A stretch of 26,703 nucleotides of DNA from a virus, in IMG/VR virus record IMGVR_UViG_3300003702_000028, positions 1 through 26,703 of that record, one strand, 5' to 3'. The notes beneath the pieces were generated by a model that saw only the letters and a list, made by a program, of their open reading frames with translations, was not told the origin of the DNA and ran no database searches. Both the position numbers and the translations under genes were made by a program. Shown piece by piece: positions 1 to 26,703 of this stretch; positions within the stretch are counted from its first letter, which is position 1, and each line of letters starts with the position of its first letter.

Positions 1-78
1 TCGCAGACAATTACTAGGTTCAAAGGTGGTTATGTGAATCAGTGGGGTAATGACATCTGGGTAGTTGACCATGATTAA
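1..78 (+). CDS. 3' end of an unidentified gene (partial)
   Basis: Frame 1 is open from the first base of the window and ends at TAA 76-78, giving the last 25 residues of a protein that starts upstream. The tail contains the segment RFKGGYVNQWGNDIWVVDHD, which I do not recognise. The next small ORF starts inside its last codons (ATG at 71), a junction style seen throughout this window. No function can be assigned from so short a piece, and even its status as a real gene rests only on the open frame and the overlap with the next ORF. Confidence 0.4.
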   Translation, partial: SQTITRFKGGYVNQWGNDIWVVDHD

Positions 79-157
79 GTTATTTCTCACAGATAAAGTA
101 GTATGGACTCTAGTGTCATTAATGTTGCTTGATGCATTAGTGTTGTTTGTCTTATGA
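71..157 (+). CDS. 28-aa hydrophobic peptide
   Basis: ATG at 71 overlaps the end of the upstream frame by 8 bases and the ORF stops at TGA 155-157, one base before the tRNA-Gly gene. The peptide begins MIKLFLTDKVVW and then is almost wholly hydrophobic, enough for one membrane-spanning helix. Very small membrane peptides are common in T4-like phages, but no family is recognisable here. A second ATG (154) overlaps its stop as ATGA and opens the frame that runs through the tRNA gene. This may be a chance ORF; the support is the overlap and the hydrophobic pattern only. Confidence 0.35.
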   Translation: MIKLFLTDKVVWTLVSLMLLDALVLFVL

Positions 158-158
158 A

Positions 159-232
159 GCGGGTATCGTATAGTGGTAATACCTCAGCCTTCCAAGCTGA
201 TGCTGTGAGTTCGATTCTCACTACCCGCTCCA
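159..232 (+). tRNA. tRNA-Gly (anticodon TCC)
   Basis: A complete cloverleaf can be folded by eye. The acceptor is GCGGGTA (159-165) with TACCCGC (222-228), discriminator T229, and CCA encoded at 230-232. The D stem is GTAT/ATAC, the anticodon stem TCAGC/GCTGA with loop CTTCCAA (anticodon TCC at 191-193, U33 present), and the T stem GTGAG/CTCAC around TTCGATT. All stems pair perfectly. It would decode GGA and GGG. Encoded CCA is usual for phage tRNA genes. It lies between two tiny ORFs, and an unbroken reading frame also runs straight through it. Confidence 0.95.
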
Positions 233-246
233 CATACATACAAGAC

Positions 247-441
247 TTGCGAGATTGGGCGAACGATTGTGTAGCACGTGAGCTTGCGAATAGAGCTAAG
301 CCTATTGTCTCTACTGTTAAGCTACTTAAAACTGTTAAGTCTAGTAGTTCTGCTGCTATCTATAAAGTACATCAGCATCCTTATGGTGTTACTTGTACTT
401 GTCCTGGTTTTACTTTTCGTCGTAAGTGTAAGCACCTTTGA
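247..441 (+). CDS. Small SWIM-type zinc-finger protein
   Basis: The frame ends in CTCPGFTFRRKCKHL, which fits the SWIM zinc-finger pattern CxCx(n)CxH with three Cys and one His as likely zinc ligands. SWIM fingers are known to bind DNA or protein; no specific role can be given here. The only start codon after the upstream tRNA is TTG 247, giving 64 residues. No clear Shine-Dalgarno sequence precedes it. The same frame is also open back to ATG 154 through the tRNA gene (95 residues), so the start is uncertain. The N-terminal part (about residues 1-25) looks like an amphipathic helix. Confidence 0.55.
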   Translation: MRDWANDCVARELANRAKPIVSTVKLLKTVKSSSSAAIYKVHQHPYGVTCTCPGFTFRRKCKHL

Positions 442-458
442 GTACTTACCAAGAACGT

Positions 459-599
459 ATGGCGAAGGTGTATCGTAAGCGTCGAACTGTGGTGAAACGA
501 AAGCGAATAGTGCCTGTTATGTCTCCTGTTGTGGTGAGAGTGAACCGAGGCAGGATCTCACCGTCGCACCCGCATACAACAAAGGGGGATACCAAGTGA
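459..599 (+). CDS. 46-aa very basic protein
   Basis: ATG 459 to TGA 597-599 encodes 46 residues, with Lys and Arg concentrated at the N-terminus (MAKVYRKRRTVVKRKR) and a Ser/Pro/His/Thr-rich tail. The charge suggests nucleic-acid binding, but this is inference from composition only. It starts 17 bases after the SWIM-finger ORF. No good ribosome binding site is visible. A chance ORF is possible. Confidence 0.35.
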   Translation: MAKVYRKRRTVVKRKRIVPVMSPVVVRVNRGRISPSHPHTTKGDTK

Positions 600-634
600 T
601 CCCTGCGAATGAGATAAAGGACATCGGACGTTAG

Positions 635-677
635 TATATAAGTGTATTCTGATATGAAGGAAGAATGTACTTATATA
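635..677 (+). other. Long AT-rich hairpin
   Basis: Bases 635-649 pair with 663-677 over 15 positions, with two G-U wobbles and no mismatch, around a 13-base loop. There is no T tract after the 3' arm, so it is not a typical intrinsic terminator. It lies at the start of the 635-881 non-coding region and could be an RNA processing or stability element, or an operator-like inverted repeat. Confidence 0.5.
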
Positions 678-752
678 ATTATAGAAGAAACCTCTATGGA
701 TTACTATGGATTTGATATATTTTTCTCCATTGATTTATATAGGTTTTTAAAC

Positions 753-771
753 TGAAATCAATGACTTACGA
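753..771 (+). repeat. Upstream control-region repeat, copy 1
   Basis: TGAAATCAATGACTTACGA occurs here and, identically, at 4520-4538. A shorter version (ATCAATGACTTA) recurs at 794-805 just before the promoter. Both 19-bp copies lie in non-coding DNA upstream of a sigma70-like promoter, so they may be a shared binding site or a recombination scar flanking the cobS/cobT-like module. Confidence 0.7.
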
Positions 772-793
772 GGCGAAAAAAAAGTCGTTGTAC

Positions 794-805
794 ATCAATG
801 ACTTA
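794..805 (+). repeat. Short copy of the control-region repeat
   Basis: ATCAATGACTTA matches the 12-base core of the 19-bp element at 753-771 and 4520-4538. It ends 4 bases before the -35 hexamer at 810, a position suited to a regulator or an upstream promoter element. Confidence 0.6.
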
Positions 806-809
806 GCCC

Positions 810-838
810 TTGACATACAGCTCGGTTTAGTGTACCAT
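810..838 (+). promoter_or_regulatory. Sigma70-like promoter for the cobS/cobT-like operon
   Basis: A perfect -35 TTGACA (810-815) is followed by a 17-base spacer and TACCAT (833-838). The first downstream start codon is at 882, with AAGGAAT before it. The promoter looks host-type, so early or middle expression is likely. Strength and use are inferred. Confidence 0.7.
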
Positions 839-881
839 AGCAGTATAGAATTTAACTACGACAATATAAGGAATATCTAAT

Positions 882-1019
882 ATGTATATAAGTGACAAGT
901 GGGCAATAATGATTGTAGCCGCCTTATGGGTGGCTGTGATTGCGGTTGCAGATATGAATTGGCCCCAGCACATGGGCCCGCAAAATGTCTTGATTGAGGC
1001 AATAGGGAATTTAATATGA
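882..1019 (+). CDS. 45-aa membrane peptide coupled to the AAA+ ATPase gene
   Basis: ATG 882 follows AAGGAATATCTAAT, a reasonable ribosome binding site, and lies 44 bases after the -10 box. The peptide (MYISDKWAIMIVAALWVAVI at the start) has one hydrophobic helix at about residues 8-23, then a polar tail rich in Asn, Gln and Pro. Its stop TGA (1017-1019) overlaps the ATG of the ATPase gene as ATGA, so the two are probably translated together. That position suggests a membrane partner or anchor for the ATPase/VWA pair, but this is inference. No family is recognised. Confidence 0.6.
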   Translation: MYISDKWAIMIVAALWVAVIAVADMNWPQHMGPQNVLIEAIGNLI

Positions 1020-2224
1020 AAGTTTGTAAAATGAATGCCAAACGAACCAACTTTGTAATTGCGGCTCGGGCATTACTTGGTGAACACAAAAGTGAGATCA
1101 CCCGTCCTGAGATATATGCGGTGCTCGAAGAAAACGAAAGCATGATGTTTCCCCAGTGGGTCGTCGGTCGTGAGTTTCGTACCGAGGTTCGTGGTGTCTA
1201 TTATCTGCCGTCGGCAGTAGGTCGCTACGAAACACTGGAAGAGTTCCGTGCAGCAAACCCCACTACTAAGGAAGTGGCTGTGCAATCTATGATTACATCT
1301 GAAGCATCGCTTGCATCGAGCATTAGTGTGATGGACAATCAAGAAACATATGTACCAGAAAAATATCTGGGTTATGTTCCTTGGGGTAACTTTAATGTCT
1401 TAAAGGATATTATTAAATCTGAAATTTTTTATCCTGTGTTTATTACTGGTCTATCTGGTAATGGTAAAACCCTGATGGTAAAGGAACTGTGTGCTCGCCT
1501 TAACCGTGAATTTGTCCGTGCGAACATCACCGTCGAAACTGACGAGGATGATTTGATCGGTGGCTTCCGTTTACTTAATGGTGAAACAGTGTGGCATGAT
1601 GGTCCTGTCGTGACCGCCATGAAACGTGGTTCGATTCTACTGCTTGATGAGATCGATCTTGCTTCTAATAAGATTATGTGCCTTCAGCCTGTTCTGGAAG
1701 GTTCGTCAATCTACCTGAAGAAGATCGGCAAGTGGGTACATCCAGCAGAAGGGTTTAACATTATTGCCACGGCGAACACCAAGGGACAGGGTTCTGAAGA
1801 TGGTCGCTTTATTGGTACTAACGTGATGAACGAATCATTCCTGGAACGATTTCCTGTTACGATTGAACAGTCTTATCCGACTGGGAAGATCGAGGAAAAG
1901 ATTCTTGTCAATGAATTGGCAAAACGAGATATCGTTGAAAAGTCATTTGTTGAGAATTTGGTCAAGTGGGCAGATGTAATCCGTAAGACATTCTACGAAG
2001 GTGGAGTCGATGAGATTATTTCAACCCGTCGCTTAGTACATATTGCTAATGCGTTTGGTATTTTCGAGGACAAAGTAAAGGCGATCACCATGTGCATCAG
2101 CCGATTTGATTCCGAAACTAAGGACTCGTTCCTTGATCTATATACCAAGATTGATGCAGGTATTGAAGTATCGGTAGTGGGAGCTGACGATGATGATGAT
2201 GATTATGATGAGGATGATTCATAA
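1016..2224 (+). CDS. cobS: MoxR/CobS-like AAA+ ATPase
   Basis: This 402-residue protein is an AAA+ ATPase of the MoxR/CobS kind. Walker A is GLSGNGKT (residues 145-152), Walker B LLLDEID (208-214), a sensor-1 Asn lies in IATAN (about 254), and ESFLERF (273-279) supplies a likely arginine finger. The stretch before Walker A (VPWGNFNVLKDIIKSEIFYP) resembles phage proteins annotated CobS. Residues 1-110 are an extra N-terminal region with no family I can name, and the C-terminus is a run of Asp and Glu. In cobalamin synthesis CobS works with CobT to insert cobalt. With no other cobalamin gene here, a general MoxR-type remodelling role with the next protein is more likely. It overlaps its neighbours by ATGA and ATAATG junctions. 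Confidence 0.9.
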   Translation: MKVCKMNAKRTNFVIAARALLGEHKSEITRPEIYAVLEENESMMFPQWVVGREFRTEVRGVYYLPSAVGRYETLEEFRAANPTTKEVAVQSMITSEASLASSISVMDNQETYVPEKYLGYVPWGNFNVLKDIIKSEIFYPVFITGLSGNGKTLMVKELCARLNREFVRANITVETDEDDLIGGFRLLNGETVWHDGPVVTAMKRGSILLLDEIDLASNKIMCLQPVLEGSSIYLKKIGKWVHPAEGFNIIATANTKGQGSEDGRFIGTNVMNESFLERFPVTIEQSYPTGKIEEKILVNELAKRDIVEKSFVENLVKWADVIRKTFYEGGVDEIISTRRLVHIANAFGIFEDKVKAITMCISRFDSETKDSFLDLYTKIDAGIEVSVVGADDDDDDYDEDDS

Positions 2225-4518
2225 TGGCAAGTGTAGCTAAAGATCAATTGGCCAAATTACTGGCTAAGGAAAATCTGTCAGTACGTCGAAGTGCAATGGC
2301 TCAGACAGCTTCCTTTGATCTAAACAGTCGGGTTCTTACTTTACCTATATGGGTTAATCGTAGTGGTCGTTCAACTACTCCTTTAAGTATGGAGGTTAAT
2401 GATATGATGACTGGTCACGAAGTTGGTCATGCATTGTATACTCCAAAGAACGGTTGGGAAAATGCTATTACGAAGGAAAAGGTAAATAAGAATGTCCTTA
2501 ATGTAGTTGAGGACGCTCGCATTGAAAGAAAAATTAAACGTACCTATCCAGGTATCGTTAAAAGTTTTTTGACTGGCTATAAAGAGTTAGTTCAAGCTGG
2601 CTTTTTTGGTGATGTATCTCCTTCGGAAATGAATATCATTGACCGACTGAATATGCATTTTAAATGTGGACTTCAAGCTGTTATTCCTTTTGAGCCGCAT
2701 GAAGAAAAATTTGTTACTTTGATGGAAGAAGCTGAAACCTTTGCAGACGCAGTTAGAGCTGCCAAGATTATACAGATGGCATATACAGAAGAAGAATGGT
2801 TAGAGGAAATGGAATCAAGCGACGAGGGTGAAGGTAGTCCTTGGGATAACCCAGATGACTTTCAACAATCCTTTGAGGACTCTGATGATGGGGACGACGG
2901 TGATGATGGAGACGATGATGATGACCTAGAAGAAGGTACATCAAATTTTCGTTCTGGCGATACCAGCGACTACGATCCCGACGATTTTGATGGAGAAGAA
3001 AAACATCAAATGAAAGATGATGAGGTTGTAACTGATAGTACATGGGAAGAGAAAAAGAAAGAATTATCAGATCCTAAAGCTAAAGAGTTAGTTTATTTTA
3101 ATCTACCTACTCCTAATTTAGATAGTTTAATAGTTCCATATAAAACTTTAATTCCGAGATTTGAGGAATTACTTCTCAAAGATGAGGAGCAGAGAAAAGA
3201 AGCCACTCACTCATGGATAAGTCCTTTAGATGTATCTAAAAAAGAATTTGCTACGTTTCGCAATTCTAGTTCTAAGATTGTCAATTACATGGTAAAAGAA
3301 TTTGAACGCAAAAAGTCTGCCGATGAATACCGTCGAGAAAGTATTTCTAAGACGGGTGTCATTGATGTAAACAAATTATATTCATACAAGTATAATGATG
3401 ATTTGTTTCTTAAACACACTTTGCGTCCAGACGGAAAGAATCATGGGTTAGTGATGCTTTTAGATTGGAGTGCTTCTATGTGTGGTGCCATGCAAGATAC
3501 TGTTAAACAATTATTGAATTTAGTATGGTTCTGTCAAAAAGTGAATATACCGTTTGAGGTATATGCTTTTAGTGCATCGTATACTGCTTCACGACGAAAA
3601 CACTTTTGGGATAATATTAAAGAAGATGAGGATACCGCAGAAGCATATCAGAAACTTTTTGCTGATGTGTGGAAGTGGAAAGAAACTGATCTGGCGATAA
3701 ATGACGAGTTTGCATTATTAAATCTCTTTTCCTCAAAAATGAGTGCTAAAGAAAATATAGCAATGAGCCGCACACTGTTTGTTGTTACCGATCGTCTACG
3801 AGCCAGCATTAGCCTAAGAGAATTAGATTTAAGTTCTACTCCTTTGATGGAAGCTTGTATTGCAATGCATGACATATTACCTAAGTTTAAGGCAGCGAAT
3901 AAATTGGATAAACTAAATCTTATCATCCTTACAGATGGTGAAGGTAATAGTACTCCCAATGGACTAATGTCAAGAATAGAAGGTAGTGAAGGTTTGGGTT
4001 GGGGAACGAAATGGGCAAAAGGTCTCAATAGTAATGTAACAGCTGCGGTATTTGAAGATCCCATAACTCGTAAAGTATATATGACTAAAGATTTTCAAAG
4101 AGGAAAGTTTTATAATTATTATAATAATGCTACGGCGTATGAGAATTTGATACTTACAGCATTGCGAGATCGCATGAATATAAACATCATAGGTATCTAT
4201 CAGATTGACTCGCATACTCGCACTATTCCTAAAAGATTGATGGAGAAATATTTAGGATGGTTTTCTTTTAACAAAGAACAACATAAAGCTTTGAGAAAGG
4301 AAGTACGGGTAGATGGAGTAGGTACAGTTTCGTCCCCTGGGTATGATGAGTATTATATAATCCCAACATCTACAATGCGACAGATAGATGATACACCTAT
4401 GTCCGGACTTACTAGTGATAGCTCGAAGGGTCAGATACGAAATGCTTTCCGCAAATCTTTAAATGCAAAGTTTGGTTCACGGGTACTTGTCGATCGGATG
4501 ATGAATTTGATAACTTAA
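2224..4518 (+). CDS. cobT: VWA/CobT-like protein with N-terminal HExxH motif
   Basis: This 764-residue protein starts at ATG 2224, on the last base of the ATPase stop codon. Residues 64-72 contain HEVGH (65-69), the zincin HExxH pattern, followed by NVVEDARIERKI (93-104), which could give a third metal ligand. This arrangement resembles the putative metallopeptidase region of VWA proteins encoded beside MoxR ATPases (DUF2201 type). Residues 199-268 are very acidic. A VWA domain follows with the MIDAS residues DWSAS (414-418), a likely Thr at 539 (SSTPLMEA) and ILTDGEG (568-574). Known MoxR/VWA pairs assemble or activate metalloenzymes and complexes; the target here is unknown. Its codon use is visibly more AT-rich than that of the ATPase gene. 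Confidence 0.85.
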   Translation: MASVAKDQLAKLLAKENLSVRRSAMAQTASFDLNSRVLTLPIWVNRSGRSTTPLSMEVNDMMTGHEVGHALYTPKNGWENAITKEKVNKNVLNVVEDARIERKIKRTYPGIVKSFLTGYKELVQAGFFGDVSPSEMNIIDRLNMHFKCGLQAVIPFEPHEEKFVTLMEEAETFADAVRAAKIIQMAYTEEEWLEEMESSDEGEGSPWDNPDDFQQSFEDSDDGDDGDDGDDDDDLEEGTSNFRSGDTSDYDPDDFDGEEKHQMKDDEVVTDSTWEEKKKELSDPKAKELVYFNLPTPNLDSLIVPYKTLIPRFEELLLKDEEQRKEATHSWISPLDVSKKEFATFRNSSSKIVNYMVKEFERKKSADEYRRESISKTGVIDVNKLYSYKYNDDLFLKHTLRPDGKNHGLVMLLDWSASMCGAMQDTVKQLLNLVWFCQKVNIPFEVYAFSASYTASRRKHFWDNIKEDEDTAEAYQKLFADVWKWKETDLAINDEFALLNLFSSKMSAKENIAMSRTLFVVTDRLRASISLRELDLSSTPLMEACIAMHDILPKFKAANKLDKLNLIILTDGEGNSTPNGLMSRIEGSEGLGWGTKWAKGLNSNVTAAVFEDPITRKVYMTKDFQRGKFYNYYNNATAYENLILTALRDRMNINIIGIYQIDSHTRTIPKRLMEKYLGWFSFNKEQHKALRKEVRVDGVGTVSSPGYDEYYIIPTSTMRQIDDTPMSGLTSDSSKGQIRNAFRKSLNAKFGSRVLVDRMMNLIT

Positions 4519-4519
4519 T

Positions 4520-4538
4520 TGAAATCAATGACTTACGA
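4520..4538 (+). repeat. Upstream control-region repeat, copy 2
   Basis: This is an identical 19-bp copy of the element at 753-771, starting 2 bases after the stop codon of the cobT-like gene. Together the two copies bracket the whole 882-4518 operon. Confidence 0.7.
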
Positions 4539-4540
4539 AG

Positions 4541-4703
4541 CACGCGGATGCCCGTGAGGTGAGGGTTTGTCCCTGAGGTAACTTGGGGACTCCACCTGAT
4601 GCTTGGAGAGGCCCCTCTGAAAGGCTCTTAGTATTCTCTAATGCTAACATCTATCCGACCCTCACCTCACGCTTGACAAGTCTGCCCATTTGTGTTAGCA
4701 TTA
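4541..4703 (+). ncRNA. Unclassified structured RNA or control element with pseudoknot potential
   Basis: Bases 4553-4566 pair perfectly with 4658-4671 (14 bp, CGTGAGGTGAGGGT and its complement), enclosing 91 bases. Inside are GTCCC/GGGAC (4569-4573/4586-4590) and AGAG.CC/GG.CTCT (4607-4613/4623-4628). A further perfect 11-bp complementarity, 4639-4649 with 4693-4703, crosses the long stem and would make a pseudoknot. A small hairpin at 4541-4556 competes for the 5' strand of the long stem. The region holds no ORF worth naming. I cannot match it to a known RNA family by eye. The 3' strand of the 11-bp helix lies over the -10 box of the next promoter. Confidence 0.5.
4673..4701 (+). promoter_or_regulatory. 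Sigma70-like promoter with extended -10
   Basis: TTGACA (4673-4678), a 17-base spacer and TAGCAT (4696-4701), preceded by TGT to form an extended -10. It would drive the gene cluster starting at ATG 4734, which has AAAGGAAT ahead of it. The -35 begins 1 base after the 14-bp stem of the structured region. Confidence 0.7.
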
Positions 4704-4733
4704 TAGTATGATAATGGTAAAAGGAATATAGTA

Positions 4734-4916
4734 ATGGAACGAATTGTTACACCCCGAGAATGGAACAAGTTAGAAACACAACATAGGCATCGTCGGTGGC
4801 AAGAGGAAGAAATTCAAAAGCATTGGAAACTTTTTCATCGTCTTTTTAAAATGGGTATCACCGTTGAGGAAATGGCCGTGTCAGGTCTAATAGAACACCA
4901 GAGGATAAATTTATGA
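4734..4916 (+). CDS. Hypothetical 60-aa protein
   Basis: ATG 4734 follows AAAGGAATATAGTA and is the first start after the promoter at 4673-4701. The 60 residues are mostly helical in character, rich in Trp, His, Arg and Glu (for example WNKLETQHRHRRWQEEEIQK), with a hydrophobic C-terminal half. No known family is recognised. Its stop overlaps the next ATG as ATGA, so it is the first gene of a co-translated series of small early-type phage genes. Confidence 0.65.
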   Translation: MERIVTPREWNKLETQHRHRRWQEEEIQKHWKLFHRLFKMGITVEEMAVSGLIEHQRINL

Positions 4917-5104
4917 GTACTAAACAAGATTTTTTAGATAGGGCCCGAGCACTTACAAGTGAACTTGAGGATGAATTAATAAAACCTCGTCATTTTAGTA
5001 AAGAAGTGGAAAGGTTTGCCGTGCGAGAAGCAATACATATGTTGAAGCGGGTAGAAGAGCACCTACAATCATATTTACAAATATCAAAATATCGAGGAGA
5101 CTAA
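4913..5104 (+). CDS. Hypothetical 63-aa helical protein
   Basis: This 63-residue ORF starts inside the stop codon of the previous gene (ATGA at 4913-4916). The sequence is strongly helical and charged, with heptad-like spacing of Leu and Ile around EAIHMLKRVEEHLQSYL. No metal-binding or catalytic motif is visible and no family is recognised. It is 2 bases from the next gene, which starts with GTG. Confidence 0.65.
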   Translation: MSTKQDFLDRARALTSELEDELIKPRHFSKEVERFAVREAIHMLKRVEEHLQSYLQISKYRGD

Positions 5105-5106
5105 AG

Positions 5107-5349
5107 GTGGGTAAGGTTAGTCATATTGAAATGCGTGAACAGGAAGGGAAATATTTTGTTCTTCTTTTAACAACAGACGAGGACACAAAGCCTAAATACT
5201 GTTTTCACACATCTAATAAAACTCAGGCAGAAAATGTGGCAAAACAATTTGCAAAACAACATAAATGCTTAATACGATATACATTAGATACAAAGGTATT
5301 TTCTGATACCCTAGCACCTGATGATGATCCTACACCTGCAGAAGCATAA
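5107..5349 (+). CDS. Hypothetical 80-aa protein, GTG start
   Basis: I chose GTG 5107 because GGAGA lies 7 bases upstream and the gap to the previous stop is 2 bases; ATG 5131 is the alternative. The 80 residues have alternating beta-like and helical stretches (EGKYFVLLLTTDED, then TQAENVAKQFAKQH) and an acidic proline-containing tail, APDDDPTPAEA. Family unknown. The DNA for that tail, the stop codon and the following ribosome site form the first copy of a 56-bp direct repeat, and the second copy lies after the oxygenase gene. Confidence 0.65.
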   Translation: MGKVSHIEMREQEGKYFVLLLTTDEDTKPKYCFHTSNKTQAENVAKQFAKQHKCLIRYTLDTKVFSDTLAPDDDPTPAEA

Positions 5350-5360
5350 GGATAGTATGA
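5305..5360 (+). repeat. Direct repeat left of the oxygenase gene
   Basis: This ~56-bp segment (from GATACCCTAGCACC to the ATGA of the next start) recurs at 5994-6050 with about five differences. It carries the last 14 codons of the 80-aa gene, its stop, and the ribosome site and ATG of the following gene. Confidence 0.85.
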
Positions 5361-6013
5361 CAAATCAACAACCCCCAGCGTATGCAATACATGGTATATT
5401 TCCAACTCCTGTATATGTTATAAAGAGAGATTCAAATTTAACCCCTAAAGAAGAAACAGAAATTAGAAAAATTGTTAAAGAAGGAATGTATAAAAGTTTG
5501 GGTAATTCTTATTCAAACAATTCTTATATCTTTAATGATAAATTAAAAAATATAAAACAGTTTTGTGAACAACAGCTTAAAATATATGTTAAAGAAGTCA
5601 TAAATCCTAAAGAAGAATTAGACTTCTATATTACCCAATCATGGTTAAATATAACTAAACCAGGCGAATTTCATCATGAACATTCTCATCAAAATAGTAT
5701 TATAAGTGGAGTTTTTTATATATCTACTGAAGAAGATGATAAAATTACGTTTAGTGATGTGAATGCTAAACTAAAAGAATTTATAAGTTTTGAAAAGGAA
5801 GAGTTTAATATATGGAATTCTTCTTCTTGGTTTTTTCCTGTTAATAATAATGAACTTGTTTTATTTCCTTCATGGTTAAATCATAAGGTGGATAGAAATG
5901 AAAAGGCTACTACAGATAGAATTTCTCTTTCGTTTAACACTTTTGTAAAGGGTACTTTCGGCTCACGGGAACTATTAAAAGAATTAATTTTAAGATACCC
6001 TAGCACCAGATGA
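5357..6013 (+). CDS. 2OG-Fe(II) oxygenase family protein
   Basis: I start the 218-residue protein at ATG 5357, after ATAAGGATAG, because the earlier in-frame ATG (5321) lies inside the previous gene. The core is a phage-type 2-oxoglutarate/Fe(II) dioxygenase: GEFHHEHSHQNSIISGVFYI (residues 103-122) gives the HxH iron ligands, NHKVDRN (175-181) the distal His (176), and R188 in DRISLSFN would bind 2-oxoglutarate. Marine T4-like phages often carry this family; substrates are generally unknown, with protein or nucleic-acid hydroxylation the usual suggestion. The gene is more AT-rich than its neighbours. Its last codons and stop are read in another frame from the second direct repeat, so it looks inserted. 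Confidence 0.85.
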   Translation: MTNQQPPAYAIHGIFPTPVYVIKRDSNLTPKEETEIRKIVKEGMYKSLGNSYSNNSYIFNDKLKNIKQFCEQQLKIYVKEVINPKEELDFYITQSWLNITKPGEFHHEHSHQNSIISGVFYISTEEDDKITFSDVNAKLKEFISFEKEEFNIWNSSSWFFPVNNNELVLFPSWLNHKVDRNEKATTDRISLSFNTFVKGTFGSRELLKELILRYPSTR

Positions 6014-6050
6014 TGATCCTTCACCCGCAGAAGCATAAGGAGAGATATGA
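5994..6050 (+). repeat. Direct repeat right of the oxygenase gene
   Basis: This is the second copy of the segment at 5305-5360, about 90% identical. Here its frame is used differently: it supplies the last residues and TGA of the oxygenase gene, then AAGGAGAG and the ATG of the 66-aa gene. The repeat unit spacing is 689 bp. Confidence 0.85.
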
Positions 6051-6247
6051 TGAACATTAAAACATTCATGTCAATAGTAGTACAGCACTGTCGCAATAAC
6101 GATTATTCGTTACAAACCCGTGATGTAATTGATGTAGCAGTTAGAGATTTTCCTACTTCAATTAAATTGTGTGAGTTTGATAACCATGATCTGTACTATG
6201 CCTCCCGTTGGTATATTTCAAAACTGCGTGACGGAAGATTACTTTAG
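6047..6247 (+). CDS. Hypothetical 66-aa protein
   Basis: The ORF opens with two Met codons (6047 and 6050) behind AAGGAGAG, a strong ribosome site. The 66 residues contain QTRDVIDVAVRDFPTSIKLC and a Tyr/Trp-rich segment, DLYYASRWYISKLRDG. No family is recognised. Before the supposed oxygenase insertion this gene would have followed the 80-aa gene directly, in the same small-gene operon. Confidence 0.65.
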   Translation: MMNIKTFMSIVVQHCRNNDYSLQTRDVIDVAVRDFPTSIKLCEFDNHDLYYASRWYISKLRDGRLL

Positions 6248-6257
6248 GAGAGACATA

Positions 6258-6269
6258 ATGAAATATTAA
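6258..6269 (+). other. Three-codon mini-ORF with a strong ribosome site
   Basis: ATGAAATATTAA (Met-Lys-Tyr-stop) follows TTTAGGAGAGACATA, as good a ribosome site as any in the window. It could be the remains of a deleted gene or a leader mini-ORF that holds a ribosome at the start of the structured 6279-6507 region. It could also be chance. Confidence 0.35.
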
Positions 6270-6278
6270 CCATAAAAT

Positions 6279-6367
6279 CGTAAGACGAGCAAACCTTACG
6301 GTTGCTGTATACTCGCTCTAAGGAGATAAAGACCAACGATAGATAGTTGGCCATGGGTATGCCCATG
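6279..6367 (+). promoter_or_regulatory. Structured leader with competing hairpins
   Basis: In the 295-base gap before the synthetase-like gene, CGTAAG (6279-6284) can pair with CTTACG (6295-6300). The overlapping AGCAA..CC (6288-6295) can instead pair with GG..TTGCT (6300-6306), and the two exclude each other. Two simple perfect hairpins follow: CCAAC/GTTGG (6333-6337/6346-6350) and CATGGG/CCCATG (6352-6357/6362-6367). The stretch 6368-6476 holds no gene and only weak small hairpins. No known riboswitch family is recognised. Confidence 0.4.
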
Positions 6368-6476
6368 AATATATATAAAAGTCTAACGATTAAGAATAGT
6401 TATGAACAAGGCTCTGACTGGACTGTAATAAGCTTCGCTTTCAACCGATATCCTCTGACTAACAGTTAGCATGATG

Positions 6477-6507
6477 AACCCCCAACCCTCGCAAGGTGGG
6501 GGTTTTT
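6477..6507 (+). terminator. Intrinsic terminator upstream of the synthetase-like gene
   Basis: AACCCCCA (6477-6484) pairs with TGGGGGTT (6497-6504), extended by CC/GG inside, with a 7-base loop (6488-6494) and a T run at 6503-6507. It would end transcription from the upstream small-gene operon just before the late promoter at 6514. Confidence 0.85.
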
Positions 6508-6513
6508 CATTTG

Positions 6514-6521
6514 TATAAATA
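6514..6521 (+). promoter_or_regulatory. T4-type late promoter
   Basis: An exact TATAAATA octamer, the T4 late promoter core, lies in non-coding DNA 7 bases after the terminator T run and 21 bases before ATG 6543, which has ACGGAGATAGTA as its ribosome site. Confidence 0.75.
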
Positions 6522-6542
6522 ACAAAAGAAACGGAGATAGTA

Positions 6543-7394
6543 ATGACACAGTTAATAAACCCACAGCAATTCACTGATGTAGTGACCTCATTGAGGTCAT
6601 TTTTTTTATCTAGGGATTTTGTAGAAGTACATACACAAAACCGATTAAGTATTTTAGCAGCCTGCGAAGATCCAACAACAGTAGCAACATATGATTATGC
6701 AGGAGAGGTATGGCCTCTGCCACAAACAGGACAAATGTGGTTAGAATATGAATTGCTTAAGAGCCCCCAATCATCGGGGTTTTTTTGTGTCTCTACATCC
6801 TATAGACAAGAACCGCATATAGTAGAAGGAAGACATGATTTAATCTTTCCTATGTTTGAATTTGAGTTCCCAGGAACGATTGTAGAATTAGAACAATTAG
6901 AAAAGGATTTAATGGGACACCTAGGCTTTGGTACTAAGCATGGTGTAGTCGCTAAAGATTATCTAGAATGGTGTGAAGTATTTAATACAGAAGAACTTAC
7001 ACATGAACACGAAACCGCAATGTCGGAGAAATGGCAAGGTAGAGTTTGTATGATTAAAAACTTTCCTAATTACACTTCACCCTTTTGGAATATGAAACAA
7101 AATGGCGATGGGACTGCTGCAAAAATAGATGTTATCATATCAGGGCAAGAAACTATAGGTTCTGCTGAGCGTTCATCGGATACTGATGAAATGTGGAATA
7201 TGTTCCATACAATCAGTGACGGACTCTACGCTAATCTATTATATGAACAGTTTGGTAAGAATCGTGTGGAAAAAGAATTAAAAGATTTTTTGGACTTAGA
7301 TTTTATACCTAGAGTAGGTGGCGGCATTGGTCTAACACGTTTAATACGAGCCAATGAAGACTATAAGCTAAGACAAATTGTAGCGAATATGTAG
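6543..7394 (+). CDS. Class II (Asp/Asn-type) aminoacyl-tRNA synthetase-like catalytic domain
   Basis: This 283-residue protein matches the catalytic core of class IIb synthetases (AspRS/AsnRS) and the related stand-alone asparagine synthetases. Motif 1-like RSFFLSRDFVEVHTQ spans about residues 18-32; motif 2 is TSYRQEP (85-91) followed by GRHDLIFPMFEFE; IDVIISGQETIGSAER (195-210) matches the amino-acid and ATP pocket region; motif 3 is GGGIGLTRL (259-267). The N-terminal anticodon-binding OB fold of true AspRS/AsnRS (about 100 residues) is absent, so it cannot read an anticodon in the usual way. Either aminoacylation or Asp-to-Asn conversion is possible. Its last codon and stop overlap the tRNA at 7390-7479. 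Two terminator-like hairpins lie inside the coding sequence. Confidence 0.8.
   Translation: MTQLINPQQFTDVVTSLRSFFLSRDFVEVHTQNRLSILAACEDPTTVATYDYAGEVWPLPQTGQMWLEYELLKSPQSSGFFCVSTSYRQEPHIVEGRHDLIFPMFEFEFPGTIVELEQLEKDLMGHLGFGTKHGVVAKDYLEWCEVFNTEELTHEHETAMSEKWQGRVCMIKNFPNYTSPFWNMKQNGDGTAAKIDVIISGQETIGSAERSSDTDEMWNMFHTISDGLYANLLYEQFGKNRVEKELKDFLDLDFIPRVGGGIGLTRLIRANEDYKLRQIVANM
6583..6607 (+). terminator. Terminator-like hairpin inside the synthetase-like gene (1)
   Basis: TGACCTC (6583-6589) pairs with GAGGTCA (6593-6599), followed directly by eight T residues (6600-6607). It lies at codons 14-22 of the gene. The full 17 bases also form a perfect palindrome about T6591, so a protein-binding site is an alternative reading. 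Confidence 0.6.
6759..6786 (+). terminator. Terminator-like hairpin inside the synthetase-like gene (2)
   Basis: CCCC (6764-6767) pairs with GGGG (6776-6779), with AAGAG before and seven T residues (6780-6786) after, the standard layout of an intrinsic terminator. It lies at about codons 73-82 of the gene. Confidence 0.55.
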
Positions 7395-7479
7395 GGTGGC
7401 GGAATTGGTAGACGCACTAGACAGTTAATCTAGGGTCCTGTGGCGGGACGTGGTGGTTCGAGACCACCCCCTACAGCCA
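7390..7479 (+). tRNA. Chimeric tRNA: Leu-like body, Asn-type anticodon GTT
   Basis: The acceptor TGTAGGG (7390-7396) pairs perfectly with CCCTACA (7469-7475); discriminator G7476 and encoded CCA 7477-7479 follow. The D arm TGGCGGAATTGGTAGACGC is the tRNA-Leu hallmark, and the long variable arm (7434-7451, GTCC/GGAC) is class II type. However, the anticodon stem CTAGA/TCTAG encloses CAGTTAA, so the anticodon by position is GTT (Asn). This equals the usual Asn loop CTGTTAA with U33 changed to A. G73 and U1-A72 also match tRNA-Asn, while Leu tRNAs normally have A73. The T arm is GGTGG-TTCGAGA-CCACC. The gene overlaps the synthetase-like stop codon by 5 bases. Automatic tools may call it Leu, Asn or undetermined. 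Confidence 0.85.
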
Positions 7480-7505
7480 ACTATTTATTTGTGTTCCTTT
7501 TTGCA

Positions 7506-7513
7506 TATAAATA
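7506..7513 (+). promoter_or_regulatory. T4-type late promoter before gp5
   Basis: An exact TATAAATA lies in the short gap between the tRNA and the baseplate hub gene, 34 bases before ATG 7548, well placed to start the late baseplate operon. Confidence 0.8.
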
Positions 7514-7547
7514 TTAGCAACATCTTTTAAGAGGGTTGTATTAAATA

Positions 7548-8105
7548 ATGCCAAGTAATATGGGGAACGATGGATTTGCATGGTTTGTAGGTGTAGTTGA
7601 AGATCGGCATGATCCAGAAAAGCTCGGTCGAATTCGTGTACGAGCATTGGGAACACACACCCAAAATAAAGCTAGAATACCAACCGCTGATTTACCTTGG
7701 GCTCATGTTATGCAGCCTGTAACAGGTAATGCAATCGCAGGTATAGGAGACTCTCCCACTAATCTTATAGAAGGTACGTGGGTAGTTGGATTCTTTAGGG
7801 ATCCTGATTCAAGACAAGAGCTTGTTATCATAGGTACCTTGCCTGGTATGAATGTCACAGGTGCAGAAGCAGATAGACCGCAGGGTGCAAGAAATAGAGG
7901 TGCTGGTTCTACAGCACTGGATTACTCATGGGGATTTTTCGATCCCAGTACACCTGCCGATTTAGCTGAAGCTCCTTTTGAACCAGATCCCACTACTTAT
8001 GTTCCTGCTGCTGGAACACCAGGTAAAGTAATAGACATTGTATCACCTGCATCGGATAAGGTATTAAGATCCCAAAACAACTTTACCTACTGGGGCTTTT
8101 CTTAA
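7548..8105 (+). CDS. 5: Baseplate hub gp5, N-terminal part (frameshifted)
   Basis: The first 185 residues include the gp5 N-terminal OB-fold: FAWFVGVVEDRHDPEKLGRI, then WAHVMQPVT, GTWVVGFFRDPDSRQELVII and GTLPG (to about residue 103). In T4 this domain attaches the central spike to the hub. The frame stops at TAA 8103-8105, but the next frame is open from 8068 and carries the rest of gp5. A one-base extra A at AAAA 8074-8077, or a +1 ribosomal shift between 8068 and 8105, would join them into about 675 residues. Removing one A gives a smooth read from RSQ into TTLPTGAFLKTKD. Because gp5 is essential, a sequence error or programmed shift is more likely than a dead gene. Confidence 0.85.
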   Translation: MPSNMGNDGFAWFVGVVEDRHDPEKLGRIRVRALGTHTQNKARIPTADLPWAHVMQPVTGNAIAGIGDSPTNLIEGTWVVGFFRDPDSRQELVIIGTLPGMNVTGAEADRPQGARNRGAGSTALDYSWGFFDPSTPADLAEAPFEPDPTTYVPAAGTPGKVIDIVSPASDKVLRSQNNFTYWGFS

Positions 8106-9576
8106 AACAAAAGATGCAACCATTGGTACCCATTCTCAAGGTCTAACAGATACGTTCACAACTACTCGTAGATTAACTGTAGATGTTGCTTCGTTAGAGG
8201 TTGGTGTCAAAACTTTAGATCCTCCACTGACAGCACTTGTACGTGGTAGTATTTCGCCTGCAATTGTAAGTCCCGGTTATTTAGAAGATACGATTACACG
8301 GGATGCAGATGGGGCTGCTTATTGGCCTGTTACTAGAGATTTATTAGATGCAAGTAGAATACCACATCCTAGAATATCCGCCGTTTTAAAATCTAGTCTT
8401 ACAACAACACAAGAAACAGAGATTAAAGCGTTGTTTGAGGAAGGAGTTTATGGCACAGCAACTTGGGATGCAGTTAAAGCTTCACAGTATGTAGTATTAC
8501 CAAAGGCAGATGTAAACCGTCTAGCTCAAGGTGGCTATAAAATTAAAAGTATAATGAATGGTGCGACAGTAATAATTACATTAGATGCATATACAATTAA
8601 ACCTAAGTTAGCAGCGAAAGATACAATTCAGCTTTCAGGTATAATTGGTTTGGAAGGTTTGAATGGACCTTTGTTTCCATTAAAAAGTGCATCGTTAGGT
8701 ACTACTTCAGGTACTTTAATTATTGACAGGCCTGCCTCCGTTTCTGAAACCCAACTATATATAAGTGGTGGGGTTGTACTTGTTAATCCCCATCCTGTTT
8801 TGCGGGATAAAGCTGATGTAAGAGAACGACAAATTAATGTTGGAGCCCCTGGAGTGGGTACAGGTATATTTGCTGCGAAGTGGAATCAACCGACAAGTAG
8901 ATATGCTGCTCAATATCCTTACAATAAAGTTTTTGAATCTGAATCAGGACACATAAAAGAGTATGATGATACACCTGGTGCAGAACGTATACATGAATAT
9001 CATAGAGCAGGAACATATTATGAGATAGACCAAAATGGAATGAAGGTAGATTATGTAAAGGGTGACAATTATAACATCAGAATACATGACGATTACCTAT
9101 ATGTAAAAGGTGACATTGTTTGGACGGGTGATAATCAAGTTATGATTCGTGGAAATGATGATATGAGTTTATCATCTAAGTGGAGAATGAAAGTTTGGTC
9201 AGGTGGGGACGTTGAAATATATTCACAACGAGATATTAAAATGCGAGCAGAAGGTGATATACAAATGTTGGCGGGAGGTAATATTCATATAGAAGGAGAG
9301 GTTACTTCCAAGGCCCATGAGAATATAGGATTTGCTGCAGGTACTCGACCCGCAGATACTATTTCTCATGTAGTGATAAAGAGTGGTAAGATTACAGAAG
9401 ATGCCCCGAAGATAGATGACGGCGGCGGTATCTATATGAACCCAACAACACAGCCTGATAGTATAACTATCGCTGCGCCAGCAGATACTCCTGTTACAGG
9501 CACAACTGGACAAGGAGCAGGACTTGGTATAGACACCGTAGGAGATAATATTAGAAATTTAACAAAGAATGATTAG
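8077..9576 (+). CDS. 5: Baseplate hub gp5, C-terminal part (continuation after +1 shift)
   Basis: This frame is open from 8068 and has no convincing own start; TTG 8431 is the first plausible initiator. The part up to about 8790 is a region unlike T4 gp5, and no T4-lysozyme-like motif is visible, as in many marine relatives. From about 8890 the gp5 hallmarks appear: YPYNKVFESESGHIKEYDDT and PGAERIHEYHRAGTYYEIDQ. Then come short repeats such as GDVEIYSQRDIKMRAEGDIQ, typical of the needle-like beta-helix that forms the spike trimer. The tail is Gly/Thr rich. The downstream gene follows after 11 bases, and the PAAR tip protein is encoded three genes on. Confidence 0.85.
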   Translation, partial: TTLPTGAFLKTKDATIGTHSQGLTDTFTTTRRLTVDVASLEVGVKTLDPPLTALVRGSISPAIVSPGYLEDTITRDADGAAYWPVTRDLLDASRIPHPRISAVLKSSLTTTQETEIKALFEEGVYGTATWDAVKASQYVVLPKADVNRLAQGGYKIKSIMNGATVIITLDAYTIKPKLAAKDTIQLSGIIGLEGLNGPLFPLKSASLGTTSGTLIIDRPASVSETQLYISGGVVLVNPHPVLRDKADVRERQINVGAPGVGTGIFAAKWNQPTSRYAAQYPYNKVFESESGHIKEYDDTPGAERIHEYHRAGTYYEIDQNGMKVDYVKGDNYNIRIHDDYLYVKGDIVWTGDNQVMIRGNDDMSLSSKWRMKVWSGGDVEIYSQRDIKMRAEGDIQMLAGGNIHIEGEVTSKAHENIGFAAGTRPADTISHVVIKSGKITEDAPKIDDGGGIYMNPTTQPDSITIAAPADTPVTGTTGQGAGLGIDTVGDNIRNLTKND

Positions 9577-9587
9577 GAGAAAATGAA

Positions 9588-9827
9588 ATGTTAAGTATGT
9601 TTATTGAAAAAATTAAAGATAGAGATTTGAGTTTGGGAGTGATTATGATTATAGTAGGAGTCCTTATTTGGATTCTTCCAATTAAGCTCGCAGCAATTGG
9701 TTTTGTAGTATATGGTGTAATACAAACATTCTGGAAGAAAGAAGAAGCAGTAGAACAACATCATCACCATCACCATAATAATAATAGAAAGAAGAAAAAA
9801 GTTGTAAGGAGTAATAAAAATGGCTAA
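9588..9827 (+). CDS. Small membrane protein with natural His6 and basic tail
   Basis: ATG 9588 lies 7 bases after AGGAGA; a rival ATG at 9583 gives only three codons. The 79 residues have two close hydrophobic segments (about 16-31 and 33-47), then a charged tail with six consecutive His (codons 9759-9776), three Asn and RKKKK. The first part could span the membrane as a hairpin, leaving the His and Lys tail inside the cell. Tail His tracts can bind metal, but a role here is unknown. Its position between the spike shaft and the spike tip genes is where T4-like phages often keep small accessory ORFs. It overlaps the next gene by 8 bases. Confidence 0.6.
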   Translation: MLSMFIEKIKDRDLSLGVIMIIVGVLIWILPIKLAAIGFVVYGVIQTFWKKEEAVEQHHHHHHNNNRKKKKVVRSNKNG

Positions 9828-9963
9828 AAGAATATATCAGCCGTCTGCAATAGCAAGAGATAGAATAAGAAAAAGAACATCAATTGGAAATTCTGCTAGG
9901 TCTAGACCTAAGAATAAAAATAAAAGACGGAATTGGAAAAAGTACAGAGGACAAGGTAAATAA
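9820..9963 (+). CDS. 47-aa very basic protein
   Basis: ATG 9820 overlaps the end of the previous gene and has GTAAGGAGTAATAAA upstream, a good ribosome site, so this short ORF is likely real. The 47 residues are extremely rich in Lys and Arg (KRIYQPSA, RDRIRKRT, KNKNKRRNWKKYRGQGK) with no hydrophobic core, suggesting binding to DNA, RNA or acidic protein; this is inference. It ends 2 bases before the PAAR gene. Confidence 0.6.
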   Translation: MAKRIYQPSAIARDRIRKRTSIGNSARSRPKNKNKRRNWKKYRGQGK

Positions 9964-9965
9964 TT

Positions 9966-10250
9966 ATGTCGGGCATATCTAGAGATATTGATACTGCGGC
10001 AGGTGATTTAGTACCTTCACAAACGACAGTATTTGCAAACGGAAATGTTGCTCCCTCTTTAGTTATAGTTAATGATGACGATGTAGTTTCCCATTCACCT
10101 TGTCCAGCTCCACCTTCACATTGTGACGCAACAATGATAGCGGGTTCAAATAATGTTTTTATTGGTAAAATAGCAGTAGTAAATGCTGGAGATTCCGCAA
10201 CGTGCGGTCATACATCAACCGGTTCTTCTACTGTTTTTGTTGGAGATTAA
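9966..10250 (+). CDS. 5.4: PAAR-domain spike tip protein
   Basis: This 94-residue protein has the PAAR layout: an N-terminal AAGDLVPSQTTVF segment, a central HSPCPAPPSHCDATMIAGSN with Cys and His, and a C-terminal NAGDSATCGHTSTGSSTVFVG. PAAR proteins fold as a sharp cone with a bound metal ion and cap the gp5 spike in T4 (gp5.4) and in type VI secretion. The Cys and His residues in the middle and in TCGH are likely metal ligands. Its place just after the hub genes fits this role. Confidence 0.88.
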   Translation: MSGISRDIDTAAGDLVPSQTTVFANGNVAPSLVIVNDDDVVSHSPCPAPPSHCDATMIAGSNNVFIGKIAVVNAGDSATCGHTSTGSSTVFVGD

Positions 10251-10258
10251 TATAAATA
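10251..10258 (+). promoter_or_regulatory. T4-type late promoter directly before gp25
   Basis: An exact TATAAATA starts on the base after the PAAR stop codon. Only 7 bases separate it from ATG 10266. With T4-like spacing the transcript would start about two bases before the ATG, leaving almost no leader. No Shine-Dalgarno sequence is visible before this ATG. Confidence 0.6.
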
Positions 10259-10265
10259 GTATAAC

Positions 10266-10724
10266 ATGGCTACAGTAATAGACAAAGGGTTTGATGATGC
10301 TGAAATTATCAACGAAAGTCCTCGAAGCCCGCACATATTTAAGGATATAAATTTATTCTTTACTCGCAATCCTGCAACTAATGATATTACAAAGGTTACA
10401 GATATACAAGATATAAAACGCTCTGTATATAATCTATGTAGAACAGAATTTGGAGAGAGATTATTTCATCCCGAAATTGGAGCTGGTATACGACCATTGT
10501 TGTTTGAGAATTTCGGACCTATGGTTTATACAGAATTGCAAGAACGCATTAGAAATCTCTTAACAATATATGAACCTAGGGTGGAAATAGAGAATATAGT
10601 TATACATGATCCAGGATTTATGAATCAGGATAATAATACATTAAGTATTAAGTTATATTTTATTGTAAAAAATATACCAACACAAGTAGAAGAAGTGGAC
10701 GTTACATTACAAAGGGTTAGATAA
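10266..10724 (+). CDS. 25: Baseplate wedge protein gp25
   Basis: This 152-residue protein matches the gp25/gpW family in length and pattern. DIKRSVYNLCRTEFGERLFH, PEIGAGIRPLLFEN and the conserved EPRVEI segment (about residues 45-112) are the family core. The N-terminal 30 residues are an extension relative to T4 gp25 (132 residues). In T4-like phages and type VI systems gp25 is part of the wedge core that joins the hub and primes sheath assembly. The gene ends exactly where gp6 begins, so translation is probably coupled. Confidence 0.92.
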   Translation: MATVIDKGFDDAEIINESPRSPHIFKDINLFFTRNPATNDITKVTDIQDIKRSVYNLCRTEFGERLFHPEIGAGIRPLLFENFGPMVYTELQERIRNLLTIYEPRVEIENIVIHDPGFMNQDNNTLSIKLYFIVKNIPTQVEEVDVTLQRVR

Positions 10725-12608
10725 ATGGCTTCAGGAGTTAATGCAAAAGGTAAGATGGTAATAACTGATTTGGATTTCGATCAGATTAAAACCAATTTGA
10801 AAACTTATCTGCAATCACAAAAAGAATTTACAGATTATGATTTTACAGGATCGGGATTATCTATTTTACTCGATTTGTTAGCTTATAATACACATTATAA
10901 TGCTTTTATGGCAAATATGTTAGCTAACGAAATGTTTTTAGATAGTGCTGTTAAACGTGCAAGTATAGGTTCCCATGCAAAGGCTTTGGGATATACACCT
11001 ACCGGAGTAAGAGCGCCAACTGCATATCTCAATATTTTGGTCAGTGATGCCACAGGTGCATCTATTACGATGAATATTGGTCATGCATTTACATCGACAG
11101 TTAGTGGTAACAATTATCAGTTTGTAAATACATCGGAACGCATTTTAACTCCTACTGCAGGTGTATTTACTTTTGCAAATATCCCTGTGTACGAAGGTAC
11201 TTGGACTACAAGTAGATTTACAGTTAATACGGAAGATGTAGATCAGAAGTTTATTATACCAAATGTTAATGTAGATATTACTACGTTGCAAATTTCAATA
11301 CAAACAAGTACGACAGACACTACATTGGTAACATATACTAAGGCTAATAATATTGTAGAGGTGAAACCTACTACCACAGCATTTTTTATACAAGAAACAT
11401 TGGACGACCAGTGGCAAATTTATTTTGGTGACGGTGTTGTAGGGAAGTCACTTGTAAATGGTAACATAGTTATTGCAAAGTATGTTATAACAAATGGACC
11501 AGATGCAAATGCGGCAACCCTATTTCAATCAGCCTCTAACATTAGTGGCTTTAGTGACATTACGGTTACAACGGCAAGTGCAGCAAGTGGTGGTGCGACG
11601 GCGGAAACTGATAAATCTATAAAGTTTAATGCACCCTTTAGTTATGCAGCACAAAATCGTGCGGTGACTGCACAAGATTATCGAGTTATTATTCCGCAAC
11701 TCTATTCTAATATCAGTTCTATTTCAGTGTGGGGAGGGGAGTATGCTAGTCCTGCGGTTTATGGTAAGGTGTATATTAGTATCATTCCGAAAACAGGGAG
11801 CACTCTTACAACGTCAACTAAAACAGAGATTGTAAATTTATTGGATTCATATAATGTGGCGAGTATTACACCAGTTATTGTAGATGCAGAAACTACTAAA
11901 ATTATTCCTACAATAACTTTTAAATATGATTCATCATCCACTACAAAGACCAAAGAAGATTTAGCTTCAGAAATTACTACTAAGATTACTTCCTATAGTA
12001 ATGATACGTTAGAAAAATTTGAATCTTTGTTTAGGCATTCTGTTTTTACTACGATGATAGATGATGTGAATCCAGCTATTCTATCAAATATTACAAATAT
12101 TAAAATGAGTAAAACTTTTACACCAACTTTGGCTACTGATACAAAATATACTATTAGTTTTTCTAATGCGTTATATCATCCACATTCGGGACACATGGCT
12201 TCCCAGACGGGTACTACTCCAAATGGAATTTTAACTTCTTCCGGATTTACTCAAACAGGGAAAACACCTACTTATTACTTAGATGATGATGGTGCAGGTC
12301 TTGTGTGGATTTATTATATTTCTGCGTCTGAAAAAGTTTATGAAAGTGCTTCAGTCGGTACAATAAATTATACAACGGGAGAGGTAGTCCTCACCAAATT
12401 AGATATAGCCACGATAGGAGATGTAGACAGTTTAACCAGTACGATCATTAGGTTGACAGTAACACCAGCTTCAGACGATGTTGTTCCTGTTCGTAACCAG
12501 GTTTTGGCTATAGATACAACTAACCTTAGTGTAACGGGTACGGCCGATACTATTGCTTCGGGTGTATCAGATGGTGGAACAAATTATACTACAACAGCTA
12601 GTTATTAA
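10725..12608 (+). CDS. 6: Baseplate wedge protein gp6
   Basis: At 627 residues this is close to T4 gp6 (660). The N-terminal part, with FDQIKTNLKTYLQSQKEF, GSGLSILLDLLAYNTHYNAF and MLANEMFLDSAVKR, is the gp6 / baseplate J-like signature. The middle has QNRAVTAQDYRVIIPQLYSN, also typical of the family. gp6 forms the inner ring of the baseplate with gp7 and gp25. The start follows the gp25 stop with no gap. The region at about residues 480-560 (HPHSGHMASQTGTTPNGILT onward) looks like an added beta-rich domain near the C-terminus. Confidence 0.92.
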   Translation: MASGVNAKGKMVITDLDFDQIKTNLKTYLQSQKEFTDYDFTGSGLSILLDLLAYNTHYNAFMANMLANEMFLDSAVKRASIGSHAKALGYTPTGVRAPTAYLNILVSDATGASITMNIGHAFTSTVSGNNYQFVNTSERILTPTAGVFTFANIPVYEGTWTTSRFTVNTEDVDQKFIIPNVNVDITTLQISIQTSTTDTTLVTYTKANNIVEVKPTTTAFFIQETLDDQWQIYFGDGVVGKSLVNGNIVIAKYVITNGPDANAATLFQSASNISGFSDITVTTASAASGGATAETDKSIKFNAPFSYAAQNRAVTAQDYRVIIPQLYSNISSISVWGGEYASPAVYGKVYISIIPKTGSTLTTSTKTEIVNLLDSYNVASITPVIVDAETTKIIPTITFKYDSSSTTKTKEDLASEITTKITSYSNDTLEKFESLFRHSVFTTMIDDVNPAILSNITNIKMSKTFTPTLATDTKYTISFSNALYHPHSGHMASQTGTTPNGILTSSGFTQTGKTPTYYLDDDGAGLVWIYYISASEKVYESASVGTINYTTGEVVLTKLDIATIGDVDSLTSTIIRLTVTPASDDVVPVRNQVLAIDTTNLSVTGTADTIASGVSDGGTNYTTTASY

Positions 12609-12610
12609 GA

Positions 12611-15600
12611 ATGGCAACATTAGAAAAAAAACTTTCTTTATTAATTAAAGAACAGCTTCCAGAATTTGTAAAGCATGAAAATTTAAATTTCATTGCTTTT
12701 ATGAAGGCATATTATGAATTTCTGGAAAGTGGAGAATTAGTATTAACTAGTTTAGGTTCTGTTGATGCCGTTTTAAGTGAAACGCAACCTGCAACAGCAG
12801 GAACTAGCAATTACATTATCTTCCAAGATACTAATAGATATCGACCAGATGAAGATAATAAAATCTTACTTGAAGATACCACGAACGGTGCTTTTATTAA
12901 TGGGGAAACCATTACAGGTCAAACCTCTAAGGCAACTGCGACAGTACGAGTAGAAGATATAAATGAAAATTCTCGTCTGTTTATTTCAGCACAAAATAAA
13001 TTTTTAACAGATGAAACAGTAATTGGTGCTACAACAGGAGCAACTGGCAAAATTGTTTCATATACCGCTAACCCAGTCCAAAATGTTTCACAACTCTTAG
13101 AATATTTTGATGTAGATGAAACTATAGATTCTTTCTTTACAGAATTTAAAGAGACATTTCTTAGAACCTTACCTGACAAATTAGCAACGAGCACTACGGG
13201 TGTAGATAGTTTTGCAGTAGATAAACGTAAACTTTTAAAAAATATTAAAGACCTCTATCGTTCTAAAGGTACGAAGAAAGGCCATGAATTATTTTTTAGA
13301 ATTTTACTCAAAGAAGATCCTGAATTATATTATCCTACAAAAGATGTACTAAGAACATCTGATGGTAGTTGGATACAAGATACTATTATTAGAATAACAC
13401 AAGGTGATAGTACTATTTTAATGGAAGATGCTTCTACGATTAATGGCGATATCTTCCTTCTCATGGAAGATGGTGGACAAATACAACTTCAAGATTCTGT
13501 TTATGGAACATCTAGCTTATTAAACTTATCAGGACAAACAATAACACAAAGTGCTGTTATTGATCCTAGTATAGCAGTGGGACAGCCATACTATGGTTTA
13601 GGATATCCTATTATTAATAAAGCTACTGCAACAGTTGAAGCCGCCTATGGTTTTGATTTTGGTGGAGATAAGATAACAGAACTCGTTATTAATAAGGACA
13701 GTATAGACGGAACTTTCTATACAGGGCATACGATTTCAGGAGTAGACAATAGCGATTCAGATGTTACTTTAATTGGTAAACTTACCACGTGTATTAATTC
13801 TTATAATGCTACCTCATCAAGTTCTACACAATATTTAAGAACTACAGATCCCATAACAATTACAGCTGATAATGGAGAACGTGGTGCAGCTAATATTGCA
13901 TCAGTAACATCTGGTACAATCAATGAAATTATTGTTGATAGTGGAGGTTCAGGTTATGAAGTAGGAGATGTTATTACTGTTACTAACGACAATACAGGCG
14001 GTACGGCTTTAGGGGCCGCAGTAGAATTAGTTAATGGTGGGATCGCTCCAGAAGCAGGTGATTTGGTTGGTGAATTTGAGATAACATTAGAAAGTGGAAC
14101 TTCAGGCGGCCCAGGTGAAATTCTTACAGAATTTAATAATATGGTAATTAAAAATCGTACTGGAGTTTTTTCTCTTAATGAAACTATTACGGGCCAAACA
14201 TCAAAGACAACAGCTACTGTATTAATAAATGACACGACAACTACTTTAGAATATTCTCCTGTTGCTTCTACTCTTGATGGTAGTATTAATGCTAGTGCTA
14301 ATGTAATTACAGTGACAGATGCCACAGGCTTTCCTCCAAATGGTGCTACACTCTTAATAGATTCAGAAGAAATAATTTATATAGGTGTGTCTGGTAATGA
14401 TTTAACTGGATGTAGTAGAGGAGCTAATAACACTACAGCGGCATCACATACCACGGGAACTAGAGTCCTTACTACTTTTGTTGTTAATGAAGTTATCTTA
14501 GGAGCAACAAGTGACTTTAAAGCTACGATAGTAACTTTAGATAACAATGTTTATATCAAGCAACAAAAAGCCTATGATATGGAAGCCACAGATCATATTA
14601 TACTAGAAAATCAAACAGTATACTCTGATGGTATTGTAGGAAATAAGATTGCACAAGAAAGTGGAACCGGTAGTGGTGATGTTACTGATGTTAGAATTAC
14701 CTCAGAAGGATATGGTTATTATAGTTTACCAACACTTGCATTACCAACAACGTCTCCAAGAACAGGAGGTACTGTTTTTGCTAAGGGTACCAGTGTGGGT
14801 AAGATAGGTGATATCAATATAGGTAACCCAGGAGCTCATTATACTACTACCACATATTTAAACAGTTATACTAATTTCTTATGTACTACCATTTCAGGTT
14901 CTTTTATATTGAATGAAACAGTAACAGGTGGAACCAGTGGGGCTACAGCTAGATATAAAGATACACAAGCTACTATTAATATATTAAGTTTGGATACTGT
15001 AGTAGGAACTTTTGTAGCAGGCGAAACTATTACTGGCGGTACATCGGGTGAAAGTGCTGTTATAAATTCTTATACATTATCTGAGGGGTATGCGGTAACT
15101 GACGTAATAGCAAAAACTTCCGGTGCATATTCTAACCAAGACGGTTGGGTAGGAGAGAAAGCTAAGAGAATACAAGACAGTTATTATTATCAAGATTTTT
15201 CATATGTAGTAAAGACAGGAACATCTATTAATAATTGGCGTGATGAATTGATTGCGGCGATACATCCTGCAGGCTTTGCTCTTTTTGGACAAATAGATTT
15301 AGCAACGGCTGTACAATCTATAGCCAATATTACATCTATTACAGGACTTGGACCTGTATTGAAACGTATTTTCATTACATTATTTGGTAGACGTTTAGGT
15401 ACGACAGATCAAGCTCCAATCAATCCTACTCCAGATGCAGGTAATCAATTCTTATCTCCATATGGCGCTCCTCATTATGGTCATCATTTAAAAGTTGATG
15501 CTGGTACAGGTAATTTTACTTTTGCTGAGACTATCACAGGTGGAACTTCAGGTGCGACAGGTAAGGTGGCGAGTGACGTAACTGCTGATGATGGGGTGCG

Positions 15601-16300
15601 TATTGTAACTTATGTTCCTGTTAGTGGTATTTTCGTAGTAGGTGATTTACTTACAGGTGGAGGTAGTGGTAAGACCGCCACAGTATTTGAAGTTTATGGA
15701 CTGCGTGGGTTTAGGGATGTAACACTTAATAAGTATATCGAGATAAAATTCAGCACAGGTCCTACTACAAGTGTAGCTTCAGCACTTCCAGCTCTGGTTG
15801 ATGCTGAGCGTTATAAGTTTGCAAACAGTATGATAGATAGTGCAACTTCTACCAGAACATTTACCCCAGGTAGTACCACATATAATGTTTATCCTGTATA
15901 TCTTACCGCACTCACTACTATTACAAGTGCTATAAATGCTTCAGTAACAACTATACCAGTAGCAGCTACAGATAATCTTCCTACAGAAGGAACAATTAAA
16001 TTAGGAACAGAAGAAATAACATATACAGGAAGGTCTACCTCTTCAGGTGCAGGTAACCTTACTGGAGCAACACGAGGTGCTAATAGTACGACAGCCGCCT
16101 CACATCTTATCAATGCGAACCTCACACTTGTAAGAAATGCTATACGACAGGGTAACGAAGGGGTATCAGTAGGATATAGAATACAAGATTGGGCAACCGA
16201 TTATAATGGGCAATCAATTACTTTAGGAGATGTTATTAATACCCCAGGTAAGAAAAATAATATTTCACCTCCTACAGAACTCACAATCTGGGTCACTTAA
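12611..16300 (+). CDS. Large baseplate/tail structural protein in gp7 position
   Basis: This 1229-residue protein sits between gp6 and gp8, where T4 has gp7. The N-terminus (IKEQLPEFVKHENLNFIAFM) and KNIKDLYRSKGTKKGHELFF followed by LYYPTKD (about residues 210-245) are signatures I associate with structural proteins at this place in marine T4-like phages; direct likeness to T4 gp7 is not visible. The rest is built of repeats: several GETITGGTSGAT-type units and two ~60-residue units with TGATRGANSTTAASH (nt about 14268-14472 and 15910-16125). Residues at about 860-905 (SYVVKTGTSINNWRDELIAA, IHPAGFALFGQ) are another recognisable module. It starts 2 bases after gp6. Confidence 0.75.
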   Translation: MATLEKKLSLLIKEQLPEFVKHENLNFIAFMKAYYEFLESGELVLTSLGSVDAVLSETQPATAGTSNYIIFQDTNRYRPDEDNKILLEDTTNGAFINGETITGQTSKATATVRVEDINENSRLFISAQNKFLTDETVIGATTGATGKIVSYTANPVQNVSQLLEYFDVDETIDSFFTEFKETFLRTLPDKLATSTTGVDSFAVDKRKLLKNIKDLYRSKGTKKGHELFFRILLKEDPELYYPTKDVLRTSDGSWIQDTIIRITQGDSTILMEDASTINGDIFLLMEDGGQIQLQDSVYGTSSLLNLSGQTITQSAVIDPSIAVGQPYYGLGYPIINKATATVEAAYGFDFGGDKITELVINKDSIDGTFYTGHTISGVDNSDSDVTLIGKLTTCINSYNATSSSSTQYLRTTDPITITADNGERGAANIASVTSGTINEIIVDSGGSGYEVGDVITVTNDNTGGTALGAAVELVNGGIAPEAGDLVGEFEITLESGTSGGPGEILTEFNNMVIKNRTGVFSLNETITGQTSKTTATVLINDTTTTLEYSPVASTLDGSINASANVITVTDATGFPPNGATLLIDSEEIIYIGVSGNDLTGCSRGANNTTAASHTTGTRVLTTFVVNEVILGATSDFKATIVTLDNNVYIKQQKAYDMEATDHIILENQTVYSDGIVGNKIAQESGTGSGDVTDVRITSEGYGYYSLPTLALPTTSPRTGGTVFAKGTSVGKIGDINIGNPGAHYTTTTYLNSYTNFLCTTISGSFILNETVTGGTSGATARYKDTQATINILSLDTVVGTFVAGETITGGTSGESAVINSYTLSEGYAVTDVIAKTSGAYSNQDGWVGEKAKRIQDSYYYQDFSYVVKTGTSINNWRDELIAAIHPAGFALFGQIDLATAVQSIANITSITGLGPVLKRIFITLFGRRLGTTDQAPINPTPDAGNQFLSPYGAPHYGHHLKVDAGTGNFTFAETITGGTSGATGKVASDVTADDGVRIVTYVPVSGIFVVGDLLTGGGSGKTATVFEVYGLRGFRDVTLNKYIEIKFSTGPTTSVASALPALVDAERYKFANSMIDSATSTRTFTPGSTTYNVYPVYLTALTTITSAINASVTTIPVAATDNLPTEGTIKLGTEEITYTGRSTSSGAGNLTGATRGANSTTAASHLINANLTLVRNAIRQGNEGVSVGYRIQDWATDYNGQSITLGDVINTPGKKNNISPPTELTIWVT

Positions 16301-16304
16301 CCAT

Positions 16305-16312
16305 TATAAATA
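16305..16312 (+). promoter_or_regulatory. T4-type late promoter before gp8
   Basis: An exact TATAAATA begins 4 bases after the stop of the 1229-aa gene and lies 28 bases before ATG 16341, whose ribosome site is TTAGAGAGAAC. Confidence 0.8.
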
Positions 16313-16340
16313 ATAATAAATATTAGAGAGAACTAATACC

Positions 16341-17744
16341 ATGGCAGCAATAGTAACTAATAAATTTAGAATTAATAACGCAGATCAATTTTACGAATCT
16401 TTTGGTGAAGCATCTGCTACACAATATTGGCTTTTTGTCGGTAGACCACAGCCATTTTCATCAAGTACAGGAGGTGGTACCGATTCAGCTCCACCTACAC
16501 CATTAGATAATGTTGTAGATGAGTTTATATATTTTCGAGATATGATTGCCGCTAAGAGAATTACCTCAAGCGACATTTCATATGTTTGTCCACGACACAC
16601 TTGGACCACTGGTACAATCTATGATTACTATAGAGGTGATTATGGTTCAACGGTAGCGGGAAGTGTAGTAACAACAAGAGCCGGTGGCACAAACTTATGG
16701 GCATCTACCACAATATTTTATGTTCTCAATTCTTCCAACCAAGTTTGGAAGTGTATGTGGAATGCTGCTGGTGTTGCTTCGACGTATGAGCCGTATCAAG
16801 CTACCCCATCAACTACATCTGAATTAAATACCGCAGATGGATATTATTGGAAATATCTTTATACACTTACCACAACTGAGATTACTAATTTTTTAACAAC
16901 AGATTTTCTACCAGTTCATGTAGATGCTGCAGTACAGACAGGTGCGGTAAATGGAGATATTTTACACTATAAAGTAGATGCAGCAGGTTCAGGATATACC
17001 CCAGATACATATACACCTGTCACAGTTAATGGAGATGGAACTACACCGGCAACTGTTTCTATTCTAGTAGATAGTTCTGGTACAGTTGAGAGTGTGACTG
17101 CTGTTACGAATGGTGTAGGTTATACTTTTGCAAGTATTACAATGCCAGCAGGAGCAGGCGGAGGTTCAGGAGAAACAATCACTCCTATTATTGGACCCAA
17201 AGGTGGTCATGGTGATAATGCAATAGAAGGATTAGGTGGGTATTATGTTGCAATGAATACGACTATTGCGGGGACCGCTGGTTCTGGTGACTTTGTAGTA
17301 GACCAAGATTTCCGTCGAATTGGTGTTGTGAGAGATCCTTTAAATTCTTCAAGTGCTGTACCTACGGCAACTACTTTGAGTGCTTTAAAATCTATGACAT
17401 TTTCTGCATCACCTACTCCAGGAAGTTTTGACGCCGATCAGGCCCTTACAGGTGGAACGAGTGGGGCAAAAGGTTTAGTAGTTAGTTATGATTCTTCTAC
17501 CCGTGTATTGAAATATATACAAACACAATATACAGGTGTAGATACTGATGGAGATTTGACTTCCTTCGCCGCAAGTGAAGTAGTGACTGGTACAGGAGGT
17601 TCAACTCCTACAGGGACTATTGCTACACTAGCAGGATCTGAAATAGAATACTATTCTGGTGATGTGATCTATGCAGAAAATAGATCGCCTATTACAAGGG
17701 CAGCAGATCAGACAGAGAACATAAAACTCATCATTGAGTTCTGA
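16341..17744 (+). CDS. 8: Baseplate wedge protein gp8
   Basis: Both ends match T4 gp8. The N-terminus has IVTNKFRINNADQFYESFG and YWLFVGRPQPFSS (T4: IVTSKFR..NFYNSIG, FITFGRSEPWSS). The C-terminus reads YYSGDVIYAENRSPITRAAD followed by QTENIKLIIEF, against T4 SGEMIYMENRPPI..AMDQTEEINILF. At 467 residues it is longer than T4 gp8 (334). The extra length comes from beta-rich inserts such as GSGYTPDTYTPVTVNGDG and one LTGGTSGAKGLVVSY unit of the type repeated in the neighbouring large proteins. gp8 dimers form part of each baseplate wedge. Confidence 0.9.
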   Translation: MAAIVTNKFRINNADQFYESFGEASATQYWLFVGRPQPFSSSTGGGTDSAPPTPLDNVVDEFIYFRDMIAAKRITSSDISYVCPRHTWTTGTIYDYYRGDYGSTVAGSVVTTRAGGTNLWASTTIFYVLNSSNQVWKCMWNAAGVASTYEPYQATPSTTSELNTADGYYWKYLYTLTTTEITNFLTTDFLPVHVDAAVQTGAVNGDILHYKVDAAGSGYTPDTYTPVTVNGDGTTPATVSILVDSSGTVESVTAVTNGVGYTFASITMPAGAGGGSGETITPIIGPKGGHGDNAIEGLGGYYVAMNTTIAGTAGSGDFVVDQDFRRIGVVRDPLNSSSAVPTATTLSALKSMTFSASPTPGSFDADQALTGGTSGAKGLVVSYDSSTRVLKYIQTQYTGVDTDGDLTSFAASEVVTGTGGSTPTGTIATLAGSEIEYYSGDVIYAENRSPITRAADQTENIKLIIEF

Positions 17745-17757
17745 TTAGGAAATTATA

Positions 17758-20700
17758 ATGCCAGCTAAAACTGATTTTAATGTACAACCCTTTTACGACG
17801 ATTGGAGCTTAACGGATGATTTCTATAGAGTTCTTTTTCGTCCAGGGTATGCAATACAAGCAAGGGAGTTAACCCAACTACAAACGATCCTTCAAAACCA
17901 AATTGAACAATTTGGAGATCATATCTTTAAAGAAGGAACGATTATTATTCCTGGTCATGTAGGTTATGATGCACAATTTTATGCTGTTAAAATTCAGCCT
18001 ACATTTTCAACAGGAACAGTTGCAGATTATTTAAGTGACTATGATGGTGCAATCATTACGGGTGCAACTTCAGGTGTTACCGCAAAGGTTATTAGTTATG
18101 CAGTTGCAACTACAGCTGGGGACCCCGATACTTTATTTGTAAAATATATTAAAACATCTAGTGCTAATAATGCGACAATTTCTTTTAGTGACAATGAATA
18201 CCTAGGTGCTGATAAAACCATATCGACATATACTTATGGTAATACAACTACTCTCAGGACAGCAGCTACAGCTACTGATACAACCATTTATCTTACAGAT
18301 GCAGCTGCATTTCCTTCTGCAGGTTCTATTAAAATAGGTGATGAGGATATTACCTATACAGGAAAATCTACAAATGATTTAACAGGTTGTACGAGAGGAA
18401 CTGATGATACTGCTGCAGCAGCACATTCAATATTAGCTACAGTTACAAATACACTCCTTACAAATTCTGCACAATTATTATCTGCGAGCGCTACCGCTAT
18501 AGGTTCGCAAGCAAGTGTGCAAGAGGGTATTTTCTTTGTTAGAGGATTTTTTGTTCAAACAGAAACACAAACTCTTATTTTAGACAAGTATACTAATACA
18601 CCATCTTATAGAGTAGGGTTTGATGTAACTGAAACAATATTAACACCAGAAACAGATGCTGCTCTCTTAGATAATGCTCAGGGTCAAAGTAACTTTGCTG
18701 CACCAGGTGCTGATAGATTTAAGATGACGTTGGCCTTAGCCAAGAAAGAGCTAACGGCAACTGATGATTCTAATTTTGTAGAATTACTCCGTGTCGAAAA
18801 TGGAGTCATTTTAAATAAGGTTCGTTCTACTGAATATTCTGTTGTAGAAAAAATGATCGCCCGAAGAACATCGGACGAATCGGGTAATTATATTGTTGAT
18901 TATTTTGGAGTAGAACCAAGAGAAAATCTAGACGACGGATCTAACCGTGGTATCTATACTGCTGCAACTGGTGGATTAGAAAATAAATTAACTTATGTTA
19001 TTGGTCCAGGTAAAGCATATGTTAGTGGCCACGAATATGAATTTTTAACTACTAGTTTTGTTAATACAAACAAGGCTAGAGATACACAATCACAAAACAA
19101 CGATACTATACCTTTTAATTTAGGTAACTTTAGTAATGTAGATAAAATTTATGGGATGCCAGATACTACTGACGGTACTGCGGGTCTTAGTGATATCGTT
19201 GTTTTTAAAGAAGTACAATTTTATGATATTGCGACAGGTGTCCGAGGAACCACTACAGGTGGAGTCCATGTTGGATTAGCTCGATCAAGAGGTTTTGAAT
19301 ATTCTAGTGGGACAGTAGGTGCAACGAGTAGTAATTTAGCATCAGTATATAAACATTATTTGTTTGATATTACGATGTTCACCGATCTAACGATTAGTTC
19401 TGCTACTACACTTACGGCAGGAGCTATAATTACAGGTGGGACTTCAGGTGCTACTGGTATTGTTTTTGCAAATGTGGCAGCAGGTACAAGTATCACAGTG
19501 ATGCAAACTGTAGGTACCTTTGTTACAGGTGAAACAATTGGTAGTAGTGATTCTACTGACACACCTGGTTCAGGAACTCTTAGTGCAGTTACTTCAAGAG
19601 AATTTTCTAAAGATGTGAAACAAATTTATATGCTACAAACTGCTGGTGCAGGAATGGATTATACTGCCGATACAGTATTGAATAGTAAATTTGAATTAAC
19701 GGGACAGATAACTTGCGATGTTACCAAAGCGACAACATTAAATGCTGGTATAAATGATACAGCTACTACCATCACTACCCCAGGTAGCGGCACGGACGGT
19801 TTTCCAGTACCGGGAGTTTTTGTAATAGGTACAGAACTTGTTTCTTATACAGGAACTTCAGCTACTGAGTTTACAGGTTGTGTTAGAGGGGTACATGATA
19901 CTACAGCAGCAGCCCACTCTGCAGCAGCTAGTATTACTAACTTGACAGTAACAGGACAAAATACTTTCTTTAATGAAGAGGTAGCGATTAATGATGTTTT
20001 AACATTTCCTTCTGGTGCAGGTGGTACAGATCAGGAGGCTCGGGTAGCCGTTATACTTAGTGGAACAACTTTAGGTTTGGTTAATGACCCGTCACCTCCA
20101 TTAAGTAGTGCCGTAACTTCGGTATCAATTAATCGTATCCGAGCACAATTACAAGAACAAGAGGAAACAGTACTTGTATATAAATTACCGAAAGACGATG
20201 TTTCAACTCTATTAGATTCTATTACAGGAACAACTGATACTACCTTTACTGTCCGTCGAGAATTTACTGGAACTACAGATGGTTCTAGTGCTGTTGCTTT
20301 TACTGTAGGATCAAATCAAACATTTGCTTCTTATTCTAATGCAAATTATACTTTAAGTATTTTAACGGCGGGTAGTGGAAGTGGAGTACAAGGTGATATT
20401 ATTTCAATAGATGGTAATGTGACAGGTACAGGAACACAAACTATTACAGTTACCGATGTTACTAACTTAGGAACAAGCTGTAAGGTTAAATTAAATGCAA
20501 CGGTCACTTTATCTGTAGCAGGTCAAAAAACAAAAACTGTTAATTATTCTACCCCAGTAACAATAGCCTATGATGCTACAAGTGGTGGTGGGACTCAAAG
20601 TGATACCTACGGAGAGAGAGTTGGTGATAAAGAAATTTCCGTGGGAGTAGCAGATGCATTTAGGTTGCGTGCTGTTTATGAAGCTGCCGACATTACAACC

Positions 20701-23700
20701 GTACCGGTTGCACCTACATTAACAATATCTGTCGCTACTGGAACATATGCAGCGGGTACAACTATTACAGGAACGAGCAGCGGAGCAAAAGGTGTAGTTA
20801 TTTCTCATAGTCCTTCGACTACCGTATCTTTTGTTGTAGCGTCAGGTACATTTACAACATTAGACCAAATAACAGGTACAAACACCGCAGGTACTACCGT
20901 AACTGCTACGGTAGGTGCAGTAGCGACGGGTGATACTGATATTACAGATAGTTTTACTTTAGATAGTGGAATGAGAGATTCATATTATGATATCTCTAGA
21001 TTGGTTAGAAATCCAGATGCCCTAACACCATTAGGACGAATACTTATAATCTTTGACTACTTTACACATACAGGTACGGGCGATTATTTCTCCGTTGATT
21101 CTTATCCGGTAGGAACAGGTGCAACACAAATTCCATATGGAGATATTCCTACCTATAATGCTACAACAGTAGATCCAGAAACACTTTCTCCTAAAGGTTT
21201 TTATGAGTTGCGTGATTCTTTAGATTTTAGACCACGGGTTGCAAATGTTGCTGTTACAAGTGGTACCGCTCCATTTTCATTTAGTACCAGAGCTTTTGAA
21301 GGTACAGGATCTTCAACTGGCGATTTGGTAAAACCAGATGATACTATTAGAATGGATTATACTTTCTACTTACCACGACGAGATTTTATTATCTTAACCG
21401 ATGAAGGAGTGTTTCAAGTTATAGAAGGTATCTCAGCTGAACAACCAGCATATCCAGCTATGTTGAATACGACAGATATGCATTTGGCCACAGTTGAAAT
21501 GAATGCTTACACATATAGTGCAGAAGATATGACATTGCAACATATGGATAATAGACGTTATACGATGGAAGATATTGGATTACTAGACAGACGTATTAGT
21601 AATTTAGAATATTATACTTCTCTCGCCTTATTAGAAAAAGAAACGCAGAGTTTTCAATTACAGGATGCTGCAGGTTTAGATAGATTTAAATCAGGATTTA
21701 TTGTAGATAATTTTTATGGACATAACATTGGTCAAAATGAAGCAAAAGATTATCAATGTTCCGTTGATCCTGCACTAGGTAATTTAAGAGCTTCAAGTTA
21801 TAATGATAACGTAGCTTTAATAGAAGAAAATACAACAGACGCTCAACGTACTGCGGACGGATACCAAAAGACAGGTGATCTAATTACGTTGCCCTATATA
21901 CATGAAGCTTCGGTAACGCAACCTTTATCTAGTAGGGTAGAAAATGTTAACCCCTTTAATGTAGCCTCTTGGGTGGGCACCATTACACTAAATCCCGAAA
22001 CAGATATTTGGATAGATACAAAACGAGTGCCGGCATTGATAGTTAATGTAGAAGGTAACTACGAACAAATGATGAGAACCCATAAAGACGCATTAGGTAC
22101 TATTTGGGATTCATGGGAAACAATTTGGACAGGAAAAGCTAAAACATCGTGGAGTGGAAGACTCACATATGCGGGACATGCGAGACGAGCGGAGTCAGGT
22201 ACTGAAAGTATAGACCGAAGACGAAAACGAACGGGTGTACATACACGATTAACTGAACGCATAGATAAAATTAGTCAAGGTGATAGAGTTATAAATGTAG
22301 AAGTTATTCCTTGGATGCGAGAAAAGCTTGTTCAATTTGTTGGAAAAAACTTTAAGCCAAAAACACGTTTGTATGTTTTCTTTGATAAACAAAATGTAAA
22401 TATATTTGTTAAGCCTACGGGAACTAGTGCAGTTTCGAGTACTACAACAGGTACACTAACTAAAACATCAACTGCAATTCCAGTAACCTTATTGGATACA
22501 TTTCCTACAACAGGTACTGTATTGATAGACACCGAACAGATTATATATACAGGAAAATCTGCAATTACAGGTGCAGGTAATTTAACAGGACTAACACGGG
22601 CTGCAAATAGTACATTAGCTGCTGCTCATGCAAGTGGAGCAACAGTGAGTGGGTCTGTTAATACAATGCCACTTATAACAAATGCACTTGGTGAGATTAA
22701 TGGAACCTTTGCATTACCTAATACTGACACTACACGATTTAGAGTAGGTAAACGAACCTTTAGAATGACAGATAGTGTCACTAATGTTATGACTGCTGGT
22801 ATAGTAGAGTCGGCGGGTGAAGCCATTTATGAAGCACGGGGTAATTTAGAAACTGTCCGAGAAGATATTTTAGCTGTAAGAAATGCTACCGTCACTAAAG
22901 AGACAGTTACCGAAGAAGCAACCGTTACTTCAACTAGAGCAATTTCTAGAGTTTTTGGTTGGCACGATCCACTTGCACAAACATTTCTAACAGAACAAGA
23001 CAATGGAGAATTTATTACAAAGGTAGATGTTTTCTTCCAGACAAAAGATGATACTTTACCTGTTACCTTACAAATTAGAAATGTTGTCAATGGTTATCCT
23101 GGTAAAATAATACTACCGTTTAGCACTGTGATTAAAAATGCTGTAGATGTTACAACAACTAGTGATGCAACTACACCTACAACATTTACTTTTGAGTCAC
23201 CGGTATATATTAAGAAGAATGCAGAATATGCTATAGTACTCTTATCAAACTCTAATGCATTTAGAGTTTGGATTTCTAAGATGGGAGAAATAGATACAGG
23301 AGGCACTAGAGCAATTTCATCACAGCCGCATCTAGGATCTTTATTTAAATCACAAAATGCTTCAACATGGACTGCTTCACAATTTGAAGATTTAAAGTTC
23401 ACCTTATATCGGGCTAAGTTTGATACTGCGGCCACAGGCAACTTTACATTAGTAAATGAAGAATTGAGTTCTACTAGCGGTCATATTAGTACATTAGATA
23501 AGCATCCTTTAGTAACAAAAATAGGTACTGCGGCTGTTAAAGTAAAATTTACCAACCATGGTATGTATTCAACAAATAATAGTGTTATTATATCAGGCGT
23601 AAAATCTGAAATAAGTGATACTACTCTAAATGAAACTTTGACCGATTCAGATACTACCATTACAATAACATCAGCAACGAATTTCCCAACAGGTGGCGGT

Positions 23701-24768
23701 AGTATTAAAATAGATGATGAGATTATTACCTATGCTGGTATTTCTACAAACGACTTAACCGGCTGTACCCGAGGTGTGGGAACGACGGCTGCAACCCATG
23801 AAAATGCAAGTATTGTAGAATTGTATATGTTGGCGGGAATACCTTTAACAGAGATAAACAAAACATTTACTGCGATTTCAGGAATAGAAATAGATAGTTT
23901 TCAAATAACTACTACAACAAGTGCTACAAAAGCTCTTACAGGTGGAGGTACTACTGTTCTATGCACACGCAATGTACCTATGGATGTTATGTATCCATTA
24001 GTCACTACAATGGAAGTTCCTGGTACAACGATTTCATCTACGGTAAGAACGACAACAGGTAAGAGTTTACAGGGAGCTGAAACTCCTTTTACTAAAACTT
24101 CAAGTACAAATGCATTTAATGTACCGTTAAACGATAATCATTATTTTACAGCACCTCAAATTATATGCTCCCAGATTAATGAGACTAATAGTACATTGGT
24201 GGGCACAAAATCATTTAGCTTAAATAATACTTTGGGAAGTAGTGCAGATAATATAAGTCCCGTAATAGATATGCAACGAATGGGAATTATTACAATCGCC
24301 AATAGGCTCAATGAAATTGCATCAAGTTCAGACTTAGGAAGCCTAACAAATTTTGTTGCCTCTACTGAACCTACAGGTGATAATAATAGTGCTATCTATA
24401 TAACTAAAAAGGTAACACTGGGACAGGCTGCTACAGCTTTGCAAATATTGTTTGATGCCGCAGTTACAGATACCGCACAAATGAAAGTGATGTATAAGAT
24501 TTTGCGTACTGACTCTGCTGAGAATTTCCAAGATATAGGGTGGACATATTTTAATACTTCAGGCATATCTGACACTACAGTTCCTATTTCAAAATCTTTG
24601 GACGATTTTAAAGAATATCGATTTAGTGCAGGTAAGAAATCTACAGTAACAACATCTGTACCTTTAGATGAATTTATTGCCTTTGCAATTAAGATTGTAA
24701 TGCAAGGTACTAATTCTTCTTATCCACCAGTTATAAAAGATTTTAGGGCAATTGCATTAGCATTATAG
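17758..24768 (+). CDS. 2336-aa virion structural protein, DUF4815-like
   Basis: The N-terminus (FNVQPFYDDW, then DDFYRVLFRPGYAIQARELT, QLQTILQNQIEQFGDHIFKE) is the signature of a large phage structural family, DUF4815 as I recall it. Further family-type segments are RFKSGFIVDNFYGHN (about residue 1320) and GWHDPLAQTFLTEQDNGEFI with VDVFFQTKDDTLPVTLQIRN (about 1735-1775). Between them lie many beta-rich units: four ~60-residue TGCTRG..TTAAAH units (nt about 18244-18440, 19731-19940, 22447-22650, 23616-23815) and several ITGGTSGAT units. The gene position after gp8 suggests a baseplate-rim or fibre-attachment protein. It is far longer than any T4 baseplate protein. The start follows TTAGGAAATTATA. 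Confidence 0.8.
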   Translation: MPAKTDFNVQPFYDDWSLTDDFYRVLFRPGYAIQARELTQLQTILQNQIEQFGDHIFKEGTIIIPGHVGYDAQFYAVKIQPTFSTGTVADYLSDYDGAIITGATSGVTAKVISYAVATTAGDPDTLFVKYIKTSSANNATISFSDNEYLGADKTISTYTYGNTTTLRTAATATDTTIYLTDAAAFPSAGSIKIGDEDITYTGKSTNDLTGCTRGTDDTAAAAHSILATVTNTLLTNSAQLLSASATAIGSQASVQEGIFFVRGFFVQTETQTLILDKYTNTPSYRVGFDVTETILTPETDAALLDNAQGQSNFAAPGADRFKMTLALAKKELTATDDSNFVELLRVENGVILNKVRSTEYSVVEKMIARRTSDESGNYIVDYFGVEPRENLDDGSNRGIYTAATGGLENKLTYVIGPGKAYVSGHEYEFLTTSFVNTNKARDTQSQNNDTIPFNLGNFSNVDKIYGMPDTTDGTAGLSDIVVFKEVQFYDIATGVRGTTTGGVHVGLARSRGFEYSSGTVGATSSNLASVYKHYLFDITMFTDLTISSATTLTAGAIITGGTSGATGIVFANVAAGTSITVMQTVGTFVTGETIGSSDSTDTPGSGTLSAVTSREFSKDVKQIYMLQTAGAGMDYTADTVLNSKFELTGQITCDVTKATTLNAGINDTATTITTPGSGTDGFPVPGVFVIGTELVSYTGTSATEFTGCVRGVHDTTAAAHSAAASITNLTVTGQNTFFNEEVAINDVLTFPSGAGGTDQEARVAVILSGTTLGLVNDPSPPLSSAVTSVSINRIRAQLQEQEETVLVYKLPKDDVSTLLDSITGTTDTTFTVRREFTGTTDGSSAVAFTVGSNQTFASYSNANYTLSILTAGSGSGVQGDIISIDGNVTGTGTQTITVTDVTNLGTSCKVKLNATVTLSVAGQKTKTVNYSTPVTIAYDATSGGGTQSDTYGERVGDKEISVGVADAFRLRAVYEAADITTVPVAPTLTISVATGTYAAGTTITGTSSGAKGVVISHSPSTTVSFVVASGTFTTLDQITGTNTAGTTVTATVGAVATGDTDITDSFTLDSGMRDSYYDISRLVRNPDALTPLGRILIIFDYFTHTGTGDYFSVDSYPVGTGATQIPYGDIPTYNATTVDPETLSPKGFYELRDSLDFRPRVANVAVTSGTAPFSFSTRAFEGTGSSTGDLVKPDDTIRMDYTFYLPRRDFIILTDEGVFQVIEGISAEQPAYPAMLNTTDMHLATVEMNAYTYSAEDMTLQHMDNRRYTMEDIGLLDRRISNLEYYTSLALLEKETQSFQLQDAAGLDRFKSGFIVDNFYGHNIGQNEAKDYQCSVDPALGNLRASSYNDNVALIEENTTDAQRTADGYQKTGDLITLPYIHEASVTQPLSSRVENVNPFNVASWVGTITLNPETDIWIDTKRVPALIVNVEGNYEQMMRTHKDALGTIWDSWETIWTGKAKTSWSGRLTYAGHARRAESGTESIDRRRKRTGVHTRLTERIDKISQGDRVINVEVIPWMREKLVQFVGKNFKPKTRLYVFFDKQNVNIFVKPTGTSAVSSTTTGTLTKTSTAIPVTLLDTFPTTGTVLIDTEQIIYTGKSAITGAGNLTGLTRAANSTLAAAHASGATVSGSVNTMPLITNALGEINGTFALPNTDTTRFRVGKRTFRMTDSVTNVMTAGIVESAGEAIYEARGNLETVREDILAVRNATVTKETVTEEATVTSTRAISRVFGWHDPLAQTFLTEQDNGEFITKVDVFFQTKDDTLPVTLQIRNVVNGYPGKIILPFSTVIKNAVDVTTTSDATTPTTFTFESPVYIKKNAEYAIVLLSNSNAFRVWISKMGEIDTGGTRAISSQPHLGSLFKSQNASTWTASQFEDLKFTLYRAKFDTAATGNFTLVNEELSSTSGHISTLDKHPLVTKIGTAAVKVKFTNHGMYSTNNSVIISGVKSEISDTTLNETLTDSDTTITITSATNFPTGGGSIKIDDEIITYAGISTNDLTGCTRGVGTTAATHENASIVELYMLAGIPLTEINKTFTAISGIEIDSFQITTTTSATKALTGGGTTVLCTRNVPMDVMYPLVTTMEVPGTTISSTVRTTTGKSLQGAETPFTKTSSTNAFNVPLNDNHYFTAPQIICSQINETNSTLVGTKSFSLNNTLGSSADNISPVIDMQRMGIITIANRLNEIASSSDLGSLTNFVASTEPTGDNNSAIYITKKVTLGQAATALQILFDAAVTDTAQMKVMYKILRTDSAENFQDIGWTYFNTSGISDTTVPISKSLDDFKEYRFSAGKKSTVTTSVPLDEFIAFAIKIVMQGTNSSYPPVIKDFRAIALAL

Positions 24769-24771
24769 ATT

Positions 24772-25011
24772 ATGGATTATAGACAAGTAGAAGGACACCA
24801 CAATTTAGTGCGAGATATGGATACAGGTGCTATTTTAAATATGGACCAGAGTGCTTATCAAGCAGCTTTGATGAGACACCATAATGCAGAAAAACAAAAA
24901 AATCAATTAGAAGAAAATACAAACGATATAAATAGTATTAAAGAAGAAGTGTCTGAAATTAAAGGTATGATGCAACAATTGCTACACAAAGAGATAACCC
25001 ATGGCAGATAG
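24772..25011 (+). CDS. 79-aa coiled-coil protein
   Basis: The ORF starts 3 bases after the giant gene. The N-terminal half (YRQVEGHHNLVRDMDTGAIL, then NMDQSAYQAAL) resembles small uncharacterised proteins I have seen in T4-like marine phages. The second half, from about residue 40, is a strong coiled coil (KNQLEENTNDINSIKEEVSE, then IKGMMQQL). It probably forms oligomers; the function is unknown. It overlaps the next gene by 11 bases. A TATAAATA octamer lies within its coding sequence. Confidence 0.75.
   Translation: MDYRQVEGHHNLVRDMDTGAILNMDQSAYQAALMRHHNAEKQKNQLEENTNDINSIKEEVSEIKGMMQQLLHKEITHGR
24927..24934 (+). promoter_or_regulatory. Possible intragenic T4-type late promoter
   Basis: An exact TATAAATA lies inside the 79-aa gene, 66 bases before the ATG at 25001. 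It could start a separate late transcript for the small fibre-like genes. Since it encodes DIN in frame, chance is also possible. Confidence 0.4.
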
Positions 25012-25195
25012 AAATGTACCTACAACAAATACGTTTGCAGATTTTAGGGAAACCTATATTGCAACGTGTACAGATATTGGAGACATTAGTACTTTAGGTG
25101 ATGGCTTCTCAGGAACTCCAACGGACTTGGTAGAGGCTTGTAATAATGCTCCCTCTGTTGGATTTACTATCGCTATGTGTGCGGCACTAGGATAA
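25001..25195 (+). CDS. 64-aa tail-fibre-like module protein, copy 1
   Basis: The 64 residues (MADRNVPTTNTFADFRETYI, TDIGDIST, TDLVEACN, ending FTIAMCAALG) match the N-terminal repeats that many marine T4-like phage tail-fibre proteins carry (pattern VPTTNTFeeFR..t..DIGDis.L...DLVeAiN). Here the module is a free-standing protein. The gene immediately downstream is a paralogue. It has Cys residues that the second copy lacks. The start overlaps the coiled-coil gene. A virion or fibre-linked role is inferred. Confidence 0.7.
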   Translation: MADRNVPTTNTFADFRETYIATCTDIGDISTLGDGFSGTPTDLVEACNNAPSVGFTIAMCAALG

Positions 25196-25198
25196 ATT

Positions 25199-25393
25199 AT
25201 GGCAGATAGAACAGTACCAACAACAGACACATTCGACCAGTGGAGAACAACTTACAACTTAACTGGTACAGATGTAGGAGATATAGCAGATTTAAATACT
25301 ACATTTACAGCAACTCCTACAGATTTAGTTGAAGCGATCAATTCAAAAACAACAACAGGATTTAGTATCGCAATGGCAGTAGCCCTAGGATAA
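25199..25393 (+). CDS. 64-aa tail-fibre-like module protein, copy 2
   Basis: This has the same length and layout as the gene before it: MADRTVPTTDTFDQWRTTYN, TDVGDIADL, TPTDLVEAIN, ending FSIAMAVALG. About half of the residues are identical, so it is a tandem duplicate that has diverged. It starts 3 bases after copy 1. Likely the same structural role, possibly forming mixed oligomers. Confidence 0.7.
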   Translation: MADRTVPTTDTFDQWRTTYNLTGTDVGDIADLNTTFTATPTDLVEAINSKTTTGFSIAMAVALG

Positions 25394-25404
25394 GGTAATC
25401 AATT

Positions 25405-25740
25405 ATGGCAAATGATTTTAAAAGTGTATCAAAAACAGATATAGCAATAGACAGTGGTGCATTTTCTACAATGTATACAGGTCTTTCAGCGAAGGAAACA
25501 ATACTACTAGAAATAGATATGGCTAATACTACAGTGGGAGATATAACTGTTTCTATAAAATTGGCAAAAAATGGAGGGGATACTGTTTTCTTAGTTAAGG
25601 CTGCTCCAATACCTGCGGGTGGTGCACTGAAAGCAATTAGTGGTCAAAAGATTGTTATGGAGGCACTAGATGTACTTTCTGTGGCAGCTAGTGCGGCAAC
25701 TTCGGCCGATTGTTTAGTATCATTTTTAGAGGACGTCTAA
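25405..25740 (+). CDS. 111-aa putative virion protein
   Basis: This small beta-rich protein (SKTDIAIDSGAFSTMYTGLS, LLEIDMANTTVGDITVSIKL, PIPAGGALKAISGQKIVMEA) resembles small phage head-fibre or tail accessory proteins with a jelly-roll-like pattern; the family is not certain. It has no Cys except one near the C-terminus. It follows the duplicated 64-aa genes and is 1 base from the next gene, in a run of late structural genes. Ribosome site AAGGTAATC precedes it. Confidence 0.65.
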   Translation: MANDFKSVSKTDIAIDSGAFSTMYTGLSAKETILLEIDMANTTVGDITVSIKLAKNGGDTVFLVKAAPIPAGGALKAISGQKIVMEALDVLSVAASAATSADCLVSFLEDV

Positions 25741-25741
25741 T

Positions 25742-26455
25742 ATGTCAAGTTATATTGGTTACGCTTCTGCTGATAGAGTCCAGATTGATGCTGGATCTGT
25801 AGACGGTGCGGCGCTTGCTCTAACCAGTCAAGTTCAAGGCACCGTTATGTATTATAATGGTAGTAGTTGGGTTATCTTGGCACCAGGGACAAGTGGTGAA
25901 GCTCTAAAGACTCAAGGTACTGGTGCTAATCCTGTATGGGGTGCAGTATCATCCACTGGCGATTTCGCTGATGGTGGTGATACCGCTGCGGCGGCCAGAG
26001 TATTAGGTAATAATAATGCCTTTAATATGGGTATAGAAACTAATGCTGTGACTTGGTTAGATATTAATACAAATGGCATTCCCCTAATTACTGGTGGAAT
26101 GGATGCGAATAGCGATACAGCGGGTGTAGCAAGCACAATTAGTAGTGGTATTGATGCTTCTGTTACGACTATTCCACTTGCTTCACTTACAGGGTTTCCA
26201 AATGCAGGCACCCTATTAATAGGAACAGAACAAATTACATACACAGGTAAGTCTGCCGCTACTGGAGCGGGCAACTTAACAGGTGCTACAAGAGGAGCTA
26301 ACACTACAACCGCAGCGGCTCATTTAAGTGCTGCAGCGATTGGTATAGTGTTTACTACTCCATCTAATTACAATGCTCTTTCAGGCGGTCCTATAGGTAT
26401 TGCTGCTGGGGCACAAATCACCATTGGTACTGATTCAACTTGGACGGTTATTTAA
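25742..26455 (+). CDS. 237-aa tail-fibre-like protein
   Basis: The N-terminal part (YIGYASADRVQIDAGSVDGA, then GTVMYYNGSSWVILAPGTSG) is typical of phage fibre proteins: a short shaft followed by the YYNGSSWV..APGTSG.aLkTqG segment. Residues at about 130-200 hold one of the ~60-residue units (TTIPLASLTGFPNAGTLLIG, TGKSAATGAGNLTGATRGAN, TTTAAAHLSAA) also found in the two largest proteins here. Probable receptor-binding or fibre component; no specific partner can be named. Confidence 0.7.
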   Translation: MSSYIGYASADRVQIDAGSVDGAALALTSQVQGTVMYYNGSSWVILAPGTSGEALKTQGTGANPVWGAVSSTGDFADGGDTAAAARVLGNNNAFNMGIETNAVTWLDINTNGIPLITGGMDANSDTAGVASTISSGIDASVTTIPLASLTGFPNAGTLLIGTEQITYTGKSAATGAGNLTGATRGANTTTAAAHLSAAAIGIVFTTPSNYNALSGGPIGIAAGAQITIGTDSTWTVI

Positions 26456-26456
26456 A

Positions 26457-26690
26457 ATGAGTACATTAAAAGTAAATACCATTACTCCAGAATCAGGCAG
26501 TACTATTAGTATAACAGGTGAAATAGTTATGACGGGTGCTAATATGAAATATTTTTCTAATCCTAATAATTTAACTAGCGATGTCACAGTAAATTATGGT
26601 TCAACGCACAATTTTGCTGTCGTTGGTCCAGTACAAGTAGTATCACCCGCCGTTTGGACTGTTAGTGGTGGTACGGTAAAAATAATCTAA
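26457..26690 (+). CDS. 77-aa small fibre-like protein
   Basis: I start at ATG 26457, 1 base after the previous stop, rather than an earlier in-frame ATG inside that gene. The first residues MSTLKVNTITPESGSTISIT are a very common opening of phage fibre proteins. The short beta-rich remainder (GPVQVVSPAVWTVSGGTVKI) looks like a small trimerising tip. It may be a complete mini-protein or the first module of a fibre continued beyond the window. A TAATAAATAG sequence after the stop weakly resembles a late promoter. Confidence 0.65.
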   Translation: MSTLKVNTITPESGSTISITGEIVMTGANMKYFSNPNNLTSDVTVNYGSTHNFAVVGPVQVVSPAVWTVSGGTVKII

Positions 26691-26703
26691 TAAATAGTTA
26701 AAA

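Follow-up and report, generated by a model that had tools for sequence, protein, structure and literature searches.

What is a tRNA for, when it carries the charging signals of asparagine on a leucine-type body, lacks U33 in its anticodon loop and is encoded directly behind a gene that resembles asparaginyl-tRNA synthetase (AsnRS)? This question is raised by a 26.7-kb viral fragment, IMG/VR record IMGVR_UViG_3300003702_000028, which was analysed over its whole length and is called the window below. An earlier note, made from the sequence of the window, had described the tRNA as a chimera poorly suited to decoding and had left its purpose to speculation.

The tRNA gene and the AsnRS-like gene before it

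The tRNA gene lies at 7390-7479 on the plus strand, as the earlier note described it: the ARAGORN call, tRNA-Asn(gtt) at exactly 7390-7479, our parse and RNA folding, which returns the same cloverleaf, all agree. In the search with the Rfam tRNA model, it was unlisted even at E ≤ 1. The molecule is class-II-shaped, with the acceptor stem TGTAGGG/CCCTACA (hence U1-A72), a Leu-like D arm (GCGGAATTGGTAGACGC), the anticodon stem CTAGA/TCTAG, a long variable arm of 18 nt (7434-7451, plus strand; stem GTCC/GGAC, supported by parse, covariation and fold) and the T arm GGTGG-TTCGAGA-CCACC, followed by G73 and an encoded CCA. The anticodon loop CAGTTAA (7422-7428, plus strand) reads C32 A33 G34 U35 U36 A37 A38, with A33 at 7423, GTT at 7424-7426 and A37 at 7427; on inspection of the sequence, the stems forbid a shifted frame with a Leu UAA anticodon. 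Among 27 homologues, 20 of the 24 stem pairs have changed on both sides, and 99.7% of the paired cells are paired, versus 79% in shuffles, so the structure is that of a tRNA far beyond chance, and a degenerate pseudo-tRNA is ruled out by the covariation. An assembly or sequencing error at A33, against which the earlier note had warned, is likewise ruled out because 18 distinct tRNAs, from independent contigs, combine A33 with GTT.

The 5' end of the tRNA overlaps the open reading frame at 6543-7394 (plus strand), whose stop codon (7392-7394) lies inside the 5' acceptor strand. Its 283-aa product matches PF00152 (tRNA synthetases class II D/K/N) and PHROG 29758, which is annotated as of unknown function. 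Structure prediction (mean pLDDT 90.8) shows an entire class II catalytic core and nothing more: the N-terminal OB-fold anticodon-binding domain is missing. The best structural matches are AsnRS (VIA Z 27.3, human AsnRS with Asn-AMP), and archaeal asparagine synthetase A ranks below them (VIA Z 24). Class II motifs 1-3 are present, with QTGQMWLE, YRQE, ETIGSAER and GGGIGLTR seen; presumably, the pocket lysine of the AspRS type is replaced in QTGQMWLE, as in AsnRS, and ETIGSAER retains the arginine that binds the side chain. The enzyme scores far below the cut-offs of the curated models, both for asnS (27.1 bits versus 342.6) and for archaeal asparagine synthetase A (NF005055; 18.9 bits versus 389). 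Judged by its motifs and predicted fold, the enzyme family is derived from AsnRS.

Several other features of the window should be mentioned. The open reading frames at 7548-8105 and 8431-9576 match the N-terminal and middle parts of one baseplate hub (gp5) family, PHROG 430, so that a split gene or a frameshift near 8105-8431 is possible. The open reading frame at 9588-9827 encodes a small, membrane-like protein that has six consecutive histidines close to the C-terminus, and an ordinary tRNA-Gly(TCC) is found at 159-232, near the contig start.

A linked tRNA family that keeps charging signals

The pair is not peculiar to the window. At 220 of the 242 distinct viral loci whose downstream sequence was long enough, a tRNA of this family (the "partner tRNA") stands behind the AsnRS-like gene: an exact search found it in 188, mostly 4-14 nt past the stop codon, and a covariance model found it in 32 of the remaining 54. 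The enzyme gene occurs in at least hundreds of marine viral contigs, and in the cultured phages P-SSM2, P-SSM5 and P-SSM7 it is annotated as "tRNA ligase", with a tRNA-Asn behind each copy. To judge from this gene order, the enzyme gene and the following tRNA are one cassette of marine phages, including cultured Prochlorococcus phages. A single tRNA is listed for the 252 kb of P-SSM2 in PMC3037559, and the covariance model identifies it as a partner tRNA. In the P-SSM2 record (AY939844.2), the annotated tRNA-Asn is placed at 6825-6910 and the tRNA sequence appears to lie at 4814-4899, about 2 kb away, probably as a result of stale coordinates.

It might be argued that the two genes are independent cargo, that is, that the enzyme is purely metabolic and works without a tRNA, while the tRNA is a neighbour kept for a reason of its own. 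In bacteria the enzyme does occur without the tRNA, as it does at about 9% of the phage loci, and one 202-kb contig (G019) carries the enzyme gene and no tRNA at all; the partner tRNA is thus not obligatory for the enzyme family. In the enzyme tree, the phage enzymes nest among the bacterial ones and the tRNA-free phages are scattered among the tRNA-bearing ones, and sequence comparison found no residue that cleanly separates tRNA-bearing from tRNA-free enzymes. We nevertheless give independent cargo little credence, because the linkage at 220 of the 242 loci persists in otherwise different gene neighbourhoods and because some of the linked phages, such as G014 (235 kb) and G016 (127 kb), have the partner tRNA as their sole tRNA.

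Few features of elongator tRNAs are as constant as U33 and a purine at position 37, and tRNAs that read ANN codons normally carry t6A37, a modification that U37 forbids. The partner tRNAs were compared with this background in a set of 149 distinct members, located by position and with ARAGORN. With a loop register picked with a preference for GT, G34 and U35 are present in 149/149, and position 36 is U in 146 and C in three, so that every member has GUU or GUC; G73 and U1 are also present in all 149, and the U1-A72 pair in 148. Position 33 is U in 113, A in 18, C in 16 and G in two (U33 missing in 36), and position 37 is U in 127, G in 12, A in six and C in four (purine missing in 131). One or both of the two decoding features are lost in 134 members and both are kept in 15, which bears out the poor suitability for decoding suspected from the window alone. 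The ordinary tRNAs of the same loci numbered 142 once 16 family members that had been called with them were set aside; U33 is present in 140/142 and a purine at 37 in 142/142, and the loops of the ordinary tRNA-Asn genes are all CTGTTAA. The window tRNA, with its A37, departs from the U37 majority; A33 is the mark of a subgroup only, and U37 (127/149) is the more general anomaly of the family.

The body of the molecule is less uniform. The variable region is 8 nt or shorter in only 10 of the 149 members, and CCA is encoded in most. The ten short ones come from L052, L064 and eight similar loci (e.g., L471, L475 and L477), and eight of them have the loop TTGTTGG (U33, G37). A second body type behind the enzyme gene has TA at positions 8-9, the D stem TGC/GCA and a variable arm of 27-28 nt (L009, 3359-3455; L027, 3368-3463; L006, 2742-2837; L013, L033 and L035), and some of these have GTC. 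A covariance model built on the partner tRNAs picks up host tRNA-Leu genes first. As a tRNA-Leu, the family lacks A73 and a Leu anticodon and has, in the window, the long variable arm and the Leu-type D arm; as an elongator tRNA-Asn, the window tRNA has GUU and G73 and lacks U33 and a short variable region.

A body of the Leu type that bears Asn identity signals, beside a synthetase-like gene, is a conserved combination, as the 149 homologues and the 220 of 242 loci attest. Of the four features whose joint conservation the earlier note proposed to check, GTT (146/149), G73 and mostly the long arm are kept across the family, and A33 (18/149) is not. Homologues with U33 do exist, and they carry GUU or GUC, never the Leu anticodon that would have made the window tRNA a variant of an ordinary tRNA-Leu. 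Only one ordinary tRNA-Leu was found behind an enzyme gene: a plain tRNA-Leu(TAA) at 3358-3441 of L037, with a promoter-like sequence to itself, in a phage that has no partner tRNA.

In bacteria, Asn identity resides in the anticodon and G73, and the amidation of Asp-tRNA-Asn needs U1-A72 (PMC9976931). The identity signals that the earlier note took to be in conflict are thus coherent: the A73 required by LeuRS is absent from all 149 members, and GUU, G73 and U1-A72 belong together. Across the partner tRNAs compared, what varies is the decoding set; the elements for charging and amidation stay constant. Because GUU/GUC, G73 and U1-A72 are kept and U33 and the purine at 37, and with that purine t6A37, are not, the comparison shows selection for the elements of charging with Asn and not for those of decoding, and this is the best-supported step of our argument. 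That the partner tRNA is charged with Asn seems well supported on these grounds, and the three GUC members, which keep U1-A72, would fit aspartylation followed by amidation. The enzyme lacks an anticodon-binding domain, so it must be some other partner for which the anticodon is preserved. With all features for loading Asn kept and those for reading codons lost, the tRNA probably serves chemistry away from the ribosome.

Two explanations would account for the loop differently. In the first, the phage tRNA-Asn and a minimal AsnRS form a translation pair that reads AAC/AAU, perhaps while host tRNA-Asn is being damaged, and the loop changes give resistance to anticodon nucleases. This is at odds with the 134 members that lack U33 and/or a purine at 37, with the bar that U37 sets on t6A37, with G013, which already has an ordinary tRNA-Asn (CTGTTAA) besides its partner tRNA (CCGTTTA), and with the enzymes that occur without a tRNA and beside pyr genes. 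The invariant or nearly invariant GUU, the 15 members that keep both decoding features and the description of phage tRNAs whose loop changes evade host nucleases (PMC10264068) lend it some weight, and we consider it unlikely. In the second, the tRNA is a decoy, a mimic of tRNA-Asn/Asp that ties up a host anticodon nuclease or another loop enzyme without being cleaved. The conserved GU[U/C], the freely varying position 33 and the altered position 37 are what a decoy might look like, but it leaves the invariant G73, U1-A72 and the mostly encoded CCA unexplained, and neither decoy nor nuclease evasion explains the linked AsnRS-like enzyme. PADLOC gave no match for the enzyme or for two neighbouring proteins, and we find a decoy very doubtful.

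Bacterial relatives and a probable link to pyrimidines

Relatives of the enzyme with 50-62% identity are found in Patescibacteria, Bacteroidota, Dependentiae, Rickettsiales, Pasteurella atlantica and others. No partner tRNA was found near the bacterial enzyme genes, and a dedicated one hidden elsewhere was absent from 12 genomes, where the best matches were ordinary tRNA-Leu genes. Among 73 bacterial loci, where the names of pyr clusters rest on identified members only, pyrE/pyrF-type genes lie alongside in 21 and pyrD in 14; loci with the enzyme beside pyrD/pyrE/pyrF, in genomes that lack PyrB, include L133, L141, L110, L152, L140, L108, L155 and others. In the 12 enzyme-bearing genomes, PyrB and PyrC were each over the cut-off in none, CarB in one and PyrD in 10; dihydroorotase-like proteins below the threshold occur in four, one of them at 260.8 bits versus 279.05. 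Within one order, 150 genomes were compared: PyrB is present in 124 and the enzyme in seven, and the two never occur together (Fisher p = 2.2e-6, a value without phylogenetic correction, and the draft genomes weaken claims of absence). Asparagine synthetase is over the cut-off in 10 of the 12 genomes and is a source of free Asn. True AsnRS is over the cut-off in six of the 12, which makes it unlikely that in bacteria the enzyme is a replacement for hosts without AsnRS.

At two loci (L108, 634-2934; L155, 494-2910), the enzyme gene is preceded by genes for an NF005365 (PRK06886) amidohydrolase and an ArgH-like lyase, which may also belong to a pathway without PyrB in some genomes. The amidohydrolase was rejected as an obligatory third partner, since it was found in only five of the 12 genomes; the lyase adjoins only four bacterial loci.

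Because the enzyme lies beside pyrD/pyrE/pyrF in genomes without carB, pyrB or a recognised pyrC, the bacterial enzyme most likely supplies dihydroorotate or a direct precursor of it. The stoichiometry would allow this: Asn + CO2 = dihydroorotate + H2O, so that adenylation of Asn, as in AsnRS, together with bicarbonate could suffice in one enzyme. In its most specific form, the proposal is that the enzyme makes dihydroorotate from Asn and bicarbonate, that in many bacteria it takes the place of carbamoyl-phosphate synthetase, PyrB and PyrC, and that in marine phages a dedicated non-decoding Asn-tRNA is the Asn donor. Stated so fully, it is unlikely.

The enzyme gene itself contains two terminator-like hairpins on the plus strand, one at 6581-6609 (AGTGACCTCATTGAGGTCATTTTTTTT; approximately codons 13-22) and one at 6759-6790 (GAGCCCCCAATCATCGGGGTTTTTTT; approximately codons 73-82); no comparable hairpin was found in the other large open reading frames of the window. 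Scored as a stem of 6 bp or more with a T run after it, a hairpin is present at site 1 in 77% of 253 distinct phage regions, versus 1.5% in synonymous shuffles, and at site 2 in 58%, versus 5.8%; in 71 bacterial genes, the values are 23% (shuffles, 1.4%) and 18% (shuffles, 2.4%). The stems covary in homologues; in this, and in having a T run after a G+C hairpin, the two sites resemble a pyr-type attenuator. In Escherichia coli, pyrBI and pyrE are controlled by translation-coupled terminators, and by this precedent both hairpins may be translation-coupled attenuators as in pyr genes, which would fit a role in pyrimidine synthesis.

The hairpins also hint at cis regulation of the gene, and the tRNA-like RNA could itself be a regulator, either an allosteric partner of the AsnRS core or a sensor of Asn. 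The tight operonic linkage and the tRNA-free bacterial enzyme would suit such a role, which we judge quite unlikely; the full charging set, including G73 and the mostly encoded CCA, argues for real aminoacylation.

The explanation we prefer, and put forward tentatively, is that a non-decoding, Asn-carrying tRNA works with a pyrimidine-linked enzyme derived from AsnRS. Asn would be put on the tRNA by host enzymes (bacterial AsnRS, or a non-discriminating AspRS with the amidotransferase GatCAB) and/or by the phage AsnRS core; the charged tRNA would be poorly used by ribosomes, and would hand its Asn to the phage enzyme, or act with it, away from the ribosome. The cassette would thereby feed pyrimidine nucleotide synthesis in the phages. 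That the adjacent enzyme uses the charged tRNA is suggested by the linkage and weakened by the tRNA-free relatives of the enzyme. Also counting against this explanation are the asparagine synthetase that 10 of the 12 bacterial genomes have for free Asn, the missing anticodon-binding domain and the lack of a residue that cleanly sets tRNA-bearing enzymes apart.

Known systems and the meaning of the pair

A conserved and abundant phage tRNA without decoding features that keeps all signals for charging with Asn points to selection for a non-decoding purpose, and the cultured phages P-SSM2, P-SSM5 and P-SSM7 make this idea testable now. The bacteria with pyrD/E/F and without carB, pyrB or a recognised pyrC show an apparent gap in textbook pyrimidine synthesis, and they carry a relative of AsnRS. 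If this enzyme makes dihydroorotate, it would be a new route to pyrimidines, and if the tRNA is the Asn donor, there would be a tRNA-dependent step in nucleotide synthesis. In the open-access literature searched, nothing on point came up for a phage Asn pair or for a PyrB-less route, an absence that is no proof of novelty.

With ordinary bacterial tRNA-Asn (GUU), the family has GUU, G73, U1-A72 and CCA in common, whereas it has a long variable arm and a Leu-like D arm and has lost U33 and/or A37. EpmA/GenX, GluQRS and HisZ are likewise truncated synthetase cores with non-standard jobs, and GenX is among the structural matches, but they differ in amino-acid subclass and genomic context; none is known to be encoded with its own tRNA. 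The non-proteinogenic tRNA-Gly isoacceptors of Staphylococcus aureus are charged tRNAs kept out of translation for another pathway, and they differ from the partner tRNA in amino acid, body and pathway and in being chromosomal. Archaeal asparagine synthetase A (AS-AR, 3p8t/3reu) is, like our enzyme, an AsnRS/AspRS core without an anticodon-binding domain; our enzyme, however, lies far below the NF005055 cut-off, and in bacteria its gene is linked to pyr genes, in phages to a tRNA. The phage tRNAs with mutated loops described by van den Berg in 2023 (PMC10264068) also have altered anticodon loops, whereas here a Leu-type body is combined with Asn identity, position 37 (and partly 33) is changed across the family, and an AsnRS-like gene is usually linked. 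Another precedent is the "tRNA ligase" T4-GC 194 of P-SSM2, P-SSM5 and P-SSM7 (PMC3037559), which is our enzyme gene, followed by a tRNA of this kind; in the relevant part of that paper it is listed only as a sporadic host-like gene, and its pairing with a tRNA and the anomalies of that tRNA are not discussed there.

Follow-up and report, generated by a model that had tools for sequence, protein, structure and literature searches.

A candidate pyrimidine-pathway enzyme derived from an asparaginyl-tRNA synthetase core, and its linked non-canonical tRNA in phages

A gene that encodes little more than the catalytic core of an aminoacyl-tRNA synthetase, and that ends inside a tRNA gene, raises the question of whether its product acts on that tRNA or serves another purpose. 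We addressed this question for the IMG/VR virus record IMGVR_UViG_3300003702_000028, of which the stretch of 26,703 nt analysed here is referred to as the window. A preliminary description had read the locus as a possible self-contained aminoacylation pair, with an asparagine synthetase next to an unrelated tRNA as the alternative. The locus comprises the following features:

6543-7394, plus strand: ORF from ATG to TAG, 283 aa, class IIb Asp/Asn-type catalytic core; candidate pyrimidine-pathway enzyme
6581-6607, plus strand: site 1, intrinsic-terminator-like hairpin (9 bp, 3-nt loop) with T-run, in the early coding sequence
6759-6786, plus strand: site 2, intrinsic-terminator-like hairpin with T-run, within the coding sequence
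7390-7394, plus strand: 5-nt overlap of the ORF end with the 5′ acceptor strand of the tRNA (stop codon TAG at 7392-7394)
7390-7479, plus strand: class II tRNA with long variable arm, anticodon GUU, U1-A72, G73 and an encoded CCA (7477-7479)
7422-7428, plus strand: anticodon loop C-A-GUU-A-A, with A33 instead of U33

Only one Pfam family matched the ORF over cut-off (PF00152, tRNA-synt_2 of D, K and N type, 5e-13), an NCBIfam profile search of the same ORF returned no family at cut-off, and the best PHROG match (29758, 6e-116) is a family without function annotation. The enzyme scored 30 bits against the profile of asparaginyl-tRNA synthetase (AsnRS; NF003037, cut-off 414) and 18.9 bits against that of asparagine synthetase A (AS-A; NF005055, cut-off 389). 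An AlphaFold2 model inferred from an 85-sequence alignment (pLDDT 94, pTM 0.91) was matched over residues 1-276 by the cores of AsnRS, AspRS and archaeal AS-A, the top structural match being human AsnRS with Asn-AMP (Z 27.0, rmsd 2.2, 248 residues), with archaeal AS-A at Z 24.1. Since the catalytic core uses residues 1-276 of 283, no stretch is left for an anticodon-binding domain, and in the model the enzyme is without the N-terminal OB-fold, as had been claimed from the sequence. The structure search also returned a protein of Pithovirus LCPAC304 (BFVD entry A0A481Z9R2) that shares 43% identity with the window enzyme, which extends the family to a giant eukaryotic virus.

The family shares with AsnRS the catalytic fold and motifs 2 and 3, including the motif 2/3 Arg of the class II catalytic core, as well as the Leu and the Glu that occupy the side-chain specificity positions, whose roles are general knowledge for class IIb enzymes. 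These residues, L67 and E106, are invariant and correspond in the alignment to Leu and Glu in AsnRS and to Lys and Asp in AspRS (the Lys falls opposite L67 after a 2-residue alignment gap is closed by eye), which suggests that the pocket likely fits Asn. However, unlike AsnRS, the enzymes lack the N-terminal OB-fold, carry PNPxPGRH instead of SRTRRH in the motif-2 loop, score far under the family cut-off and are operonic with pyr genes. Archaeal AS-A (3p8t) and bacterial AsnA are likewise standalone class IIb catalytic domains reused in small-molecule metabolism, but these bind Asp, whereas the present family has Asn-type residues, a pyrimidine context and only about 20% identity to them. The phage enzymes are very acidic (mean net charge -18), so a basic tRNA-binding surface was ruled out as support for a tRNA partnership, and the acidity does not favour tRNA binding.

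To assess the pairing of gene and tRNA, we called tRNAs with a covariance model (R1) and by inspection in the 80 best of at least 592 IMG/VR relatives of the window enzyme, and found a partner tRNA just downstream of the gene in 62 of 78 assessable phage loci. The named relatives are encoded by the cyanophages P-SSM2, P-SSM5 and P-SSM7 (annotated as 'tRNA ligase', 60-61% identity), each with a tRNA directly 3′ of the gene. In the reverse direction, we searched for tRNAs independently of the gene, with a pattern that combines a Leu-like long-arm body and an anticodon region GTTTA, and obtained 120 matches. The enzyme gene lay upstream on the same strand in 107 of the 108 that were assessable, mostly at a distance of 9-100 nt and at no more than about 400 nt; the other 13 matches comprised 10 with at most 366 nt of upstream sequence, two that are not tRNAs and one exception. 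Linkage in both directions means that the window tRNA is not a chance neighbour of the gene. The exception, at 6635-6719 of phage contig L202, is a long-arm tRNA-Asn(gtt) with a GTTTA loop and no recognisable enzyme homologue within 13.8 kb. The 5-base overlap described earlier is present, and gene and tRNA also overlap in a near-identical relative (L006) and a more distant one (L057); in relatives they are usually about 10-100 nt apart, and the exact overlap is incidental.

The enzyme family corresponds to T4-GC 194, the 'tRNA ligase' of P-SSM2 and P-SSM7 (PMC3037559), which has the same adjoining tRNA; in the available part of that source it appears as a table entry with no function or tRNA link given. 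In the P-SSM2 genome (NC_006883.2), the annotated tRNA-Asn at 164094-164179 is about 2 kb off the real gene, which the R1 model places at 162083-162168, directly after the 'tRNA ligase' gene.

ARAGORN identified the window tRNA as tRNA-Asn(gtt) at 7390-7479, and it scored 44.4 bits against Rfam RF00005 (cut-off 29) when this stretch was searched alone, the default search over the whole window having missed it. The Asn-type acceptor signals that had been noted (U1-A72 and G73) are present, and the tRNA is as unusual as described, with its long variable arm and A33. Among 39 distinct partner tRNAs, all have U1 and G73, nearly all have A72, and the anticodon is GUU or, in a few, GUC; CCA is encoded or host-added. 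A divergent phage clade has A1-U72. Every stem covaries, and of the 24 stem pairs 20 show double compensatory changes. Most partner tRNAs have a tRNA-Leu-like body with a long variable arm, some (L011, L014, L018, L032, L038 and L040) have another long-arm body, with the body swapped and Asn identity kept in L011, L014 and L032, and a few (L057, L069) are short-armed.

The acceptor and anticodon features (U1-A72, G73, GUU) resemble those of the tRNA-Asn used in transamidation by a non-discriminating AspRS (nd-AspRS) and GatCAB, the bacterial form of which needs the U1-A72 pair (PMC4206432, PMC9976931). By contrast, the partner tRNAs combine them with a tRNA-Leu-like body, a long variable arm and a loop other than the canonical U33/A37 type, and nearly all of them are long-armed where translational tRNA-Asn has a short variable region.

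While U33 is near-universal in tRNAs, position 33 of the 39 distinct partner tRNAs is U in 18, A in 17, C in three and G in one. Position 37 is U in 36, G in two and A in one, and is thus other than A in 38 of 39; the sole A37 belongs to the window type, where it is paired with A33. A canonical decoding loop with both U33 and A37 was found in none of the 39. The only tRNA gene of P-SSM2 is its partner tRNA, as also given in table 1 of PMC3037559, and the record of L017 carries both a partner tRNA and an ordinary tRNA-Asn. The loop features, the Asn identity and these two tRNA sets together suggest that the partner tRNA is recognised as an Asn/Asp type but not kept for decoding. Two further loci depart from the common arrangement. 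A 328-kb phage (L042) has an ordinary tRNA-Leu(UAA) at 3858-3944, where relatives carry the partner tRNA, and this is a possible source of the chimeric tRNA body. Just past the gene stop in L206, only TCCGGGG-T-CCCCCGGAGCCA stands in place of the tRNA, an acceptor-stem hairpin with CCA whose body is gone, which may be a deletion, an assembly fault or a real minihelix.

When GTDB contigs were scanned, enzyme homologues (50-62% identical in most cases) turned up in Patescibacteria, Bacteroidota including Aureispira, Pasteurella atlantica, Midichloriaceae, Myxococcota, Dependentiae and other lineages. Of the 72 chromosomal (non-phage) loci that could be assessed, none has a partner tRNA next to the gene; four phage-like contigs in MAG bins (L210, L211, L213 and L285), which do carry one, were set apart as exceptions. 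A pattern search of 16 enzyme-positive cellular genomes found no partner tRNA elsewhere. We rejected the idea of a hidden copy in the tRNA-less cells: the best covariance-model matches were ordinary tRNA-Leu, and the GTY long-arm pattern gave a single, non-tRNA match by chance. About 20% of phage homologues are also without a partner tRNA, and in a FastTree phylogeny they are nested among the tRNA-bearing ones, with 10 label changes. Searches of the whole records of these phages detected a partner tRNA in one case only, some 240 nt downstream in the L066 record. Replacement of the tRNA by AsnB was rejected, as AsnB was over cut-off in none of 20 phage records. Because the tRNA is absent from cells and from some phages, it is not essential for the reaction, and the enzyme in general does not need it. 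The co-occurrence that the preliminary description had proposed to survey thus holds from tRNA to gene and, in most phage loci, from gene to tRNA, but fails on chromosomes. Homologues regularly found without a tRNA had been named there as evidence against a charging pair, and such homologues are what cells and a fifth or so of the phage relatives provide.

The chromosomal neighbourhoods of the enzyme point elsewhere. Operon-like orders include gene-pyrF-pyrE in P. atlantica, gene-pyrF-pyrE-pyrD-prs in Midichloriaceae and gene-pyrE/F-pyrD in Myxococcota, the identity of the pyr neighbours being confirmed by Pfam and NCBIfam. Pyr genes flank 24 of 73 chromosomal loci, and within sampled genomes they occur near the enzyme in 9 of 16 loci versus 0 of 38 control windows taken from those genomes (Fisher p ~2e-6 for 9 of 16; L353, the one control window with a hit, is the locus of the enzyme itself in Aureispira and was not counted). 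All 16 enzyme-positive genomes checked encode PyrF, whereas PyrB was over cut-off in none of them versus 14 of 14 control genomes, PyrC was over cut-off in none (no match at all in nine, sub-cut-off PyrC-like matches in five larger genomes) and CarB was found in two, in a sample whose CPR members are reduced or incomplete. P. atlantica has a second pyrF, located in the enzyme's operon, as expected for an acquired pathway segment in a PyrB-less family. Since PyrB is missing from all 121 Pasteurellaceae, this species is not an independent case, and mutual exclusion of the enzyme and PyrB inside the family is uninformative. In several phage lineages the enzyme gene adjoins pyrD or pyrE, in some with the tRNA on its other side, including loci ordered pyrD-gene-tRNA; among 50,697 phage records, the PyrE form seen there was found in none and the PyrD form in one. 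AsnB is already present in most enzyme-positive genomes.

The two hairpins within the gene provide a second, independent pointer to pyrimidine synthesis. Site 1 is present in 82 and site 2 in 75 of 103 dereplicated phage genes, both occur in 66, and only two cases lie elsewhere, compared with 2.5 ± 1.4 (site 1) and 5.8 ± 2.5 (site 2) of 103 expected from synonymous shuffling, which leaves the encoded protein and the codon usage unchanged. In the arms of site 2, compensatory changes of several pair types are seen. Internal hairpins also occur in 23 of 72 cellular genes versus 3.7 ± 1.9 expected, nearly all near the same two regions, and phage genes without the partner tRNA still carry them. Attenuation of Escherichia coli pyrBI relies on an intrinsic terminator within a leader gene of 135 bp; this terminator is active at normal UTP and suppressed when translation is coupled to transcription (PMC4824070, PMC5021804). 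Like it, the present hairpins have a U-run and lie in translated sequence close to the start, a position suited to control by ribosomes and UTP, but they differ in that two copies lie inside the enzyme gene itself rather than in a leader peptide. By analogy, they may be UTP-responsive attenuators.

Based on the pyr linkage, the missing PyrB and CarB and the internal attenuators, we propose that the enzyme very probably functions in pyrimidine synthesis, a role that the preliminary description had not considered. It would take the pathway position of CarAB, PyrB and PyrC, as implied by the linkage to pyrD, pyrE and pyrF and the absence of the former, although it has no sequence or fold relation to these enzymes and would need no carbamoyl phosphate. 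For the reaction, the role of the tRNA and the control by UTP, we infer the following. An enzyme derived from the AsnRS core would replace the early de novo steps and feed PyrD-PyrE-PyrF by activating asparagine with ATP to Asn-adenylate, which would react with CO2 to an N-carboxyanhydride-like intermediate. Attack of the side-chain amide on the carbamoyl carbon would close the ring and yield dihydroorotate with a free carboxylate, AMP and PPi; N1, N3, C4-C6 and the carboxylate would derive from Asn and C2 from CO2. This conversion of Asn, CO2 and ATP to dihydroorotate follows from chemical reasoning and is tentative, somewhat more doubtful than probable. The two early-codon terminators would be overcome when a ribosome closely trails a UTP-starved polymerase, as in pyrBI.

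In phages only, a tRNA of Asn/Asp identity (U1-A72, G73, GUU/GUC) with a loop unsuited to decoding would be added. Charging of this tRNA is most likely, perhaps by an nd-AspRS that loads Asp, which GatCAB would then amidate, and the charged tRNA could act as an Asn source where the host has none free, or as a partner of the enzyme, rather than in translation. That the tRNA is a functional partner outside translation is probable. Its supply of Asn through nd-AspRS and GatCAB is weighed against by the A1-U72 clade, which fails the GatCAB identity pair, and the long variable arm might clash with AspRS, which weighs against charging by that enzyme. With moderate confidence, we therefore interpret the whole locus as a phage-borne pyrimidine module composed of an AsnRS-derived enzyme, internal attenuators and an accessory tRNA. 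Its most specific form is doubtful, namely a carbamoyl-phosphate-free, one-step route to dihydroorotate in PyrB-less bacteria and hundreds of marine phages, with tRNA-borne Asp amidated to Asn as the phage substrate. Searches restricted to open-access papers yielded no description linking the enzyme family, the tRNA and pyrimidines.

It is unlikely that the enzyme serves pyrimidine synthesis while the tRNA is neither substrate nor donor, being instead a linked passenger or a regulatory or processing element, such as an RNase P cleavage site at the mRNA end, a binding site for the synthetase-like protein or an Asn sensor. That cells and some phages have the enzyme but no partner tRNA, that the protein is acidic and that tRNA-less phages keep the internal terminators would all fit this, but full tRNA features are under selection (nearly all stem pairs covary, and G73, CCA and GUU are maintained), and the body was exchanged in some phages (L011, L014, L032) while Asn identity stayed.

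More doubtful still is an orthogonal pair in which the enzyme would act through the acceptor end or long arm of the tRNA and load it with Asn or Asp for the translation of phage proteins. From the self-contained pair first proposed, the conserved pairing, with near-absolute linkage from tRNA to gene, the AsnRS-like fold and active-site residues and the conserved U1-A72, G73 and GUU all stand. However, the enzyme often occurs without the tRNA, the loops of all 39 distinct tRNAs lack U33 and/or A37, which argues against decoding, the L017 phage has an ordinary tRNA-Asn as well, some partner tRNAs (L057, L069) have no long arm, and the pyr linkage and attenuators would be left unexplained. Finally, an ammonia-dependent asparagine synthetase of the AsnA or archaeal AS-A kind beside an unrelated tRNA, the earlier alternative, is very improbable and was discarded as the main reading, since its nearly as close fold and its standalone catalytic domain of the same size are outweighed by AsnRS-type rather than Asp-type residues at both specificity sites, a score far under the AS-A cut-off, AsnB in most of the same genomes, and pyr operons and missing PyrB/CarB that it does not explain.

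Elsewhere in the window, an ORF at 154-441 has a C-terminus that resembles a SWIM zinc finger; its first part contains a tRNA-Gly(tcc) (159-232), and its true start is probably further downstream. ORFs resembling an AAA ATPase and a VWA-domain protein stand side by side at 1016-4518, presumably as in the CobS/CobT-like pair of marine T4-like phages. Between 12611 and 26455, several predicted virion proteins share a recurring module of roughly 60 aa, exemplified by INASVTTIPVAATDNLPTEGTIKLGTEEITYTGRS...TTAASH.

If the proposed pyrimidine module is correct, the opening section of one of life's most conserved pathways would exist in an unrecognised form, made from the core of a tRNA synthetase. 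Bacteria from several phyla that on paper seem to be pyrimidine auxotrophs would use it, and marine phages would export it. The module would also provide a case of a tRNA retained for metabolism rather than decoding, and of an attenuator written in an enzyme's own codons. For a gene family whose present labels are 'unknown function' or 'tRNA ligase', it makes a direct and cheap test available.
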